Position numbers and translations under genes: made by a program
Part shown: positions 1-64,000 of the stretch, in pieces
How the letters are laid out: each line of letters begins with the position of its first letter
Position numbering within the stretch: position 1 is the stretch's first letter
The notes under the pieces: model-generated
Database searches by the model: none
The model's input: the letters and a program-made list of their open reading frames with translations, nothing else
Told to the model about the DNA's origin: nothing
Origin: a virus
Direction: 5' to 3' (one strand)
Virus record (IMG/VR): IMGVR_UViG_3300042147_000025
Span: 29,121 to 93,120 of that record
Length of the DNA: 64,000 bases

Positions 1-2
1 TT

Positions 3-383
3 GATGAGCATGAACTTGAGCTATTGAGTGTGAGTCAATCTTCCATCGCACGTCCAATTCTAGAAGAACGAAAGATTGGTAAAGTTCAAATGGATTTGTT
101 TGACTCAGGCTTCCCAAATGCTGTAATGGAAGTTGCAAAGGTAATGACATGGGCCGCCGAAAACAAGGGTTATAAACCACATGATTGGGTTAACCTTCCA
201 GATGCTGAGACTTCTTTCCCATCAGCAGCAAGTCGTCATCGGGTTAAGAGCTTGATTCAAAAGGTTGAAGGATTGCCTGTAAGTGAGCGTGTAGATGAAG
301 AGTCTGCAATCCTTCACAAAGCTCATGAGGCTTTCAATATCCTTGCTGAATTGGAGTTGATGCTGAGAGGGAAGATTAAATGA
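3..383 (+). CDS. Partial dATP/dGTP diphosphohydrolase-like protein (DUF5664 type)
   Basis: The reading frame is open to the left edge, so the 5' end is missing; the internal TTG at 24 is probably not the true start. The visible part shows the DUF5664 (dATP/dGTP diphosphohydrolase N-terminal domain) pattern: a GKVQMDLF-like start, a helix with VMTWAAENKGYKPHDW, the ASRHR segment, and a DEESAILHKAHEAFNILAEL-like helix with acidic and histidine residues typical of all-alpha phosphohydrolases. Such proteins remove pyrophosphate from purine dNTPs and adjust nucleotide pools. The stop overlaps the next ATG (ATGA), so it is translated together with the following nucleotide genes. The family call is fairly secure; the substrate is inferred. 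Confidence 0.7.
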   Translation, partial: DEHELELLSVSQSSIARPILEERKIGKVQMDLFDSGFPNAVMEVAKVMTWAAENKGYKPHDWVNLPDAETSFPSAASRHRVKSLIQKVEGLPVSERVDEESAILHKAHEAFNILAELELMLRGKIK

Positions 384-817
384 GACTCCTTGGAATTGAT
401 GTTGACGGCGTGGTAGTTGACACACTAACCCTATACAAACAAGCCTCACCTAACTTGGAAGATCCACTAGACTTCTGGCGAGATGAAAATCTTTATGATA
501 ATCTTGTTCCAATGGAGGGTGCTGTAGAGAAACTTGAACAACTTAGTAAATACTTTGGTATAGTGTTTGTAAGCCGATTGAAAGGTAATCACCACAGGTC
601 GAAAGTGTATTTCTTGAAGAAACATTTTCTGTTTATGACTGGCTTTGTTGGAAGTCATGAAAAATGGATTCTGAATGATTCTCTTGTTGCAATGGTGGAT
701 GATTTAGAGGATAATCTTACTAAGTTTGATGCAGACAAGAGAATTCATTTTGGACAGGGTGAATATAAAGATTGGAATACGTTTGATGTTGAATACTTTT
801 GTGAACAATATTTGTAA
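380..817 (+). CDS. HAD-superfamily 5'-nucleotidase / deoxyribonucleotidase-like protein
   Basis: This 145-residue protein has HAD hydrolase motifs: DVDG near residues 7-10 (nucleophile and acid/base aspartates), a VSR segment after the first beta strands (motif II serine), and MVDD late in the protein (motif IV acidic pair). The size and the DVDGVVVDT start fit small 5'(3')-deoxyribonucleotidase-like phosphatases, which dephosphorylate nucleoside monophosphates. It starts inside the stop of the preceding gene and sits in a nucleotide-metabolism cluster, supporting a nucleotide-pool role. The exact substrate cannot be read from the sequence. Confidence 0.7.
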   Translation: MRLLGIDVDGVVVDTLTLYKQASPNLEDPLDFWRDENLYDNLVPMEGAVEKLEQLSKYFGIVFVSRLKGNHHRSKVYFLKKHFLFMTGFVGSHEKWILNDSLVAMVDDLEDNLTKFDADKRIHFGQGEYKDWNTFDVEYFCEQYL

Positions 818-831
818 TTAAGGGGGGAGTT

Positions 832-1002
832 ATGGAATTTGAATGTGTACACAATGGTGTAATGCCACAAGAATTTGAAGTGGCCTTGTTGGAAGGCAAA
901 GCAATACTCTGTAAAACTTCGATTGGGTGGATTGAAGTGGATATCGAATCTGTAGAAGATTTTCGTAATAATGTAAAATACAAAATTAAGGAGAAGTTGT
1001 GA
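832..1002 (+). CDS. Small hypothetical protein (56 aa)
   Basis: An open frame begins with ATG at 832 just after a very strong ribosome-binding stretch (AAGGGGGGAG). It ends in a TGA that overlaps the GTG start of the MazG-like gene. The product is acidic, has no membrane segment and no family I recognise. The strong binding site and the tight overlap argue that it is translated. Confidence 0.65.
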   Translation: MEFECVHNGVMPQEFEVALLEGKAILCKTSIGWIEVDIESVEDFRNNVKYKIKEKL

Positions 1003-1484
1003 GTAAGAAAGAATGTATCAAGTTCGGTTATGCAATCGGTAATCAACCTGCAATGGGCGATCACTGGGAAGTTTGGAAGCAAGTGAAAGCCCAATCCAAG
1101 CTTATCCTAGAAGAAGTAAATGAACTTGAGGATGCCTGTTCAGAGGAAGACCTTCTAGAAGTGTTGGACGCTGTAATGGATATTAAATATCTGAATACAT
1201 ACCTTGAACATCTGCTGGAAGCTTACGGTTGTAAAACTAAGCTTGCTTGGGAGACAGTGTGTTCCAATAATGCTCAGAAGATTACAACTAGCTATACCTA
1301 CGCACAAAGCAGTAAAGAATATCTGGAATCTCGTGAAGAAGGTGAATTCTATATCGATGAAACTTTGTTTGAAGGCGAGCGTCTGTACACTGTAAAACGA
1401 GTTAGTGACAGCAAGGTCATGAAATTGAAATCTCACGTACGGCCAGAACTTACTACTTGTATTCCTGAAGAGTTTAAAGTATGA
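999..1484 (+). CDS. MazG-like nucleotide pyrophosphohydrolase
   Basis: 161 residues starting with GTG at 999 (GTGA overlap with the upstream stop). Residues about 33-65 carry the all-alpha NTP pyrophosphatase signature: a LILEEVNELEDA helix (ExxE) followed by LLEVLDAVMDIKYL (ExxD), the metal-binding acidic residues of the MazG/dUTPase-2 superfamily. These enzymes hydrolyse (d)NTPs to monophosphates. The C-terminal 80 residues are not part of the core and I do not recognise them. Location between a nucleotidase and ThyX supports nucleotide-pool control. Some MazG proteins also affect alarmone levels; that is possible but not shown here. Confidence 0.72.
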   Translation: MSKKECIKFGYAIGNQPAMGDHWEVWKQVKAQSKLILEEVNELEDACSEEDLLEVLDAVMDIKYLNTYLEHLLEAYGCKTKLAWETVCSNNAQKITTSYTYAQSSKEYLESREEGEFYIDETLFEGERLYTVKRVSDSKVMKLKSHVRPELTTCIPEEFKV

Positions 1485-1645
1485 TTCACGCACACGTTCC
1501 AATACAACGACCAAAACCAGACTGGCATGAGTATATCAAGTCTCGTGAAGATTTTGATAAATGGCTCAGTTCAGGAATGTTCTACGTTTACTGGCCTGAT
1601 TTAACTTGGATTGAAGTGCATAAGTATTTGGAGGGAGAAGAATGA
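1481..1645 (+). CDS. Small hypothetical protein (54 aa)
   Basis: ATG at 1481 overlaps the stop of the MazG-like gene, and its TGA overlaps the ThyX start (ATGA), so it is a coupled link between the two. The product is rich in aromatic residues (several W and Y) and has no recognised domain. Its position in the chain of overlaps is the main support. Confidence 0.6.
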   Translation: MIHAHVPIQRPKPDWHEYIKSREDFDKWLSSGMFYVYWPDLTWIEVHKYLEGEE

Positions 1646-2289
1646 CACAGATTAAAGTAGAACTGCTGGATTCAATGGGGAGTGATTTGGCTGTAGTACA
1701 GGCAGCACGAGTTAGCTTTGCTAAGGATGCAGATTCTGAGTTTGATAATGTAAAAGACGGCAAGCTTATTGGCTACCTTGCAAAGCATAATCACTGGACG
1801 CCCTTCGCCCACACAGCTTTAAAGTTCCGTATTGCAGCGCCTGTGCCGATTCGTACGCAATGTTTTAAGCATAAAGTGGGTATGACCGAGAATGAGGAGA
1901 GTCGTCGGTATATCTCTACAACACCAGAGATTTTTATTCCTGAGTTCTTTCGAAGTAAGCCAGAAGGTAGTATCAAACAAGGCAGTGGAGAGCAACACGA
2001 GGATTCTGATTATTGGGTCGAGCAATACACACTTCAAACTGAACGTTCAGTTGCTGTATATAATCGAATGTTGAATGATGGTGTATGCCCGGAACAAGCT
2101 CGCTTTATCCTTCCACAAGGTGCAATTGTTAATTGGATTTGGACAGGTAATCTGGTAAGCTTCGCTAACTTCTACAACAAGCGAACTGATCCTAATGCTC
2201 AACGTGAAGTGCAAGTAGTTGCCGAATTGGTTGGTAAAGAAGTAGAACGTATTTTCCCAGTTTCGTGGAAAGCATTGACGGAGAAATAA
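1642..2289 (+). CDS. thyX: Flavin-dependent thymidylate synthase ThyX
   Basis: 215 residues, the usual ThyX size. ThyX makes dTMP from dUMP using FAD, NADPH and methylene-tetrahydrofolate. Seen: an NHWTPFAHT segment at about 50-58 (ThyX strand before the substrate loop), and a variant signature at about 74-90 in which the usual RHR is KHK, followed by a VG..ENEESRRY segment. A later segment with PQGAIVNWIWTGNL and the final FANF..KR.D..AQ.E helix also match the family. It is translationally coupled to the small gene upstream and precedes the ribonucleotide reductase genes, forming a dTTP and dNTP supply operon. Confidence 0.93.
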   Translation: MTQIKVELLDSMGSDLAVVQAARVSFAKDADSEFDNVKDGKLIGYLAKHNHWTPFAHTALKFRIAAPVPIRTQCFKHKVGMTENEESRRYISTTPEIFIPEFFRSKPEGSIKQGSGEQHEDSDYWVEQYTLQTERSVAVYNRMLNDGVCPEQARFILPQGAIVNWIWTGNLVSFANFYNKRTDPNAQREVQVVAELVGKEVERIFPVSWKALTEK

Positions 2290-2290
2290 A

Positions 2291-2488
2291 ATGATTAATA
2301 ACGAATACACAATTTCCAACTTTATCCAAGAGCTTCAGAATCTTTATATGGTACGACTTGGTATGTCTATCTCGGAATCGAGTAGGTACATCGTTGACAC
2401 TATCGAAGACATTGAGATTGCACTAAATAATGATGTTTCGGCATTTGAATACTTTCAAGAAGATTTAACTAATGGAGTAGAAGTATGA
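2291..2488 (+). CDS. Hypothetical protein (65 aa)
   Basis: A short acidic protein lying one base after the thyX stop; its own stop overlaps the next ATG (ATGA). No domain is recognised. Position within the coupled nucleotide operon supports expression. Confidence 0.6.
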   Translation: MINNEYTISNFIQELQNLYMVRLGMSISESSRYIVDTIEDIEIALNNDVSAFEYFQEDLTNGVEV

Positions 2489-2886
2489 GCAACAAGAATT
2501 TTAATTTCCCAGTGAGTGAATACGATCAATACCTCTCCTTTGTAGATGTTGAGCAACACCCTGAATGGCAAGAAGCTTGGAAAGCTCAAGATAAAGAAAA
2601 AGTAGATGCAATTCTTTATAGCTTCGGAGTTGATCTAGAAAATGGCTACGAAGTAGAAATTAATACTCACCGTACACGCCTTACACAGAAAGTTGAATAT
2701 GGTCCTCGGTTCTCTTTCTCAGAGCGTCAAGATAAAATCTGGAAAGAATCTGGTATGAGTATTGAAGATCAGATTCGTAATTGTGGTGATATATCTCTGC
2801 AAAACATGCTTAGTGGGATGAATAAGTTTGGGTTTGGTAAGTGTGATACGGTTAAGACAGCTGAACAATTGGCTAGTGAATTTTAA
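2485..2886 (+). CDS. Hypothetical protein between thyX and nrdB (133 aa)
   Basis: 133 residues, soluble and rather charged, with no membrane segment and no motif I recognise. It starts within the stop of the preceding gene and ends 13 bases before nrdB, with a GGAG ribosome site for nrdB in the gap. Its place in the ribonucleotide-reductase operon suggests a link to nucleotide metabolism, but no function can be assigned. Confidence 0.6.
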   Translation: MSNKNFNFPVSEYDQYLSFVDVEQHPEWQEAWKAQDKEKVDAILYSFGVDLENGYEVEINTHRTRLTQKVEYGPRFSFSERQDKIWKESGMSIEDQIRNCGDISLQNMLSGMNKFGFGKCDTVKTAEQLASEF

Positions 2887-2899
2887 ATAAGGAGTATTT

Positions 2900-3904
2900 G
2901 TGACAATTGATTTTGATAAGAAAACACAGATTCAAACACCAACACTAAGTTACGCACGACACTACCCTAAGCTTGTAGAGATGGCTAACAAGCAACTAGA
3001 AGAACAACTTTGGTTTAGTTCTGAAATGACTGTAGAGCTGGATAAGATGCAACTCCTGTACGAGTTGACACCAGAACAACTTCACGCAGTGAAGACAGTT
3101 TTGCAGTTGTTCCTTCGTTATGAGTTGATCGTAGGTGAAGAGTTTTGGAATACTCTTGTTATTAAAGAGTTCCCACGGCCTGAAGTGAAGCTTGCAGCAA
3201 GTGTTGTTGGTATGACCGAGTTGGCGATTCATAGTGAGTTCTACAATCAAATCAATGTACAGCTAGGTTTGGATAAAGATGAGGATTACCTAGCCTATAT
3301 TGATGATCCAGAGCTTAAAGGGCGTGTTGATTGGTTGGATGATATCTTAACTGGGGAAGATAAGCTTCTTGCAACAATCATCTTTGGTATGACTGAAACT
3401 GCTTTGTTGTTCTCAAGCTTTGCTATCCTGAAGAGTTTTCAATCTAACGGGTACAACTTGATTCCCGTGATTGCACGAGGCACCAATCAGTCAGCCATTG
3501 ATGAAGATTTGCATGGGCAGATTGCAGCAGAGATTATCAACACACGGTATGCTGAACTTGGTTATACTTTGAAAGATGATAAACAACGAGTAATTAAGAT
3601 TTACGAAGCTGTTGATTACGCTTACACTCACGAATGTCGGATTATTGATCTTGCTATTTTGAAAGACACATTCAACGGTCAAAGTAAAGAAGACTATAAA
3701 ATCTTTGTACAACACCGATTGAACATCTTCTTGGAGCGACTAGGTCTTGATCCTGCATTCCCTGAAATTCATTCTAAGATTGCAGACTGGTTCGAACAGA
3801 ATACATATGCTTATAAAGTTATTGACTTCTTCTCTGCTGGCTTAGGTATGGAATATGAGAGTGGTTGGAACGAAAAGAAATTTACATCAGCTTGGGAGGG
3901 CTAA
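2900..3904 (+). CDS. nrdB: Ribonucleoside-diphosphate reductase, beta (radical) subunit
   Basis: 334 residues with a GTG start preceded by AAGGAG. This is the class I R2 subunit, which holds a di-metal site and generates the radical used by NrdA. Seen: an E..IHSEFY segment (about residues 108-116) corresponding to the first metal-binding helix and radical tyrosine region, and a DEDLHG segment (about 200) matching the second Glu/His metal ligands. The spacing between Glu and His in the first motif is one residue longer than in the E. coli enzyme, so the exact ligand set should be checked by structure. The stop overlaps the nrdA start (TAATG), as expected for a stoichiometric pair. Confidence 0.92.
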   Translation: MTIDFDKKTQIQTPTLSYARHYPKLVEMANKQLEEQLWFSSEMTVELDKMQLLYELTPEQLHAVKTVLQLFLRYELIVGEEFWNTLVIKEFPRPEVKLAASVVGMTELAIHSEFYNQINVQLGLDKDEDYLAYIDDPELKGRVDWLDDILTGEDKLLATIIFGMTETALLFSSFAILKSFQSNGYNLIPVIARGTNQSAIDEDLHGQIAAEIINTRYAELGYTLKDDKQRVIKIYEAVDYAYTHECRIIDLAILKDTFNGQSKEDYKIFVQHRLNIFLERLGLDPAFPEIHSKIADWFEQNTYAYKVIDFFSAGLGMEYESGWNEKKFTSAWEG

Positions 3905-5637
3905 TGATTAACTATTCAGAAATGCGAAAGACACAACAAGCGGAAGGTGAAGTACCTGAGTGGTTTACTACTGGTGGTTTGCAACTGTTTCATAATAAGT
4001 ATGCTTACAAGGGTGAGTCAGTAAAGAGTCGCTTCAAAGGTGTAGCTAAAGCAATGGCTAAACATGCACCTAAAGTTTATCCTGAGTGGTGGGGTACTGA
4101 CCCTTACACAGTTGGTAAGACTTGGGAAGATGCTTTCTTTGCAACAATGTGGGATGGTTATATCAGTTGCTCAACACCTCTGTTGGCTAATGGTGGTTTG
4201 CGTAAACGAGGCACTACAGTCAGTTGTGCTGGGGGTTATGTAGGTAACAATCTTTTTGATCGCTACAATGCAATCACTGAGGCAGCTATCCTGACTAAAC
4301 ACAGTCATGGTACAAGTTACTCGATTGACCACTGGCCTCATGAGGGTGCAGAGTTGCGTCGAGGTGGTCGAAGTCTCGGTGTTATGCCGGTCATTCGGGA
4401 CTTTATCGCGGTAATGGAGGAGGTAACTCAGGGTAGTCGTCGAGGCAGTCTGGCATATAGTATTCGCCCTCAACATAACGATTTCGATGAGGTTGTAAAG
4501 TACCTCTACGCACGTACCGAGTCGAATAATGTGGGCTGGTTGATTGATGATGACTTCATCCGTTTGATGGATGATAAAGACGAAGAGTCCCATCGTAAGT
4601 GGCAGCGAATGTTGGGTGTTAAGCTTCCTCGGGGGAAAGGCTACTTCACATTTATTTCTAAGATGAATCGTCACCTTGCAGAAGCATTTCGACGTAAGGG
4701 TATGACTGTAAAGGCCAGCAACTTATGTCAGGAGACATGTCTGCCATCGGATGAAGATTACACGTTCAGTTGTGTGATTTTGAACTACAACTTGGAGCTT
4801 TATCGTGAGTGGCCTGAGCACTTGGTATTCATCGGTCAAGTGATGAGTGACTGCAATATTAGCGAATACCTTGAAACTATGGATGATATGACTGAGCTTG
4901 ATAAACAAGCAATGCATAAAATCTACCGCTTCACTAAAGAGTTTCGCTCCCTTGGCAGCGGTGTATTGGGCTGGCACACCCTGATGCAGAAAGAACGTTT
5001 GAGTGTTAGTAGTTTGGAATGTATGTTTCTTAATACTAAAATCTTTAAAGGTTTGGATGAGGAATCGAAGAAAGCAACACAATGGTTGGCTGGCGTGCTT
5101 GGTGAACCACTTGGTTGTATGGGGTTGGGTATTCGTAATGCTACTCGTTTGATGATGCCTCCTACCAAAAGCTCCGCAGAGATTATGGCTGGTGCTTCTG
5201 AAGGTATTGGTCTTGACATTGCAATGGCTTTCACTAAACAGTCTGCGGGTGGGGAGTTCTTCCGCTTGAACAAAGTTCTCCTTGAGTTGATGAAGGAGAA
5301 AGGCGTTTACTCTGACGAGACAGTACAAGAGATTATTAATGATAAAGGCAGTGTGCAGAAAGTTAGTTGGTTGACAGAAGAAGAGAAAGCTGTATTCCGA
5401 ACAGGATTTGAAGTTCCTGCTGAAGATTATCTTCGTCTGTGTTCTCAACGGCAAAAGTATATTGATCAGGCACAATCGATTAATTTGTACTTCACCTCAA
5501 ATGATAGCGAAGAATATATTAGTCGTATTCACAAACTCGCAATGGAAGATGAGGGTATTTTGAGTTTGTATTACATTTACTCAATGCGTGGTGCTGGTGA
5601 TATCTCTCGCGTGGAGGTTTGTGAGATGTGTCAATAA
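3904..5637 (+). CDS. nrdA: Ribonucleoside-diphosphate reductase, alpha (catalytic) subunit
   Basis: 577 residues from the ATG that overlaps the nrdB stop; the frame extends 13 codons upstream but that start would lie inside nrdB. It reduces ribonucleotides to deoxyribonucleotides. Seen: SCSTPLLANGG and a following VSC (redox cysteine region), an NLCQET segment holding the thiyl-radical cysteine with its Asn and Glu neighbours, a second redox cysteine about 19 residues later, and a C-terminal CEMC thioredoxin/glutaredoxin-reactive pair at the last residues. It is much shorter than the roughly 750-residue E. coli enzyme and has no N-terminal ATP-cone, so overall-activity allostery by dATP is probably absent. 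A terminator hairpin follows. Confidence 0.92.
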   Translation: MINYSEMRKTQQAEGEVPEWFTTGGLQLFHNKYAYKGESVKSRFKGVAKAMAKHAPKVYPEWWGTDPYTVGKTWEDAFFATMWDGYISCSTPLLANGGLRKRGTTVSCAGGYVGNNLFDRYNAITEAAILTKHSHGTSYSIDHWPHEGAELRRGGRSLGVMPVIRDFIAVMEEVTQGSRRGSLAYSIRPQHNDFDEVVKYLYARTESNNVGWLIDDDFIRLMDDKDEESHRKWQRMLGVKLPRGKGYFTFISKMNRHLAEAFRRKGMTVKASNLCQETCLPSDEDYTFSCVILNYNLELYREWPEHLVFIGQVMSDCNISEYLETMDDMTELDKQAMHKIYRFTKEFRSLGSGVLGWHTLMQKERLSVSSLECMFLNTKIFKGLDEESKKATQWLAGVLGEPLGCMGLGIRNATRLMMPPTKSSAEIMAGASEGIGLDIAMAFTKQSAGGEFFRLNKVLLELMKEKGVYSDETVQEIINDKGSVQKVSWLTEEEKAVFRTGFEVPAEDYLRLCSQRQKYIDQAQSINLYFTSNDSEEYISRIHKLAMEDEGILSLYYIYSMRGAGDISRVEVCEMCQ

Positions 5638-5644
5638 CTTTTAA

Positions 5645-5662
5645 AGCCCCTTAATTGGGGCT
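5645..5662 (+). terminator. Rho-independent terminator after nrdA
   Basis: A perfect six-base-pair AGCCCC / GGGGCT hairpin with a TTAATT loop begins 8 bases after the nrdA stop, followed by a T-rich stretch. It separates the nucleotide operon from the inserted GIY-YIG gene. Confidence 0.7.
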
Positions 5663-5681
5663 ATTTCTATTTGGAGAACTT

Positions 5682-6461
5682 ATGTTTAGATTTATCTATA
5701 AGACAACGAATAATTTGAATGGTATGTACTATATTGGCATGCATAGAACAGACAACTTAGAAGACGGGTATCTGGGGTCTGGTAGGCAACTACTAAAAGC
5801 TTTTGTTGAACAAGGGAGGTCTACATTCACAAAAGAGATTCTAGAGTTTGCTGAAACAGACGAAGAGCTTATGCTTTTAGAGAAACAATATGTAAATATA
5901 GATGTTGTAGAGGACAGTAATTCTTATAATATGACTACAGGAGGTGCTGGGAGGTTGTCATATGGAGAAAGCTGCAATTTCAGTGAAGAGGGACTAGAAC
6001 GCCTGAGAAATAGTGGTAAACGTTATATAGGAGAGAATAACCCTTTTTATGGTAAGACACATACTGAAGAAACTCGTGAAATTCTTTCCTTGAATGCCAG
6101 TAAGAAAGTGGGAGAATTAAACCCTTTCTTCGGGAAGACACATTCAGAGGAGTTTAAAAGAAAAGCTTCTGAGATGAGACTAGGTAAAAATAAGAGCAAC
6201 ACACCGTCTATGGCGATAAGATCTTGGAACCAATCCACGGGATGGTGGTGTACACCCACAGGCTGCTACACCAGTGACAGAGATGCTGCCTTGTTTACAG
6301 AGATTGGTAGAAATTGCATTAGGGCTTGGTGCAAGAGCCCAGATAAAATTGTCAGGAAAAACTATCAAATTCCTGAACATTACTGGGGTAAGACTTGGAA
6401 GGAGAATGGTTTTTACTTCCTACCTAAAATAAAGTTTGACATAGCTTTGAAAGAAGCCTAA
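5682..6461 (+). CDS. GIY-YIG homing endonuclease with NUMOD3 repeats
   Basis: 259 residues from the ATG at 5682, which has a GGAG site 8 bases upstream; a longer frame from 5655 lacks such a site. The N-terminus shows the GIY-YIG core (IYKTT... YYIG, then a downstream YLGSG), followed by two NUMOD3-type DNA-binding repeats (GENNPFYGKTHTEE and GELNPFFGKTHSEE) around residues 117-165. The C-terminal part probably also binds DNA. The gene is flanked by two hairpin terminators, as expected for an inserted mobile gene after nrdA. GIY-YIG enzymes of this type cut unoccupied sites in related phages and spread by repair. Confidence 0.9.
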   Translation: MFRFIYKTTNNLNGMYYIGMHRTDNLEDGYLGSGRQLLKAFVEQGRSTFTKEILEFAETDEELMLLEKQYVNIDVVEDSNSYNMTTGGAGRLSYGESCNFSEEGLERLRNSGKRYIGENNPFYGKTHTEETREILSLNASKKVGELNPFFGKTHSEEFKRKASEMRLGKNKSNTPSMAIRSWNQSTGWWCTPTGCYTSDRDAALFTEIGRNCIRAWCKSPDKIVRKNYQIPEHYWGKTWKENGFYFLPKIKFDIALKEA

Positions 6462-6466
6462 ACTAC

Positions 6467-6497
6467 AGACCATAGGCGAAAGCTTGTGGTCTTTTTC
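6467..6497 (+). terminator. Terminator after the GIY-YIG gene
   Basis: AGACCA and TGGTCT arms (6467-6472 and 6487-6492) flank a short loop and are followed by a run of five T. It lies right after the endonuclease stop codon. Confidence 0.7.
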
Positions 6498-6514
6498 TTT
6501 GCGGAGAAATTAAA

Positions 6515-6982
6515 TTGAGATATTCAAAAGGTAAATGGATTGCATCTTACAGAGACACCTACTCTCTAGACTGCACCCTATCTCCAATAATCTACGCTGG
6601 ACTCTTACGCTTTCACGAAGTATTGGAGAAACGTAACAAAGAAGGCGGTTGTCTAGGTGTCCCGAGTGAATACTGTGCTAACCCTGATGTTGATGTCACA
6701 GACCAAGAAGTACAAGATTGGCTAGACGACATCAAGAAAATGATGTATTCTTTTGAGAACAAAGAGCCTGACATGGATTTGTATAATTTCAAGCTAACAA
6801 CAGTTCCATATGAGGATGATGTTACAAAGTCATATGAATCAGAGTATGGTAGGTCATTCAAAATAGAGTGTGATAATGAGGAAGAGAAAGCTAGGTACTA
6901 TGCTGACTTGGATGCGCATGAGAAGAAGGTTCAAGAGGGTTTGAATCTCTTTGCAAATAAATATAAATCATTATGGTGGTGA
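6515..6982 (+). CDS. Hypothetical protein (155 aa)
   Basis: Starts with TTG at 6515 behind a GGAG site. The product is soluble and acidic in its C-terminal half, with several tryptophans and no recognised domain. It overlaps nothing upstream and is followed by a small membrane protein 4 bases later. The gene lies between the endonuclease insertion and the bidirectional terminator that ends the left plus-strand block. Confidence 0.65.
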   Translation: MRYSKGKWIASYRDTYSLDCTLSPIIYAGLLRFHEVLEKRNKEGGCLGVPSEYCANPDVDVTDQEVQDWLDDIKKMMYSFENKEPDMDLYNFKLTTVPYEDDVTKSYESEYGRSFKIECDNEEEKARYYADLDAHEKKVQEGLNLFANKYKSLWW

Positions 6983-6986
6983 TAAA

Positions 6987-7166
6987 ATGAAAGGCTATGA
7001 AGATCTAGTTGCAGGCTTGCTCTTACTGATTGTTATACTGATCGGTGGTTACACTTACCTAAACTCGCAGGTGATTAAACAAAGAGAGGTGTTGCAAGTA
7101 CCAGCAGCAGCAGAGAAGAATGTTGAGAAAAGAGCTTTTGAGTCATTATCAAAGGTAACTGAATAA
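6987..7166 (+). CDS. Small single-pass membrane protein (59 aa)
   Basis: The likely start is ATG 6987; the frame extends 12 codons upstream into the previous gene. Residues about 6-25 are a hydrophobic helix (LVAGLLLLIVILIGGYTYL), followed by a charged tail predicted to face the cytoplasm or periplasm. No family is recognised. Confidence 0.55.
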   Translation: MKGYEDLVAGLLLLIVILIGGYTYLNSQVIKQREVLQVPAAAEKNVEKRAFESLSKVTE

Positions 7167-7185
7167 CTTTATTATAGACGAAAAG

Positions 7186-7219
7186 AAGCCGAGGCTCCGT
7201 AATTGGATGACCTCGGCTT
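7186..7219. terminator. Bidirectional terminator between convergent blocks
   Basis: Nine-base-pair arms AAGCCGAGG (7186-7194) and CCTCGGCTT (7211-7219) form a strong hairpin, with A-rich sequence on one side and T-rich on the other. It lies between the last plus-strand gene and the first minus-strand gene, so it can stop both. Confidence 0.8.
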
Positions 7220-7283
7220 TAGTATTTCTGAGATATAGTGAATGGCGTCACTAATCAAATGTCTTCTAGGGAAGTTCTTATTC

Positions 7284-7622
7284 TTAGTTATTCTGAATTT
7301 GCAAATTATTTTGAATCACTTTTTGATTCAATTTCTTATCACTTTGCAACTCTTTAACCCGAAGCTCCAACACATAAATACGCTGGTCAGTACTAACTTG
7401 ATAATCATCCTGTCTTTCAGAAGTTTTATTAACCCTCTGTTCAAGATAATCTGTATTATTAGCAACCACTTTCATAATGTCCTGCCTTACTAAAGTAAGC
7501 TTCTGTCCATAGTTATTAACGTTTGCGTTATCACTTGAATTAGACATCAAGATTGCTATCAGAATTGTAGACAAAATAAGATAAGCTACAGTTGCTGTTC
7601 GATCCAATACCTTCCAGATCAT
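7284..7622 (-). CDS. Membrane-anchored coiled-coil protein next to lysis genes (112 aa)
   Basis: 112 residues: one hydrophobic segment near residues 11-27 (AYLILSTILIAILM), then a long polar helix with heptad-like spacing to the end. I recognise no family. Its shape, an N-terminal anchor with a periplasmic coiled coil, resembles an inner-membrane spanin, but a separate nested spanin pair lies further upstream, so it may be a second such protein or a lysis regulator. It is the last gene of the minus-strand operon. Confidence 0.6.
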   Translation of the reverse strand: MIWKVLDRTATVAYLILSTILIAILMSNSSDNANVNNYGQKLTLVRQDIMKVVANNTDYLEQRVNKTSERQDDYQVSTDQRIYVLELRVKELQSDKKLNQKVIQNNLQIQNN

Positions 7623-7634
7623 TGGACCTCCAGA

Positions 7635-7916
7635 TTACTTTCGTTTGTTTATCGATCCAAAATACAGGTCTAAACGAGCAAGCAAATCAGAACGCATCCC
7701 TTCAATGTTAGTTACTAGTCGTTGCTCTGTATCCTTGAGCTGTTGATTACTTACTTTGTCTGTGTAGAGGAATAAAACTCTACTCTCAAGCTCTTTGTTC
7801 TGTGTTCGGATATCTTGGATAACTAGCATACCGAGAGCCATCACTACAGAGAGAAGTCCTATAGCAAATTTTTCCCAAATAGCTGTAATGCGGGTGTTAG
7901 CTGAGTCATTTGGCAT
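7635..7916 (-). CDS. Membrane protein with coiled coil in lysis cluster (93 aa)
   Basis: The start at 7916 has a GGAG site 10 bases upstream and overlaps the o-spanin gene by 11 bases; the frame can be extended to 7985 without a better site. One transmembrane helix lies at about residues 17-34 (FAIGLLSVVMALGMLVI), followed by a charged, probably coiled-coil tail. Architecture matches the protein encoded just downstream at 7284-7622. No family recognised; the neighbourhood suggests an envelope role in lysis. Confidence 0.6.
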   Translation of the reverse strand: MPNDSANTRITAIWEKFAIGLLSVVMALGMLVIQDIRTQNKELESRVLFLYTDKVSNQQLKDTEQRLVTNIEGMRSDLLARLDLYFGSINKRK

Positions 7917-8196
7917 TCTTGTACAGCTCCATCTGAGACTTCTTGTTTTTACGGATAGCATCCATTTGCTTTTCCCACAAACCAATACACCCTACATTAC
8001 GATTCTGTGCAAGAGCTAGATCAATCAAACTCTCACCAGCAGGTTTTGCACGGCACGGGCTCACAAGAAGTGCATCACTTGGGTAGACATTGGTTATCAT
8101 TGGGGTAGGTGGTGCAATAACCTTGTTTGAGCAGGCTGACAATGTTATCAGAAAGCAACCCATCATCAGGCAAGACATTAGGTTTAAGATTTTCAT
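7906..8196 (-). CDS. Outer-membrane spanin (Rz1-like lipoprotein)
   Basis: 96 residues with a lipoprotein signal: an N-terminal hydrophobic stretch ending in LSAC (lipobox, lipidated Cys about residue 22). The mature part has a proline-containing start (APPTP) and conserved-looking cysteines. Its 5' part is nested in the 3' end of the i-spanin gene in another frame over 122 bases, the classical Rz/Rz1 arrangement. o-Spanins join the i-spanin across the periplasm and fuse inner and outer membranes in the last step of lysis of Gram-negative hosts. Confidence 0.8.
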   Translation of the reverse strand: MKILNLMSCLMMGCFLITLSACSNKVIAPPTPMITNVYPSDALLVSPCRAKPAGESLIDLALAQNRNVGCIGLWEKQMDAIRKNKKSQMELYKNAK

Positions 8197-8527
8197 TCTT
8201 AATGTTCTCTTGTTTGGCTGCTACAGGAGGCTTACCTAAAGGTAAGCGTAGCTTTTCAATATTATCAGATATCACTTCAATTTTAGTTTTAAGATCCTTT
8301 TTGCCAGCTTCCACTTCAACCACACTAACACTGTCAATCTGACAGCTTAAACCTTTCAAGTTAAGGGACTTTTGCATATCAGAATTGACGTTAATGGCCA
8401 CTACTAGTGCTTGCTCAGCTATGAGCTTATCGTCGTGTAGAGATAGAGAAAGCCAGCCTAAAGAGAGGGTACTTGCAAACAAACCGAGAATGATATAGGA
8501 CATCCAGCTATTGAACATTCTCTTCAT
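8075..8527 (-). CDS. Inner-membrane spanin (Rz-like)
   Basis: About 150 residues; the frame opens at 8542 but starts at 8527 or 8518 reduce overlap with the holin gene. An N-terminal transmembrane helix (about SYIILGLFASTLSLGWLSL) is followed by a periplasmic helical region with heptad spacing. The 3' end contains the out-of-frame start of the Rz1-like lipoprotein gene. The position between holin and o-spanin supports the call; the exact start is uncertain. Confidence 0.75.
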   Translation of the reverse strand: MKRMFNSWMSYIILGLFASTLSLGWLSLSLHDDKLIAEQALVVAINVNSDMQKSLNLKGLSCQIDSVSVVEVEAGKKDLKTKIEVISDNIEKLRLPLGKPPVAAKQENIKNENLKPNVLPDDGLLSDNIVSLLKQGYCTTYPNDNQCLPK

Positions 8528-8771
8528 CCTCTTTCTTATCAAGAGTGGGTTGGTGTATTAGCCTACCAATTAGCCCCAACAATCCAAACAAAATAGCTAA
8601 ACTAATTACAAGCTTAAAGGCAAAATATACGTTTATAACACCAAGCACGGACAAGCCTGTTACAGATACGGCTTGCAGAATGTTAGCTAAACTAAAAACT
8701 ACAGAATAACTTTTCCAAAGCTTCTTCCAATTACCCACTAGAGATACTTTAGAAATGTTCTTCATTTTCAT
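8508..8771 (-). CDS. Holin
   Basis: 87 residues with two hydrophobic helices (about residues 22-45 and 50-70), a basic N-terminus with NWKKLWKSYSV and a charged C-terminus after the R-L-I-H-Q segment. This pattern matches small phage holins of the DUF7940-like group, in which W..WS and a terminal R-x-x-x-Q are typical. Holins form the membrane lesions that time lysis; with a SAR-type endolysin this one may act by depolarising the membrane. It lies next to the spanins, separated from the endolysin by an inserted HNH gene. Confidence 0.75.
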   Translation of the reverse strand: MKMKNISKVSLVGNWKKLWKSYSVVFSLANILQAVSVTGLSVLGVINVYFAFKLVISLAILFGLLGLIGRLIHQPTLDKKEDEENVQ

Positions 8772-9378
8772 CTCCCTCGGAGTGTTTATTTATGTAAGTA
8801 GAGTAAAGAATCCTAATCTTATTTTTAAACTCTTCTTCGGGGTGGTGCATTTTCATCGTATTACAAAGCTTACAACAAGGTCTAACATTATCCAGTGTAT
8901 AACCTTTGTCAGAATCAACTCTATCCAAGCTATTATAAATATACTGACTATTTAATCTACTTCTGTCACTTACTGTAAGAATTTGATGCTGGTAGACCAT
9001 TGCAGGAGGTTCGTCGCAATAGTAGCAGTTACTGGACGTTAGCTCTTTAAAAACATCCAGATCAATTTCAAAAGCATAGTTAAACTTTTTTGCTCTTGTT
9101 TTATATACGCCAAACAGACGCTTTAATCCAGAGACTCCCGGATCTAAAAGTTTCTTGTTTGCCATCTTAACTTTTCCGTTTGCACTCCTGATGGCCGTAG
9201 AGATAGGACAACCATGTCCGCAAGTCTTACATGAAATTAAATGACTAGAGCCTTTTTCTACAATATTTCCACACTCACATTGAATTTTAATGCGCATGCT
9301 GTCATTTACTTTATCGTAGAACTTCTCTAGAACTACATAGAATCTTTCACGAGTAAGATCAAGGTTATCAATGTCCAT
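8749..9378 (-). CDS. HNH homing endonuclease inserted in the lysis cassette
   Basis: 209 residues. The N-terminal half has a zinc-ribbon-like set (CECGN... CKTCGHGC). The C-terminal half is an HNH nuclease core: C-x-x-C (CYYCDEP), NSLDRVDSDKGYTLDNV (His replaced by an SLDR-type motif as in HNH_2/RecA-like variants) and CKLCNTMK with structural cysteines. It overlaps the holin start and the endolysin stop by a few bases at its two ends, so it has inserted neatly between them. Product is probably a free-standing mobile endonuclease. Confidence 0.8.
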   Translation of the reverse strand: MDIDNLDLTRERFYVVLEKFYDKVNDSMRIKIQCECGNIVEKGSSHLISCKTCGHGCPISTAIRSANGKVKMANKKLLDPGVSGLKRLFGVYKTRAKKFNYAFEIDLDVFKELTSSNCYYCDEPPAMVYQHQILTVSDRSRLNSQYIYNSLDRVDSDKGYTLDNVRPCCKLCNTMKMHHPEEEFKNKIRILYSTYINKHSEGDENEEHF

Positions 9379-9856
9379 TCAAACACATCTCTTTCTCTGT
9401 CTCGCGTCTTTTAACAAGGCCCGGTAAAACTTTATTTTTTGCAAAAACCCACTTGCTAAGTTCTTCACAAGCACCCACATAGTCTTTAGAATTAAGCTTA
9501 CGAAGCATAGTGGAGGATTTAAAATTGCCAATTCCCACATTGTACGTGAAGCTTAGAAAAGCTGCATGTTGGTAATCTGTGAGTGGTACACGAACAAGGT
9601 TCATCATCTGTTTATCGTGAGATGATAAGTCTTTTGCTAATTGGTCTAGGCACTGCTCATCTGTAAACTTTTGACCAAGTTTTAGTTCCGGTCCCGTATG
9701 ACCGTAACATGAGGTTTTGATGTTTACGGGGTCTAAATAGACTTCATTAACCTTACCCTCATTAGGTGCTATTAAATAACCCCCACTCATCGCAACCGCA
9801 GCAGTGAAGCCATATGCTAAAAGTTTTTTGTACAGGGCTTTCTTTGTATCTGCCAT
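9368..9856 (-). CDS. SAR-type endolysin (GH24 lysozyme)
   Basis: 162 residues. The N-terminus has a moderately hydrophobic, Gly/Ala-rich segment (about residues 13-30) that looks like a signal-arrest-release anchor. It is followed by the GH24 catalytic pattern: Glu in NEGKV, Asp in YLDPV and Thr/Cys in KTSCYGHTG, i.e. the E-x8-D-x5-T arrangement. The TYNVGIGNFKSST segment is also typical. It cleaves the glycan strands of peptidoglycan (muramidase). Cysteines in the catalytic region could give disulfide control as in P1 Lyz. Neighbours are holin and spanins. Confidence 0.88.
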   Translation of the reverse strand: MADTKKALYKKLLAYGFTAAVAMSGGYLIAPNEGKVNEVYLDPVNIKTSCYGHTGPELKLGQKFTDEQCLDQLAKDLSSHDKQMMNLVRVPLTDYQHAAFLSFTYNVGIGNFKSSTMLRKLNSKDYVGACEELSKWVFAKNKVLPGLVKRRETEKEMCLNGH

Positions 9857-9896
9857 CTAGTACTCCAAGTGTGAGGCACATCCTTGTGCTTTATTC

Positions 9897-9980
9897 TTAA
9901 TATCCAACATATGCTGCTGTTACAGGAAGCCCCGCAGCAACAAAGGCTACAATCAATTTCTTTCTAAGTGCTGCGTTCAT
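9897..9980 (-). CDS. Possible 27-aa membrane peptide resembling a SAR anchor
   Basis: The ATG at 9980 opens a 27-codon frame encoding a basic start (MNAALRKKL) and a hydrophobic segment, then stops. It resembles the N-terminal anchor of a SAR endolysin, without an enzyme domain. It may be a tiny lysis regulator (pinholin-like or antiholin-like) or the remnant of an older endolysin gene. The ribosome-binding site is weak, so confidence is low. Confidence 0.35.
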   Translation of the reverse strand: MNAALRKKLIVAFVAAGLPVTAAYVGY

Positions 9981-9996
9981 TATACTTACTCTGAAA

Positions 9997-10188
9997 CTAT
10001 TCTTCTGAAGTTGGTGCAGGCATTGCTTCCCGCATTGATTCGGAGAAATTATAGTAGTATTCCATGTACCGTGGATCATTAGCCTCAACTTCACCTAAAA
10101 ATGGTTCACTGTCCACTTTTGGTTGCCGGGTGTACCATGAGACTACTTTTGTTTTGGTTTCATCTTCAAATTGAATATAAATGGACAT
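9997..10188 (-). CDS. Hypothetical protein (63 aa)
   Basis: A short acidic protein beginning MSIYIQFEDE, with YYYNF in its second half and a tail AMPAPTSEE. It lies directly downstream of the SGNH hydrolase gene (10 bases). No family is recognised; small genes at this position often act in tail-fibre assembly, but nothing in the sequence proves that. Confidence 0.55.
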   Translation of the reverse strand: MSIYIQFEDETKTKVVSWYTRQPKVDSEPFLGEVEANDPRYMEYYYNFSESMREAMPAPTSEE

Positions 10189-10198
10189 ATATACCCTA

Positions 10199-10831
10199 TT
10201 AAACTAGCAATGAGTGGGCAAGGGTCATGAATAGGGTTTGACCCTTGAAGCGGTAAAGCTCCTCGTTCGGGTGCAAGCCATCCTTGAGTAGCCGCCACCA
10301 TACGTTGGTTGCACCTATTGCCCTGTAATGGTCAACCACTGTAACGCCAAGTGATGCGCCCATATCGACGAGCGCCTCGCTGTACAGGGCGACTTTTGTA
10401 TTTACGTCCGAGTTGCCGTGAACAATAGGGTTCGGCGTGCCAAAGATTATTTTCTTGTTCTTCGCCGCAACGATTTGGCACATCTCCGTAGCCAACGTTA
10501 TGACGCCGCCTACGGAATGCCCCCGCAGGGCACTGTTAATGCCCAGCTGCACATAGACCAAATCTACATCAGGGTACGTTTCGAGCAGACTCGATAAGCT
10601 GGGGATAACTGTAGGCAGGAAGAGGGTTTCATCGCCATAGCGCCAGCTACGGAAATCCGTACCACCATGGCTTACGTTTATAAACGTAAAGACTCCGGCA
10701 CCGAATTTCTCATCCAATAGTTGCCCTGCGACCACGCACTCGGTCCACGGAGATACGCCACTGTAAGCACCGTTGGGGCCAAGGTGGCTAGCACTTACGC
10801 CGGTCGAATCGCCTATAACCAGAATTTTCAT
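10199..10831 (-). CDS. SGNH/GDSL hydrolase, probably a tail-associated esterase
   Basis: 210 residues. Seen: the GDS block at residues 7-9 (catalytic Ser), a G-I-N block (oxyanion Asn) mid-protein and a DGLHPN block near the C-terminus (catalytic Asp and His). SGNH hydrolases remove acyl or acetyl groups; in phages they often deacetylate surface polysaccharide. The gene overlaps the tail-fibre stop by one base (TGATG), which supports a virion role. Its base composition is clearly richer in G and C than the neighbours, suggesting recent transfer. Confidence 0.85.
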   Translation of the reverse strand: MKILVIGDSTGVSASHLGPNGAYSGVSPWTECVVAGQLLDEKFGAGVFTFINVSHGGTDFRSWRYGDETLFLPTVIPSLSSLLETYPDVDLVYVQLGINSALRGHSVGGVITLATEMCQIVAAKNKKIIFGTPNPIVHGNSDVNTKVALYSEALVDMGASLGVTVVDHYRAIGATNVWWRLLKDGLHPNEELYRFKGQTLFMTLAHSLLV

Positions 10832-11967
10832 CAGATTTCATATCCGTTGCAAGAAATAGAAAAAGTCATCGTCCCAGAGGCAACCGTGCAGCGATAGTAG
10901 ATAGTTTGTGGGGTAATAATAGGGATGTTAGGCATTTGACTAGGAAAACCAGCGTTTGCAATAGCAGCACTAGTTGCTGAGCTAACCTTTTCACCAAGAC
11001 CTACGCCCGCAGCAACTGCTGAAGATCCAGCCAAAGAAGTGGTCATGGTTACAGTAGCTGACGAAGATGCAATGGTGGTGCTGAAGTCACCACGCTTTGC
11101 ATTAAAAGGGGTTACGAGAGAAGTATCTCTAATGAAAAGAGATGCTTGTGGAGTACTGCTTGTGTAAAAGACGTTATTAGGTATCCAAACATGCCGATCC
11201 TCAACAAAGACTGGGCTGAATTGTCCGGACGCATTTGTTGGTACTACAGTCAAAAGAGTGGAAGCAGTATAGCCAGACGGCATACTGGCACCAGAATAAA
11301 CTTCTGTTTGAGTTGCAAGTGTTGCGTTCTTTGCCAAAAGTGCACTGGTTGCGGTGGTGGGGTTGTAGATCGCATAAAGTGCAACATACCCACTAATTGG
11401 TGCAGAGCCTGTGTCCATACCACCAGCACCAACAGTTGCCAAGTTGACACTATGACTAAAGCTGGGTAGGTTCTTAACTGCACCCCCCAGAGAGGATTTA
11501 GTAATAACCTCATCAGCAGTATAAGTGGCAGTGGATGCTGCCGTAGTAACCAACATCAACCCATTTCGTACAGACCCAATAACAGGTCCACTAGCTGCTG
11601 AGAACGTAGCGAGAGATGTGTCTGTAATAAAGGCAATTTTCCAATACGTATCCGTAGAGTCCGTGGTGGGGTTTTGTCCTGCACTATCCTGTACAGCAAC
11701 ATAAATATTACCATCAGACCCTTGTACATAACTACGTACACCAGAGGTAGTGAAGTAGTAGTTAGAAGTAGCATCCCACTCACTGATACCCTTCTGGAAC
11801 AAATGTAGGATTGCATTGTCCTGACGATTCTGTGCAAAGTTCTCCCACTGAAAAGGTGGGACTTCGGCTGTCCAACCAGTCTGAATCTTTACATCACTAG
11901 GAGCAACAATAGCACCACCCGATGCCCATTGAAACGAAAAGTCCGGTTTTGAAACTTCAGCAGCCAT
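10831..11967 (-). CDS. Tail fibre protein
   Basis: 378 residues. The N-terminus (KPDFSFQWASGGAIVAPSD... then GWTAEVPPFQWENF and NAILHLFQKGISEWD) is a pattern I know from the baseplate-binding part of many myophage tail fibres. The rest is rich in Ser, Thr, Ala and Gly, as in trimeric beta-structured fibres. It lies directly after the DUF2612 baseplate gene and before the SGNH hydrolase, the usual place for the receptor-binding module. Receptor specificity cannot be told. Confidence 0.8.
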   Translation of the reverse strand: MAAEVSKPDFSFQWASGGAIVAPSDVKIQTGWTAEVPPFQWENFAQNRQDNAILHLFQKGISEWDATSNYYFTTSGVRSYVQGSDGNIYVAVQDSAGQNPTTDSTDTYWKIAFITDTSLATFSAASGPVIGSVRNGLMLVTTAASTATYTADEVITKSSLGGAVKNLPSFSHSVNLATVGAGGMDTGSAPISGYVALYAIYNPTTATSALLAKNATLATQTEVYSGASMPSGYTASTLLTVVPTNASGQFSPVFVEDRHVWIPNNVFYTSSTPQASLFIRDTSLVTPFNAKRGDFSTTIASSSATVTMTTSLAGSSAVAAGVGLGEKVSSATSAAIANAGFPSQMPNIPIITPQTIYYRCTVASGTMTFSISCNGYEI

Positions 11968-11981
11968 TATTAAATCCTTTG

Positions 11982-12731
11982 TTAGATGAGCTGAGCATAT
12001 TGCCCACCCAATGATAAATCACTTAAATCTCCGTAGCCTTTGGCATTCAGAGCACCTTGAAAACCAAAATAGTCTTCAGCAATAAACTCACCAAAATTGA
12101 TTTTTACACCAATTGGCTTTGGAATAAATCTGGAGGGGTAGCCAGAAGAATAGGATGTATAAGTTAGAAGTACTTTCTCAAAAGAAGATAACTCTCTTCC
12201 TAACATCACAGTAACTTCAGCATTACCCTCCGCAACAACCAAGCTCATATCAATTCCAAATATGAATTGCATAAACTCTATGAATTGGTTTGGGGTTACA
12301 TTTGTATTATTCTTTACAATCTTAGCTTTAATGAACAATCGATATTGTTCATCTGTAAGCAGTGTATTCCCAGCTAGTGGATTGTTGATGTCATAATAAG
12401 GACCACCAATAGCTGGGTTATCCAAGTCACCGTAAGATTGAGCATCTGGATAACCAACAAAAGCAAAGAACGTCAACAGTGCTGTATCAATAAGCTCTCT
12501 TGGTTGGCCTACAATATCACCAATAATATCTAATTGAGCACCAACAGCAGTATCAATAGAACGCTCTTGCATCAGTTGACGGAAGACTTCTTGAAGCTCA
12601 ATCTTTCCGCCAAGGAGGATTTGGAGGTACTTGTCGAACGTAGGGGCAGATTCTTGGCGAAACTGTTCAGTCGTTCTGGAGCGTGCAACAGAAAGGTAAT
12701 CCTCAATATTGAACGGATTTAGTTCAGACAT
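11982..12731 (-). CDS. Baseplate protein, DUF2612 (P2 gpI-like)
   Basis: 249 residues. The segment with ERSIDTAVGAQLDIIGDIVGQPR matches DUF2612 proteins, which take the place of P2 gpI in the baseplate and connect wedge and fibres. Gene order (gpJ-like, this gene, tail fibre) agrees. The start overlaps the stop of the inserted nuclease gene at 12724-13617 by 8 bases. Confidence 0.8.
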   Translation of the reverse strand: MSELNPFNIEDYLSVARSRTTEQFRQESAPTFDKYLQILLGGKIELQEVFRQLMQERSIDTAVGAQLDIIGDIVGQPRELIDTALLTFFAFVGYPDAQSYGDLDNPAIGGPYYDINNPLAGNTLLTDEQYRLFIKAKIVKNNTNVTPNQFIEFMQFIFGIDMSLVVAEGNAEVTVMLGRELSSFEKVLLTYTSYSSGYPSRFIPKPIGVKINFGEFIAEDYFGFQGALNAKGYGDLSDLSLGGQYAQLI

Positions 12732-13617
12732 GAAAACTCCTAGGCATTAGATGGTCCATTTGCAGAACATCTTTAGTAAATAGTTCTGTATTACCCACCC
12801 GCAGGACATTAACTCCTTTGGCCCTATATTCTTTAAACATTTTGAGAATGTTTGTTTCAGCCGCCCGAGCATCTTTACCGTTTTCAAATCTATATGAATA
12901 GAGCACAGTAATCTTTTTTAAATCACAAGGTTTAAATCTAGAAGTAACACCGAGATTAGTGATACCCACTTTCCAATAAGTTGTACCATTGTCATCAACT
13001 CTTAGGTAGTACAAATAACCTGGAAGTTGTGAAACAAAACCCCCTTTCTTACAATTTGAGCACCCACTACCGTAGATAATACTTGCTCCAATTGGATAAA
13101 AAAGTTGATTACATACTAGACAAAGACATTCTATTGGTGTGCTGTTGTTTACGTAATTACCCACCACTTTCACATCATGCTGGAACTCATCAAAGCATTT
13201 CTGTAATTTTTCTACCGAACCCTTAGCTTTTCCGCTGCACATAAGGCAGCCTGAGTACTGGAGAAGATTGGCTGTGGAAGCTTCCCATTCATAATCACAA
13301 CACCGACAACGAGCTTTGATAGGCTCCTGACTTCCTTTGTAGTCAGAAACCAAATCAACGTTCCTATTATTATTGTCGAGGAGTTTTTGATAAGTTTCTT
13401 TTGTATATAAGTAAGTAGAGCAGCATGGACAACCCTTCCCACGTAGTAGGACGGAGGGCGTAGTAGGCCAACTATACTGACAGACGTTGCAAACAACATC
13501 TAAAAACCCTGTGCGTGTTTTATACACACCTGTGATCTTTAAGGTTGGTCTTTTTTCAGACATTAAATGAAAAAAATCGGATGCTATTTTTGCATTGTTT
13601 TCTTGTCTTTTACTCAT
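12724..13617 (-). CDS. Zinc-ribbon homing nuclease with GIY-YIG-like C-terminus
   Basis: 297 residues. It contains four repeated zinc-ribbon-like blocks (C-x-x-C ... W ... G.GCP.C), a layout common in phage homing enzymes. Around residues 203-230 comes a GYLYYL...YWKVGIT segment, which fits a divergent GIY-YIG or T5orf172-like nuclease core. It sits between the baseplate gpJ and gpI genes, overlapping the latter by 8 bases. The same architecture occurs at 19673-20695. DNA-binding plus nuclease is inferred from this combination. Confidence 0.7.
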   Translation of the reverse strand: MSKRQENNAKIASDFFHLMSEKRPTLKITGVYKTRTGFLDVVCNVCQYSWPTTPSVLLRGKGCPCCSTYLYTKETYQKLLDNNNRNVDLVSDYKGSQEPIKARCRCCDYEWEASTANLLQYSGCLMCSGKAKGSVEKLQKCFDEFQHDVKVVGNYVNNSTPIECLCLVCNQLFYPIGASIIYGSGCSNCKKGGFVSQLPGYLYYLRVDDNGTTYWKVGITNLGVTSRFKPCDLKKITVLYSYRFENGKDARAAETNILKMFKEYRAKGVNVLRVGNTELFTKDVLQMDHLMPRSFHV

Positions 13618-13620
13618 TAA

Positions 13621-15060
13621 TCAGACCACTGTAATATTGGTTGTGTTCAAGCTTGCAATGGAATCAAACGGAATTACAATGTTACTTGTCCCAACAGGAC
13701 TTGGTGCAGTCCCAATTGTGAGGGATACAACCTCATGACCAACAATTGAGTTAATAGGTGTATACAGACGACTGTAGATCACATCATCACCTGTGCCAAA
13801 GTTAGCAGTGAAGTACTCAATCAATGCCGACTTGATAGCATCATTCCCGTTGGGCGGGAAGTTCACATCTGTGGTGATGTCCATGCTAATATAAATTACA
13901 ACAGGATCTGGACGAGAGAAACTAATGTCGTGAGGGAAGCCCTGAACATCAGAAATACTTACAGTGGTGTTACCATAGCTAAGAATACCAATTGGTTTGT
14001 TATCCCAAATAGCATTAGCAATATCTGTACTCAATCCACCAGAAACAATAGGAAGGAAGCTGTGTGCAGGAACACCGTTACCGTCTACAACAGAAGTATC
14101 ATTTTCATAGATGGTAACCTCACTAACATTATCAAGATTGATAAGAGCAGAGTAGATAGCATCTAGTGTATTAGTTGCACGATCAAACTTGCCATTGCGG
14201 AACCTAAGACGAAGCTCTTCATCTGTCTCGCGATCTTCACCGGGAGTAGCTGCGACAGGGTTGTTTACACTATCCCAACCAAGCATTGGTGTCAGGATGG
14301 TATCAATAGTATTTGCAGGTTGCTCAATGATACCGGATTCAACTGCAACTACTTCACCAACAGTCCGTACTTTATTGATACCAAGATTAACAGAAGTTGT
14401 GAAGTTTACTGTTTGAAAGATATCATTTCGATCAATTACAAGAGTCGTTCCAACAACAGAGGCTGTCAGTGTTGGGTGAGCACCAGCAATAACACCTTGC
14501 AATCCAGCCAAGATTTCAGCAACCGTGGCACTTGCATCAGATGTATAAGTGATGGTATTAGAGGTTGTTGTATTGGCATAAGTGATGGTGTAAGCTGTGC
14601 TATCTTGTAAGGTGACAACTGATACGGTTATGCCGCTAGCGTTACTCGGGGATAGAGAAATAGCGCCAACTGTAGTGAATTGCTCGCCAGTTGTAGAGCT
14701 ACTTACAGTTTGTCCAACAGGGATTAGCGTGTTAGTGTCGCCAGCAACTAGAATAGACGATGTGGTGAACGTTTGTTCTTTGCGGGTAATACCAGCGTAT
14801 GCTACAAGGTTATCTAGGGCAATACCAGTTGCAGAGTTTGGGTCAAAGGCTGCATAGACTTCTTGAGCAGCTTCCCAAAGGTCTGCTTCAGAGGGAGCAG
14901 CTAGGGAGATTAGGCGACCTAGGGCCGAGCTGTCTGAAACATCTACAACTTGTCCTACTGGAGTGAGGTCAATAAATAATTGTACAGCTAAGGCTCTGTC
15001 ATCAGCTAAGATATCTGCAAGCCGTTTAATAACAAAGCCTGCATCCGTTAAACCGGCCAT
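13621..15060 (-). CDS. Baseplate J-like protein
   Basis: 479 residues, typical for gpJ-like baseplate wedge proteins of contractile tails. Seen: a helical N-terminal part (FVIKRLADIL..), an LDNLVAYAGITRK segment at about 90-103 and the TPGEDRETDEELRLRF motif (about 274-289) that marks the family. It forms the wedge arms around the hub. Follows the gpW/gp25-like gene in the transcript, as in P2 and Mu. Confidence 0.9.
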   Translation of the reverse strand: MAGLTDAGFVIKRLADILADDRALAVQLFIDLTPVGQVVDVSDSSALGRLISLAAPSEADLWEAAQEVYAAFDPNSATGIALDNLVAYAGITRKEQTFTTSSILVAGDTNTLIPVGQTVSSSTTGEQFTTVGAISLSPSNASGITVSVVTLQDSTAYTITYANTTTSNTITYTSDASATVAEILAGLQGVIAGAHPTLTASVVGTTLVIDRNDIFQTVNFTTSVNLGINKVRTVGEVVAVESGIIEQPANTIDTILTPMLGWDSVNNPVAATPGEDRETDEELRLRFRNGKFDRATNTLDAIYSALINLDNVSEVTIYENDTSVVDGNGVPAHSFLPIVSGGLSTDIANAIWDNKPIGILSYGNTTVSISDVQGFPHDISFSRPDPVVIYISMDITTDVNFPPNGNDAIKSALIEYFTANFGTGDDVIYSRLYTPINSIVGHEVVSLTIGTAPSPVGTSNIVIPFDSIASLNTTNITVV

Positions 15061-15079
15061 TTATAATCCTTTTGTTTAA

Positions 15080-15439
15080 TCAGTTGATCGGGGATACCAC
15101 AATCGGACTAGAAATAGTTCCGTCAATAACTCTAACTTGAAAAGTCAACGTGTACTTCCTATTAACGAAAGTTGAGTTCCAAGAGATGATTTCTTTAACT
15201 CCGGCATCAGACAAGACTTTTTGTTGCAAAATTAAGTCGGTTGATGCTTTAGAAGTTTGCTTGATAGCTATGATGCGTTGGCTGTACGGAATGCCGTAAG
15301 TGGTGTCAAGGAACCATTCACCGAGCCAACTCTGAAGAAGAATCAACAAACGTTGTCCTGTCACCTCAACTTGAGATTGGGTAGTGTCTTCTTTGAGCAA
15401 GGGACCATTGTGCCAGATTATGTCGTTCTGGTCGTTCAA
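15080..15439 (-). CDS. Baseplate wedge protein, gp25/gpW-like
   Basis: 119 residues. Size, a central LLILLQSWLGEWFLDTTYG segment, and the position before gpJ match the gp25/gpW wedge family (and Mu gp46-like proteins). The in-frame TTG at 15439 has its nearest ribosome site (GGAGG, 15458-15462) 18 bases away, which is too far. An in-frame ATC at 15451 sits 6 bases from that site, so a rare non-AUG start four codons upstream is possible. The protein joins wedge to sheath. Confidence 0.75.
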   Translation of the reverse strand: MNDQNDIIWHNGPLLKEDTTQSQVEVTGQRLLILLQSWLGEWFLDTTYGIPYSQRIIAIKQTSKASTDLILQQKVLSDAGVKEIISWNSTFVNRKYTLTFQVRVIDGTISSPIVVSPIN

Positions 15440-15468
15440 TTTGAAGTCGATTTCACACCTCCTACGTC

Positions 15469-15497
15469 TTGTGCATACAGGAAAAACATGCTATATT
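15469..15497 (+). promoter_or_regulatory. Sigma-70-like promoter for the antisense HNH gene
   Basis: TTGTGC (15469-15474) and TATATT (15492-15497) are separated by 17 bases, about 30 bases upstream of the plus-strand HNH start. The -10 box is near-consensus. It lets the inserted gene be expressed against the direction of the late operon. Confidence 0.55.
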
Positions 15498-15525
15498 TAT
15501 TCCCTTAACTATTAGGAGAACTACC

Positions 15526-16080
15526 ATGATTTTTGATTTAAATTTTATTAATGAGTGCTTTGACGTTGATTTTTCAAAAGGGTTGCTGTCTTGGAAAGAG
15601 GATAGACCTACTAATCATTTCAGGACTCCGGGTGGTCACTCTTCTTGGAAGACTAAATCTTCATCAACGTCACCCCTCACAAAGAACAGTAAAGGTTATC
15701 TTACTGTTGGTGTAACTTTTGAGGGTAACTATATAACTTATATACAACACAGGATCATCTATGCCTTGTTTCACGGTGATGCCAATCCACCATTGATTGA
15801 CCACTACAACAGGAATATCACAGATAATAGCATCAGCAACCTACGTCCCTCTTGTATGGCTGGTAATGCTAAAAATCGTAAAATGTCCAAGTTAAATACG
15901 TCTGGGATAACCGGTGTGGAATATAGAGTCAAACCAAGTGGCTATTACTTTTGGATAACAAATTCAGCAAAAGATGAAGGACCAAAAGATATAGTTTTCC
16001 GTGATTTCTTTCTGGCTTGTTGCGAAAGAAAAGCTTGGGAATTGAAGAACGACTATACGGTAGAACATGGAAAATATTAG
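15526..16080 (+). CDS. HNH homing endonuclease with AP2-like tail, antisense to baseplate operon
   Basis: 184 residues from ATG 15526 (TAGGAG site 9 bases upstream). Central part is an HNH_3 core: HRIIYALFHG, LIDHYNRNITDNSISNLRP, then an N-rich segment. The C-terminus (TSGITGVEYRVK...YYFWIT) resembles the AP2 DNA-binding fold often fused to HNH homing enzymes. It is the only gene on the plus strand inside the structural block and overlaps the end of the spike gene by 4 bases. Confidence 0.85.
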   Translation: MIFDLNFINECFDVDFSKGLLSWKEDRPTNHFRTPGGHSSWKTKSSSTSPLTKNSKGYLTVGVTFEGNYITYIQHRIIYALFHGDANPPLIDHYNRNITDNSISNLRPSCMAGNAKNRKMSKLNTSGITGVEYRVKPSGYYFWITNSAKDEGPKDIVFRDFFLACCERKAWELKNDYTVEHGKY

Positions 16081-16862
16081 TTTGTACTTACACCAGAAGT
16101 ACCTGAACCCACTGTAACACCTAGATGCTTGTGAAGGTTTATATTTATTCCACTAAGTACATATGTGCCCGTTTGTGTATAATTACCTACCTGAGTTATA
16201 TTGCTTTGGTAGGTAATGTCTCCGATCCAAGTAGTATTTCCTACATCAACGGTCATTGTTTGCGCGTTTAAGTTAATGCTATTTGAGGCATTAATAGTGG
16301 CATCCGAACAATTGATTACAACCGGTTGATTTGAAGTGTTAACTTCAATACTGCCGTCAACCTTTAGCCTAACTTCACACTCTACACCGCCCAGATTTTG
16401 AAATAAAACAGTGTCTTTAGTATCGTGGGTCAGGGCATGTTTTGCTGGATTATTCACAGCAACACCGGGGGGTTGAATACCCGGAAGAAAGATGGCGTCT
16501 GACTTATCCATCTTAGCGAAGTTCATTGGACTCGCTGGCCTACCATTCCCAACTTTCCAGCCATCCATATTCCTCATAGAGAACATTGCTGTACCAGTAT
16601 CTCCAACTTCAATTGGAAAAGTGAAGCCAGCTTTCTTGGAGACTTGAAAGGATACAGGGACATTGCCGATTGTTGGACGTTCTGCTACTGTACCATCTTG
16701 CAGCTTTTGATTGATAGTCGGTTGGATATCTACAACCTGTCCAGCAAGACCATCACGCACTGCAACCACAATGCAAGGAATAATAGTATAGATGTTTTGC
16801 ATCTGGCTATCGAAGGAACTAACCATTGTACTTTGAATAGCAGCTACAGCTTCTGAACTCAT
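16077..16862 (-). CDS. Baseplate central spike (gpV / Gp138-type)
   Basis: 261 residues. An OB-fold N-terminal half of the Gp138 type (VVAVRDGLAGQVVDIQP..., then PVSFQ, FPIEVGD) is followed by a repetitive beta-helical stretch rich in N, T and I. Near the C-terminus an LHKHLG segment fits the HxH site that binds iron at the tip of P2 gpV-like spikes. The spike pierces the outer membrane during contraction. The start overlaps the hub stop by 4 bases. Confidence 0.8.
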   Translation of the reverse strand: MSSEAVAAIQSTMVSSFDSQMQNIYTIIPCIVVAVRDGLAGQVVDIQPTINQKLQDGTVAERPTIGNVPVSFQVSKKAGFTFPIEVGDTGTAMFSMRNMDGWKVGNGRPASPMNFAKMDKSDAIFLPGIQPPGVAVNNPAKHALTHDTKDTVLFQNLGGVECEVRLKVDGSIEVNTSNQPVVINCSDATINASNSINLNAQTMTVDVGNTTWIGDITYQSNITQVGNYTQTGTYVLSGININLHKHLGVTVGSGTSGVSTN

Positions 16863-17758
16863 GAACCACCACCTTTTTGTACAACTTTCTCTAGGCTAGT
16901 TGCACGTATCTCACTGTACCACCCTGAGCTGCGCCATCCACCAGAGTGACGTAATGATTCAACCTTAAGCCAGCCAGTAATTAGGGTATCTTCAAGATAG
17001 ATAATATCTCCCGCTCTAATATCAGGATTCAAAAGAATCTTCATCTGAATGCCGGGCTTCTTTACTTTATCTTTCTTAGAACGTTGTCTATCACCAGAAA
17101 CACGGTAAGGAGTTTCGATTAATCCTGTATACTTTGAGATGACATATGCAAGGTCAAAGTTTTCATTATTAGGACGACCTTTATCGTGTACGTAGACAAC
17201 ACCATCATCTAGTTGCCATTCACAACCATATTTCTCGCAGAACTCATCCATCATCTCTTTAGGGGTTCCGCTGAGAGGGTAGCCACCAATGATTGGGTTG
17301 TTTAAGTTGGTCCCGCTAACAACACCCCTGTCAGCCCCAATAGCTTTGACAAACTTCTGAACCACAACTTTTGGATCTTGTCCTTCTGGAACAAATTCAG
17401 AGAGGAGTTGATGATTGAGGTTTGTATATCCGCTTCCCATAGTGACTTGCGTAATCCTATCCGTACCTGACTTCCTTGTAGATACATGAGTCACCTGTCC
17501 GGCAAACAACCGCTTAGGTCCGCCAGTGTCTAGATAGCCAGCTTCGAACACAGCAGCCGGATAGTCGGTGTCTAGTAATTTAACGTGTTCATCAGAGAGG
17601 TTGTAGATTTCTATAGATGCGCTATTTGTCCGCTTTTTATTATCTGGACTTTTACTGATATCAAAAGTAACCTGAAGGTCTGTAATTTCTAATGCTTCGC
17701 CAGAACTATAGTCACCAATTATCAAGCGGTACTGCCTATTACGTTGTATAAGATCCAT
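16859..17758 (-). CDS. Baseplate hub protein (gpD / gp44-like)
   Basis: 299 residues. The order hub then spike, the internal segments IEIYNLSDEH and PKRLFAGQVTHVS, and a GYPLSGTPKEMMDEFC segment match phage late-control-D-like hub proteins that trimerise at the tube end and hold the spike. No peptidoglycan hydrolase domain is visible. Confidence 0.78.
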   Translation of the reverse strand: MDLIQRNRQYRLIIGDYSSGEALEITDLQVTFDISKSPDNKKRTNSASIEIYNLSDEHVKLLDTDYPAAVFEAGYLDTGGPKRLFAGQVTHVSTRKSGTDRITQVTMGSGYTNLNHQLLSEFVPEGQDPKVVVQKFVKAIGADRGVVSGTNLNNPIIGGYPLSGTPKEMMDEFCEKYGCEWQLDDGVVYVHDKGRPNNENFDLAYVISKYTGLIETPYRVSGDRQRSKKDKVKKPGIQMKILLNPDIRAGDIIYLEDTLITGWLKVESLRHSGGWRSSGWYSEIRATSLEKVVQKGGGS

Positions 17759-17771
17759 TGATTACCCTTTA

Positions 17772-18531
17772 TCAGTAAGGCTCATAATCAAAAGAAATCA
17801 ACTTAGTGTAAGCCTTTTGACAGAGGTTATCTTTGTAGTGATCCGCCAGAGAGCGTACTTTATTATTAACGTGAAGTCTTACAGACTCAAAGGCATCAAA
17901 CTTATTACCATAAGAACCAAGGCTTATTGCTTTACCGCCAACCGATGAAGTAGCGATAAACCTACCAGCACGAAGTTCAACACCTTTTGGTAAATCAGGG
18001 TTTCCAGATATCTTTTTCGTGCGGAATATCACATTCAATTCTCTTGGGAGAAAGGTGAAAGGTGCATGTCTCTGGATTATAATTTTTGTTATTGTGGACA
18101 AGTAAGTCTTTATCTAACTGCCAATTTGGGAGGTTAAATCCCGGTTGTTTGTTACACCATTCTGCAAACACTTGAAAATTTAACCAAGAGTCTACTACTT
18201 GACAGTCAACATACGACTGCAACTGATTCTTAGTGTCGTAACAACGGGCCAGCATTGCAGACCAAGTGTTGTACTCCTTCGTAATATTCCCTGTTCTACC
18301 GGCTGAATAAATACCCACACCTATAAACCCCTTTCCAAAAACCTGTGGCGAATTGGGATTCTTTACTTTCCCAGCCTGAAGCATGTGTGAGTAGGTTTTA
18401 GTTATAGTTCCATCTTCAAATTTCACGAGTATGTCTTGGCTTCCGTTGTATTCAACAACAGCACAATCACCACTAAAGTTTGTCTTGAATACATCACCAA
18501 TAAATATTTTCTGTTTTGGACCTTTCATCAC
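17772..18531 (-). pseudogene. Frameshifted HNH/AP2 homing endonuclease gene
   Basis: Two overlapping frames (17995-18531 and 17772-18101) together encode one homing endonuclease. Frame one ends ...WQLDKD... then YNPETCTF; the other continues LPRELN...GKAISLGSYGNKFDAFESVR, an AP2-like tail. At 18050-18063 the 7-base unit GAAAGGT (plus strand) is present twice in tandem. Removing one copy restores PETCTFLPRELN, which matches PETCAFVPKRLN in the intact relative at 46161-46838. So the gene was inactivated by a 7-bp duplication. It lies between the hub and plug genes, with no start or stop of those affected. Confidence 0.85.
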
Positions 18532-18584
18532 AACCCCACATATTTAAATTGAGGTTAGATTGTAGCATCAAGTCGCAGTGAAAG

Positions 18585-18920
18585 TCAACTTTCTTCTGAC
18601 CACAAATAAAACAAATTGTAATATTGATCAATAGAATCAGGATACACCTTATAAGGTTCACTAATTATATCTGCTTTTTCTTCCATCCAGATAAAACCTG
18701 TCAACGGAAAAATAGCGTAGTCCAAGAACATTGGATAATTAGGAACTAAAGCTTCCCCTAAGATGATTGGATTACTATCAGCGTCATAGAGATTTACAAA
18801 ATATAACTTAGCTCTTTCATTGTAGACAAATTCAAAAATGTAAGAGTCGCCTTGAAAGGCAATGGTGTATGTATAATATGCACCACTGAACAAAGGCATT
18901 GCTATATATTTATCAGCCAT
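18585..18920 (-). CDS. Baseplate plug / central hub accessory protein
   Basis: 111 residues with a beta-rich pattern: YIFEFVYNERAKLYFVNLYDADSNPIILG is typical of the small baseplate plug family described from cyanophage Pam3 (gp18-like). Placement between the Dit-like and hub genes agrees. It overlaps the preceding gene by 8 bases. Role in closing the tail tube is inferred from that family. Confidence 0.65.
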   Translation of the reverse strand: MADKYIAMPLFSGAYYTYTIAFQGDSYIFEFVYNERAKLYFVNLYDADSNPIILGEALVPNYPMFLDYAIFPLTGFIWMEEKADIISEPYKVYPDSIDQYYNLFYLWSEES

Positions 18921-19698
18921 TTTCCCTTGCCTTTCTTAGTGGGTCTGTGTCTTTAGGGGAATCACCAGTACCTACATCTTGTGGTGTACTATCTTGCTTA
19001 CCTTTAGAGGCTTTACTTGAAGCTTTCTTTTTAAGAGAGTCTTGTACATCTTTTGGGATAGTGGTCTTCTTTAAGAAAGCAAAAGTCACCTGTTCAAAAG
19101 TAATATCACAATACAAACCATATCCAGTGTTTGGGTCTTCCTTAAAAGTAATCTTAGTCATTACAAGATTGTTGATTACTTTACGAAGCAGTGTGCTGTC
19201 ATACTCAAACAAACGAACAAGTTGAATGCTGGGATCAAAGTTACCAGTCTTATCGTTGAAGACAACACCAGCAGTAAGATCAATCAGAGCTTGTCTAATT
19301 TGTTCTAGAAGGTCAGCACGTCTGCTATCAACCACTACTTCCGGAGTACTATCAGATAGGAACTGGCCGATACTGTCTGGAATAAACTTCTTCAGGACAC
19401 TTTGGTCTGTAGAGTTCACACTGACAGCATTAGGGGCTTGATTACTGTTGTATGGAGAGTTACCATCCAAGTCTTGGATTAGGTAAGTTCCAGTGGAAAT
19501 GTCTACACCCGTAATTACAGCACCAATTGTAAAGATTGGATTCGCAGAAATATAGTGGTCAGTCACCAGTCCACCGGACGCAATTGGATGTTTTGTAACT
19601 TGCCCAGAATAATTTTGTGTATAAGAAGTTACCGCCGAGAGGTAAATAAAACCCCCGTCTTGGACTGATGAATCACCCCACTCTATCGCTAATGACAT
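18913..19698 (-). CDS. Dit-like / baseplate adaptor protein
   Basis: 261 residues. The N-terminal half (GGFIYLSAVTSYTQNYSGQVTKHPI...) fits the Dit-like phage tail protein N-terminal domain found in contractile-tail hubs. The C-terminus is lysine- and serine-rich and probably disordered. It follows the tape-measure gene (apart from an inserted nuclease gene), as expected for the tail-tip adaptor. Confidence 0.7.
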   Translation of the reverse strand: MSLAIEWGDSSVQDGGFIYLSAVTSYTQNYSGQVTKHPIASGGLVTDHYISANPIFTIGAVITGVDISTGTYLIQDLDGNSPYNSNQAPNAVSVNSTDQSVLKKFIPDSIGQFLSDSTPEVVVDSRRADLLEQIRQALIDLTAGVVFNDKTGNFDPSIQLVRLFEYDSTLLRKVINNLVMTKITFKEDPNTGYGLYCDITFEQVTFAFLKKTTIPKDVQDSLKKKASSKASKGKQDSTPQDVGTGDSPKDTDPLRKARENG

Positions 19699-20695
19699 AC
19701 TCAGTCCCTTTCATTAGACTACCATTAAATTTTTCATAAATTTCAACAATATCTTCTATGTTGTGTGGATAAGTAGTTTCACTATAGCCATCAGGCAACA
19801 ACTGCCTATCCACTACTCCGCAAGTTAATGTATTAATACACTCACGTTCTGCTGCCTTACAATCTGAAATATTCGGAAATTTATAAACTTTGTGTAATAC
19901 AACATCTAACCCAGAAACCCTTTGCTGCTGGGAAACACGGATTAAAGAATTATTAGAAATTCCAAACTTAATGGCAATGATGTTATCGTTATCTTTGATT
20001 AAGTTGATGTAGGCTTCTGTTTGTCTTTGCTTTGCACAACCACAAGACCTATTCCCCTTCATCAGAGTAGCAGAACGAGCCTCTACATTCTGAAGACAGT
20101 CAGGGCAAAACACTTTCCAGTATGGTCTATGACCTTTAAAATCTTCTGTAGTACTTCTTGCAAAAGTAGTTCCTTCAGAAAAAGATCCCGTTGCAAAGAA
20201 GTCTCTGACAAACTCTTCATCAGGTTTAGATGCTCTCTTACCTACTGCCTCAAAGCGGCAACCGGGACAACCAACATTTCTATTTATGAAATTATTGATA
20301 ATTCCACTTGACCAAATACCATGAGTTTTGCACTCAAGTGATAATTTAGTTTTTCTGTCTGTGAATTCACCAGCCCAGCCATGAAATACATATCCGAGTT
20401 CACCTGCTTTTCTTTGACAAACTATCTTATAATATCTTTCATCTCTTCGGGCAGAAACTGAACATCCACACGGTACTTGCCCCAGTATCAAACTAGACTT
20501 GATTGACCTAAACAGTCCATCTCCATATAATTCTGGGTCTTTTTCACAAATACTACACTTTACAACGTACATTTTGGATGTAGCGCTTTTACCAGACCAG
20601 CCAATAACTTCAAGTTGGTTTTCCTTGCCAAATCTGGTGCCAACAAATTCGTCAGTTTCAATTTTATCAAAATCACTGTAGTACAATTTAAACAC
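19673..20695 (-). CDS. Zinc-ribbon homing nuclease with GIY-YIG-like C-terminus
   Basis: 340 residues with repeated cysteine pairs (CSICEKD, C-G-C, CPGC, CPDC, CGC) forming several zinc-ribbon-like blocks. From about residue 230 a segment IKFGISNN...R..QQ looks like a degenerate GIY-YIG/T5orf172 core. It has the same plan as the protein at 12724-13617. It is inserted between tape-measure and Dit-like genes, overlapping the latter by 26 bases. Confidence 0.68.
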   Translation of the reverse strand: MFKLYYSDFDKIETDEFVGTRFGKENQLEVIGWSGKSATSKMYVVKCSICEKDPELYGDGLFRSIKSSLILGQVPCGCSVSARRDERYYKIVCQRKAGELGYVFHGWAGEFTDRKTKLSLECKTHGIWSSGIINNFINRNVGCPGCRFEAVGKRASKPDEEFVRDFFATGSFSEGTTFARSTTEDFKGHRPYWKVFCPDCLQNVEARSATLMKGNRSCGCAKQRQTEAYINLIKDNDNIIAIKFGISNNSLIRVSQQQRVSGLDVVLHKVYKFPNISDCKAAERECINTLTCGVVDRQLLPDGYSETTYPHNIEDIVEIYEKFNGSLMKGTEYVISDRVG

Positions 20696-20744
20696 TCCTA
20701 AATTAAAGTCTGAATATTGTACTACAGCTTTCTGAAAGAATCAA

Positions 20745-22622
20745 CTATTGTTTTACAGGGAATTGGACATTCACTTGGTCAAAGGATTGAACAAACATAT
20801 TTGCTACAGCTTCACCAATAGCTTGAGCTTGTGCATTTGCATCCATGCCTTGGAGCGTTGAGCCATCCACATTCACAACGATGTCGATCTGATTACTGTT
20901 ACTCACAATACCCATTGCTTTATCTTCAGCAGCAGCTTTAGCCATGTCCGCTTGTTGTGAGTCATACCCAGCAGCATCTTGGTAATAGGGGGAGGTTGGG
21001 TCATCATAAACTGCACGACCTCTCTCACGAGCTTTGTTCATGTTAAAGCCGGTGTTGTTTATGATATCCCCAACAATGGCTGCTGGCGATGCATACTCTA
21101 GACCAAACAGATTAGCTTTTTCAGTGGAACTATTACTTGTCTCGGAAGTCGGAAGAGACCCGCTTTTCCACTTCTGGAACTCAGCAATAGCATTCATGAT
21201 AGAAGCAATTTCTCTTGCTGTAGCTTCTAGAGTTGGGAGGAAGTCAAACTTGATCGTGGAGATATCAGTGAAGATTTGTTTGATATCAGACCAGTCTTTC
21301 TTGAGTTGGTTGGTCTTGTCCACGCCTAACCAATCCGCCACAACACTATCTTTACCCTCAAGAGCACGAATAAAAGATTGCGGGAATAGGAGAAGGTCAT
21401 CAGCCCATTTTGTTGCTTCGTTAAACCCTTCTGCAAGCCTCTTAACTAGGTCTCCACTTTCATTCAAGCCTGCCGCGAGGGTACGGAAAATACGAGCAAA
21501 ACCCTCTTCTACGCCTGCGTTTGATGCCAATACGGCCATGTCATTTACAGAGTTTTGATAACGAGCTTGCTCAGCTTGGGATGCTTGGGATGCTGTACCT
21601 AGAGCCCCGCCCTGATTAGCTCGTTGAGAAGCAGCAGCGCCTGCATAAGTGAGGATATCACTGGTTACTTTGCCTTTCTTCATATCAGCCAAAAGCTGTT
21701 GAATGGCTTCAGCACCAGTCTTATTACCGCCAATCTTTGCTTGATATGCTTGAGCAAACAGTGCCGTACCACCCGGCAATGCCTCTGCAATTTGCCCAGT
21801 AAGTTCCTCAGACATCAACTTACCCTTACCCGCAACTTGAGACAATGCTCTGAACAAACGGTTCTGAGTAGTTTTATCGAGTTTGTTGACGCGGGCCAGT
21901 TCAGCAAATCCACTAAAAACCTTCTGGCTTTGTTTTAAGCCAATACCCGATCCAGTAAGACCTGATATTAGTTTATTATAGTCGCCAGATGCCTCAAGGA
22001 AATTGAACCCCACACGGTTCGCTTCAGACCTCAAATATTGGAAAGAATCTGAGCCTTGTTGTGCTGTTCCCCCGGCTTGCTGTACAACCGCTGACGTTTG
22101 CAACTGGGCAGAGACGACTTCTTGGTTACGCCTATTTAATGCCCCGAGACCATAGCCCCCTAAACCCAGTGCAAGTGCGGGACCAAGTAGACTGGGCATA
22201 CCTCGGGAACGTCCAAGGCCAGCGGCAGCTCCTGTAACAACAGCCTCACCTGTCCTCCCTCTGGGGGTAACAACAGTAGGTGTATGTCCCGGAACAACTT
22301 GAGGAACAATCCTCATAGGGTGAGACATACCTGCACGGGCCATCGCAACAGCAACAGTTTGATTTAAGGCAGCTTGATTGACATTGAACTTATTAATATC
22401 AAAGACAGTACGATTGCTCGCCATATCTAAGGCGTTACCAAGGACTCTCTCAAGCTTTCGTTGGTCAACCGTAAAGTTACCAATGCCAAAATTTAAGGAG
22501 TTACCAAAACCTTTAAATTTATTTAGCTTCTTCTCAAGAGTAGCTAATGCTTTGTCAACCTTTTTTAAACCTCTTGTGTCAACATCAAAACCGATACTGG
22601 CGAAGTACTTGGCGATCTGCAA
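20745..22622 (-). CDS. Tape measure protein
   Basis: 625 residues, the longest minus-strand tail gene in the transcript. It starts with an extended helical region (KVDKALATLEKKLNKFK), has Ala/Gly-rich hydrophobic stretches mid-protein (around LGPALALGLGGYGLGAL) and the helix-rich TMP pattern of Pfam tape-measure proteins (QVAGKGKLMSEELTGQIAEALPG). Position after the tail-assembly chaperones is diagnostic. It sets tail length and is released into the host envelope on infection. At 625 aa it predicts a rather short tail. Confidence 0.88.
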   Translation of the reverse strand: MQIAKYFASIGFDVDTRGLKKVDKALATLEKKLNKFKGFGNSLNFGIGNFTVDQRKLERVLGNALDMASNRTVFDINKFNVNQAALNQTVAVAMARAGMSHPMRIVPQVVPGHTPTVVTPRGRTGEAVVTGAAAGLGRSRGMPSLLGPALALGLGGYGLGALNRRNQEVVSAQLQTSAVVQQAGGTAQQGSDSFQYLRSEANRVGFNFLEASGDYNKLISGLTGSGIGLKQSQKVFSGFAELARVNKLDKTTQNRLFRALSQVAGKGKLMSEELTGQIAEALPGGTALFAQAYQAKIGGNKTGAEAIQQLLADMKKGKVTSDILTYAGAAASQRANQGGALGTASQASQAEQARYQNSVNDMAVLASNAGVEEGFARIFRTLAAGLNESGDLVKRLAEGFNEATKWADDLLLFPQSFIRALEGKDSVVADWLGVDKTNQLKKDWSDIKQIFTDISTIKFDFLPTLEATAREIASIMNAIAEFQKWKSGSLPTSETSNSSTEKANLFGLEYASPAAIVGDIINNTGFNMNKARERGRAVYDDPTSPYYQDAAGYDSQQADMAKAAAEDKAMGIVSNSNQIDIVVNVDGSTLQGMDANAQAQAIGEAVANMFVQSFDQVNVQFPVKQ

Positions 22623-22636
22623 TGTTTATTACTCCG

Positions 22637-22861
22637 TCATTTCGGTTTATTTTTATCAGCTTTAGCTTTATCAAATGCTTGCTTACTTAAAGCATCGTAC
22701 ACATCAAGGAATTCAAGGAGCTTCAGCATTTGTCGTGTAGAGTATTTCCACTCCATTTCAGCAGCCAATTCAAGACCACCTTTCTCATGCATGGCGATCC
22801 TATAGATACTCCAGTGCTGAGAGAAAGTTTTATCAATTTCTTTTTCTAGCTGTGTAGCCAA
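22637..22861 (-). CDS. Tail assembly chaperone, downstream frame (possible frameshift extension)
   Basis: 74 residues from a TTG at 22861, helical and charged. Upstream of the TTG the same frame stays open through the last 13 codons of the preceding gene, back to a stop at 22925-22927. That arrangement fits a G/GT pair made by -1 frameshifting. The TTG has only a close GGGA as ribosome site. Chaperones of this kind coat the tape measure protein before tube assembly. Confidence 0.65.
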   Translation of the reverse strand: MATQLEKEIDKTFSQHWSIYRIAMHEKGGLELAAEMEWKYSTRQMLKLLEFLDVYDALSKQAFDKAKADKNKPK

Positions 22862-22884
22862 TCTTCCCGACTCAGACTTTTCAG

Positions 22885-23205
22885 TTACTCTTCTGAATCG
22901 GGTGCCTGAAAAAGCTCTTCGAAGTTAAAATTCAGCACCTCTTTATAGAGTTTATTGAGGTGTGCATACTTGCGAGAAAAGGATACATCAAAAGACTTTT
23001 CAGTGATCTGCATGTTCTCCTTGGAAACATAGTTACAAATGATTTGTTTCATTTGACTAAGATCCGCCTTACCTTCATCAATAGCTGCCTGATGCTTTTC
23101 AATAAACATCAAACCTTTAGTTGCAGGCATTGCGGTTACAAGGTAATCAATATCATCAACTGTAATAGTTGTTTGTTCAAGTACTTCAAATTTTGGAGCT
23201 GCCAT
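22885..23205 (-). CDS. Tail assembly chaperone
   Basis: 106 residues; soluble and mostly helical after residue 30, with an acidic C-terminus (LFQAPDSEE). It lies between the tail-tube genes and the tape measure, the constant position of the tail assembly chaperone in long-tailed phages. A run of five T near the 3' end (22909-22913, complement) lies in the region where the -1 frame is open. A fused product would have about 189 residues. Confidence 0.7.
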   Translation of the reverse strand: MAAPKFEVLEQTTITVDDIDYLVTAMPATKGLMFIEKHQAAIDEGKADLSQMKQIICNYVSKENMQITEKSFDVSFSRKYAHLNKLYKEVLNFNFEELFQAPDSEE

Positions 23206-23229
23206 TTATTTTATCTCAGAAAATACAAA

Positions 23230-23727
23230 TTAAAAAATGTTATCAAAGAAGTTACCAGCTTCGCTGAGTGCTCTATCAAAGATGTCAGTTGCAGGCTTAG
23301 CGTTACCAGACACAACATAGGTGCTCGTGGACTGCAAGAAGAATTCCCAATTACGATACTCAAACTGCCCGGAATACGTAGATGTAGGGTACCCAGTAAT
23401 ATACGCCTCATTGGATGAGAACACACTACGACCTGAGTTATCCTTCAACATTAATTCAATTCGTCCAGTGCCTTCAGTTAAATCAAGTTCATGGATATAC
23501 GAAAGTACATCGTTTCCCTGAGAGGTTTGGAGGAGAGAGATGGTGATAGTGGCAGAGGTATCGACATTAGGGACTCGTGTGTTCTTACCACGAATACCGC
23601 GAATAACAGTAAACCCTTTCACTGTTCTGCTAATGCTGATACTCTGCCAGCCAGTTAGTTGATAACCACCAACAGTTAAGATTACGTCACTAGGGCTGTA
23701 TGTATTCACAGTAAAGGAATTAGCCAT
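23230..23727 (-). CDS. Tail tube protein (DUF3277-like), copy 3
   Basis: 165 residues. A beta-rich protein with SPSDVILTVGGYQLTGWQSISISR at the start matching the DUF3277/phage tube group. It is the third of three consecutive genes with the same length and pattern, and the one nearest the chaperone genes, which usually marks the major tube protein. The start codon overlaps the stop of copy 2. Confidence 0.78.
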   Translation of the reverse strand: MANSFTVNTYSPSDVILTVGGYQLTGWQSISISRTVKGFTVIRGIRGKNTRVPNVDTSATITISLLQTSQGNDVLSYIHELDLTEGTGRIELMLKDNSGRSVFSSNEAYITGYPTSTYSGQFEYRNWEFFLQSTSTYVVSGNAKPATDIFDRALSEAGNFFDNIF

Positions 23728-24224
23728 TACAGCACTCCTTCTGCAATTGAGGACGAACCGGATGCAAGATTAATCAAATCTTGGAGAATACCACTAGCAT
23801 CTTGGTTGCTACCGACGTTGATAACCGCTTGTGAAGAGCGAAGTATCCAAGTACGACTATCAAAGCTAGTACTTTGTACCATACTTGGAATCCCTTCAAT
23901 CCATGTGTTGGTTGAAAAGAACAAGTCTGTACCAGATAAATCTTTTATAAACAGCGGGAATTTCCCCATTTGTGTGAACTCATCTAACTGCCACAACTTA
24001 GTAAGGATATCATTAGATGTAGAGCCACGGTGGAACGTTAGCGAAATAGTGTATGTCTGACTATTCGTATACAGTCTAGAAATAGATCCGTCTGCTGTTT
24101 CTGTTGTACCGAACGGAACCTTGTCTTTGGTGATGCTGATAAATGTTCCGTCAGCAAATCCGCCGAGCGGAATACCAAAAGCCAAACAGTTCACATCATC
24201 TGGTAGGTAATTCGCAATTGTCAT
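23727..24224 (-). CDS. Tail tube-like protein, copy 2
   Basis: 165 residues, clearly related to copy 1: both begin IANYLPDD and share GGFADGTF[IV]S, and both end with an RTWILRSS / RDWGIYLFG-type strand. Family: DUF3277-like tube fold. It may form a tail tip ring, a tube terminator ring or a second tube type. Confidence 0.7.
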   Translation of the reverse strand: MTIANYLPDDVNCLAFGIPLGGFADGTFISITKDKVPFGTTETADGSISRLYTNSQTYTISLTFHRGSTSNDILTKLWQLDEFTQMGKFPLFIKDLSGTDLFFSTNTWIEGIPSMVQSTSFDSRTWILRSSQAVINVGSNQDASGILQDLINLASGSSSIAEGVL

Positions 24225-24278
24225 GTAATCTCCTTAAATTATAGGGGCTTAGATCTTAGTCGTCACCCCTAATTCCAA

Positions 24279-24809
24279 TTAAGGACTAACCTTCCACCGC
24301 TCATCAACAGTGCCACCAAGTGCTTCCATTGCAGCAACTTCTGATGGAGCAAGAGGTGTGTTACCACCAATAAAGATGTCACTACCAAACAGGTAGATGC
24401 CCCAATCACGAGTACCGAACTCAGAGCCAAAAGAGGCATTAGCTGGTGCTACAATTACTGCACTATTACTGGAGGCTACTGTTTGACCACTCATGTCCTT
24501 CATGGTGCAGTTGAACACATAACGGTTGTCCGGTACATTAGCATCAGCGATTTGAAGTTGTTGGAACAACGAGTTAGACGGCGAGCCTTGGTGTAGAGTG
24601 ATAGTTACGTTCATCGCAGTTACACGACGCTTAACCCTCGCAAAACTGTTGTCGCCAACACCCTGATAAGGCGTGGAACTTGGAGTAATCCGATCCATGC
24701 TGACAAACGTACCATCAGCAAAACCTGTTACTCGGTGTACGAAATCTCCTTTCGACAAAATGATAGTAAAATCATCCGGAAGGTAGTTCGCAATAAAATT
24801 GTCACTCAT
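24279..24809 (-). CDS. Tail tube-like protein, copy 1
   Basis: 176 residues; shares the FIANYLPDD start and GFADGTFVS block with the next gene and the same overall strand pattern. It is the first of the three tube-like genes after the sheath gene (an HNH gene separates them). A small hairpin (TAGGGG / CCCCTA, 24246-24273) lies between copies 1 and 2 and might adjust their relative expression. Confidence 0.7.
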   Translation of the reverse strand: MSDNFIANYLPDDFTIILSKGDFVHRVTGFADGTFVSMDRITPSSTPYQGVGDNSFARVKRRVTAMNVTITLHQGSPSNSLFQQLQIADANVPDNRYVFNCTMKDMSGQTVASSNSAVIVAPANASFGSEFGTRDWGIYLFGSDIFIGGNTPLAPSEVAAMEALGGTVDERWKVSP

Positions 24810-25507
24810 AAATTAATTGCCTCTGTATTAATGTGGGAATCTTCCCTAATTGTTTTATTTGGGCGATCCCCATAGACTTGTTCAGAAACATCGTCATATG
24901 CAAAAGCCGCTTCTAATTCTGTTTTAAAAGATTTTCTTAATTTACAAGTTCCGTCTACAAATAACTTTGCCCTGAAGTTACCGTGATGCATACTTACACC
25001 AATACTTTCACAAGCGCTGTCTTTTCGTTTTCGTCTGTTATGGCAATTAACAGATCTTGTCACCCAACTGCAGTTTTCTTTGGTGTAGTTACCGTTAGTA
25101 TCTTTTCGGTCTAGTTCCAAACCTTCTACATAGTGCTCTGACATATCATTGTAAAATGATTCAAAGTCAACCCAAGAAGGTTGGTAACTAATACCCCGAC
25201 CACCGTAGTCTTCAAACTTATAGGCTTTTGGGTTATCGCATCGGACCTTCATACCAGCCCAAACTCCATATAGTGGACTAGAGCTTAATCCATGAGTTAT
25301 GAACTGTGAACCGTCCTTTGCACACCCACATGTGATTACTTTACCAGAAACCAAGTCTACTAGATTTACAGGTTTAATAGGGGAACCACACTCACATTGA
25401 ACATTCACAAATCTACGACGCCTTTTAGAGACAGGCTTCATATAAGTTTCAGAAACAGTGACTAGAGACGAGAATTTGCTGCCAATTGGTAAATCTTTGT
25501 TTTTCAT
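24806..25507 (-). CDS. HNH-type homing endonuclease with AP2-like tail
   Basis: 233 residues from ATG 25507, which has GGGAGG 4 bases upstream. N-terminal zinc-ribbon block (CECGSP... CGCAKDG), then a nuclease core with GVWAGMKVRCDNP, YGGRGI, LELDRKDTNGNYTKENCSWVTRS (the ENCxW motif common in these enzymes), then an AP2-like C-terminus (SIGVSMHHGNFRAKL). It sits exactly between sheath and tube genes and overlaps the tube gene by 4 bases. Confidence 0.82.
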   Translation of the reverse strand: MKNKDLPIGSKFSSLVTVSETYMKPVSKRRRRFVNVQCECGSPIKPVNLVDLVSGKVITCGCAKDGSQFITHGLSSSPLYGVWAGMKVRCDNPKAYKFEDYGGRGISYQPSWVDFESFYNDMSEHYVEGLELDRKDTNGNYTKENCSWVTRSVNCHNRRKRKDSACESIGVSMHHGNFRAKLFVDGTCKLRKSFKTELEAAFAYDDVSEQVYGDRPNKTIREDSHINTEAINL

Positions 25508-25565
25508 AGAACCTCCCAAATAAAATGATTTTTATCATATCACTCAAAAGGTTCTATGTAAAGCT

Positions 25566-26849
25566 CTATACAGAAAGGTAGAAATTGATGTCTACCGAGC
25601 GAATCGAGCCTTGCAAACGGGCGCGGATAACGAACACACCAGCAGCACGTTGAGCACGAAGAGTTGCGGGAATACTCAAAACTGGTGGGGTAGAAATTGT
25701 CCATCCAGAGTCAATCAGACCATTACTCTCAGCAAGAGAACAAACAGCACGGATCTCATTTTCTACAATCAAAAGGCCCGGATCAGTCATTGGGATTTTA
25801 AGGCTGTTGATGATTCGGAAGTAGATCCCTTCCTGCAATCTTGCCTTTAACCAGTCCTTGCCAATCTGGACATCGATTGGTTTTGTATCAAACATGTTAC
25901 CGTCTTGGAAAATGTCAACACCACCTTTACGGCGGTAAAAGTTCCACGATTTAGCACGCAAATTGACAACTTGAGTAGAGCTAAGGATGCTGCGAGTAAC
26001 ACCGTTTGCACGCTTGAAATCCCAGTCATTAGCACCCGGAGTCACAGCCAACTGACTACCAATCCATGCAGCTTCCGGATATTCAGTCGCGGCGGTGCCG
26101 GAGTAAACACCAAAAGTACGACTTGCAGACTTAGCATTAAGTTTATAACCAATATCAGTAATACCAGTCGTTGGTGCTACAGTATCAGCCGAGGACAGAC
26201 CATAAATCTTATCCATTGCTTGGATTGTATCAGACAGAGCTTCTTGTTCAGCAACTACCTGTGTTTCAGCAGTGAGTGCATACCAGACGTCATTGTCTGC
26301 ATCAACTGCAAGAAGTGCATCAGGCCAAGTTTCGGTGGCAGTGTTTACACCAACAAGGTTGGTAGAAGTTGTAACACTCCAAGCAGTACCGAGTACAGTG
26401 GTTGTAAGAATTAGTGTGGTTGTACCAGTGACAGTAATGCCGGTAGGAGAACCGATAGCAGCTTTCAAACCAGTTACAATACTGGTTGCAGTCGCACCGA
26501 CACCAGAGGTAAAGGTATAAACCACATCATTAAGTGTTACAGTGTATGCAGTGCTGTCCGCTACAGTAGGTGTGAAAGTAACACTATCTACTTGCCGACG
26601 GCCAATAATGACAGAAGGGGGGATAGCCCCAATTACACCCGACTGACCAAACAGCTTACTAGCCATAACATAAGCTTTATCTGTGGTGGCAAAGTCTGCA
26701 CCAACCTCAGTAATGCTAGCGTATGAGCGTGCTCTGTCAGCAAAGTTAGTAAATGTAGCAAGCACCAATGGGATTGCGAAGGAAGCAGTAGCGATAGCAG
26801 TAGTTTGGTCAGTTATGACCACATTTACCACGTCGTTAAGATCGCTCAT
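25566..26849 (-). CDS. Tail sheath protein (DUF3383)
   Basis: 427 residues matching DUF3383 sheath proteins: the N-terminal VVNVVITDQTTAIATASF block, an RARSYASITEVGADF helix and the C-terminal VDINFYLSV strand that hooks onto neighbouring subunits. A domain of Thr/Val repeats inserted at about 85-170 is the usual variable outer domain. The sheath contracts to drive the tube through the envelope, so the phage is a myovirus. Confidence 0.9.
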   Translation of the reverse strand: MSDLNDVVNVVITDQTTAIATASFAIPLVLATFTNFADRARSYASITEVGADFATTDKAYVMASKLFGQSGVIGAIPPSVIIGRRQVDSVTFTPTVADSTAYTVTLNDVVYTFTSGVGATATSIVTGLKAAIGSPTGITVTGTTTLILTTTVLGTAWSVTTSTNLVGVNTATETWPDALLAVDADNDVWYALTAETQVVAEQEALSDTIQAMDKIYGLSSADTVAPTTGITDIGYKLNAKSASRTFGVYSGTAATEYPEAAWIGSQLAVTPGANDWDFKRANGVTRSILSSTQVVNLRAKSWNFYRRKGGVDIFQDGNMFDTKPIDVQIGKDWLKARLQEGIYFRIINSLKIPMTDPGLLIVENEIRAVCSLAESNGLIDSGWTISTPPVLSIPATLRAQRAAGVFVIRARLQGSIRSVDINFYLSV

Positions 26850-26896
26850 ATTTGTTATGATCCTTTATTATGTAGCCATCGCTACGGATTTATTTA

Positions 26897-27454
26897 TCAT
26901 GGGTAAATGATACTTTCTGGAATCTTTATGATTACAGGAATTTCTGATGTTTCATCCGCAAGGACAACACCTTCTACAACATCTACAAGTTGATTTGTGT
27001 TTACAGTATAATTAAATGTCACATCCATGTTGTGGTACTCAACCCACTTAGTATCTCTCTTCTGTGGGGCTCTGCGGATCTGACTCTTACGCATAAGGCC
27101 CAGCTTATTCTTTTTCAATTCTTCAAGAGCTACTGGGTTGTTATTAATTCTTTGGGTAAAGCTTTGAGCCATATCACCACTTAAGCTACCAATAAAACTG
27201 AACTGAACAAAGATTTCATATTGAGCTTGTACAGAAAGTTCATCATCTTCATTTACTAAAGTAGATGTTATATGATGACCACTTTGAGCAATACTGAGGA
27301 TATTGATTGCAACATAACTTTCAGCAGGTTCAGCACCGTTGCTGTTAGAAAAGATAATTCCTTTATCTTGTGCAATGGTGTTGGGGAAGAATTCCAACAA
27401 TGTAGAGATAGAAGCTTTGCGCAATGCCTTTCGGACATCAGAGTATACAGCCAT
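26897..27454 (-). CDS. Tail terminator / neck protein (gp12-like)
   Basis: 185 residues; begins with VRKALRKASISTLLEFFPNT and contains FVQFSFIGSLSGDMAQ, which fit the phage neck terminator (gp12-like) family. It caps the tube and joins the head. Gene order (neck, stopper, terminator, sheath) supports it. Confidence 0.65.
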   Translation of the reverse strand: MAVYSDVRKALRKASISTLLEFFPNTIAQDKGIIFSNSNGAEPAESYVAINILSIAQSGHHITSTLVNEDDELSVQAQYEIFVQFSFIGSLSGDMAQSFTQRINNNPVALEELKKNKLGLMRKSQIRRAPQKRDTKWVEYHNMDVTFNYTVNTNQLVDVVEGVVLADETSEIPVIIKIPESIIYP

Positions 27455-27463
27455 GTGATGTCC

Positions 27464-27838
27464 TCAGTTTGGTGTCAATTCAATACGAGCAGCTTGAATT
27501 TTTACGTGCTCCAAGATTCCCATTCCATTGGTCCAATCATCCACCTTCATAATCTTATAACGATCATTTTTCCAAATGAATTCGTCAGCGGACCAACCTG
27601 AATTTCCTTCTTTAAGAGTTCTGGCGTAATCGGCAGAGTAGAACTTAACCCAGCCTCTTGTCCTATCAGCTTCAGGAAGCATCATAATTTCATAAGGTTT
27701 TAGTGGTTGGATATTCACCATTAGTGGAACTTCTATGACACTACCTTCAACCCAATCCCCATCTACAAAAGAACCAGATGTTTGTCTGTAAATTGTAAGT
27801 GGTATTTTATGTGTAAGTAGAAACTGAGGTTTCAACAT
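27464..27838 (-). CDS. Head-closure (stopper) protein candidate
   Basis: 124 residues, beta-rich, with IPLTIYRQTSGSFVDGDWVEGS near the start, a pattern common to small phage head-tail stopper proteins. It overlaps its upstream neighbour by one base and precedes the tail terminator. The role rests mainly on position and length. Confidence 0.55.
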   Translation of the reverse strand: MLKPQFLLTHKIPLTIYRQTSGSFVDGDWVEGSVIEVPLMVNIQPLKPYEIMMLPEADRTRGWVKFYSADYARTLKEGNSGWSADEFIWKNDRYKIMKVDDWTNGMGILEHVKIQAARIELTPN

Positions 27839-28320
27839 TAATCACTACCTCTGTTAGCTACTTTAAAATCAACGGAGTCATACAAAAGACCACTGTCAAT
27901 AAGTGGGTTATCAAACCCTTTAAGCTCAACAGTAAGTGGGGCATTTCGTGGAGTATCCCAGTCAGCAACAGCCTTCTTTAAGTCAGCCTGAGCTTTAGCA
28001 CCAATCTTTGTATACTCTTGTTTGAACGTACTTTTCCCCTCAGCAATCCTTTGCATACTCTCGGAAAATAGATTGTCGTATGATCCCTTTTTAATTGGGG
28101 CCATAAAACCAACACGAATAGCTGGGCGAGTGGGGATATTTTGAGCTGGTACACCTTCCTCCTGCCAGCTCCAGACGGTCGCAACAGATAAATTATCGTT
28201 ATCTGGTCCGTAGTAAATTGGCTCTACAATTCCGACCTGAACTTCTAATTGACTACCTCTAAGAAGATCCCTCTTCATTTTGTTCCAGCCAGATTTATCA
28301 ATAGTGAGCTTAAAAGACAT
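27838..28320 (-). CDS. Neck / tail completion protein candidate
   Basis: 160 residues. The pattern VQVGIVEPIYYG... VATVWSWQEEG... IPTRPAIRVGF followed by a helical segment and PLIDSGLLYDSVDFKV is typical of HK97 gp10-like or virion-morphogenesis neck proteins (the IPxRPF-like and LxxTGxL-like blocks). It overlaps an inserted LAGLIDADG gene by 11 bases. Confidence 0.65.
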   Translation of the reverse strand: MSFKLTIDKSGWNKMKRDLLRGSQLEVQVGIVEPIYYGPDNDNLSVATVWSWQEEGVPAQNIPTRPAIRVGFMAPIKKGSYDNLFSESMQRIAEGKSTFKQEYTKIGAKAQADLKKAVADWDTPRNAPLTVELKGFDNPLIDSGLLYDSVDFKVANRGSD

Positions 28321-29119
28321 GCTTCACCTCTGGATACTTTTCAATTAACTTTTCTGCATTCTCTGATTTTCTGTTTAAAAAGAGAGTAGAGTTTGAGTAT
28401 AGTTCATTTAAAATAGTAGCCGCTTTGATTCCAGTGATTGACAGTCTATAAAGCTCACCCTTCATAAGGACAGTCCGTGTATCAATTGACGGGTTGATAG
28501 ATTGACAGTAACTTAGGAACTGATCGCACAACTCCTTGCTTCCACAAAGGTAAACTCTACGGTTCTTATTTTCGGGCTTTGATATACTACCATCACCGTC
28601 AATTAAACCTCTCCAGAAATGTCTGTTATTCAAGAATCTTTCTGGTGCAAATTCTTTGGTGCTTTTTCTGGTTGTATACCCTAGATTGATAAAGCTCTTG
28701 TAAATCCCATCAACAGTAAAAGATAGTTGGCAAGATTTATTTAAGGTACTTGTCCTGATCTGATATGCCACTGGATTTGGCAAATTAATTTCATTCTTCA
28801 TTGTTTCAAGAATGTGAGAATCGTCTGATTGAATATCAATGGTAAGTCGTTTACCGCGACCGGTCATACATCCATCAGCCAACATAAGCCCATAAAAATA
28901 AGCTGCTCCTTCTGTGTCCTTCTCAAAGTAATCAACCACAACGTGCCTGTTGGCTACTCTGTTACTACCATTCTCAATTTTAACACCCTGTTGCTTAAAT
29001 ATCTTTGCAACACAAGCATCTGAAACATTGAAGGTTTTAGCAATTTCTCGTAGGGTAAGCTTCTGTTCTACGTACATAGTAATCAAGGCTGGGTATTGAT
29101 CTTTTCTGATTTTGATCAT
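28310..29119 (-). CDS. LAGLIDADG homing endonuclease
   Basis: 269 residues from ATG 29119 (AAGGA site close upstream; the frame is open to 29236 but without a better start). A helix-turn-helix (TLREIAKTFNVSDACVAKIF) near residues 18-38 is followed by two LAGLIDADG helices, YGLMLADGC and FWRGLIDGDGS, each with the catalytic acidic residue. It is inserted between two neck genes. Two motifs in one chain mean a monomeric enzyme. Confidence 0.9.
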   Translation of the reverse strand: MIKIRKDQYPALITMYVEQKLTLREIAKTFNVSDACVAKIFKQQGVKIENGSNRVANRHVVVDYFEKDTEGAAYFYGLMLADGCMTGRGKRLTIDIQSDDSHILETMKNEINLPNPVAYQIRTSTLNKSCQLSFTVDGIYKSFINLGYTTRKSTKEFAPERFLNNRHFWRGLIDGDGSISKPENKNRRVYLCGSKELCDQFLSYCQSINPSIDTRTVLMKGELYRLSITGIKAATILNELYSNSTLFLNRKSENAEKLIEKYPEVKHVF

Positions 29120-29132
29120 ATTTTCCTTCAGA

Positions 29133-29579
29133 TTAAAATGTGCAGTTAATAAACAAAGTTTCACCAGCAGCATGACAACTATCACATCCACAACCTGTCT
29201 CACAACAAGCTGCTTCTCTACAGATATCCCCATCACAAACTTCGATGTTCATGAGCTTGCTTGGACAACTGTTAGCAGACCAAGGCATCAACCCCATAGG
29301 AATGAGTACTGTAGGATTATTAATGAAGTTACCAAGCGCCGCGATGTAGTTCTTAGCATAGTCGTTCCAAACTTCTAGGTCGCCTGTGGATTCTCTGGTA
29401 TTATATCCAGCAATAGTAAACGAGGCAGAAATTGCAGCCATTCGAGCGGCTTGATACACATTTTGATTATTCAAGTCTAAGAATTGCTGAATTTCCTCCT
29501 CACTGTAGATGGGGTAGAACGGATTATTCGGGGTGTTGCCTATGAGCAAATTTACCTGCTCAACGGGTGTAAGGGCCAT
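29133..29579 (-). CDS. Head-tail adaptor-like protein with cysteine-rich tail
   Basis: 148 residues from ATG 29579 (GGAG site 5 bases upstream). The helical N-terminal part (LTPVEQVNLLIG... YSEEEIQQFLDLN... AARMAAISASF) resembles head-tail adaptors that bind the portal. The last 45 residues hold nine cysteines (for example ACCETGCGCDSC), which is unusual for this family and suggests metal binding or cross-linking. Confidence 0.6.
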   Translation of the reverse strand: MALTPVEQVNLLIGNTPNNPFYPIYSEEEIQQFLDLNNQNVYQAARMAAISASFTIAGYNTRESTGDLEVWNDYAKNYIAALGNFINNPTVLIPMGLMPWSANSCPSKLMNIEVCDGDICREAACCETGCGCDSCHAAGETLFINCTF

Positions 29580-29627
29580 GGCCACTCCTACATATATGAG
29601 GAGGGCAGACAAGCTGCCCCTTTATAC

Positions 29628-29939
29628 TTACGCAGCAGGCATAATACCGGCAGCAATCAATTTAGTAAGCAATGCATTATAAGCTACAGTAACCGCTGCC
29701 AAGTCTGCAAAGTCTGGAGATTGTTGGGCAGTGAAAGTGATTTGTTTTGCAATACCAGCTACAGTAGTTGTTGCAGCAGCAGTGCCGAGTGCAGTACGTG
29801 CAGCAGCAGCAGTTGCAGCGGTCAATACAGAACGGCCTACAGCAGTAGAGTCAGTGATGTCAGCAGCAGTGATGCTACCAACGGATGTATCCAATTCCTG
29901 TACTGCAAAGATCCAACCGTTTTTAGTTGTTACAGCCAT
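29628..29939 (-). CDS. Head fibre / decoration protein
   Basis: 103 residues, very rich in Ala and Thr. The C-terminal segment (SPDFADLAAVTVAYNALLTKLIAAGIM, cut here) matches the phi29-type head fibre family (Phage_fiber_2). It follows the major capsid gene and probably decorates the head surface. Confidence 0.7.
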   Translation of the reverse strand: MAVTTKNGWIFAVQELDTSVGSITAADITDSTAVGRSVLTAATAAAARTALGTAAATTTVAGIAKQITFTAQQSPDFADLAAVTVAYNALLTKLIAAGIMPAA

Positions 29940-29959
29940 ATTTAAATCTCCGTAAATAA

Positions 29960-29979
29960 GGGGCTATATTTCAAGCCCC
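29960..29979 (-). terminator. Hairpin after the major capsid gene
   Basis: GGGGCT (29960-29965) pairs with AGCCCC (29974-29979). On the minus strand it follows the capsid stop by 11 bases and is followed by a T-containing stretch, so it may partly terminate transcription and give the capsid gene a higher level than the genes after it. Confidence 0.5.
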
Positions 29980-29989
29980 ATTAGATCGT

Positions 29990-31054
29990 TTACAAGTACA
30001 GACGAACAACAGCAGCAGGATTGAGCATGGCGTTCAAGAAGTTCTGCTCAGTCATGATTTCGATGATGTCATCTTTTTCATTCAGGTATTCAAACCAGTA
30101 CGAACCTTGGGCACGACGGTTGATCGAACCAAAACGGTTAGCCGGAGCGTAGTAGGTTTTGAACAGATCACGAACACCAACAGGCAGCAAGTAAGCATCG
30201 CCTTCTGGAATGAATGGTACAAAAGTACCAGCAGCATTCTCGTAACCACCAGCACCTGCGTTGATGAAGGTGATACCGAATACAGTCATTTGTTCGAAAC
30301 GTGCATCCAGACCAGCAACATCTGCACCACCTTTACCCAACAGAATGCTTGTACCTTGACTCTGATCAACATACTTGAATGCGTCAGTTACGAAAGCATT
30401 CTGTTGCAGAGCCATGTAGAAGCTATCGGAGCACAGGCACACGAAGGCACGAACAGTACCAGCTTGACCATCACGCAGACCATTACGAACAGCTTTCTTA
30501 GCAGTGTTCAGAACAGCACGTGGATCAGCAGCACCTGCGAAATCAACATCAATTTCTTCACGAGTAACATCAAACTCGGTGTAGTAGTTGGTTACTACAG
30601 TGCCACGAGGAGCATAAGCAGTACCACTAACAATCAGTTGCATACGAGCAGCTTCAAGAGTGAGGGAATGTGCTTCACGCAAATCAATCATCTTATCAGC
30701 ACGAACCGAAGCTACAGTTTCCAGCTCAGCAAACTCAGCCAGACTACCACCTTGAACAATACCGTCGATATCATTAGGGGTGATTGCATCATCAGCAGGG
30801 AAGTGTGGAATCTTCAGCAACAGGGAGTCTTGTTCACGACCAGCGATGGTCTGATTACGTTCGTCCCAGTTACGGTCTTCCAGAATGTGACTTTTCTTGG
30901 TGTTACGAACAATCTCGATGTTCTTCTGGCTGCGATAGTCAGGGGTAAACAAGCCCAGAGCGTTAGTGATACCAACAGTGTTAGGAACAATGATCAGGGA
31001 TTCGGTGCGGTCTACAACCTTACCCGGATTGTTGCGGTCAAGTACAATTGCCAT
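29990..31054 (-). CDS. Major capsid protein (phage_cap_E type)
   Basis: 354 residues, the usual length for gpE-type capsids. Typical segments: the N-terminal P-T-V-G-I-T-N block, LLLKIPHFPADDAI, an EAHSLTLEAARMQLIVSGT helix, FVCLCSDSFYMALQQN, and the C-terminal EIMTEQNFLNAMLNPAAVVRL (each shortened here). Adopts the HK97 fold. Neighbours are a decoration protein and the protease/scaffold gene. Confidence 0.92.
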   Translation of the reverse strand: MAIVLDRNNPGKVVDRTESLIIVPNTVGITNALGLFTPDYRSQKNIEIVRNTKKSHILEDRNWDERNQTIAGREQDSLLLKIPHFPADDAITPNDIDGIVQGGSLAEFAELETVASVRADKMIDLREAHSLTLEAARMQLIVSGTAYAPRGTVVTNYYTEFDVTREEIDVDFAGAADPRAVLNTAKKAVRNGLRDGQAGTVRAFVCLCSDSFYMALQQNAFVTDAFKYVDQSQGTSILLGKGGADVAGLDARFEQMTVFGITFINAGAGGYENAAGTFVPFIPEGDAYLLPVGVRDLFKTYYAPANRFGSINRRAQGSYWFEYLNEKDDIIEIMTEQNFLNAMLNPAAVVRLYL

Positions 31055-31082
31055 AGTATTTATAATTCCTTAAGGTCGTAGA

Positions 31083-31547
31083 TTAAACAGTTTTGAGAAC
31101 TTGGATGCCTTGTTGCTCAAGCAGACCCTTCAGGGTTTCAACTTCAGCGTCAGACAGATCAGCACCACCATCAACAGCAGCCGACTTAGCTACTTGTTTG
31201 ATGTAGTATTCTTTGAGTTGCAGAGCACCCGAAGTACCTACAAAACCAACAGCGTTATACATACCGCTAGCAATTGCACGAGGAACGAACGAAGGGTTGA
31301 AGCTGAAGTGGTCGCCATATACAACAGCGAATTCATTGGTCAGTACCAGTGGAGCTTCAGAAGCGAGTACGGTCCAAGCAGCAGTGAGATCAGCAGACTT
31401 GGCACGATAAACAACAGTACCCATACGGATAGCTGGAGTGATAGGGGTGATGTTCAGATCACGGCGGCTGTAACCAACCGAGGGGTCCATCTCATGGACA
31501 ACCAGATCAGAGAAGCGTTGTACGAAAGTTTCAGCAACGAAAGGCAT
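31083..31547 (-). CDS. Head decoration protein (lambda gpD-like position)
   Basis: 154 residues, beta-rich, with a small C-terminal helical extension (LSDAEVETLKGLLEQQ). It lies between protease/scaffold and major capsid genes, as does lambda gpD. This type trimerises on the expanded capsid and stabilises it. Confidence 0.68.
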   Translation of the reverse strand: MPFVAETFVQRFSDLVVHEMDPSVGYSRRDLNITPITPAIRMGTVVYRAKSADLTAAWTVLASEAPLVLTNEFAVVYGDHFSFNPSFVPRAIASGMYNAVGFVGTSGALQLKEYYIKQVAKSAAVDGGADLSDAEVETLKGLLEQQGIQVLKTV

Positions 31548-31571
31548 ATTTGTTTCCTTTAAATAATGTAA

Positions 31572-32918
31572 TTAGATCAAGCCAAGTTTTTGTTTGATAA
31601 GATCTTCGGTAGAAGTTTTAGCTTTCGAGGTAGTCTCTACAACGGCTTCAGTACCTTGGTCGCCAATCTCTGTAAACATATCAGATGCTTCAAGAGCTTG
31701 TTTCTGTGCAGCAAAACCACTCAGAACAGTTTCAAATGCCGAGTCGTCGAGGCTAGACAAGGAGGTCGAAACAGCTTCAACTTTGTCAGCGGACATAACA
31801 GCGGCAAGGGCAGTCTTACGGCCAGAAAGTTTCATACCTTCTTTCTCAGCTTGCAGAGTGGCAACGGATGCCAGAGCTTCAGTGAGAAGGGTTTCTTTTT
31901 CAGCAAGCAGCAGAGCAGCGGCTTCAAATTTGCTGGTAACATCAGAAACACTCAATTGAGCGGCCTGAAGTTGAGCTTGCAGTTCGGCAAGTTGAGTCAT
32001 TTCTAGAGTTTCCTCGGTTTTATTAAATTGGGTAAACAGTTTGGTTTTTAACATACCACCTTCTTGTTTTTGAGCTGTATCAGCTAAGTGTGTGTAAAAG
32101 TCTTCCAACGTCATCACACGGTCAGCTAGTCCTAGCTCAATAGCTTCTTTAGGCAAGAAGGTACGCGCTTGTGTGGACTTCACTGCTTCTACTGACAAGT
32201 TGCGATGTTCTGCAACAAACCCAGTAAACTCTTCGTAAAGTGTGTCAACTTTACCTTGAATATCTTCCAAGAACTCTTTACGGAAACTACCGTCAGCGTC
32301 AAATGGAATCTTGTCATCACCAGCAGAGATAAAGGTACGTTCATAACCTTCTTTCTCAAGTGCTTTAGAATCGTTCATCAAACGAACCAGAACACCCACA
32401 CTCCCAACTTCTGAGCTTGGAGCCATGATCAGTTCATCGGCAATTACAGACAAACCATAAGCTGCTGAGGCGGACAGACCATCTACATAGGTGATGATAC
32501 GCACGTCGTTTTCAGTAGCCAATTTACGCATGTAATTGGCAGTTGGCATCATCTGGAAGGCTTCGCCCCCACCACTGGAAACACTGAATGCAATAGTTTT
32601 TGCACCACTGTCTACAAGGTAGGTAAAGTCTTCTTTAATCTGTTGGTAAGAAGCGCCGCCACAATCAAAACCCATCATAGTGACTGGTTTATAGGAAAGT
32701 GGGCCATCAATGTTCAGAACAGCAACCCCAATATCTTTGTTATAAGAGTATCGGGAATTGCTTTCACGGTTATCTTCAACTGCTGTGTCTAGTTTGAAGT
32801 CTTCGTTGTTTCGTTCGTTAAGATATTGAATAACAATTTCAAACGATGCTGGGTGCATCAGGTGAGGAGTATTACAAATCTTTTCTTTCAGTCGTAAAAG
32901 TTGGTGTCCACTCATCAA
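31572..32918 (-). CDS. Capsid maturation protease (S49) fused to scaffold
   Basis: 448 residues. Residues about 60-250 are an S49/SppA-like protease: SSGGGEAF, then DGLSASAAYG with the likely catalytic Ser near 149-151, and a GSVGVLVRL segment. Residues about 290-448 are a charged, coiled-coil scaffold. A nested start at ATG 32000 (residue 307, GAGGAAA site upstream) could make free scaffold, as lambda Nu3 is made within gene C. It cuts scaffold and itself during head maturation. Confidence 0.85.
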   Translation of the reverse strand: MMSGHQLLRLKEKICNTPHLMHPASFEIVIQYLNERNNEDFKLDTAVEDNRESNSRYSYNKDIGVAVLNIDGPLSYKPVTMMGFDCGGASYQQIKEDFTYLVDSGAKTIAFSVSSGGGEAFQMMPTANYMRKLATENDVRIITYVDGLSASAAYGLSVIADELIMAPSSEVGSVGVLVRLMNDSKALEKEGYERTFISAGDDKIPFDADGSFRKEFLEDIQGKVDTLYEEFTGFVAEHRNLSVEAVKSTQARTFLPKEAIELGLADRVMTLEDFYTHLADTAQKQEGGMLKTKLFTQFNKTEETLEMTQLAELQAQLQAAQLSVSDVTSKFEAAALLLAEKETLLTEALASVATLQAEKEGMKLSGRKTALAAVMSADKVEAVSTSLSSLDDSAFETVLSGFAAQKQALEASDMFTEIGDQGTEAVVETTSKAKTSTEDLIKQKLGLI

Positions 32919-33668
32919 GTGTTCTCCGTATTTGATGTTGAGCTATCCCCGGAGGAACCGTTTGAGCTGCCTGTGCCGTTGGGCATTCCTTCAGCCATAC
33001 CAGCACCCGAGTTAGAAGTGTCATCACCCATCATTTGAGCAAGATCTTCATCACTAATATCTTTCCTGACTCGATAAGGAATGTCAGCTTGACCAAGAAC
33101 CCAGTTAATAACTTCTGGTGTCCGGGGTAGCATACCTACGGCTTTCACTCGTTGAATAAACTTACCAATCTCGTCCAAAGACTCTTTACCAACTTCGCCA
33201 TAATCTACGAAAGGCATTAAGTCTGTTTCCCACCCGTTTAATTCAAACGTTTGGCGGAAAAGATCATTATTAAGTTGATCTTTAATCTCATTAAGCTTGG
33301 CTTCGATTGCCATCTCAATAGTACTGACTTTAGTTTCAGCCAAAGAGAAAGAACCGCCGCCCCCAGAACTACCAAGACCTAAGAAGTCAGCGAACAGGCA
33401 AGTAAGGATTTCAGAGTTATATCGTTGGATGATAACGTTAGTGTCGTATGACAGTTGGCCTGTTACACTTTTAATCTCAAACTCAAACATCTTATTGCCA
33501 TTTTCATCTGTGATGAGTGGCAATATCAAACCAGATTGCTTGGCTTGATGCATGTTCTGCAAGATCTTTTTGTATTCTTCAAAGACTGCACGATTCTCTT
33601 CTGAGGCATCGGTAGTCATGTATTGAGGTGGGATATAAAGAACTTTAAATCCGTTTGAATCTTGTGCT
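32915..33668 (-). CDS. Portal protein, exon 2
   Basis: The 3' exon of the portal gene, separated from exon 1 by a group I intron. It begins in the middle of a conserved portal segment (AQDSNGFKVLYIPPQY) without a normal start codon context. After removal of the intron the reading frame joins exon 1 exactly (755 + 754 bases, 502 residues; a splice point 9 bases earlier in the transcript, at 33677, would give 505). The tail end is Ser/Gly/Asn-rich. Its stop overlaps the protease start by 4 bases. Confidence 0.85.
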
Positions 33669-34664
33669 CGTTTTGTTCAAGTGGATTCGTTAATTCCACC
33701 CGGTTCTTTTATGAACTCCTACATGTTTCCATGCAGACCAGACTATATCACACTCTTCAGCTTGACCTGTTTAGAGCCTTACCATTTCGAACCACTTGGT
33801 TCTACTCCCTTACGGGATAGTCGTTGAACGTTCTAATCAAGTATCGTAATTATTAAAAGTTATACAGATCCGATATGTGTCTGTACTGCTTTTTGTTTTT
33901 GATTTTAGTTACCATGCTTTTATTAATTTTAGCATTGGTACTTAAAGCTACAATCTCCATATTCCTAACTCCAGCTTCTATCTGCTTGCATATCCAGTGG
34001 ATAGTTTCTTCAGATATTACAATAGATTTTCTAGGAATACTGTATTGCTGTGAAATAGACAACCAACCAATACCACGCCGAATGTTCTCAAGAGATACTT
34101 TTGATACCTCTAACATCTCATGAATTTCAATGTTTCTGTACCCGTTCTCCATCATCTGGCAAATCTCGTGAACTTGCAGATTGGTTAACAGTGCATTGTG
34201 AACATCTTCACCTTGTTCTGGAATTTTCAAACCAGTTCTAAGTGCGTGTTGAGTATTTTCTGAGTAGGTGTTCCACTCAAGGTTGCTTAAATCATTATGT
34301 GCTTTATTTCCATCAATATGGTTGACGCATGGTTTGTTTTCGGGGTTATCAAGAAAAGCTAGAGCGACAAGTCTATGGACTGTAAAACTCTTAGCTTTAT
34401 TATCTTCCCAAAGGAAAACTATTTCATAGCCGTCTCTATTAATAAAAGTGGCTTTTTCTTTTCCTTGTTTGTTGTAAACTTTACCAGTTGCATCAACAAA
34501 ATAATTTCTTACGATTTCTTTCTTCATAGTATTTCTCCTACTGACTTCGGATGAGATACTTGATTAGCTTCGCTGCTGATTGTCTTCACCTTTACGTGGT
34601 CAGAGTTCCCAGCAATTAAATAAGTTTTCGACAAGTATTTCTACTTGAAGCCGCTAGTTAGTCA
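33669..34664 (-). ncRNA. Group I intron in the portal gene
   Basis: Conserved core elements are visible on the minus strand: P (AATTGCTGGGAAC, 34605-34617), Q (AATCAGCAGC, 34572-34581), R (GTTCAACGACTATCC, 33815-33829) and S (GATATAGTC, 33741-33749). GACTA in R pairs with TAGTC in S to form P7. At the 5' splice site the exon end GCCGT pairs with intron GCGGC (34650-34654), giving P1 with the required U-G pair after 34665. The 3' splice site is after a G, at 33669 or 33678. The HNH gene lies between Q and R, in the P6 loop. Confidence 0.9.
33853..34527 (-). CDS. Intron-encoded HNH homing endonuclease
   Basis: 224 residues starting at ATG 34527 (GGAG site upstream). N-terminal NUMOD4-like part (VYNKQGKEKATFINRDGYE), then an HNH_3 core with HRLVALAFLDNPENKPCVNHIDGNKAHNDLSNLEW (shortened here), then helix-turn-helix segments (NLQVHEICQMMENGYRN and a second related block) that probably read DNA. 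It lies wholly inside the portal intron and would cut intronless portal genes. Confidence 0.9.
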   Translation of the reverse strand: MKKEIVRNYFVDATGKVYNKQGKEKATFINRDGYEIVFLWEDNKAKSFTVHRLVALAFLDNPENKPCVNHIDGNKAHNDLSNLEWNTYSENTQHALRTGLKIPEQGEDVHNALLTNLQVHEICQMMENGYRNIEIHEMLEVSKVSLENIRRGIGWLSISQQYSIPRKSIVISEETIHWICKQIEAGVRNMEIVALSTNAKINKSMVTKIKNKKQYRHISDLYNF

Positions 34665-35419
34665 ACGGCAATTGCTTGACTTTCTTCATAAGCTTTCTTG
34701 TACTTCCAAGATTGCCACGCTCCATTTAATTGACTGACACCCGTAGGTGAGTCTTTCAGTGGATTGTTCCGAAACAACAAGAACTTCTTACGTGGAATAA
34801 ACTTCTCGGTAATGTCTTCCGTCGCATTCACAAAGTCCCAACCAGCATAAGAATCATTGGTTGATGTTAGTGTGCTTTGATATAAACCAGCTAGTTCACG
34901 ACCTTTATTCTTCCACTTCCAGTTTGTAATGGAATCCTGTGATCGTGTTGGAAGTTTCTTAGGGGCAATCAGACCATCATCATATCGTGAGCCGTTCACT
35001 TTCCGTCTTTCGCGGTAAACCTTTTCTTGGACCGCGAAACCGTAACGATTAAACGAAACTACTTGTTTAATGAAAGCATGCCAAGAGTGATCCATATCAT
35101 GCATACATTGCCGCATGAAATTAGCTTTAGCAATCATATCCTTGTCGTCTTCATACCCTTCTGGGATTTTGACGTTCCAAGGAACTCTTGCAATCATTGC
35201 CTCTACATATTCAAGTGCAGGGGCAATAGCACCATCACAAGCCATCTTTTTATATGTTTCACCAGCTTCAGGCCAGCGCAGTTCATGTTGGCAACTTTCA
35301 AAAATTTCGCCGCCCAGCGTAGCTAGACCAAGAAAACCAGTCTCCCCCAAAGACAAGGCAGGAACTTGATTAGTTCCTGTTGCTAGGGAGACGCTATCTG
35401 TAATAGCATCTTCAGCCAT
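34665..35419 (-). CDS. Portal protein, exon 1
   Basis: 251 codons of the portal N-terminal half; without splicing the frame stops a few codons into the intron (34658). Typical portal segments: an ALEYVEAMIARVPW helix, a FIKQVVSFNRYGFAVQEKVY helix and KFLLFRNNPLKDSPTGVSQLNGAW, resembling Mu gp29/DUF935-like portals. The portal forms the dodecameric DNA channel at the head vertex, so correct splicing is essential for particle formation. Starts shortly after the large terminase stop. Confidence 0.88.
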
Positions 35420-35428
35420 TGTAACTCC

Positions 35429-37003
35429 TTATCTCTGAAAGGGGTTTGATTTAGTTAAGTTTGCAGACTGTAATCCTGACAAGAAATTTGGGATAATTTT
35501 TCGAGAGGCTACAGCTTCAAATGCATCAGAGCACGCGTCACAAAGATCATCGTGGCCAGATTCACCCGAACGCCGGGTTCCATCAAAAACTTCAACCTGA
35601 TTATAGAAGAAAGAAAGATCGTTTACAACACCATTTTCATAGTCTGTTGCACAATTCTTTAGTATCTTCATACCACCATTCATTACAATTGAAGCAAAAG
35701 GTTTGAACCTGTCCGCTTTTCGTCCCTGAGCCCGCATCTGCTTGACAAAGAAGCCGGCAGATGAGATTTCTTTAGTCAAAAATCCGTTAGTAAACTTAGC
35801 TCCGGGGCCTGGGTCCAGTGGAATTATAATGTTAACTTTGGCTCCGTCTTGGTGTGCAGCCTCCATAATAAAGGCTAGCCACTCACCGGGAAGTACACGA
35901 GTTTGCCTAATGTCATGAATGAAGTAACTACCATCTTTTAACCGGCTCATCTTCACCGAAACGGTGTAGTCCGGTGATGGGTTCTTATCACTCTTCTTGG
36001 AAAATGCAAAATCATAAGCCCTTACAGTAGATTCAATCTCTGTCCAAGCTGGTTCTTTATCTTCTTCGACAAACCACTCACGCCTGACCATGCCTGAACC
36101 TTCGGCGCGGGCCTCCCACGAGCCCCACAGCAAAATTTCTTTCTCAATGCGTGGCAAACCTTCAAGGAATGCGATATAGTTATCTTCAATGTAAGGGTTG
36201 TCATATACGGAAGCTGAAATCCAAGCAAAGGAGAGTGGCTTAATTTGCTTCTTATCAGTTTCTGGCAGAAGATCCCCGAAGGAGTCTCTGCGACCATGAT
36301 TCTCAAACATCTCTTCACGAGACATCGCCCAAATCATGTCGTTACCGTCACGGATAAACCAACGAACAATACCTTGCTTCGCAGGGTCTGGACGACCATA
36401 GAATTCATGCCCAACTGGGTGCAAGTACCAGCCGACCCACTTTTTAACCCACGAATCAGGATTTGGGTTCATGGTGGCACGCATCACAGGCTTCATGTCT
36501 GCTTTAGTACGAAGACGGGATAGTATGTACAAAAATTGACTTTCTTCAAATTGACAAAGTTCATCTAGGACCGCAGAACTGATTTGTGACCCTTGAAAGT
36601 TGTCCGTATCATCTACTCGTTCAAAGTGAGTAAAAGATACTTCAGCCTTTTTCTCCAGTCCATCTACAGGACCAAAGTTAATCTTCATATCCTTGTTTCG
36701 GATACGAGCTTTATCATCAAAATCTTTAAAAAGAGATTTGGCTTCATCCCAGATCGCCCCCGGCTTTGTCAGCATTGGGGTGGTCCGTCTGATTACAATT
36801 CCTTTATAATATGGAATATGGATATACTTCATGTGGTGCATGAGCGCGGCAAAAGTCTTCCCGCCGCCAGCTTGACCACCGTAGAAAATGATATCTACTT
36901 CTTCACCTTCTTCTGTAGCATATTTACTTCTTTTACCTGTGCCGTCTCGCAGCGTCAGGAACAACGATTGAGGACGGCTGGCAGGAGCAATTACCATTGA
37001 CAT
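35429..37003 (-). CDS. terL: Terminase large subunit
   Basis: 524 residues. Walker A GGQAGGGKT at about 42-50, an SAVLDEL Walker B with catalytic Glu at about 165-172, and an RNase-H-like nuclease part beginning VRAYDFAFSKK with acidic residues (about 330), then IIPLDPGPGAK. The motor packages DNA and cuts the concatemer. It precedes the portal gene in the transcript, the usual order. Confidence 0.92.
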   Translation of the reverse strand: MSMVIAPASRPQSLFLTLRDGTGKRSKYATEEGEEVDIIFYGGQAGGGKTFAALMHHMKYIHIPYYKGIVIRRTTPMLTKPGAIWDEAKSLFKDFDDKARIRNKDMKINFGPVDGLEKKAEVSFTHFERVDDTDNFQGSQISSAVLDELCQFEESQFLYILSRLRTKADMKPVMRATMNPNPDSWVKKWVGWYLHPVGHEFYGRPDPAKQGIVRWFIRDGNDMIWAMSREEMFENHGRRDSFGDLLPETDKKQIKPLSFAWISASVYDNPYIEDNYIAFLEGLPRIEKEILLWGSWEARAEGSGMVRREWFVEEDKEPAWTEIESTVRAYDFAFSKKSDKNPSPDYTVSVKMSRLKDGSYFIHDIRQTRVLPGEWLAFIMEAAHQDGAKVNIIIPLDPGPGAKFTNGFLTKEISSAGFFVKQMRAQGRKADRFKPFASIVMNGGMKILKNCATDYENGVVNDLSFFYNQVEVFDGTRRSGESGHDDLCDACSDAFEAVASRKIIPNFLSGLQSANLTKSNPFQR

Positions 37004-37035
37004 TAAAAGCTCCTTATAGCTTTAATTGTGTTTCT

Positions 37036-37383
37036 TTATTCTACTTGACCACTTGCTTTCAAATATTGCATCACGAGCAAATTACGATCCCTGCCTGAAA
37101 TCCCATACTTCTTCTTAACAGTAGCCTTCAACGTATCCCAATCCATATCATCAAGTTGCTCTTTTGTAAACAACTCTTGGACGACTTGAAACCGGAAACC
37201 GGGTTTATCTTCAAGCATCTCAGCCGTGGACAATGTAAACCAAGCAGAGTGTGGATAGTTAAGTCGTGGTACTTTACCTTCTTGAAGAACAGCACCTTTG
37301 CCAGCAATCTCAATACAGTTCTGCATAAAGCTATAACCAATGCTATCAGCACCAGTTACATACACTAAATATTCGTTTGTCAT
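37036..37383 (-). CDS. Hypothetical protein upstream of terL, SAP-like C-terminus
   Basis: 115 residues. The C-terminal half (LDDMDWDTLKATVKKKYGISGRDRN, shortened) resembles a SAP/Rho-N type helix-extended-helix that can bind DNA. Position directly before terL makes it a second candidate for a packaging accessory. First gene downstream of a likely late promoter. Confidence 0.5.
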   Translation of the reverse strand: MTNEYLVYVTGADSIGYSFMQNCIEIAGKGAVLQEGKVPRLNYPHSAWFTLSTAEMLEDKPGFRFQVVQELFTKEQLDDMDWDTLKATVKKKYGISGRDRNLLVMQYLKASGQVE

Positions 37384-37418
37384 TTAAATTCTCTCCTGTT
37401 GTTTGTTTCAAGAGAGAC

Positions 37419-37448
37419 ATAATCTCACAAACATAAGCTGGAAGTCAA
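37419..37448 (-). promoter_or_regulatory. Candidate promoter for the packaging and head operon
   Basis: On the minus strand TTGACT (37443-37448) and GATTAT (37419-37424) are spaced by 18 bases, about 35 bases before the first gene of the terminase cluster. The -35 is near consensus, the -10 weaker. Confidence 0.5.
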
Positions 37449-37481
37449 GCTTATTACAAATATATTTACCTGTCTTAACAA

Positions 37482-37505
37482 ATAACTCTATATTTCAAGA
37501 GTTAT
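37482..37505 (-). terminator. Terminator after the virion protein gene
   Basis: Eight-base-pair arms ATAACTCT / AGAGTTAT with an 8-base loop, followed on the minus strand by TTTGTT. It ends the upstream transcript just before the late promoter at 37419-37448. Confidence 0.7.
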
Positions 37506-37517
37506 CTATAAAACAAC

Positions 37518-38327
37518 TTAAGGACGTTCTTCCCATCGAGCTTTAAACGTGCCAATAACACCTGTCAGGGTTATCCTAAAGTAATATGTGGCAGCACCAA
37601 CACCACGTTCATCAGTCGCTGCAACACCGACAGAACCTGCAAAATTACTGTTGTCAGCAGCCTTTATCCTTAGAACATCGATTACAGTGCCACCTGTAAG
37701 AGTACCACCTGCTGTCAATACAGTCTGGTTCGTGTAGAAAGGAGAAGGTCTTGTAGACATTGTATTAGCTGGGAGGATTGGAAGTGTTTCAGAGAACGTT
37801 CCTCCTTCTGTCCCACCAACAACTGTCTCAACCCTAATGGTGCCAGCTTCAACAGCAGATGTAAGGGAGAACAAAATAATATCTAGAGGAACTACAGCTT
37901 TAATTACATAGGTTGCTGTGGTGGCTGCTGTCCACTCTTTAAATGTTCTGAACTCTCTACCTTCGAAGAAAGATGTCTGAGCAATATCAACCCTTAGACG
38001 TCTGAACCCTTCCTTTGTACTTGTGTATAAATCATGAGGAAGGTCAACGGTACTAAATGGAGCAACAGTACCTGTCAGACGTTGTACGATGATTTGTCCA
38101 ATTCCACCCCGAATCCATATTGGATCGTCGTTAGCGTGGATTAGTGTTGTCTCACCGGAACGTACAGGAAATGACCTGTCAGAGACAGATGGTTGTGTTG
38201 GTTGTTGTATTACATAACAAGGAAGAGATGAATCGTTAGTAAGAATAAGGCTTGTGCCTGCATCAAACTCTGATAGCGTATAGAGGTTGGAATATACTGT
38301 AGTACTTGGAAGGTTGATAATAGCCAT
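37518..38327 (-). CDS. Putative virion structural protein (269 aa)
   Basis: 269 residues, beta-rich with many Thr, Val and Gly, no signal peptide or membrane segment. I do not recognise a named family. The composition and the location between tailspike/small terminase and large terminase suggest a structural or fibre-like virion protein. It has its own terminator. Confidence 0.5.
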   Translation of the reverse strand: MAIINLPSTTVYSNLYTLSEFDAGTSLILTNDSSLPCYVIQQPTQPSVSDRSFPVRSGETTLIHANDDPIWIRGGIGQIIVQRLTGTVAPFSTVDLPHDLYTSTKEGFRRLRVDIAQTSFFEGREFRTFKEWTAATTATYVIKAVVPLDIILFSLTSAVEAGTIRVETVVGGTEGGTFSETLPILPANTMSTRPSPFYTNQTVLTAGGTLTGGTVIDVLRIKAADNSNFAGSVGVAATDERGVGAATYYFRITLTGVIGTFKARWEERP

Positions 38328-38630
38328 AAATCCCCTTGGATTTTTATTTGTTTGTAAAGGGGGTTTGGATAGTACTACATATGTTTACATATATCTACCG
38401 TTATAAAATAATTGCTGAATCTTCCACGCTTCCTGAAATTCAGCTCTCTTCTCACAGAAATTGAGAAGTCTCTCCACTTAACCGTCTTCCGGTTTGCCAT
38501 TTATTTCAACTGTCCGCCAGAACAGTTTGGGTTAGGACTAGGCGTCCTGATACCAGACCGAAGCCTGATTCTTTCTAGTAACATAAATCCCAAACGATAT
38601 CATTGCTGCTGATTTCGTGCGAGTTTCTTG
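38328..38630 (-). other. Intergenic stretch with only weak coding potential
   Basis: About 300 bases. A 41-codon basic frame on the minus strand (38375-38500, beginning MANRKTVKWRDF) could be a small DNA-binding peptide but has no good ribosome site. A hairpin AACTGT / ACAGTT lies just upstream of it. No other feature is convincing. Confidence 0.3.
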
Positions 38631-39041
38631 TTACTCATGATCGTCTTGGTCAGGATCGACATAGACTAGTGACAGACGTGGTTTCAATTCAGCCTTGATC
38701 TGTTCAGGGGATTGCTCTTCCTCTTCAGTATCACGCTTTCCTTCAGCACGAGCTTTGAAGTTTGTAATCTCATCGCTGCTAGCTGCTTTTTCAACGCTGA
38801 CAATGGAATTGATAATCCACTTTGCGCTTGCGACAGACTCAGAGTTTACATTTTCATTCTTAAGACTCTTATCAATCAAAGCTAGAGCAATATCTTCGCG
38901 TTCACGAAGCTTGTCAGCCAGTTCACGCAGTTTACTCTTTTTGATTCGAACCTTACTGTTTCCCGAAGTGTTTCTGTTTGAACGTGGCCCATCAAACCTA
39001 GTATCTGGGCTAGGATTCGGGTTTGTAATTTTCTTAGCCAT
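38631..39041 (-). CDS. Putative terminase small subunit
   Basis: 136 residues, basic N-terminal half and acidic C-terminus. The start, with NPSPDTRF followed by a Ser/Asn/Arg-rich segment, resembles the opening of DUF5681-like phage packaging proteins. A helical centre (LRELADKLREREDIALALID) fits a DNA-recognition subunit. Position upstream of the large terminase supports this, but two genes lie between, so the call is tentative. Confidence 0.4.
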   Translation of the reverse strand: MAKKITNPNPSPDTRFDGPRSNRNTSGNSKVRIKKSKLRELADKLREREDIALALIDKSLKNENVNSESVASAKWIINSIVSVEKAASSDEITNFKARAEGKRDTEEEEQSPEQIKAELKPRLSLVYVDPDQDDHE

Positions 39042-39053
39042 AAATGTTACCTA

Positions 39054-41750
39054 TTAAGATACAGAAGGCATAACGCGGAAGTTTGTACTCGTTCCGGCGA
39101 CACCTTCCGCCACATTGACCCAGCCCATCGATCCACCTGCTGCAATTGTATTATTCCAAATCTTGTGACCTCTGGAATAATAAAAACCATCGGTTGGAAT
39201 TGCTGTTGCATAGTGTGGGGTGACAGAGACAAGCATCCACTCTGCTGTTGTACCTAGTTGTGGGATGATCCTTTCGAATATCAAAGCACCACCGCTAGGG
39301 CAGGTGAGTTCAGGGACACCAGATGCACGTAGACTAATATTACCATTAGATCGTACAGTTACAGCACCGATTGCAAACAGTGTACGATGTTGTCCGGGGT
39401 TTGCCCAACCATGAAGATTTGAAATACGGATGGTCCTGTCAGCATTAGGGGACACATAGCAAGATGGATGGCCCTGCATATCAACGTTACCAGAAGCATC
39501 AGTAACAACAATTTTGTGTTGTCTGTTGTTCTTAAACAGTGTCATTCCGGTAGTTTGCTTACTGTTCTGTCCCACGTATTCCCAAGACTGAACTTGGTCA
39601 AGGCCTACACTACTAGCGGCAACCATGTTGTCAACAGTACCGAGCATAAACCCACCGGGGCCAACCTGTGTGCGGCTGCTGACACCTTCCCTGAAGATAC
39701 CCCCATCACCAACACCACCTTGAATGAAAGTAGTTGCTACAGTTTGGGATGCGCTAACTTGGTAAGTGCCAGACTTTCCAGTTGAACCTGTCAACTGTTG
39801 GACTATGGTGGTTCCAGCAGTAACCCCAGTACCCGTTAATGACATACCCGCAGCGAACCTGCCAAGCATTGACACATCGTTCTCAATCGTAAGGGTAGTT
39901 CCTGCAATGGAGCCATTACCTCGACCCGCACCAACCGTACCATTGCCAGCATTAGCATGTCTGTTAGCTTGGAAGAATTGTTGGGCGCCAGTTTGAATGT
40001 CAAAACAGATACCTACAGATTCAAACCAAGTTTCCATTACGCTATTGTTACTGCAAGCACCAAGCTCCTTCCAACCCAATCGGGTTTTTTCACAAGCAAA
40101 TTGCCCCATAGCCATTACACCAGTGGGGCAACGTGCAGCCTGACCAACACCGGCAATATCAGAAGTACTTTCACCATGACCACTTGCATTGTCTGCAACT
40201 TCCGAGGGGGTTGGGTCAAATGTCAACAGTACACCGATATCTGATATATCATCTGGTGCTGTGCTCATACCGCCTGTGTAACCGTTCTCAAGTTCAATTT
40301 GACCGTGTTGGCCAGTGAACATGTAGCCAATACTGCCAATAGCTCCACGGGCACCTACTTGACAATCCTGAAACTTAACAAACTGGTTTGGGAGAAGTGA
40401 ATGAGCATCGGTATATCCGGCTCTTGACCACACACATCTGTTGAAGTTAATGATTCTGACATTGAAGAATGTCGTGTGCCACAACCCACCTTGAGTGTAC
40501 CCAGCATCCCATTTTGCACGGGCATACAATCCCCACTGTGTTGGGTTGACAGGTGCCACGTTAAAGTCTGCTGTTGATGCTCCGCTTATAGTGAGGTTAG
40601 ACCACCCGCATTCTGCAACAACGCCAGAGTCAATTTCCACCATCCCGTAAGTAAATCCGGGATCTGCTACAGGAAGAGCAACAAACCCACCATTCCTCAC
40701 GCCGGGGCCGTCAACTGGAACTCTGGAGCGGATGGTTAGCTTAGTTACGGGGGAGAAGCCAGACCCAAGTCTAACCTTACCCCCACCCTTACTGGACGCA
40801 TATAGAGATGCTTTTTCACAAGCCAGAGTGTCATCTGTCACGCCGTCAGCCAGTCTACCAAACTCCTCCATCCAAATTTCACCGGAAGTAATTCTTTGGA
40901 ACCTGCCTGTTGGAACACCCACAACAGCGAAAGTATACCCACCATTATCCGGTTCTGTTGAAGCAGAGTCCCATATGAAATCACCACCGCCGCGTGGGCC
41001 AAGATAAGGTACTCTTGTGGACCACCCAGCATGATAGGATGCGACTTTATAAGTAAGGCCAGTCTTTCTTGGTAGCGTCAATAGGTCTGCAACAGAATCA
41101 ACAGACACCACAGCACTGCCAACATTCAGTGCTGCACCATCGGCAGCAAGGTCTGCAATGCTTACTTTTGTACTTAGAAGACCTTCTGTGTAAACAGCAG
41201 AAGCCTGTGCATCATTGGCGGAGTCTAAGGAGTCTTGAGCAGAAGCAGCGCTTTCAGCAGCTTTAGTAGTCGCTGTAACTGCACTTGATGCTGAAGACAC
41301 AGCCGAAGTTTGACTTGCTGTGGCACTATTGGCAGAAGCTGTTGCAGAGTTAGCCGAATTCGTAGCACTTACCGCAGCTTGGCTTGCAGACGCAGCAGCA
41401 GCATTCTTACTAGCCAATGCACCAGCAGCATCAGCAGCCACTTGAGCTGCCAAGCCATCACTATGAGCTGTCTGATCAAGCATCAACAATTCATTAATTG
41501 TTGTCTGCGTTGTATCATCTGTAATCTCAATATTACCAATGTTAGCATAGGATCTATATTCTAAGGAGAATACACTGACATGATACCAACCATTTGGAAC
41601 ATCAATTTCATATTCACCATCTTCATCTGTCTTAAAGTCTTTTGTGACAAACATAAGAACTTGTTCAGAGGTGTTGTTAGCTGTAATCCGTACAGATGAG
41701 TTTTTATATGGTTCGCCTGTAGGGGTGAGGAGGGTGCCTGAAAGAATCAT
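39054..41750 (-). CDS. Tailspike / tail fibre with beta-helix domain
   Basis: 898 residues, the largest gene. Residues 1-90 look like a carboxypeptidase-regulatory (prealbumin-like) domain, followed by an Ala/Ser-rich helical stalk (about 100-190) like lambda Stf-type fibres. From about 295, a [17 protein letters not shown] block marks the pectate-lyase-like right-handed beta helix common in tailspikes that bind or cut polysaccharide. The C-terminal 250 residues probably form a trimer foot. It lies apart from the baseplate genes, next to the terminase block. Enzyme specificity is unknown. Confidence 0.8.
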
Positions 41751-41788
41751 ATTGTCCCTACTGGAGAGTGTACTGGAATATTGTTATT

Positions 41789-41816
41789 TTTACAGAAAGA
41801 TTTTCTTAGTTATACT
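41789..41816 (+). promoter_or_regulatory. Promoter of the GGA-hairpin RNA
   Basis: TTTACA (41789-41794), 16-base spacer, TATACT (41811-41816): both boxes differ from consensus by one base. Start of transcription is expected near 41823. A 10-bp inverted repeat (41805-41814 and 41853-41862) overlaps the -10 box and the start and could be an operator or an early hairpin. Confidence 0.65.
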
Positions 41817-41822
41817 CGCAGG

Positions 41823-42040
41823 CTAGGCCGTGCAATATTCATAATGAAGGAATATAACTAAGAAATGACCCTGTGCTAAGCATGTGTTGTGAGGAGAGGC
41901 ACGTAACACGCTATCAAGGTCAGAAGAACTTCTAAGGAGAGGGATAGAAGTTCTTTAAGTGCTGATATAGAGGAGAGAAGACATCAGCGGAGGAAACATA
42001 TCTTTTATGTAGAATTTAATTCTTGTCAGATATGTGGGTG
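41823..42040 (+). ncRNA. Candidate GGA-hairpin RNA (RsmZ/CsrB-like sponge)
   Basis: No protein frame is present. Successive hairpins expose GGA: 41884-41909 (loop AGGAGAGG), 41925-41954 (10-bp stem, loop AGGAGAGGGA) and 41961-41988 (loop with GAGGAGAG). These are followed by an unpaired GGAGGA (41989-41994) and a further stem CATATCT / AGATATG (41997-42034). An additional GGA is at 41849. GGA in hairpin loops is the hallmark of RNAs that sequester RsmA/CsrA. The 3' end is not clear and no T-run terminator is seen. The loops also resemble Shine-Dalgarno sites, so a ribosome or other decoy is an alternative. Confidence 0.5.
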
Positions 42041-42044
42041 AAAC

Positions 42045-42126
42045 TGGAGCGGTTATTAGGGAATCCAACCCTCGACCTTTCTACCGTGAAGCGCTTCACA
42101 AATAGTTAAGACAGCATGGTAACCGC
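42045..42126 (-). ncRNA. tRNA-like element, possibly a decayed tRNA
   Basis: 82 bases with 7-bp complementary ends (GCGGTTA / TAACCGC) followed by T-CCA, and a T-arm-like GAGGG TTGGATT CCCTA in which the invariant C56 is G. A normal D-arm and anticodon arm cannot be folded convincingly. It lies just downstream of tRNA-Thr, so a degenerate or unusual tRNA is likely. Confidence 0.3.
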
Positions 42127-42132
42127 ATAATA

Positions 42133-42186
42133 AAACACTGACCTTTTGCACATTAACATCCACCGTTGATGGATAAGTGTGGTCAG
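42133..42186 (-). terminator. Hairpin after the tRNA genes
   Basis: CTGACC and GGTCAG arms enclose an inner ATCCA / TGGAT stem; on the minus strand the structure is followed by TGTTTTATT. It lies about 10 bases after tRNA-Thr and probably ends the tRNA transcript. Confidence 0.55.
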
Positions 42187-42195
42187 TTTGTTACT

Positions 42196-42271
42196 TGGTG
42201 CCGTCACTAAGATTCGAACTCAGGACATCTTGCTTACAAGGCAAGCGCTCTACCGCTGGAGCTATAACGGC
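42196..42271 (-). tRNA. tRNA-Thr (TGT)
   Basis: 76 bases including an encoded CCA. Acceptor GCCGTTA / TGACGGC, D-arm GCTC...GAGC, anticodon arm CTTGC CTTGTAA GCAAG with anticodon TGT, T-arm CTGAG TTCGAAT CTTAG. All invariant positions appear intact. Confidence 0.93.
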
Positions 42272-42276
42272 GAAAT

Positions 42277-42353
42277 TGGCTGGATATCGTGGGCTCGAAC
42301 CACGGACATTCGGATTAACAGTCCGATGCAACTACCAACTGTGCTAATATCCA
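42277..42353 (-). tRNA. tRNA-Asn (GTT)
   Basis: 77 bases including CCA. Acceptor TGGATAT / ATATCCA, T8 and A9 present, anticodon arm CGGA CTGTTAA TCCG with anticodon GTT, T-arm CGTGG TTCGAGC CCACG. Five bases separate it from tRNA-Thr, so both are processed from one precursor. Confidence 0.93.
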
Positions 42354-42662
42354 AGAATTAATGATGTCTTTCCATCAGTCACATACCAAGTATGACACCG
42401 AGTCTGGATTTAAAGTGCGAGTCGGCATTTAGCACACACTTCGTAGGCGCTACTAGACTTGTATGGCTCTCGTAGTCCACCCTTGTTAATCTAGCATCCC
42501 AGTTGAATGGGCTGAGCCTACTCGTCAACGTATTACGCCGCGTATGAACGTAATATCCGTATTCCCTTGTTCTCACCTTACACCGACAAACATATGGAAA
42601 TCGATGAGGTTGTTCCATATAACCAAGGAAATTCTTTTTCCTGCACTTTCCAGTGCAATTCA
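42354..42662 (-). ncRNA. Long untranslated leader before the tRNAs, possible structured RNA
   Basis: About 300 bases lie between a strong promoter and tRNA-Asn on the minus strand. The only frame (94 codons from a GTG) reads like random sequence. Visible hairpins include TGCACT / AGTGCA near the 5' end and CCCATT..., AACTGGG-type stems further on. It could be an independent small RNA or just a processed tRNA leader. Confidence 0.35.
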
Positions 42663-42669
42663 CAGTACC

Positions 42670-42698
42670 TATTATACAGACTTATTTACAAAAGTCAA
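42670..42698 (-). promoter_or_regulatory. Strong sigma-70 promoter for the tRNA transcript
   Basis: On the minus strand TTGACT, a 16-base spacer and a perfect TATAAT (complement of 42671-42676). It fires towards the tRNA genes. Confidence 0.75.
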
Positions 42699-42728
42699 AC
42701 TAAATCTTTCATTTTGTTATAAAAGATT

Positions 42729-42905
42729 TTAACTATCTGAATCAGGCATCACTTTCTTGAAGACAGTTCCGTAATGGCTAACACCCTCATGTTGATACTC
42801 CCACCGAAAGCAACCATCAATAAACTCTTCAGCACTTTCTTCAAATAAACATACACAATCTTTTTCTTCGGCCCCGCAGTCAGGGCAATAGTTTTCGTTG
42901 CCCAT
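42729..42905 (-). CDS. Small zinc-ribbon protein (58 aa)
   Basis: ATG at 42905 with AAGGA 8 bases upstream. The N-terminus has CPDCGAEEKDCVC, i.e. two cysteine pairs able to bind zinc, followed by an acidic tail. No family assigned. Last gene of the minus-strand group; an AT-rich hairpin (AAATCTTT / AAAGATTT) follows. Confidence 0.65.
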   Translation of the reverse strand: MGNENYCPDCGAEEKDCVCLFEESAEEFIDGCFRWEYQHEGVSHYGTVFKKVMPDSDS

Positions 42906-42966
42906 TCTTGGGTTCCTTTGTTATTTATATTGAGTTCGTATTATACTCACACTTACTTATTAAAAG

Positions 42967-43176
42967 TCAAGCTTTTGGAATATTTATTTTAAACCAGCAA
43001 ACTCCGTAGTAGTCTACACACAAGAATTCAAGATCTTTTGTTTCAAAACTATTAATCCACTTGGCGAGTTCAGTATAAAAAGCAACTGAATTATATTCCC
43101 CGTATTGAGGCTGCATCTCACGTAACCAGCTAGGAATTTCAACCATCATTTTATTTCCAACGGTAAGCTCTTTCAT
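42967..43176 (-). CDS. Hypothetical protein (69 aa)
   Basis: A short soluble protein with several W and Y residues; its start overlaps the stop of the upstream gene (ATGA). No domain recognised. Part of a three-gene coupled unit with the polymerase-like protein. Confidence 0.6.
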   Translation of the reverse strand: MKELTVGNKMMVEIPSWLREMQPQYGEYNSVAFYTELAKWINSFETKDLEFLCVDYYGVCWFKINIPKA

Positions 43177-43526
43177 TTCTTGTCCGCTTTGACTATTCGA
43201 TTGATAAAATCTTCTAAACCTTTTGCGCGATAAGTCTTGCTGTTAGACAGCAGCCATTTATTAGACTTAGTGAAGTATGTAAATTTATCAATACCCCATA
43301 CACCCATCCTCTTTAAAATAGACTCGCCTAAACCATTATCTACAAGAATTTTTGCACAATGATAATCCATAAGGCTCATTTGCATATAAGCATTAAAGTG
43401 ATTGCCTGAACGAGACCCTTGCTCCTTAGCTTCTTTGATATGCTGTTGCACACCATCAAAACCTAGCTCTACAATTTTATTTGCTGTTCTCACTATAACG
43501 CCACTGGATTTTACATCTGTAATCAT
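43173..43526 (-). CDS. Hypothetical protein coupled to the polymerase-like gene (117 aa)
   Basis: 117 residues, basic, helical (VQQHIKEAKEQGSRSGNHF, KRMGVWGIDKFTYFTKSNKW). Starts within the stop of the polymerase-like gene and ends within the start of the next. No family recognised; coupling suggests a replication-linked role. Confidence 0.6.
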   Translation of the reverse strand: MITDVKSSGVIVRTANKIVELGFDGVQQHIKEAKEQGSRSGNHFNAYMQMSLMDYHCAKILVDNGLGESILKRMGVWGIDKFTYFTKSNKWLLSNSKTYRAKGLEDFINRIVKADKK

Positions 43527-44770
43527 ACGCTCAATTTCTCCTCAATCGCAATACCATCTTCTTTCCAATTCAAACTGATTGGAACTAGATAATCTACACC
43601 AAACCTTTTACGAAAGCAATCACCCATAGTCTTTGATAGCAAGTCAGCATTCTTAGTCTGAACCAAAAATGAGTCGTGTACTGGCAAGCATGGGATATTC
43701 TTTTCAATCATCACCTCTAGAATATCATTAGCCAAATGACTATCAGCATTCTGTAAGATACGCCCCATGCTATCTGGGCAACAGAAGAAATCACCAAACT
43801 GTGGGTATTTATCATAGATAAGCAACATCACAGCTTTAGCGCCACCAAGGGAATACTTCTTTTTGTCTTCATCCTTAAGAAGATTAATCTCTTTACGAAT
43901 AGCACCCTCTGCATCGTCATCGTTATAGCAGTTGAACATGATATTTACTGCAAGCTTTACAATACGACGATCCACTGTGTTTGTTTCATCTTCCAAAATA
44001 CCTGAGTACACATCCAGTGGTAGGTATTCAACATCAATGTCTTTCAAAGCTGCTGCTACACGAAAATGCAGATTACAGAAGTCAATCTCACAAACCTCTT
44101 GGCCTTCAATCTTAATATCAAGCCGTGCGTCAGTGTCACGATTCTTAATTGCCAGTACATCAGCCTTGTAGAACCTGCCACCATAGGCAAACGACTCATT
44201 AAAGATGCGGCAGTAGAAGTTTGTTAAGGTCTTACCACTACCATCCTCAATACGGAATGATTCATTCATGTGGTTGAGCTTACGAACAACCTCTTCCATC
44301 TTCTTGATGTCTTGCGTATTACGATAAGGGATTGAATTCTTTTCTTCATCACGCAATTCAATAACCTTCACTGTGTCTTCGTATGCTTTCATAGTTTCCT
44401 CAATCAATTCTTCCATGTTCCAGACTTCAATGAATTTCTGGGTTGGAGTGATGTAGCTGACTTCTCTCTTCTCTTTAATCTTATGTGGCTTACCCTTAAC
44501 ATTAACCACATATCCATCGTGTACTAGATACTCAATACAACGAATAACTTTACGAGATGTAATATCTTTCTTACTGCTTGTCTTTGTTCCTCCTGTGTCT
44601 CTGCTGTACACAAGCTTACATTGTTTCTTAAGGCAAGCAATGAGGTTAGTGACAACCACGCCTAGTGTAGTGATATCCTTATACCCGTACACCCTAATAA
44701 CATTACTTACTTCTCTACTAACTTTAATATCATATGTTAGTAGCTTAGTATTCAAGATTACCTCTCCCAT
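43523..44770 (-). CDS. Compact family-A-polymerase-like protein
   Basis: 415 residues. Three palm-like motifs are visible: motif A EIDFCNLHFR (Asp230, Arg237), a motif-B-like RRIVKLAVNIMFN (Arg268, Lys272) and motif C PVHDSFL (His365, Asp366). The order and spacing resemble family A DNA polymerases and single-subunit RNA polymerases. The E of the DNA-polymerase motif A is His here, and HDSF is the form found in T7-type RNA polymerase. There is no exonuclease domain; the first 110 residues look like a winged helix. A FNESFAYGGRFY block precedes motif A. Start is ATG 44770, or TTG 44755 with a better-spaced GGGAGAGG site. Function (replication initiator, primase or polymerase) is not known. Confidence 0.6.
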   Translation of the reverse strand: MGEVILNTKLLTYDIKVSREVSNVIRVYGYKDITTLGVVVTNLIACLKKQCKLVYSRDTGGTKTSSKKDITSRKVIRCIEYLVHDGYVVNVKGKPHKIKEKREVSYITPTQKFIEVWNMEELIEETMKAYEDTVKVIELRDEEKNSIPYRNTQDIKKMEEVVRKLNHMNESFRIEDGSGKTLTNFYCRIFNESFAYGGRFYKADVLAIKNRDTDARLDIKIEGQEVCEIDFCNLHFRVAAALKDIDVEYLPLDVYSGILEDETNTVDRRIVKLAVNIMFNCYNDDDAEGAIRKEINLLKDEDKKKYSLGGAKAVMLLIYDKYPQFGDFFCCPDSMGRILQNADSHLANDILEVMIEKNIPCLPVHDSFLVQTKNADLLSKTMGDCFRKRFGVDYLVPISLNWKEDGIAIEEKLSV

Positions 44771-44999
44771 CCTCCTCTATACCTCCCTACTATCATATAA
44801 CGCAATTTTAGAGACAAAATGCTCTGTAGGCCACAGCCACAAAGGCTTGTAGCAAAAATCCCATAAATAAGTTTGCCTAAATTCGTCTCTAGGCAGTCAA
44901 TCCAAGCAACCATACTGACAGATAAAATAATTCCTGTCAACCCCTTGCAAAGAAATAGATTTCCATGTACACTTGAATCTCAAGCTTAGGAGAAGCCAA
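44771..44999. promoter_or_regulatory. Divergent promoter region between minus and plus blocks
   Basis: The plus-strand promoter candidate is TTGCAA (44945-44950), 17 bases, TACACT (44968-44973), 27 bases before the first gene of the right block. On the minus strand TTGACA (44940-44945 complement) occurs in the same stretch but without a good -10. An AGGAG site for the gene at 45000 is present. No genes are seen here. Confidence 0.5.
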
Positions 45000-45200
45000 A
45001 TGCCCATCATCAACCTACACACCTACCGTCTCCTGAAACAAATCCTTGAACATGCAGATAAGGTTGTGATAGTGTCGGTGAACACAGAGGATGGGAAGCA
45101 AATGAGATACACGTACGTGAAACGTAAACAAATTGAGAAGGGAGAGAAGGTATGGATTACATTTTGTGCCAAGTATGTAGTAATTACGTTGATGGATTAG
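45000..45200 (+). CDS. Hypothetical protein, first gene of right plus-strand block (66 aa)
   Basis: ATG 45000 with AGGAG upstream. Basic, beta-rich small protein; its 3' end overlaps the next gene by 49 bases in another frame. No family recognised. Confidence 0.55.
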   Translation: MPIINLHTYRLLKQILEHADKVVIVSVNTEDGKQMRYTYVKRKQIEKGEKVWITFCAKYVVITLMD

Positions 45201-45358
45201 ACTGTCCTTGTGGGTGGAAGCAACCAAAACAGGAAGAGTCTGACCAGCACATGACAGAGGTTCCTACAGCACTGCTCAGGGAAATCATTGAAAATTGGAA
45301 AGACAGCGACTATTATTGTGAAGCTATCGAGTACCTTCAAGAATATTTGGGAGATTAA
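45152..45358 (+). CDS. Small cysteine-containing protein (68 aa)
   Basis: ATG 45152 behind GGAGAGAAGG. The start carries CQVCSNYVDGLDCPC, a likely zinc-binding knuckle, followed by a helical acidic tail. Function unknown. Confidence 0.6.
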   Translation: MDYILCQVCSNYVDGLDCPCGWKQPKQEESDQHMTEVPTALLREIIENWKDSDYYCEAIEYLQEYLGD

Positions 45359-45361
45359 AAT

Positions 45362-45583
45362 ATGAAATTTACACAAGAAGATAAAGAAACAATCTACAAT
45401 AAATACATGCAGTTCATAAACAGTATGTGCGATGACCTAGACACATTCTCTGAGGTAAGCCCAAAAGAGCTTGTTTACGCTGTATTGGGTTTGGTTGAAG
45501 ATAAACTAAATTCTTGTAAGCATGAGTTTCAAAGGGAAGGTACAGATTATTGGGTGTGTAAGATTTGTAGTCAGGTGGGATAA
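45362..45583 (+). CDS. Hypothetical protein with C-terminal zinc knuckle (73 aa)
   Basis: Starts 3 bases after the previous stop. Helical body and a C-terminal CKHEF...WVCKICSQ motif in which Cys/His could bind zinc. No family assigned. Confidence 0.6.
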   Translation: MKFTQEDKETIYNKYMQFINSMCDDLDTFSEVSPKELVYAVLGLVEDKLNSCKHEFQREGTDYWVCKICSQVG

Positions 45584-45586
45584 GAA

Positions 45587-45766
45587 ATGACCCACAATTT
45601 TCGAGACAAAGACATAGACGAAATATTCGTCATCGCTTCACCAAACAACACTCTCCTCCACATAAGCTATCTTGGCCCAACAGAGGAGACATTTTACACT
45701 AGGGCTGATATATTGGCGATGTTGGATATTATTGATGGGAAAGAAGAAGGAGTGATGAGGAAATGA
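45587..45766 (+). CDS. Hypothetical protein (59 aa)
   Basis: ATG 45587 preceded by GGTGGGA; the stop overlaps the next start (ATGA). Mixed alpha/beta composition, no recognised domain. Confidence 0.6.
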   Translation: MTHNFRDKDIDEIFVIASPNNTLLHISYLGPTEETFYTRADILAMLDIIDGKEEGVMRK

Positions 45767-46161
45767 AACAGATTTTTAACGAACTAAAATTTACTGGGCT
45801 CGGTCGTTGCAAAGGTTTTGTGCGGGATCTGCCATCAGTCAAGATTGGTAAGTGGGACAACACACGAATTTATTACTTCCGAGACGAACACCATGAACAA
45901 GTAAACGGTTTTGATTTTATTGTTCTTGAATTCATGTCTTGCACGGGTAGCTGTGAGAATTGGTGGGATGATCCAAACTCTGAACTGGAGGTTGAGGTTG
46001 TTATGACAGGAGAAGCCTGCTTTGATGGCATTCGTCACATCACAAGTGGAGATGTAGATAATAAAGGTTATAGCTACTACCCGGATAGCGCAAACATGAT
46101 TGAGATTTGGACAGAGTTGCGTAAATTGGAGACTCAGTTTTGTATGGAAGGGGAGTTTTGA
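45763..46161 (+). CDS. Hypothetical protein (132 aa)
   Basis: 132 residues, acidic, with CTGSCENWWDDP in the middle and isolated cysteines. Overlaps both neighbours by 1-4 bases. I do not recognise the family. Confidence 0.6.
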   Translation: MKQIFNELKFTGLGRCKGFVRDLPSVKIGKWDNTRIYYFRDEHHEQVNGFDFIVLEFMSCTGSCENWWDDPNSELEVEVVMTGEACFDGIRHITSGDVDNKGYSYYPDSANMIEIWTELRKLETQFCMEGEF

Positions 46162-46838
46162 TGGGTAATTATAAAGATGCGCTGGTCTTAGGTGTAGCTA
46201 AGAATGATATCAAAGGTAGTACGAGGATTATGGTTGAAGGTAAATCAGTACCTTGTCCATATTATATGAGATGGCTTAATCTAGTAAGAAGAGAGCATTC
46301 GAAGGGATTTCAAACTAGGAGCCCGACGTACAGTGCGGCAACTGTTCACAAGGAGTGGTTGCTATATTCAACCTTTAAAGTTTGGATGGAGCCTCAAATT
46401 TGGGAAGGACTTGAATTAGACAAGGATATCCTTGTTCCGGGCAATAAACATTATAGTCCTGAAACTTGTGCGTTTGTGCCAAAAAGACTGAATAAAGTGT
46501 TGTCAACAAATCGTGGGAAAGCAAGGAGTCACTCTATTGGTGTTTCTTACATTAAGAAGCGATCTACCATGGTAAATGAATACAACAAGCCATATAATGC
46601 AAGCGTATGGGTATTCGACGGAGATAGAAATTATCAAGCATCGCTGGGCAGCTTTTTAGACGAGGTATCTGCACACAGAGCTTGGCAGTGGGCTAAAGCT
46701 AACGAGATTGAGAAAGCTGTTGCTTGGTATGCCACACAAGATTGCTTTCGAACAGATGTAGCAGATGCATTAACTAAAAGAGTGTGGGATTTAAGAACGG
46801 ACCACTCAAATAACATTGAAACCAAAATTATTTTGTGA
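46161..46838 (+). CDS. HNH/AP2-type homing endonuclease
   Basis: 225 residues from ATG 46161, overlapping the upstream stop (TGATG), with GGGAG upstream. The core (YYMRWLNLVRRE..., VHKEWLLYSTFKVWME, LELDKDILVPGNKHYSPETCAF) is that of phage HNH-like enzymes with the PETC block; the C-terminal part (SIGVSYIKK..., SLGSFLDEVSAHRAWQWAK) is AP2-like. It is the intact counterpart of the broken gene at 17772-18531. Confidence 0.8.
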   Translation: MGNYKDALVLGVAKNDIKGSTRIMVEGKSVPCPYYMRWLNLVRREHSKGFQTRSPTYSAATVHKEWLLYSTFKVWMEPQIWEGLELDKDILVPGNKHYSPETCAFVPKRLNKVLSTNRGKARSHSIGVSYIKKRSTMVNEYNKPYNASVWVFDGDRNYQASLGSFLDEVSAHRAWQWAKANEIEKAVAWYATQDCFRTDVADALTKRVWDLRTDHSNNIETKIIL

Positions 46839-46845
46839 GGTTAAT

Positions 46846-47163
46846 ATGTTGTATGTGACTTTTTGGATAGTATGTGGAGTTAGTGCATTCTATCTCCTCA
46901 AAAACTACGTCTCATCCAACCTGCGACTAGTGGGTATCCCTGACGCTAGCATCGCTACAGCTATGAGAAATGCCGCTAAGAAAGACAATAAGGGCGAAGG
47001 ATCACCCATCGAAGAAATCTACAATGCTACAGACAACACAATCAACAGTGCATTTTGGACAGTGGTATTAGTCATTCATCTAGCTATTTGGCCTATTTGT
47101 TTGGTGCAGCTAACGCTTTGGCAGACAATAGGTAAACAAGACTTTTCGGATTTTAGGGGTTGA
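46846..47163 (+). CDS. Two-helix membrane protein (105 aa)
   Basis: ATG 46846 with GAGG upstream. Hydrophobic helices at the N-terminus (VTFWIVCGVSAFYLL) and near residues 70-90 (FWTVVLVIHLAIWPICLVQL). Both ends probably on the same side of the inner membrane. No family recognised. Confidence 0.6.
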   Translation: MLYVTFWIVCGVSAFYLLKNYVSSNLRLVGIPDASIATAMRNAAKKDNKGEGSPIEEIYNATDNTINSAFWTVVLVIHLAIWPICLVQLTLWQTIGKQDFSDFRG

Positions 47164-47411
47164 TGAAAATGAATATACCAACATGGCATCTAGAACAAGC
47201 TATTACTATGCTTGACAAGTGGTATAAGTTTGCTGAAAATTCCTTAGCGCTGATTGACAAATACCCTGTAACTCATTGGAAGCTGCAAACACAGCGATAT
47301 AAACAGAATTCAGACTGTAAGCGTAATGCACTACACTGTAAAACTGCTGGACTTGTTTGGCATGATAGGTATAAGATGCTTCTTGATTGTCAAAGGGGTA
47401 TATTTAAATGA
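47163..47411 (+). CDS. Hypothetical protein (82 aa)
   Basis: Start at ATG 47163, overlapping the upstream stop (a second ATG follows at 47169). Basic, with many W, Y and H and two cysteines; no recognised domain. Confidence 0.55.
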   Translation: MKMNIPTWHLEQAITMLDKWYKFAENSLALIDKYPVTHWKLQTQRYKQNSDCKRNALHCKTAGLVWHDRYKMLLDCQRGIFK

Positions 47412-47611
47412 GTGAAGATTGTCAGAATTGTGGTACGGCAATGTGGGAGCTAGACGAAGACAGGCTTTGTCCGGGTTGTTCAGACATAGGGCCTGAAATT
47501 GACCTCCTAACAACATGTGGAACATTCAACACAAACGATTGCATTAGTCATGAAGATATGCGACATTTATTTAAAGTGAAGGAGAAGGAAGATGAAACCA
47601 CAGGAGATTGA
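47408..47611 (+). CDS. Small zinc-ribbon protein (67 aa)
   Basis: N-terminal CQNCGTAMWELDEDRLCPGC is a clear four-cysteine zinc ribbon, followed by an acidic tail. ATGA overlap with the gene before it. Such proteins often bind host transcription or translation factors, but no target can be named. Confidence 0.65.
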   Translation: MSEDCQNCGTAMWELDEDRLCPGCSDIGPEIDLLTTCGTFNTNDCISHEDMRHLFKVKEKEDETTGD

Positions 47612-47840
47612 GAAATTAAAACAGTTAGATGTAAACGGATGCTACGGCACCTTGCAACAAGTACTTATGGACCCCAACCTTAATCAAATAGGATTTGCTG
47701 AAGCTTTGTATCATGTGTTGGCGAAATGTATTGAAGAGAAAGGATATTTGGAACGGGCTAACATTAAACTAACTAATGTCCTGAAGAGTACACACCTTTA
47801 TGACGAGCTTGATTGGGCACTTGAATTGGAGGAGAAATGA
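47592..47840 (+). CDS. Hypothetical helical protein (82 aa)
   Basis: Starts inside the end of the zinc-ribbon gene with GAAGGA-type site; helical and charged. Stop overlaps the next ATG. No family. Confidence 0.6.
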   Translation: MKPQEIEKLKQLDVNGCYGTLQQVLMDPNLNQIGFAEALYHVLAKCIEEKGYLERANIKLTNVLKSTHLYDELDWALELEEK

Positions 47841-48004
47841 TTACTTTATGGGTGATTGGTTGGGGATTTACAGTAAACTTCTGCACGCCAGAAGAAACCC
47901 TTAAGAACAATACAATGTGGCAAAATGCTAAAAATGATTTAAACTATCTCCTAATTTGGCCATTACAGCTAGGTACATTTTGCAGAAAAGTTTTTGTAAA
48001 ATAA
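47837..48004 (+). CDS. Small hydrophobic protein (55 aa)
   Basis: ATG 47837 overlaps the upstream stop (ATGA) behind GGAGGAG. The product has hydrophobic N- and C-terminal stretches with several tryptophans, possibly membrane-associated. Function unknown. Confidence 0.5.
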   Translation: MITLWVIGWGFTVNFCTPEETLKNNTMWQNAKNDLNYLLIWPLQLGTFCRKVFVK

Positions 48005-48105
48005 AGCTTGCATAATAGATTGAAGTGTGGGAAGCTAGAGATGTTGGGAAAGTGGTGAAGCGAAGAAAAGGTGTGGAAATTTAATTACTGAGAAGGAAAT
48101 ACTAA

Positions 48106-48891
48106 ATGGGAAGTCACGCTAAACACTTTATCGAAATTATTGACGGTATCGAAGTCGAGCAACCAAGGAAGAAAACACGACGGACCCGTCAGGGTGGGAA
48201 ACCAGAAGCTGTTGCAGCTAAGTTTAAGGAAGAAAAAGAAATTCGCGTGAAGCCAATCACAGCTAAAACAGAAAATCAGAAGTTGTACCTTGACAGTCTG
48301 CAAAGCAATGCAATCACGGTCGGGAGAGGCAGTGCAGGTTCGGGAAAATCGTGGTGTGCGGCTAGTGTTGCAGCGAATAAGTACCTTAAAGGTGAAATTG
48401 ATCAGATCGTAGTAATGCGACCACTAGTTGGTATGGGTAAATCTTCAGGATTTTGGCCCGGCGACATTCGCGCCAAGTTGGAACCGTACCTTTTGCCGAT
48501 CTTGAATACAATTAAAGACACAATTGGTGCTGCAAAGTATGAAGCTGACTTTGGTAAGAGTATTTTGATTCAGCCAATGGAAGCGGTACGCGGTATGAAC
48601 TTCGATTCTCGGGTTTATGTAATCGTGGACGAAAGCCAGAACTGCACTCCAGATGAGATTCGCAGCCTAGTTACTCGGATGGCTTCAGGTAGCCAAGCAG
48701 CCTATTGCGGTGATGATAAGCAGCGGGATATTCCGGGTCTTTCTGGCATTCAATATCTTTGTGATTTGATTAAGAAACATAAGATTCCTAATTGTGGAGT
48801 TGTTGAATTTACACCAGCAGATATTGTGAGGAGTGGACTGACACGAATCTTTGTAGAAATTTTTGAGGAAGAAGGGCCATCGCCCCGTTAG
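48106..48891 (+). CDS. phoH: PhoH-like ATPase
   Basis: 261 residues. Walker A GSAGSGKS at about 75-82, the PhoH block VVMRPLVGMGKSSGFWPGD, Walker B VIVDESQN at about 173-180, and a GDDKQRDIPG segment (sensor). The first 50 residues are a basic extension. PhoH-like ATPases resemble the N-terminal half of RecD/UvrD-type helicases and are phosphate-starvation inducible in E. coli; in phages they are common but their exact role is uncertain. A 100-base gap with no gene lies upstream. Confidence 0.9.
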   Translation: MGSHAKHFIEIIDGIEVEQPRKKTRRTRQGGKPEAVAAKFKEEKEIRVKPITAKTENQKLYLDSLQSNAITVGRGSAGSGKSWCAASVAANKYLKGEIDQIVVMRPLVGMGKSSGFWPGDIRAKLEPYLLPILNTIKDTIGAAKYEADFGKSILIQPMEAVRGMNFDSRVYVIVDESQNCTPDEIRSLVTRMASGSQAAYCGDDKQRDIPGLSGIQYLCDLIKKHKIPNCGVVEFTPADIVRSGLTRIFVEIFEEEGPSPR

Positions 48892-48899
48892 GAGTTTAA

Positions 48900-49916
48900 A
48901 TGAAAGAGGATATAAAGGATATCACTGGGCAGCGGTTTGGAAGTCTAGTTGCAGTGGAACTAACCGACAAAAGAAGTTCTAGTAGAGCTGTAGTGTGGAA
49001 GTGCCAATGTGATTGTGGTAATGTTGTTGACGTTAATAGCAGCAGCTTGAGGCAGGGGCACACTAAATCGTGTGGTTGTTTTTCTTTTCGACCACGGAAA
49101 TATCAACCAGAGGAGGGAGTCACTTATGGTTATCTTACGTATGTCAATGAAGCACCTAGAATTGTAAGGCCCTCTAAAACTGTAAAAGCTGGTAATTTTA
49201 CATGTATTTGCGGAAAAGAAGTTGTTAAATCTTTCCAAGAAGTATGTAGTGGAAATATTACCTCTTGTGGTTGTATGAAGGGAAAGGCAAATATTAAAGA
49301 CATTACAGGAGAGAAGTTCAACCGACTTACTGCACTTAAGAGTACAGGAGTAATCAAGAACGGAGGTTATATTTGGACTTGTCAGTGTGATTGTGGGACA
49401 ATAAAAGATATACCAATCTCTGCACTAAACTCTGGACAAGTAAAGTCATGTGGCTGTGCTAAAATCACACACGGTATGACAAAAACACCAGCGTGGCGAT
49501 CTTGGGATAGTATGGTGACAAGAATCAAGGACGAAAAATGTAAGGAGTGGTATTGGGATGTCACTATTGATGCTAGGTGGCTTGAACCGGATGGGCAGGG
49601 TTTCATGAACTTTTATGAGGACATGGGTGAGCCTCCAGAAGGACATACGCTGAACAGAGTTCACGGAGCTAAGATTTACTCCAAAGAAACTTGTGAGTGG
49701 GCAACATTAAGCATGCAATCTTTTGATCAGAAACGCAGTAAAATGAATACTTCCGGTAGGACAGGAGTATATTTTAGTGAGAGTGGCTCCAAATGGGTTG
49801 CTCAGATTAAAAAGAACGGTATTGTAACTCAGGTCTACAGAGGTACGTCATTTGAAGAAGCATGTGCAGCGCGAACAGCAGCAGAAATTGAATATTATGG
49901 ATTCTCAAAGGAGTAA
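48900..49916 (+). CDS. Homing endonuclease with three zinc-ribbon modules and AP2-like tail
   Basis: 338 residues. Three repeats of the pattern F..L......W.C.CDCG......L..G...SCGC (about residues 8-60, 75-125, 130-180) precede a nuclease core (TPAWRSWDSMVTRIKD..., FMNFYEDMGEPPEGHTLNRV, ETCEWAT) and an AP2-like C-terminus (SGRTGVYFSESGSKWVAQIKK). It is inserted between phoH and the ClpP-like gene with 8 bases upstream and 4 downstream. Confidence 0.8.
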   Translation: MKEDIKDITGQRFGSLVAVELTDKRSSSRAVVWKCQCDCGNVVDVNSSSLRQGHTKSCGCFSFRPRKYQPEEGVTYGYLTYVNEAPRIVRPSKTVKAGNFTCICGKEVVKSFQEVCSGNITSCGCMKGKANIKDITGEKFNRLTALKSTGVIKNGGYIWTCQCDCGTIKDIPISALNSGQVKSCGCAKITHGMTKTPAWRSWDSMVTRIKDEKCKEWYWDVTIDARWLEPDGQGFMNFYEDMGEPPEGHTLNRVHGAKIYSKETCEWATLSMQSFDQKRSKMNTSGRTGVYFSESGSKWVAQIKKNGIVTQVYRGTSFEEACAARTAAEIEYYGFSKE

Positions 49917-49920
49917 GTAT

Positions 49921-50679
49921 ATGAGTGAAGATAAGTTTGTACCTATGATGGTTGAGCAGTGTGAAGTTTTTCAATCTAGTTACACTAACAATGTCTTTGA
50001 TATCATTCTTGATGACTATATTCGTGAACCTTCATACTACCGACAAGCTTTCCATGTGTTGCGAACGGCTCAGAAAGGGGATCGCGTAAATTTGATCATA
50101 AATAATGGCGGGGGATCTGTGAATTCCGCTATTATGTTTATAAATTTGATCGAAGAAACAGAAGCTGAGGTTCTGGCTGTCTTGGAGGGTGAGACTCATT
50201 CTGCTGCATCGATGATCGCACTTTCGGCTCACGGTGTACATGTCAAGCCTTTTGCATCTATGATGATTCATAACGCCACGTTTGGAACATTTAATACGGT
50301 GCAGAACGTTATCGATCATGTAAACTTTACAAGTACACAGACAGAAAAACTTATCCGCAAAGTCTATAAATCATTCCTCACGGAGCCGGAAATCGAGGAA
50401 GTAATCCGTAATCGTGAGATTTGGCTTACCGGAGAAGAGATTGGTGAACGGTTGGACGTTATGTTTGAAGCTCGTAAGTCCGAAGGGTGTGGCGACCCTA
50501 GCTGTACATCGTGCGGTCCTCAAGGTGATGACTTTGAAGACTTTGATCTTGAAGCCCTAATTGCTGAAAAAGTAGCTGAAGGGATTGAACAACACGAGAA
50601 AAATAAGGCAGCTAAAGAGAAAGCAGCCACTGCAAAATCAGCTAAAGCTTCAAAGAAAATTGTAGAAAAGGTCGAATAA
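49921..50679 (+). CDS. ClpP-like serine protease
   Basis: 252 residues from ATG 49921 (the frame runs upstream into the homing gene but the AAGGAG site is just before this ATG). ClpP fold motifs: INNGGGSVNSA, THSAASMIAL with catalytic Ser at about 97, and MIHNA with His at about 117; a candidate Asp is near 179. After the protease domain come CGDPSCTSCG (zinc-like knuckle) and a Lys/Ala/Glu-rich coiled tail that ClpP lacks. It is separate from the capsid S49 protease. Role may be processing or interference with host proteolysis. Confidence 0.82.
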   Translation: MSEDKFVPMMVEQCEVFQSSYTNNVFDIILDDYIREPSYYRQAFHVLRTAQKGDRVNLIINNGGGSVNSAIMFINLIEETEAEVLAVLEGETHSAASMIALSAHGVHVKPFASMMIHNATFGTFNTVQNVIDHVNFTSTQTEKLIRKVYKSFLTEPEIEEVIRNREIWLTGEEIGERLDVMFEARKSEGCGDPSCTSCGPQGDDFEDFDLEALIAEKVAEGIEQHEKNKAAKEKAATAKSAKASKKIVEKVE

Positions 50680-50683
50680 TTCA

Positions 50684-50712
50684 TTGACAACGCATGTGGA
50701 GGGCTTTAAACT
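50684..50712 (+). promoter_or_regulatory. Sigma-70 promoter after the ClpP-like gene
   Basis: Perfect TTGACA (50684-50689), 17-base spacer, TAAACT (50707-50712). It starts a run of very small genes; an AAGGAG site and ATG follow at 50743. Confidence 0.7.
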
Positions 50713-50742
50713 AGACTCCACTAACACAAAGGAGAGAAATTT

Positions 50743-50838
50743 ATGATTAGCCGAGAAGAGATCGAAGAACTACTTGCAGAACAACAAGCTGACCTTGCTG
50801 CACAGGAAAAGTCAGAGAATTCTGAGGAGGAGGGATGA
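50743..50838 (+). CDS. Small acidic peptide (31 aa)
   Basis: ATG 50743 with a strong AAGGAG site and a consensus promoter upstream. The 31-residue product is highly acidic and helical (REEIEELLAEQQADLAAQE). Its stop overlaps the next start (ATGA). Confidence 0.6.
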   Translation: MISREEIEELLAEQQADLAAQEKSENSEEEG

Positions 50839-50954
50839 ACATCTTTGACCAACTATATGAAGTACCAGACGAAGATGAGCACCTAGAACCAGATTTTAAC
50901 ATTGACCCTTTTATTTACTATGAATTAGACTTACACTACGCCCAAGGAGAATAA
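50835..50954 (+). CDS. Small acidic protein (39 aa)
   Basis: Begins in the GGAGGAGGG-containing end of the previous gene. Very acidic (many D and E). Acidic mini-proteins in early regions can mimic DNA or inhibit host enzymes; that is only a possibility here. Confidence 0.55.
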   Translation: MNIFDQLYEVPDEDEHLEPDFNIDPFIYYELDLHYAQGE

Positions 50955-50955
50955 C

Positions 50956-51126
50956 ATGACCAGCTATATCTTAGTTAAATCTGACTACGGCCACAAAACA
51001 AATATTGGTGTATTTGACACACAAGAGAAAGCTGAGGCTTATCAGTCGAGGCTTGAGTTGGAGTTGTTTGATAATAGCAATCTTTGTGGTATTAATTTTG
51101 AGATTGAGGAGTTTAGTGTTCAATGA
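50956..51126 (+). CDS. Hypothetical protein (56 aa)
   Basis: ATG 50956 preceded by AAGGAG. A beta-alpha-beta-like pattern (SYILVKSDYG... QEKAEAYQSRLE), as in small phage proteins that resemble SPOR/ACT-like folds. No function known. Confidence 0.6.
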   Translation: MTSYILVKSDYGHKTNIGVFDTQEKAEAYQSRLELELFDNSNLCGINFEIEEFSVQ

Positions 51127-51260
51127 ATTATGAAAGCGAAGTTATTGAAGGTTTGGAATCATCTATTGAAGGGTGGCTTTTGGGGGATGAGCAAGACTGT
51201 GTAGAGAATCTGGGAGAAGATGTTACATCCGCAGTTAAAGAAGCTTTGAATTATGAGTAG
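51123..51260 (+). CDS. Small acidic protein (45 aa)
   Basis: ATGA overlap with the previous gene. Acidic and helical, no recognised domain. Confidence 0.55.
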   Translation: MNYESEVIEGLESSIEGWLLGDEQDCVENLGEDVTSAVKEALNYE

Positions 51261-51393
51261 TGCATATTCAGCATTTGATTCTTTCTTGGATAAGTGTGTT
51301 GATGAGTATTACGAAGATACTGAAGAAGATCTAGAAACAGAAGAGTGGGATGGACCTTACCCGGAGGATGGTTACGATTATGACTACGAGTGA
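51253..51393 (+). CDS. Small acidic protein (46 aa)
   Basis: Overlaps the previous gene by 8 bases; extremely acidic with many Tyr (DEYYEDTEEDLETEEWDG). Possibly another host-interacting mini-protein. Confidence 0.5.
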   Translation: MSSAYSAFDSFLDKCVDEYYEDTEEDLETEEWDGPYPEDGYDYDYE

Positions 51394-51664
51394 AAAGAAA
51401 ACTAAAGATCCTAAAGTAACAATTGTTGATTTTAATACTTTTACGGACTATGAGTTTATCCCCCCAGCAACCTTCTACATACTCAATGCTATGGGAGACT
51501 ACGTTTTTGTCCATACTGCATCAAGGGCTATTGCTCAAGAGTATATTGATTCTGTATATTCTAAGGGGCGTTATAAAATCGTTGCAAGTAAGCTGCAAAA
51601 GACAGTTAGTAAACTTGAAGGTGGTGGGTACTCCGTGACTGGAACGGAAACTAGGAAAAAGTAA
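51380..51664 (+). CDS. Hypothetical protein (94 aa)
   Basis: ATG 51380 overlaps the preceding gene; mixed alpha/beta with a basic C-terminus. The last codon overlaps the dCMP deaminase start. No domain recognised. Confidence 0.55.
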   Translation: MTTSEKKTKDPKVTIVDFNTFTDYEFIPPATFYILNAMGDYVFVHTASRAIAQEYIDSVYSKGRYKIVASKLQKTVSKLEGGGYSVTGTETRKK

Positions 51665-52155
51665 TGAAACTCAAACATCAACTTATGTACATGCGTATTG
51701 CAGAAGCTGCTGCTGAAACATCCTCAGGTGTCAGACTCAAGGTTGGTTGTTGCTTAGTCAAGAATAATGCAGTGATTGCTGTTTCTTATAATGGACTCCC
51801 AAGTTTCCTAGAAGGCCCACTGGAAGATAGGGTTTACAGTAATGGTGCAGGTGGTTGGATGGATGTTGAAGAGTTTAAAGAAATCTATCCCTACCAAGAC
51901 GAAGAAGGACATCACTACAAACTTGTTACTAAGCGAGAGTGCAGGCATGCCGAGAAAAACAGTCTTTTGGCACTGGCTAAAAGCAATGAGAGTGCAATCG
52001 GAGCTTCACTTTTCTGCACACACGCATGTTGTGAGCTTTGTTCAATTGATATCATTGACAGTGGGATTACAAAGGTCTATTATCGTAATGACTACCGAAG
52101 CACAGCGGGTCTTGAATACCTTCGTGCGAATAATGTAGAAGTAATTAAAATTTAA
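51664..52155 (+). CDS. Deoxycytidylate (dCMP) deaminase
   Basis: 163 residues. Zinc-dependent cytidine/dCMP deaminase fold: HAE at about 95-97 (zinc ligand His and catalytic Glu) and the C-T-H-A-C-C-E-L-C block at 118-126 in place of the usual PCxxC. It converts dCMP to dUMP, the substrate for the ThyX encoded at the left of the window, so it feeds dTTP synthesis. Overlaps the upstream stop by one base. Confidence 0.88.
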   Translation: MKLKHQLMYMRIAEAAAETSSGVRLKVGCCLVKNNAVIAVSYNGLPSFLEGPLEDRVYSNGAGGWMDVEEFKEIYPYQDEEGHHYKLVTKRECRHAEKNSLLALAKSNESAIGASLFCTHACCELCSIDIIDSGITKVYYRNDYRSTAGLEYLRANNVEVIKI

Positions 52156-52165
52156 GGAGAACAAA

Positions 52166-52609
52166 ATGTCTGACGTTGAAATGTACAAAGAGGTACAGGA
52201 AGCAAAGAAACTCTCTGACAAGTGGATTCAACCGGAGGAGATGATTGATACTAAAAAAGTTCAGTTGAAAAGTCTCACTGAGTTTGCCAAAGGTTTGGGA
52301 TATACACGTAATCTTTTACAAGGGTATTTTGCGAGCAACGACTACGACAACAAGAAACGTAGCACCGTTTCATTCCAGACAATGGTAAAATTGCACAATA
52401 ACTTCTATCAAGATTGGCATGGTGGTGATCGTTTTAAATCTCCATTTAATTTCAGCACCTACAAGATTCGTAAGGCCCGTGTAGGTAAGATTGTGCATAA
52501 AGTAAGCCTTACAATGTCTAAGAAAACTGGCTACATTCGAGCAGCCAGTAATATTGTAAGTTTTACACACCAAGAGTATGAAGGCTTCCTTGATCTTAAG
52601 TATCTGTGA
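52166..52609 (+). CDS. Hypothetical protein (147 aa)
   Basis: Basic protein with AAGGAG site. A helix-turn-helix-like stretch (SLTEFAKGLGYTRNLLQGYF) near residues 35-55 suggests DNA binding. The rest is not recognised. Confidence 0.55.
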   Translation: MSDVEMYKEVQEAKKLSDKWIQPEEMIDTKKVQLKSLTEFAKGLGYTRNLLQGYFASNDYDNKKRSTVSFQTMVKLHNNFYQDWHGGDRFKSPFNFSTYKIRKARVGKIVHKVSLTMSKKTGYIRAASNIVSFTHQEYEGFLDLKYL

Positions 52610-52617
52610 GGTGAAAC

Positions 52618-52809
52618 ATGGACAGAAGTATTTTGTACCTCTTTTCTGATTCTTCTTGGATGTACGCATGTGAATGGAACCCTAAATTTCACGCAGACAA
52701 AGGAAAATACCACGAAGTAGTTGTGGGTCGTGGTTGGAGTTCCCGTGAAATCAGTGAAATGCTTAAAACTTATTATGAAGAAAATGCATCAACAATATTC
52801 GACCAATAG
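52618..52809 (+). CDS. Hypothetical protein (63 aa)
   Basis: Small, aromatic-rich; GAGG site upstream. Ends just before a strong terminator. No family. Confidence 0.55.
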   Translation: MDRSILYLFSDSSWMYACEWNPKFHADKGKYHEVVVGRGWSSREISEMLKTYYEENASTIFDQ

Positions 52810-52818
52810 AGATTTATA

Positions 52819-52853
52819 GAGGGCTTGGGCATTGTGCTTGAGCCCTCTTTTTG
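52819..52853 (+). terminator. Strong rho-independent terminator
   Basis: GAGGGCT (52819-52825) pairs with AGCCCTC (52841-52847), with further inner pairing, followed by TTTTTG. A TATAAT (52856-52861) right after it may be the -10 of a promoter for the next gene, with TTGTGC 18 bases upstream. Confidence 0.8.
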
Positions 52854-52888
52854 TTTATAATGTCTGTACAAATTAAATAGGAGGTTCT

Positions 52889-53419
52889 ATGAACAATTTA
52901 ACAAGTAAAGCTCGTATATTCTCCATAGCCGCGCACGAAGCTGTTCAACAAAAGAGAAAATACACTGGAGAGTCTTACTACCACCATCCAGCAGAGGTTG
53001 CAATGACTGTCTATGCTGCATATGGTACGGATAATATGATTGCAGCGGCATACCTACACGACGTACAGGAAGATTGCAACATTACAAACGAATTGATTGA
53101 GAAGGAGTTTGGAAAAGAAGTCGCTGAACTTGTTGGCTGGCTTTCAGATGTCTCTAAACCAGAAGATGGTAATCGTGCCAAACGTAAAGAGATTGATCGT
53201 ATGCACACAGCGCAGTCTTCACCACAAGCCAAAACAATCAAACTTGCAGACCTTATCTCAAACAGCAAGTCAATTCTTGAACATGACAAAGATTTCGCAA
53301 AGGTTTATATCAAAGAGAAAGAGTTGTTGCTTGAAGTGCTGACTGAAGGTGATGGTACGTTGTATGCACAGGCTAAAGATATTGTAGAGAAGGCTAAGAA
53401 GGAGCTTGGGATTGAATAA
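52889..53419 (+). CDS. HD-domain protein, MESH1/SpoT-hydrolase-like
   Basis: 176 residues. Pattern: AAHEAVQQKRKYTGESYYHHP near the start (His33 region), LHDVQED at 56-62 (HD plus ED) and IKLADLISN around 117-125 (Asp121). This is the order found in (p)ppGpp hydrolases (SpoT HD, MESH1, small alarmone hydrolases). No synthetase domain is present. It would remove the 3' pyrophosphate of ppGpp, or act on a related nucleotide. AGGAGG site upstream and own promoter candidate. Confidence 0.78.
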   Translation: MNNLTSKARIFSIAAHEAVQQKRKYTGESYYHHPAEVAMTVYAAYGTDNMIAAAYLHDVQEDCNITNELIEKEFGKEVAELVGWLSDVSKPEDGNRAKRKEIDRMHTAQSSPQAKTIKLADLISNSKSILEHDKDFAKVYIKEKELLLEVLTEGDGTLYAQAKDIVEKAKKELGIE

Positions 53420-53660
53420 AATACAGCTAGAAAAGAATCTCACACTGTTGCTTAAAGACCTTTCCAGTGCAGACAAACGTTGCAAGAAGATTTCCAAAGC
53501 CTGTGGTCTAGAGGATAACCATCTTATTGAATATGCTATGGAACAAACTAAGCTTGTGCTTGATTACATTGAAAGTTTGAAAGAAGACCCTTGCACGGAA
53601 TGTGGCCTCACTGGTCAACATAAAATGTCATGTGATACACAATACAAGGATAAACAATGA
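53412..53660 (+). CDS. Hypothetical protein with zinc knuckle (82 aa)
   Basis: Probable TTG start at 53412 (AAGGAG 7 bases upstream), overlapping the HD gene. Helical body and a C-terminal CTECGLTGQHKMSC motif likely to bind zinc. Confidence 0.55.
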   Translation: MNKIQLEKNLTLLLKDLSSADKRCKKISKACGLEDNHLIEYAMEQTKLVLDYIESLKEDPCTECGLTGQHKMSCDTQYKDKQ

Positions 53661-53854
53661 ACTTAGTTAAACAAAGAATTAAATGGGAGTATGAATATCA
53701 CTTTGGAAAAGAGCCTTGGTTTCCAGCCTTCTTAGATTACAAGAAGAATAAGGATTCAGAATCTTTCAGGTTGAATGCTGCCATGGAAGAGTTTTTCTGT
53801 TACACTATCGTACTTGAAGAGAAGCTTGCTCACCTAGAGGGAAAATTAAAATGA
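53657..53854 (+). CDS. Hypothetical protein (65 aa)
   Basis: ATGA overlaps at both ends; aromatic-rich N-terminal half and a helical C-terminus. Unknown. Confidence 0.55.
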   Translation: MNLVKQRIKWEYEYHFGKEPWFPAFLDYKKNKDSESFRLNAAMEEFFCYTIVLEEKLAHLEGKLK

Positions 53855-54519
53855 ATCCAGTAAAATACTTTAGTAAAAATTTCATAGGAAAAGACTTCGT
53901 ATGCGGCGATATTCACGGCTGCTTCAGCAAACTGCAAGAACAATTGTACGTAATTGGATTTGACGAAAAGGTTGACCGTTTGTTCTGTGTAGGCGACTTA
54001 GTAGATCGTGGTCCTGAGTCTCAAGAGTTCTTTACTTGGTTGCGTAAACCTTGGTTCCATTCTGTACGTGGTAATCATGAACAAATGGTTATTGACTCCG
54101 TTCGTGAAGGTGAGCTTGGTCATTCTTCAGGGATGCATGCAATGAATGGGGGTATGTGGTTATATGGGCTGTCTACAGTTGAACAGCAGTGTTATGCACT
54201 GGAAATGGAAGAGATACCTCTAGCTATTGAAGTAGAGACAGCTAAGGGTTTAGTTGGTATTATTCATGCTGAGTGTCCGCTAGGTGATTGGAATCTTTTC
54301 AAATCAATATATGAAAATAACAAAGATCGATTTGATGCTGTTGCTATGTGGGCACGTACTAAGATTACAAATGAAGATAGTTCGGAAGTTGCAGGACTTT
54401 ACAAACTGTACGTAGGTCACACACCAATGAATGATGCAAAGACTCTGGGTAACGTAGAGTATATTGATACTGGTGCGTGTTTCCGTGGTGGTAAGTTTAC
54501 TATTGTGCAGATTAACTAG
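53851..54519 (+). CDS. Serine/threonine protein phosphatase (PPP type)
   Basis: 222 residues. Metallophosphatase motifs GDIHG (19-23), GDLVDRG (48-54) and GNHE (74-77), plus later His residues (IIHAEC, GHTPM). Lambda protein phosphatase is the closest known type. It removes phosphate from proteins and could reverse host kinase signals. Translation is coupled to the small gene before it. Confidence 0.9.
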   Translation: MNPVKYFSKNFIGKDFVCGDIHGCFSKLQEQLYVIGFDEKVDRLFCVGDLVDRGPESQEFFTWLRKPWFHSVRGNHEQMVIDSVREGELGHSSGMHAMNGGMWLYGLSTVEQQCYALEMEEIPLAIEVETAKGLVGIIHAECPLGDWNLFKSIYENNKDRFDAVAMWARTKITNEDSSEVAGLYKLYVGHTPMNDAKTLGNVEYIDTGACFRGGKFTIVQIN

Positions 54520-54530
54520 GAGAAATTAAA

Positions 54531-54893
54531 ATGATCAAGAAAGGAAATCCAGACTTCAAACCGATGTCTGACGCTCAACGCGAAGAAATACGACTTAAAC
54601 GAATTGCAGACCAAGAATACGCACGAGAACACTTGCAACTAGACCGTCCAGACGAAGCATATTGGAAGTCTGAAGCATCTGCCCGAGGAATCCGTATGCC
54701 TCAATGGCACATTCTTGGGAATGAAGTAAAATACATTAAAAGAGCTTGCAAGAAACTTGGCGTTGATGTAAAAGAATACACAGAATCAACAGGCTTTAAA
54801 ACACTCAGGGAATTTGCTGAAACTAACCATAAATTTAATGCTGTAGCCATGGTTGGCTTGGTTATCGAATACGCCGTAGACAAAGGACTCTGA
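54531..54893 (+). CDS. Hypothetical protein (120 aa)
   Basis: Basic and helical, GGAG site upstream. No recognised family. Last gene before a regulatory gap. Confidence 0.55.
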   Translation: MIKKGNPDFKPMSDAQREEIRLKRIADQEYAREHLQLDRPDEAYWKSEASARGIRMPQWHILGNEVKYIKRACKKLGVDVKEYTESTGFKTLREFAETNHKFNAVAMVGLVIEYAVDKGL

Positions 54894-54895
54894 TC

Positions 54896-54948
54896 AATAG
54901 GGTAATTGCGGGAGTAAATAGGGTAAGTTGGCGTAGTTTTACCCTATT
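54896..54948 (+). repeat. AATAGGGTAA repeats: two direct, one inverted
   Basis: AATAGGGTAA occurs at 54896-54905 and 54917-54926, and inverted as TTACCCTATT at 54939-54948. The second and third copies form a 10-bp hairpin with a 12-base loop. No T-run follows, so an operator or protein-binding site is as likely as a terminator. The next gene begins at 55048. Confidence 0.65.
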
Positions 54949-55047
54949 AAAACCGTCCTAGCCAAAAAGAGCTTGCGTACTATGTCTGAGGGTGTTATCC
55001 TTCTTTTAAGGGTATAAAACTCCCTATAGATATTAATGGAGAATATT

Positions 55048-55509
55048 ATGATTAAAAGAATTTTAGCTCTCAGATATGTGTGCAAGAAATATGACTTAAA
55101 ATATCACTTGAAATTCTTCGGTGACGAAGGGTGGATTGCACCTGAAGAGCAGATTATCTGTGTCAGCTTGTTCCAAAAACACTTCTATGAAACCCTCTAT
55201 CACGAAGTGGGACACATGGTGGCAGAAAGGAGTTTGGGCTTTAAGAGGAAATATTTTAAAGCTAGGTGGTTTAGTCGTCTTCAATTCGGTGACTACTATG
55301 ATGTGTTTGTAAGAATTGAGGAAGAAGCTAAGGCTAGTAAATTCGCCATGAGGGTGCTTAAGACTAAGGACAGGACATATCTGAAGAACTCTTGGCACAC
55401 ATACACATCAACAGTTGCTAGGTTGATTCGTTCTGATGAGCTGGATGTGTATGTAAAAACAGTTGCAAAATACAGTAAATACTTTGAAAACAAATTGGAG
55501 ATTAAATGA
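55048..55509 (+). CDS. Zincin-like metalloprotease (HEVGH)
   Basis: 153 residues from ATG 55048 (GGAG upstream). HEVGH at 52-56 is a zinc-metallopeptidase HExxH motif; a later EEEAKASKFAMRVL helix (about 92-105) could supply the third ligand, as in ImmA/IrrE-like proteins. Such enzymes in phages may cut repressors or antitoxins; the target here is unknown. Confidence 0.65.
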   Translation: MIKRILALRYVCKKYDLKYHLKFFGDEGWIAPEEQIICVSLFQKHFYETLYHEVGHMVAERSLGFKRKYFKARWFSRLQFGDYYDVFVRIEEEAKASKFAMRVLKTKDRTYLKNSWHTYTSTVARLIRSDELDVYVKTVAKYSKYFENKLEIK

Positions 55510-55510
55510 A

Positions 55511-55675
55511 ATGTTAGTTCTTATATATCTGATTGTTGCGTTAGTTGTCCTATATGTAGAGGCTATAAATTGCTATAGAGATAAAGTGAAGTTAAATCTT
55601 GTACATGAGGCTGTATTCTCAGTTTTGTGGATTGTAACTCTTCCTCTGGCCATTTACACTATTTGGAAGGAGTAG
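55511..55675 (+). CDS. Two-helix membrane peptide (54 aa)
   Basis: ATG 55511 lies 1 base after the upstream stop. Almost entirely hydrophobic apart from a short polar loop (NCYRDKVKLN), so probably a small inner-membrane hairpin. Unknown function. Confidence 0.5.
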   Translation: MLVLIYLIVALVVLYVEAINCYRDKVKLNLVHEAVFSVLWIVTLPLAIYTIWKE

Positions 55676-55677
55676 AA

Positions 55678-55839
55678 ATGAGTTTATTTGAAGACTGGTA
55701 TCTCACTTATTTCCAAGACTTTATTGATCTTGAGGAAGATCTTATAAAAAATGAAGATGGGGAGTATCTAGACGTGCGGGTGGATTTAATGCACAAAGCC
55801 TTTCTTGCTGGGCAAGTGTTGTGTGAGGAATTTAAATGA
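55678..55839 (+). CDS. Hypothetical protein (53 aa)
   Basis: ATG 55678 behind AAGGAG. Acidic and helical. Stop overlaps the next start. Confidence 0.55.
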   Translation: MSLFEDWYLTYFQDFIDLEEDLIKNEDGEYLDVRVDLMHKAFLAGQVLCEEFK

Positions 55840-56018
55840 CCAGAGAATATTCCCATGACAGAGAAGTGATTAAGGACTTCATCCGCTTCTTGTCAGATCA
55901 GCATAAAGCTTGTGTAATTCAGTTTCCTGATGAGTTTGCAGCTAATAGTTATGTTAACTATCGTTTTATTAACGTTTCAGAAATATTGGAAGAATTTATT
56001 GAGTGGAGAAAGCAGTGA
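55836..56018 (+). CDS. Hypothetical protein (60 aa)
   Basis: ATGA overlap upstream and GTGA overlap with phaZ downstream, so it is translated with the depolymerase gene. No domain recognised. Confidence 0.6.
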   Translation: MTREYSHDREVIKDFIRFLSDQHKACVIQFPDEFAANSYVNYRFINVSEILEEFIEWRKQ

Positions 56019-56848
56019 GCATTCAAATGCAAAACCAGACAATCATGTTAGGGAATCAGTACATATACGTTTCTATTAAGCCGGGGAAGGTTGGGACTGT
56101 TCCTCTGTTGATCATGAATGGCATTGGAGCGAATACAACTTTACTGACTCCTTTTGTCGAAGCTATGCACGAGTCGAATCCTGATATTGAGATTATTACT
56201 TTCGATGTACCGGGAGTTGGTGGTAGTTCTACACCTTCTCTTCCGTACAGGTTTAGTGGCTTGGCTAAGACCGTTGGACAAATGCTTGATTGTCTCAACT
56301 ACGCACAAGTAGATGTACTTGGCCTAAGCTGGGGTGGATTTTTGGCGTGCCAGTTCGCATATGATTACCCACAAAGATGTAAGAAACTAATCCTATGTGC
56401 TACAGCAACAGGCGTAACATCCGTTCCACCTAGTTTTAAGGTGTTGTCGCTGATGGCTTCACCTAGACGCTACTCTGACTCAGCTTATATGATTGAAGTT
56501 GCACCTCTGATCTACGGTGGAAAGTTTAGAACTGATCCTGAGCTAGCAGTTAAATATGCACAGAAGATGGAAGCTAATAGGTCTGAGAATAAAGCTAATG
56601 CCGCTGGATACAAGTTTCAACAGTTAGCTATTTGTTGGTGGAGCAGCTTGTGGATGCTTCCTTACATTAAACAGCCTACACTTTTGCTCGGTGGTAGTGA
56701 TGATCCAATCATTCCATTGTTGAATATGAAGATTATGAAAGGGTTGATTCCTAATTCTAAACTTCATGTAGTGGATGACGGACATCTTTTCCTTCTTTGT
56801 TCAACTGATGTAGTAACACCTATTATTAATGAGTTTTTGGGGAACTAG
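56015..56848 (+). CDS. phaZ: PhaZ-like intracellular polyhydroxyalkanoate depolymerase
   Basis: 277 residues from GTG 56015 (GGAG 6 bases upstream). An alpha/beta hydrolase that follows the Pseudomonas intracellular mcl-PHA depolymerase nearly block for block: PLLIMNGIGAN, FDVPGVGGSSTP, LGLSWGGFLACQFAYDYPQR with nucleophile Ser105, LMASPRRY, the SDDPIIPL block with catalytic Asp (229 or 230) and DDGHLF with His257. Length agrees with that family (about 283). The enzyme would hydrolyse storage-granule polyester to hydroxyalkanoate monomers in the cytoplasm. Family placement is from recall; a search should confirm PhaZ over a generic hydrolase. Confidence 0.85.
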   Translation: MSIQMQNQTIMLGNQYIYVSIKPGKVGTVPLLIMNGIGANTTLLTPFVEAMHESNPDIEIITFDVPGVGGSSTPSLPYRFSGLAKTVGQMLDCLNYAQVDVLGLSWGGFLACQFAYDYPQRCKKLILCATATGVTSVPPSFKVLSLMASPRRYSDSAYMIEVAPLIYGGKFRTDPELAVKYAQKMEANRSENKANAAGYKFQQLAICWWSSLWMLPYIKQPTLLLGGSDDPIIPLLNMKIMKGLIPNSKLHVVDDGHLFLLCSTDVVTPIINEFLGN

Positions 56849-56849
56849 A

Positions 56850-57005
56850 ATGACAGCAAAACAACCGACACCAATGCCTGAAGGGATCAACAGACCAAAG
56901 GCTCCTGCTGCACCTCCTAAGCCAAATAACCTTACACTAGAGCAAGCATTTGATATCATGTTTGAGAGGTACAAGGATGCTCTTGAGGAGTTGAGTGAAA
57001 AATGA
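56850..57005 (+). CDS. Proline-rich small protein (51 aa)
   Basis: ATG 56850 one base after the phaZ stop, GGGGAA site. N-terminal half Pro/Ala/Lys-rich, C-terminal half helical. ATGA overlap with the next gene. A short partner of phaZ is possible but not shown. Confidence 0.5.
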   Translation: MTAKQPTPMPEGINRPKAPAAPPKPNNLTLEQAFDIMFERYKDALEELSEK

Positions 57006-57124
57006 CTACGGAACGCTGCTCCTGTGGAGCTAGAGAGAAGAATAAGTGTAGCAAAGAATCTACTCACGGTTATGGCAAGATGTGCGTGAAGGAATTGAAA
57101 GAGGGGAGTAAGAATGCTGGTTGA
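57002..57124 (+). CDS. Small cysteine-containing protein (40 aa)
   Basis: Cysteines in CSCGAREKNKC and further on could bind one zinc. Overlaps both neighbours. Unknown. Confidence 0.5.
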   Translation: MTTERCSCGAREKNKCSKESTHGYGKMCVKELKEGSKNAG

Positions 57125-57452
57125 AATGGACAAGAGCATGCTTTCTGCATTAATCAAGGGTTGTGATCCAGCCTATGAGATTATGGAACATCCACTGATT
57201 AAATCTAAAGGTTATTATTCGGGTGGGCACAATGACAGATGGAACTGGAACAGTTCTTTTGGAGATTGCACAGAGGAACAGTTGTGGGAGACGTATCAGT
57301 TACTGATTACTCCAATACCAAAGAAGGAAACTTGGTATGAGCAACAAATTAGAGAAATTAAGGCTGTTCTATTAGACGGGCAAGATAGAGGAAATCAAGG
57401 GCAGGTGGATGCTTGCCTATTGGAGATTAAGAGACTGGAGAAATTGATGTGA
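57114..57452 (+). CDS. Hypothetical protein (112 aa)
   Basis: 112 residues with GGGGAG site; aromatic residues in the middle (RWNWNSSFGD) and a helical C-terminus. No family known to me. Confidence 0.55.
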   Translation: MLVEMDKSMLSALIKGCDPAYEIMEHPLIKSKGYYSGGHNDRWNWNSSFGDCTEEQLWETYQLLITPIPKKETWYEQQIREIKAVLLDGQDRGNQGQVDACLLEIKRLEKLM

Positions 57453-57577
57453 CTCAGTTCGAACAAGCTAAACAAAGAGCACGCGAGCTAGATAAACTCC
57501 ACCCTAACTTTATTCACATGGTTGGGATTAGGTATCAGATTATTAGAGTGAGGAAATATGATGAACCAAACAATTGA
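57449..57577 (+). CDS. Small basic protein (42 aa)
   Basis: GTG 57449 overlaps the previous stop, GGAG 8 bases upstream. Overlaps the next gene by 20 bases. Unknown. Confidence 0.45.
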   Translation: MTQFEQAKQRARELDKLHPNFIHMVGIRYQIIRVRKYDEPNN

Positions 57578-57752
57578 AGAACGTATGTTAAGTATAGAAC
57601 AACAATTATCAGAGATCAGAAAAGAATTGGGGGAGAGTTTGGTAAGGTATGAGGATAAGAGCTGGTTGAGTAAGGACACTCCTCAGTTCACCCCAATGAC
57701 ACCTAGCAAGTTTAGAGATAAGATGGATAAACTTTGGGAGGCTAGTAAATGA
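57558..57752 (+). CDS. Coiled-coil small protein (64 aa)
   Basis: GAGG site upstream; the N-terminal half has a heptad pattern (IEERMLSIEQQLSEIRKEL). Unknown function. Confidence 0.5.
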   Translation: MMNQTIEERMLSIEQQLSEIRKELGESLVRYEDKSWLSKDTPQFTPMTPSKFRDKMDKLWEASK

Positions 57753-58084
57753 ATATTGGTTATTTCTTTGACAACTATGAAAGTGCAAAACAGTACGCAG
57801 ATGACTTGTTTGCTTTGATTTCAAGAAACGTTGACACTGCAAAGTTTAAACAGAAAGACTTGTCCATAGAATACTTTGGTAATAAACTACGGTTTATTGT
57901 TATACGATACCCCAAAGATGTGGATAAAATACAAGGTCATGTGTATGACGGCGTGTTCTTGAAATCAATATTTACATCCGAGGTTGATAGGTTTATTCTT
58001 AGTCGTTTCCGTCCTCGGTGTGCTTGTAAGATTGCTGAAGACTCCGATAAGAAAATTACACTAGTTATGGAGAAGCAACCATGA
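57749..58084 (+). CDS. Hypothetical protein (111 aa)
   Basis: Starts in the stop of the gene before. Mixed alpha/beta (beginning NIGYFFDNYESAKQYADDLF), basic C-terminal half with RPRCACK. No recognised domain. Confidence 0.55.
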   Translation: MNIGYFFDNYESAKQYADDLFALISRNVDTAKFKQKDLSIEYFGNKLRFIVIRYPKDVDKIQGHVYDGVFLKSIFTSEVDRFILSRFRPRCACKIAEDSDKKITLVMEKQP

Positions 58085-58377
58085 AAACTCGTAAGACACG
58101 TATTAAGAAGACAACCAAAGCAAGTGGTTCTGTGCAATATACTGCTGAATACAAATGGGGATTTTGGTGGTATCAGTTTAATGACATGATGGCACCTATT
58201 GGTGAACCTCGTTCTATTTGTTACGACTGGATTACTCGTAAAGGGACAGGAAATTTTAATCATTCCCAACAAGAAGCTCAAGACCTAATTGATTTCTATA
58301 TTGCACGGGTTAAACATGTTAACGCTTGTTTGATTGAGAATGAAGTGGTGAAAGTAGAGTGTGAGAGGTATCCATGA
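58081..58377 (+). CDS. Hypothetical basic protein (98 aa)
   Basis: Very basic start (MKTRKTRIKKTTK) followed by an aromatic beta-rich segment (YKWGFWWYQF). Might bind nucleic acid. ATGA overlaps on both sides. Confidence 0.55.
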   Translation: MKTRKTRIKKTTKASGSVQYTAEYKWGFWWYQFNDMMAPIGEPRSICYDWITRKGTGNFNHSQQEAQDLIDFYIARVKHVNACLIENEVVKVECERYP

Positions 58378-58580
58378 AACCTAACGGCTGCAATGTAGAT
58401 GGTTGGGACTTGTTCGAACAGCAGACTAGAGAAGAGTTTGAATATTATGCTGTTCGTAGAGGATATGATATAACACGAGACAGTGAATATAGTTTCTTCT
58501 ATGCGGATAAACGTACAGCGGATGCTTGGGAGATGTATCATCAGGGACATGTTAGTGGGAGGGTGTGGAATGTCTTGTAA
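58374..58580 (+). CDS. Hypothetical protein (68 aa)
   Basis: Coupled to its neighbours; acidic and aromatic. Unknown. Confidence 0.55.
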   Translation: MKPNGCNVDGWDLFEQQTREEFEYYAVRRGYDITRDSEYSFFYADKRTADAWEMYHQGHVSGRVWNVL

Positions 58581-58896
58581 TTGCTATAGCTACAATTGGT
58601 GTGTAGGAGAAGATCCTGAAGTTGTCTTAGAAGTTCCTAAAGAATTACTTCCAATTATCAGACGTGAAACTGTCTGTGTTGATGCTTGCATTGTAAAAGA
58701 TGTTAAGGCACTATGGAAAGCTGGTATTGTGACACATGGAGCTTGCTGTGGGCACAATAGAATTCCAAAGAATATTGTTTTGGATACTAACATCAGTCAA
58801 GACTTAGTAGATAAGTGCAAAGATATTTTAGGGGAGTCCTTTGAGTTATATGCTTGGATGGATGTGGATAAGGTTTATATTACGAGGGTTGGCTAG
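58570..58896 (+). CDS. Cysteine-rich hypothetical protein (108 aa)
   Basis: ATG 58570 overlaps the gene before by 11 bases. Cysteines in CNCYSYNWC, CVDAC and HGACCGHN indicate possible metal binding. No family assigned. Confidence 0.55.
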   Translation: MSCNCYSYNWCVGEDPEVVLEVPKELLPIIRRETVCVDACIVKDVKALWKAGIVTHGACCGHNRIPKNIVLDTNISQDLVDKCKDILGESFELYAWMDVDKVYITRVG

Positions 58897-59081
58897 TGAA
58901 ACCACTAATCCTTAAAACACCAGAAGGACTTTATGTCTGTGAAATACCTATTGAGAATGAACCAGAAGATAATGCCTCTGACAAGGCTTGGTGGATATGG
59001 GCTGCATGTGGGGTAGGGAATAGTCCTGTCGAGGCTTATAATGATTGGGTGCTTGACTATGAGTCAAAATTGGGAGGATAA
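58896..59081 (+). CDS. Hypothetical protein (61 aa)
   Basis: GTG start overlapping the upstream stop by one base. Small acidic protein with a WWIWAACG segment. Unknown. Confidence 0.5.
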   Translation: MKPLILKTPEGLYVCEIPIENEPEDNASDKAWWIWAACGVGNSPVEAYNDWVLDYESKLGG

Positions 59082-59087
59082 GGTGTG

Positions 59088-59315
59088 ATGTCTGATTTCA
59101 AAAGCTGGTACGAAGTTGCTGAATACCTATTAGCTAACAAGTGGAATAGTGTAGACGTAGATAGTACATGGTCATTCACAGAGGATAAGAGTTGGAGTAA
59201 GGTGTATCCTCCTGAAGATGCTAGTGACTATGAGCACTATAAGAATATTGGAGCTGCAATAGAAGACATGATGTATTTTTGTGATGGTGACTTAGGGAGT
59301 GTTAGTAAAGAATGA
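59088..59315 (+). CDS. Hypothetical protein (75 aa)
   Basis: Start at ATG 59088 (GTG 59085 is also possible), GGAGGATAAGG upstream. Acidic, several W. ATGA overlap with the GGQ gene. Confidence 0.55.
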   Translation: MSDFKSWYEVAEYLLANKWNSVDVDSTWSFTEDKSWSKVYPPEDASDYEHYKNIGAAIEDMMYFCDGDLGSVSKE

Positions 59316-59530
59316 ATCTTAAACCAGAAGACTTAGAAGTCAGCACATACCCACCCTATAAAACTGGAGGTCAACATGTAGGACTTACTCATAGTGGTGT
59401 GCTGATTGTGCATATTCCTACAGGACTTGGTGTTGTGTCCACTACGGAGAGAAGTCAATATAGGAATAAAGAGAGGGCTTTGACAATGTTGGAAATATTG
59501 GTTGAGTTGGAGGGTGTAAATGCGTCCTAA
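59312..59530 (+). CDS. GGQ-domain mini release factor
   Basis: 72 residues consisting almost only of the catalytic core of class I peptide release factors: KTGGQHV (GGQ at 19-21), THSGV, IVHIPTG and ERSQYRNKERAL, in the same order as in RF2 and ArfB. The GGQ loop triggers hydrolysis of peptidyl-tRNA on the ribosome. Codon-recognition domains and the ArfB C-terminal tail are absent, so the protein may act in trans or inhibit host factors. ATGA-coupled to the gene before it. Confidence 0.8.
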   Translation: MNLKPEDLEVSTYPPYKTGGQHVGLTHSGVLIVHIPTGLGVVSTTERSQYRNKERALTMLEILVELEGVNAS

Positions 59531-59888
59531 ATGCCATTGTGGAAAGATTGCAGGCTATTGGTACAGTCCTATGCTCTATCGAAAGCTTACCTTTGAAGAG
59601 TACCTAAGCAACCATGCTTATTGTGAGGAACATGCTGACACAGAGAACTGGGCTGAATACGAGTATGTAGGATTTCATAAGAAAGGCTGGAGATGGCTGA
59701 AAAGGAAAGAGACTGAATTGTATTTGATTGGCCGTAATGAAAGACTATCTGCACCGTATTATGATGTGAGTCATGTTAAAGCAGATGGGATACGTTGGGC
59801 ACTTGGAAGATATCACAGTATGGAGAATGTTTTGAAAGAGACAGAAGGTTTGGTTGACGTGATTATTAAGGAGGGTTGGTATGAGTAA
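59520..59888 (+). CDS. Hypothetical zinc-ribbon protein (122 aa)
   Basis: N-terminal CHCGK and a later CEEH may bind zinc. Overlaps the GGQ gene by 11 bases. The rest is basic and aromatic; no family recognised. Confidence 0.55.
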   Translation: MRPKCHCGKIAGYWYSPMLYRKLTFEEYLSNHAYCEEHADTENWAEYEYVGFHKKGWRWLKRKETELYLIGRNERLSAPYYDVSHVKADGIRWALGRYHSMENVLKETEGLVDVIIKEGWYE

Positions 59889-60048
59889 AGAATATTGGCT
59901 TGTGGCGGTAGATAAGCAAGTTAAGATTTATGATATTGTAGCTGTCTACTTTGATGAAAAAGAAGAGGCGGAATTAGAAGCTACAAGATTGAATGAAATC
60001 GAAACTAATTTTAATTTGGTGTATGAAGTATGGGATGAACCAATTTGA
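59881..60048 (+). CDS. Hypothetical protein (55 aa)
   Basis: ATG 59881 overlaps the gene before. Beta-alpha-like small acidic protein (YWLVAVDKQVKIYDIVAVYF, then a helix). Stop overlaps the helicase TTG start. Confidence 0.55.
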   Translation: MSKEYWLVAVDKQVKIYDIVAVYFDEKEEAELEATRLNEIETNFNLVYEVWDEPI

Positions 60049-61361
60049 CTAAAGTAATTGTATATGACCAGCTTCCCGGAACGGGTAAGTCAACACGAAT
60101 GATTGACAAGATAAATAACTCCGACAAAGATCGGAGATTTATTGTTGTTACTCCTTTTCTAAAAGAGTGCCATAGGTATGCAGGTACTACACCAGATATT
60201 GACAGCGGAGATAAACAACTGCCACTGAAAGATACACAAGGGAATATCATTTACAATGGAAATGGCTGTAGTGCATCTGGACGTAGGTTTGAACACCCTG
60301 TGTCTGGATACCGAACTAAGGTAGAGCACATAGCAAAGCTTGTACACGAAGGACGTGACATTGTAACAACACATGCTGCACTGAAGCTCTTTACACCAGA
60401 GACAGTTAAGGATGTAAAAGATGCTGGCTACACTCTTGTAATTGATGAAGAATTAGAATGCATCAGACCGCACCCATGTAAGATGCACAGACGTAAGATG
60501 TTGTTAGGAAGTGGAGCTGTGTATGAGGATGCTTTGGGTTTACTTCGCTGGAATGAAGACTATGATACAAGTGATGATGTTAAGGAGCTAGATGGTTCCG
60601 GTTTTAGTTGGGATATGCAGATTAAATCTTTATGTGATAATGGAAGTCTTGTACTGATTGAAGATGAGAAAGGGAATCGTGATCTGTTCATGTGGGAGTA
60701 TCCTATTGAATTCATCAAAGCATTTGATTCTGTAGAAGTGCTTACCTACATGTTTGAGGGCTCTGTCTTTCACAAATATCTTGACTACTACGGAATTCAG
60801 CACGAGACAATAAGGGGAATTCAACTACCAAGTAATGTGTTTGATTTAATTAGGGTTGTAGATAATCCAAAGATGAATCGTATTGGTGATAGATGGGATA
60901 GTTTTACCGTAGGGGATCAGAAGAGACAGACTAAAGTTAGTGCTCTATCTCAGACAGTAAGGTCTAACCTATACAATTACTTTAACAACAGTACATATGG
61001 GAAGTCGAAGACTGATGAAAGGCTTTGGACTTGTCTTGGTGAGTCTGTTAGTATTTTTAAAGGTGCTGGTTATACTAAACGTCACATTGCTCATAACACC
61101 AAAGCCACCAATGACTATGCAAACAGTAATCAGCTAGCTTATATGTACAATGCTCACATGCATCCAGAGCCTTACAAATATCTACTGGGACGTGGTACTG
61201 AGTTTGCACCTAGTCAAGAGAGGTATTCAATAACAGAGCTTTTACAGTGGACTTACAGGAGTAGTGTACGAAATGATGAACCAATCAACCTGTATATTCC
61301 TAGTGTTAGGATGAGAGGTTTGTTAGAGAAATGGATGAGTGGAAATATGTTTACTAATTAA
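60045..61361 (+). CDS. SF2-type helicase/ATPase
   Basis: 438 residues with a TTG start in the stop of the gene before. Walker A PGTGKST at about 11-17, an IVTTHAAL motif (Ia/Ib region), VIDEEL as Walker B at about 131-136, and the C-terminal blocks typical of a phage helicase family: ATNDYANSNQLAYMYN, ERYSITELLQWTYRSSVR (motif VI region) and IPSVRMRGLLEKW. It probably unwinds or translocates on DNA during replication. Last gene of the plus-strand block. Confidence 0.78.
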   Translation: MTKVIVYDQLPGTGKSTRMIDKINNSDKDRRFIVVTPFLKECHRYAGTTPDIDSGDKQLPLKDTQGNIIYNGNGCSASGRRFEHPVSGYRTKVEHIAKLVHEGRDIVTTHAALKLFTPETVKDVKDAGYTLVIDEELECIRPHPCKMHRRKMLLGSGAVYEDALGLLRWNEDYDTSDDVKELDGSGFSWDMQIKSLCDNGSLVLIEDEKGNRDLFMWEYPIEFIKAFDSVEVLTYMFEGSVFHKYLDYYGIQHETIRGIQLPSNVFDLIRVVDNPKMNRIGDRWDSFTVGDQKRQTKVSALSQTVRSNLYNYFNNSTYGKSKTDERLWTCLGESVSIFKGAGYTKRHIAHNTKATNDYANSNQLAYMYNAHMHPEPYKYLLGRGTEFAPSQERYSITELLQWTYRSSVRNDEPINLYIPSVRMRGLLEKWMSGNMFTN

Positions 61362-62286
61362 ATAAAAATAAAACTACTAAAATAACACATCAGCCCTTGT
61401 ATTACGTGGCTTACAGAGGTGTTGCCCTAAAGGAAGGAGATATAGAAATATATTTAAAGAAGGTCAAAAGCTTTCTTTTCTTATTTTCTCTTACCCCTAT
61501 TCTAACTTTAAAGGGTGTTCTCTAGTTCTAAAATATTAACCCAACCCCCTATTTTGGAAGTCAGCTTGTATCAGTGACTTCTCTTTTCTCGTACCTGTAA
61601 ATATCTAATAGTGTCTGAAAGCCTTTACTTATAAGGGTCATACTTCAAAGACCACTGGATATCTATCTGAGCAGCTTAACCGTTCTAGATTGCAGCTGCA
61701 TAACCCATGCCAACTTTGCCGAATATCCGATGAAAGGTAATTTGAGAGGTACGCACAGCCTATGCCAATTAGACACCCTCTTGTCAGATACCTCTCAAAG
61801 TAAATAAACCACTTGACTAAACAACTGTTTTACTAAACATACTAGATAGCACCCTAACGTCATCCATAATCAGTATTATACGAAGTCCTATAATGCAACT
61901 AGCTACTATTGGCCTGTGTATGTCAACCATAATAATCTACTTCATTCGATTAGCACACTTCACTAGCTTAAGTCAATGTATTGTGAGGATTGTGTGAAAG
62001 GATTGGCTAAGAGATGGTGGTTAGGATGAGTGTTCAACATGTGGGATGGGGAAAGTTGGAGGGATTCGACCGTCAGCTTAACCACACAGGGTATTTTATC
62101 AACCCTAATAGGCAGCTTACTAAAGCTAATTAGTATACTTAAGAGGACAGTGTATGATAGATGAGACGAGGTTTAGAAGGGATTTGTTAGTATCAACGAA
62201 AGAGATACTGAGATGTTGTTCTATTAATACTGTTGATAACATTAAGCCACTCAAATGAGTGGCTTATAATTCCCTGCTTGATATTA
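61362..62286. other. Non-coding region between convergent blocks
   Basis: No convincing gene in 925 bases. Seen: an 11-bp inverted repeat TTTGAGAGGTA (61741-61751) / TACCTCTCAAA (61789-61799), a GCAGCT / AGCTGC hairpin (61671-61699), T-rich runs at 61470-61500, and a perfect 10-bp terminator hairpin at 62244-62265. A 34-codon frame at 62154-62258 has an AGAGGA site but ends inside the terminator. Possible roles are an origin, an RNA or a mobile remnant. Confidence 0.5.
62244..62265. terminator. Terminator for the small minus-strand genes
   Basis: AAGCCACTCA / TGAGTGGCTT, 10 perfect pairs with a 2-base loop (four bases if the closing A-T pairs open). It follows the minus-strand gene at 62287 by about 20 bases and can act on both strands. 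Confidence 0.75.
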
Positions 62287-62469
62287 TTAGATAACATCTT
62301 TAGACTGGAGAATCTGTTTAACATTAGATTTCCATACCATGATGTCAACTTTAGACTCTTTCTTGTTCAGCGTAGCGAGAGCTTGTTCTAACAAGGCTTG
62401 ATTCTTAGGGTTTTTAGCCTTCAAGGTTGTCACTGCTGGTTTACGAAACATATTAATAAGGTTTTTCAT
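62287..62469 (-). CDS. Small basic protein (60 aa)
   Basis: Basic, helical, start preceded by AGGAAGAAGAGC. Own promoter at 62523-62551. Unknown, likely early gene. Confidence 0.6.
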   Translation of the reverse strand: MKNLINMFRKPAVTTLKAKNPKNQALLEQALATLNKKESKVDIMVWKSNVKQILQSKDVI

Positions 62470-62522
62470 GCTCTTCTTCCTAAGTGGTTTGTCTAAAGAC
62501 TGTGTTTCGTTCTGATGTGTTC

Positions 62523-62551
62523 ATTCTATCTCGATTCATCTACCCTGTAAA
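62523..62551 (-). promoter_or_regulatory. Sigma-70 promoter (minus strand)
   Basis: TTTACA (62546-62551 complement), 17-base spacer, TAGAAT (62523-62528 complement): one mismatch each. Drives the gene at 62287-62469. Confidence 0.7.
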
Positions 62552-62592
62552 GCTTTATTTAAAGATAAATGTATTTATTTCAGACAAAAATA

Positions 62593-62612
62593 AAGGGCTC
62601 AAATGAGCCCTT
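62593..62612 (-). terminator. Terminator for the 62647-63237 gene group
   Basis: AAGGGCTCA / TGAGCCCTT, 9 pairs, followed on the minus strand by TTATTTTTG. Confidence 0.8.
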
Positions 62613-62646
62613 GTGATGTTTCTTATTATACTCCGACGTTAATTAT

Positions 62647-62790
62647 CTACAGAGGTTCAAAAGTAACAGGAGAATACCACCCATAATCCCCCAACATATG
62701 GAACACTTCATAATCATAAGCTCTGAATGAATAGGACCATAGAATAAGGCCATTGATGTTCATGGGCACAGAGACATTAAGCTTTTTCAT
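62647..62790 (-). CDS. Hypothetical protein (47 aa)
   Basis: ATG at 62790 with AGGAG 7 bases upstream. Aromatic-rich (WSYSFRAYDYEVF). Terminator follows. Unknown. Confidence 0.55.
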   Translation of the reverse strand: MKKLNVSVPMNINGLILWSYSFRAYDYEVFHMLGDYGWYSPVTFEPL

Positions 62791-62812
62791 TAGAACTACT
62801 CCTGTCCTGTGA

Positions 62813-63022
62813 TTAAGAGTAGTTTACAAGCTCTTGATGTACTTCATAAGTTGGATGACCAATCATACTACAAATAATCTTCCAAGCATTATCACCCATC
62901 GGAGGGCCGGATGCAACACCCCAGAACACAGTATCACAAGGGTTGTAACCATGACAGCATTCTAGTGCCCATATGACATTTCGTAGTTGACCTTGAGCGC
63001 TGGACAATTCTACAGTTTCCAT
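62813..63022 (-). CDS. Hypothetical protein (69 aa)
   Basis: Small protein with cysteines (CCHGYNPC, C-S-M) and a VASGPPMGDNAW segment. Two bases after the previous gene in the transcript. Unknown. Confidence 0.6.
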   Translation of the reverse strand: METVELSSAQGQLRNVIWALECCHGYNPCDTVFWGVASGPPMGDNAWKIICSMIGHPTYEVHQELVNYS

Positions 63023-63024
63023 TA

Positions 63025-63237
63025 TTATCTATCCCAGTTGTTCAGGGTAGCTTTGAAATGATCCCACTTGGATAAGCTGCATTCCCATTCTTTCTGTTCT
63101 TTAGACGTCAATTCACGAGTGGTATGAAGCTTAAAGAAGTAATTGCACATACGCTCTGTGGATTTGATCAAACGAACAACATCTCTGCGCTTAATACCCT
63201 TTTTGATCAGTTCGTTTTTAGTGTAGAGTGTGTTCAT
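63025..63237 (-). CDS. Hypothetical protein (70 aa)
   Basis: Basic helical protein; the KNELIKKGIKRRDVVRLIK segment may be a helix-turn-helix. A promoter lies 55-80 bases upstream. Unknown. Confidence 0.6.
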   Translation of the reverse strand: MNTLYTKNELIKKGIKRRDVVRLIKSTERMCNYFFKLHTTRELTSKEQKEWECSLSKWDHFKATLNNWDR

Positions 63238-63293
63238 GATGTTCTGTCTCTTCTATCTCTGGAAAGGGATCATTCCCCCTCCTCTTGATTGTA

Positions 63294-63322
63294 AGGATAT
63301 ATCTATCCACAGGATTGGTCAA
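63294..63322 (-). promoter_or_regulatory. Sigma-70 promoter (minus strand)
   Basis: TTGACC (63317-63322 complement), 17-base spacer, TATCCT (63294-63299 complement). Drives the genes 63237 to 62647. Confidence 0.7.
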
Positions 63323-63359
63323 GGATTATTTTAGGAGGAAGATAAATAAAAAGTGCACT

Positions 63360-63608
63360 CTACTGATTTATCCGTAATGACCACTTACTAGCATCAGGCC
63401 ACAAGTGCCAGATAATGTCTTTATTCTCTTCTAACATCTCATTCTTCAAAGCTATTGCTTTCTCCTGAAGCTCAGCATCTGAATAGGCATACAGTTGTCT
63501 GTAGTTGGCCTTCTTATCGCCGTACCAGAGGTAGCCAGTGACCATGACAGAACCAATGATAACACCATTAACATCGTCATCTTTGAATACATCATGAATG
63601 TTTGCCAT
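63360..63608 (-). CDS. Hypothetical protein (82 aa)
   Basis: Small soluble protein (VIIGSVMVTGYLWYGDKKANY). It starts 2 bases after the stop of the gene before it in the transcript. Unknown. Confidence 0.6.
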   Translation of the reverse strand: MANIHDVFKDDDVNGVIIGSVMVTGYLWYGDKKANYRQLYAYSDAELQEKAIALKNEMLEENKDIIWHLWPDASKWSLRINQ

Positions 63609-63610
63609 GA

Positions 63611-63817
63611 TTAAGCTACCTTCATTTCATATTGACCGATGATGAAAGTGTTGTTGTAAGACAGGGCCACTTCAGCAGCGTAGATGTGATGACCTTCCAG
63701 AATGCCTTTAGCAATCAAAGACACAATGGTTTCTGTAGTGGTGAGGTGGTAGCCTTGAACACCGTTAAAAGCTTTGTTGGTCATTTTGATTTCTTGGTTG
63801 GCGAGGAAGGTTTTCAT
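63611..63817 (-). CDS. Hypothetical protein (68 aa)
   Basis: Likely start ATG 63817 (GGAG 8 bases upstream); the frame extends to 63868 but that overlaps the promoter -10. Alpha/beta small protein. Unknown. Confidence 0.55.
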   Translation of the reverse strand: MKTFLANQEIKMTNKAFNGVQGYHLTTTETIVSLIAKGILEGHHIYAAEVALSYNNTFIIGQYEMKVA

Positions 63818-63856
63818 GTCTGCTGCTCCGTTGTGTGTTTCGTTCTCTGTATTAAG

Positions 63857-63885
63857 AGAATAGACCACTATCAGACATTGTGCAA
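63857..63885 (-). promoter_or_regulatory. Sigma-70 promoter (minus strand)
   Basis: TTGCAC (63880-63885 complement), 17-base spacer, TATTCT (63857-63862 complement), about 40 bases before the gene start at 63817. Confidence 0.65.
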
Positions 63886-63934
63886 GGAATTTCTGAAGAA
63901 AATCTAAAGAAATTTATCATTTATTTTCAATGAA

Positions 63935-64000
63935 CCACTTTAGTGCCACTTTAGTGCCACTTTAGTGCCACTTTAGTGCCACTTTAGTGCCACTTTAGTG
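63935..64000. repeat. 11-bp tandem repeat array, six perfect copies to window end
   Basis: CCACTTTAGTG repeats six times without change from 63935 and runs off the window edge. An 11-base period is close to one DNA turn, so bound proteins would line up on one face. Candidates are replication iterons, a genome-terminus repeat or a slippage expansion. Confidence 0.9.

Follow-up and report, generated by a model that had tools for sequence, protein, structure and literature searches.

A PhaZ-family gene held in a fixed slot by a phage lineage suggests viral raiding of host polyhydroxyalkanoate stores

The stretch of DNA analysed here (64,000 nucleotides, hereafter the window) belongs to a myovirus-type viral record of 93,120 bases (G000). 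Besides phage genes for terminase, capsid, sheath and baseplate, the window contains a gene resembling phaZ, which encodes the intracellular depolymerase of polyhydroxyalkanoate (PHA). Read from the sequence, the phaZ-like frame runs uninterrupted from a GTG at 56015 to a TAG at 56848. An alternative in-frame GTG at 56003 would give a product four residues longer (the 281-aa form); the start at 56015 is favoured because a GGAG stands at 56005-56008 and because the GTG overlaps the stop of the upstream gene in a GTGA. The features of the locus are as follows.

54531 to 54893, + strand: 120-aa gene, anchor of the variable slot that holds phaZ, found in 19 of 19 related phage records compared
55836 to 56018, + strand: 60-aa gene, function unassigned, sharing four bases (GTGA) with phaZ
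56005 to 56008, + strand: GGAG, ribosome-binding-like site 6 nt 5' of the GTG at 56015, read from the sequence
56015 to 56848, + strand: phaZ-like gene for a lidded alpha/beta hydrolase of 277 aa, TIGR02240 family
56327 to 56329, + strand: codon of the nucleophile Ser105, within GLSWGG, aligned with Ser102 of P. putida PhaZ
56579 to 56596, + strand: phage-specific six-residue insertion (residues 189-194) at the lid hinge, from the alignment, in 11 of 11 phage copies
56702 to 56704, + strand: codon of the triad residue Asp230, aligned with Asp221 of P. putida PhaZ
56783 to 56785, + strand: codon of the triad residue His257, aligned with His248 of P. putida PhaZ
56850 to 57005, + strand: 51-aa open reading frame, starting one base past the phaZ stop, read from the sequence

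The 51-aa frame is in turn coupled to the next one by an ATGA overlap at 57002. The original prediction, which placed a full-length relative of Pseudomonas PhaZ with an intact Ser-Asp-His triad between short coupled genes, is confirmed as an observation: the coupling is visible on both sides, in the GTGA overlap upstream and in the frame at 56850 downstream, and the likeness and the triad are borne out by the comparisons below.

In a search of NCBIfam profiles the window protein matched TIGR02240, poly(3-hydroxyalkanoate) depolymerase, with 329.1 bits (2.1e-98). This is a curated NCBI model of equivalog level with a cut-off of 250.6 bits, and the match spans residues 12-279 of the 281-aa form, that is, nearly the whole length of the protein. 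The next-best family, PcaD, reached 84 bits against a cut-off of 256. Two phage copies were scored against the TIGR02240 model, the window protein and a divergent copy (L221), and the latter also exceeded the cut-off, with 308.0 bits. Pfam returned general alpha/beta-hydrolase families, Abhydrolase_1 being the best, and the sole match in PHROGs was phrog_789, esterase/lipase (103 bits), a broad hydrolase family of the same fold which, unlike the TIGR02240 match, carries no PHA specificity. The best cellular homologues are Pseudomonas phaZ products, at 53-56% identity in a scan of genomes and at 58% at most when more were sampled (54-58% to Pseudomonas PhaZ along the full length). The number of genomes with a score above the TIGR02240 cut-off was 2 out of 274 for the sampled Gammaproteobacteria, 17 out of 245 for the Pseudomonas order, one out of 150 for the order of a Burkholderiaceae genome and zero out of 14 for the control genomes; the rarity among the sampled Gammaproteobacteria and the controls implies that the window match is not a chance one.

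The numbering of P. putida PhaZ maps cleanly onto the window protein in the alignment. The catalytic triad of the P. putida enzyme consists of Ser102, Asp221 and His248 (PMC12504323); these residues align with Ser105, Asp230 and His257 here, and the triad is kept in all eleven phage copies, which also retain 55 of the 84 residues that are invariant across the cellular set. PhaZ enzymes carry a GxSxG lipase box in which the serine is preceded by a hydrophobic residue, valine in almost all of them (PMC2666664). In the phage box, GLSWGG, that position is held by leucine (isoleucine in one copy), which is hydrophobic but not valine. The NGIG loop is preserved in the window protein (MNGIG for the FNGIG of residues 34-38), including Asn35, reported to be essential in P. 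putida PhaZ (PMC12504323), but the three most divergent of the eleven phage copies have threonine instead.

The most distinctive part of the phage protein is its lid hinge. Directly after the residues aligned to Ser184-Ser185, all eleven phage copies carry the six-residue insertion, which is found in none of the aligned cellular homologues, and the YYWQLF motif that follows (residues 190-195 in P. putida PhaZ) reads YKFQQL in the window protein. This common insertion does not figure in the original prediction. In the P. putida enzyme, the S184F substitution lowers mcl-PHA depolymerase activity about 16-fold while esterase activity rises, and deletion of either FNGIG or YYWQLF abolishes activity (PMC12504323). 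When the lid domain is taken as P. putida PhaZ residues 133-192, the window protein is identical to it at 30 of 60 positions, as against 113 of 198 in the core; the same lid count for two cellular homologues whose genes adjoin phaC, the PHA synthase gene (L270 and L039), is 32 of 60 each. The resemblance to the mcl-PHA depolymerase of P. putida KT2440 thus comprises the full-length match, the triad, the GxSWGG box, the NGIG loop and the same kind of lid, whereas the differences are the hinge insertion, YKFQQL in place of YYWQLF and leucine in place of valine. A further difference concerns the bacterial locus and not the enzyme: the Pseudomonas gene lies beside a class II phaC, and the phage gene does not. 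Because the lid hinge differs from that of Pseudomonas PhaZ in every phage copy, specificity for mcl-PHA is something that we only infer.

An AlphaFold2 model predicts a lidded alpha/beta hydrolase (pLDDT 88, pTM 0.90), with weaker confidence in parts of the lid and a pLDDT of 64 at the insertion. In a structure search many lidded hydrolases matched, a Bacillus PhaZ ranking 26th with a TM of 0.77, and we rejected the idea of a PhaZ-specific structural match, the fold being too common to discriminate.

In P. putida (L021), phaZ is flanked on either side by a class II PHA synthase gene (1070 and 1080 against a cut-off of 855), and the phaD position after them is taken by a TetR-type regulator gene. 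In a tree that included general hydrolases, the phage proteins form a single clade (99/100) within the PhaZ group, which a long branch separates from the other hydrolases; when more cellular sequences were sampled, the phage clade, now at 100/100, had Pseudomonas PhaZ and the L270 group as its neighbours, while homologues from Burkholderiaceae, Hyphomonadaceae and others fall outside (95/93). The phage clade (support 99-100) is thus nested in PhaZ and not among non-PHA esterases, and since phaC-linked cellular homologues (L270 and L039) flank the phage branch from either side, PhaZ function is bracketed. A general alpha/beta hydrolase, PcaD-like or an esterase, was ruled out by the gap in profile scores together with this tree, and judging by profile, alignment and phylogeny we regard the assignment to the PhaZ family as strong. 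As to the origin of the gene, an attempt to place the donor in a named Pseudomonas lineage was given up: the phage proteins branch off, with a long stem, close to the root of the PhaZ group of Pseudomonadales, and a clade of Pseudomonas PhaZ apart from them withstood one test (p-AU 0.41). The long stem would mean that the acquisition is old, or that change was fast afterwards. It may be added that a group of large genomes (~6-7 Mb) of the Pseudomonas order (L270-L274 and L280-L284) has two TIGR02240-type genes; in L270, the only genome of that group that was inspected, the first of the two adjoins a PHA synthase gene.

The gene is not confined to one virus. It was found on ten further IMG/VR phage contigs, at ~61-92% identity to the window copy. 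These carriers share 40-91 reciprocal best hits with G000 (mean identity 50-66%), and their terminases are 34 to 98% identical to that of G000. The slot of phaZ is constant in all carriers, a few genes past the 120-aa gene (54531-54893), and an orthologue of the 60-aa gene lies immediately or closely upstream of phaZ in six of the ten other carriers. Non-carriers have other short genes in this region, and one of them (G289) has the 60-aa gene without phaZ. When contigs of at least 80 kb were recovered with an unrelated baseplate (tail) gene as the query, a recovery unbiased towards phaZ, 8 of 15 proved to carry it, single absences being uncertain because records can be fragments. No phage copy contains an internal stop. 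The dN/dS of the window copy against the other phage copies is 0.08-0.17, the ratios for distant pairs being rough since dS is near saturation, and the third-position GC content of phaZ (GC3 0.383) is close to the mean of this phage's genes (0.367, sd 0.05). We conclude that phaZ is accessory to a phage lineage, in which it occupies a fixed slot, and, judging by the substitution ratios, that it is under purifying selection. The earlier suggestion that it serves as an auxiliary gene is supported, as it fits a distribution that is patchy but tied to one slot, together with purifying selection and a phage-like composition. It should also be mentioned that these ~90 kb phages (the window phage, G001-G011 and G289-G303) are strongly mosaic, with genes ranging from <35% to 100% identity within a genome pair; in one carrier the terminase is 34% identical, yet PhaZ is 90% identical.

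Other genes in the window were inspected as well. Profile searches of the 11 carriers found no PHA synthase (PhaC_N) and no phasin of family PF05597 (one of two phasin families, the other being PF09361), and the idea of a larger phage PHA cassette was rejected on these absences. On the same strand, 2.6 kb upstream of phaZ, a gene at 52889-53419 (+) encodes a small HD hydrolase resembling SpoT and MESH1 (PF13328, 1e-15), with the motif HDVQED and with RelA and MESH1 as the nearest solved structures; its product is likely a (p)ppGpp hydrolase, and 218 phage records contain genes like it. A module of phaZ and this alarmone hydrolase was considered and dismissed: the SpoT/MESH1-like gene is present in 5 of 11 carriers and in 3 of the 8 non-carriers compared, that is, without association. 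Directly before the run of genes that includes phaZ there is a strong terminator-like hairpin at 52818-52848 (+), consisting of 14 pairs and then TTTTGTTT. Endonuclease- or zinc-finger-like frames (12724-13617, 17995-18531, 19673-20695, 24806-25519, 28310-29236, 33853-34527, 46140-46838 and 48900-49916) are scattered between structural and early genes, and for several of them the relatives contain weak paralogues; they resemble homing endonucleases, and two genes of phage vB_PsaM_M1 that align to window frames are annotated as endonucleases. A PhoH-like gene and a ClpP-like protease gene (48106-48891 and 49852-50679, +) are neighbours also in that phage.

By their terminase, capsid and baseplate genes, the closest cultured relatives are Pseudomonas phages. 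One of them, vB_PsaM_M1, isolated on Pseudomonas sp. ZM01 and placed by GenBank in Ounavirinae, is largely collinear with the window phage, sharing 45 reciprocal best hits at a mean of 41% identity and a baseplate protein at 65%. Unlike the window phage, it and the phiPMW-like phages have no PhaZ-level match. A PHA-storing Pseudomonas host had been predicted; the closest cultured relatives are consistent with it, and it is from these relatives and from the tree that we infer a Pseudomonas-like host as likely.

That PHA depolymerase is not known as an established phage function, as the original prediction had noted, agrees with what we found. Among 50,697 phage records there was no PhaZ-level match, the best being generic hydrolases at 24-36%, and openly licensed literature, preprints excluded, yielded no report of a phage phaZ, earlier reports elsewhere being possible. 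Phages of PHA-producing mixed cultures have been described that carry phaC, phbB, fadJ, fadD, acs, ackA and acdAB (PMC12013262). Like phaZ, these genes are phage-borne and act on PHA metabolism; however, they belong to the synthesis side and were called from annotation, whereas phaZ represents the breakdown step and is accompanied by evidence from a tree, a slot and selection. The main text of that work mentions neither phaZ nor any depolymerase. We thus regard phaZ as an auxiliary metabolic gene whose function, PHA breakdown, is new to the searched literature.

What might such a gene do for the phage? PhaZ-family chemistry, the conversion of the polyester into (R)-3-hydroxy fatty acids, is established. 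We consider it likely that the window gene is kept as an accessory metabolic gene and that its product belongs, as an intracellular PHA depolymerase, to the mcl-PHA family of Pseudomonas PhaZ. In this scenario, the phage enzyme would bind host PHA granules in the infected cell, and its Ser-Asp-His triad would hydrolyse the polyester. Enzymes of the host would convert the released (R)-3-hydroxy fatty acids to CoA thioesters and pass them to beta-oxidation. In cells with little external carbon, the resulting acetyl-CoA and reducing power might then sustain the replication of the phage, whose own contribution would be the depolymerising step only. Both the activity on mcl-PHA and the benefit to the phage are put forward here conditionally, and feeding replication would be one among several possible benefits.

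One alternative is that the protein descends from PhaZ but that its lid has since been reshaped to suit a different ester, be it a small acyl ester, a hydroxyacyl oligomer, an acyl-homoserine lactone or a membrane lipid, the same triad no longer acting on the polymer. The phage-only hinge insertion, the altered YYWQLF, the loss of Asn35 in a subclade and a lid less conserved than the core would fit such a change, as would the finding that single hinge changes move PhaZ from polymer to small esters (PMC12504323). The window lid, however, is about as P. putida-like as those of the phaC-linked cellular homologues, both scored phage copies lie above the PHA-depolymerase cut-off, and the window protein retains triad and NGIG loop, so that we think this remodelling improbable, if worth keeping in mind.

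It is also conceivable that the depolymerase works as such and that its benefit is not carbon but what the removal of granules brings, namely freed cell space, the release of DNA-binding granule proteins from the granule surface or a store denied to competitors. The surroundings of phaZ showed no further gene of fatty-acid or PHA metabolism, and the phaC and phasin searches were negative, so any use of the carbon would rest wholly on the host; but the downstream enzymes are already present there and none need be carried, and nothing speaks positively for a non-carbon benefit, to which we accord little credence. Patchy presence (the eight of 15 long contigs recovered through the tail gene) might even suggest a neutral passenger from the host, or bacterial DNA misassembled into a viral contig. 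Against this stand eleven contigs from several metagenome datasets with one slot and a phage-only clade (99-100%), which rule out bacterial contamination, as well as the low dN/dS, the phage-like composition and the phage genes on either side; this last explanation is largely refuted and hardly credible.

On balance, we judge it probable, if a shade less so than the reading as an accessory mcl-PHA depolymerase, that the phage lineage possesses a PHA depolymerase of its own, dedicated to this task and marked by a phage-specific lid hinge, which mobilises host polyester granules in infection; such an auxiliary gene for PHA breakdown is undescribed in the searched literature. Environmental bacteria hold much of their carbon reserve as PHA, and a bioplastics industry is built on it. 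If the proposed role is correct, virus infection would be linked to stored carbon, which would help to explain replication in starved cells, and a phage that opens the PHA reserve would be relevant to PHA fermentations. The phage copies also constitute a natural set of lid-hinge variants for the discrimination between polymer and small esters by PhaZ. Taken together, our results suggest that the virus may raid the PHA stores of its host during infection.
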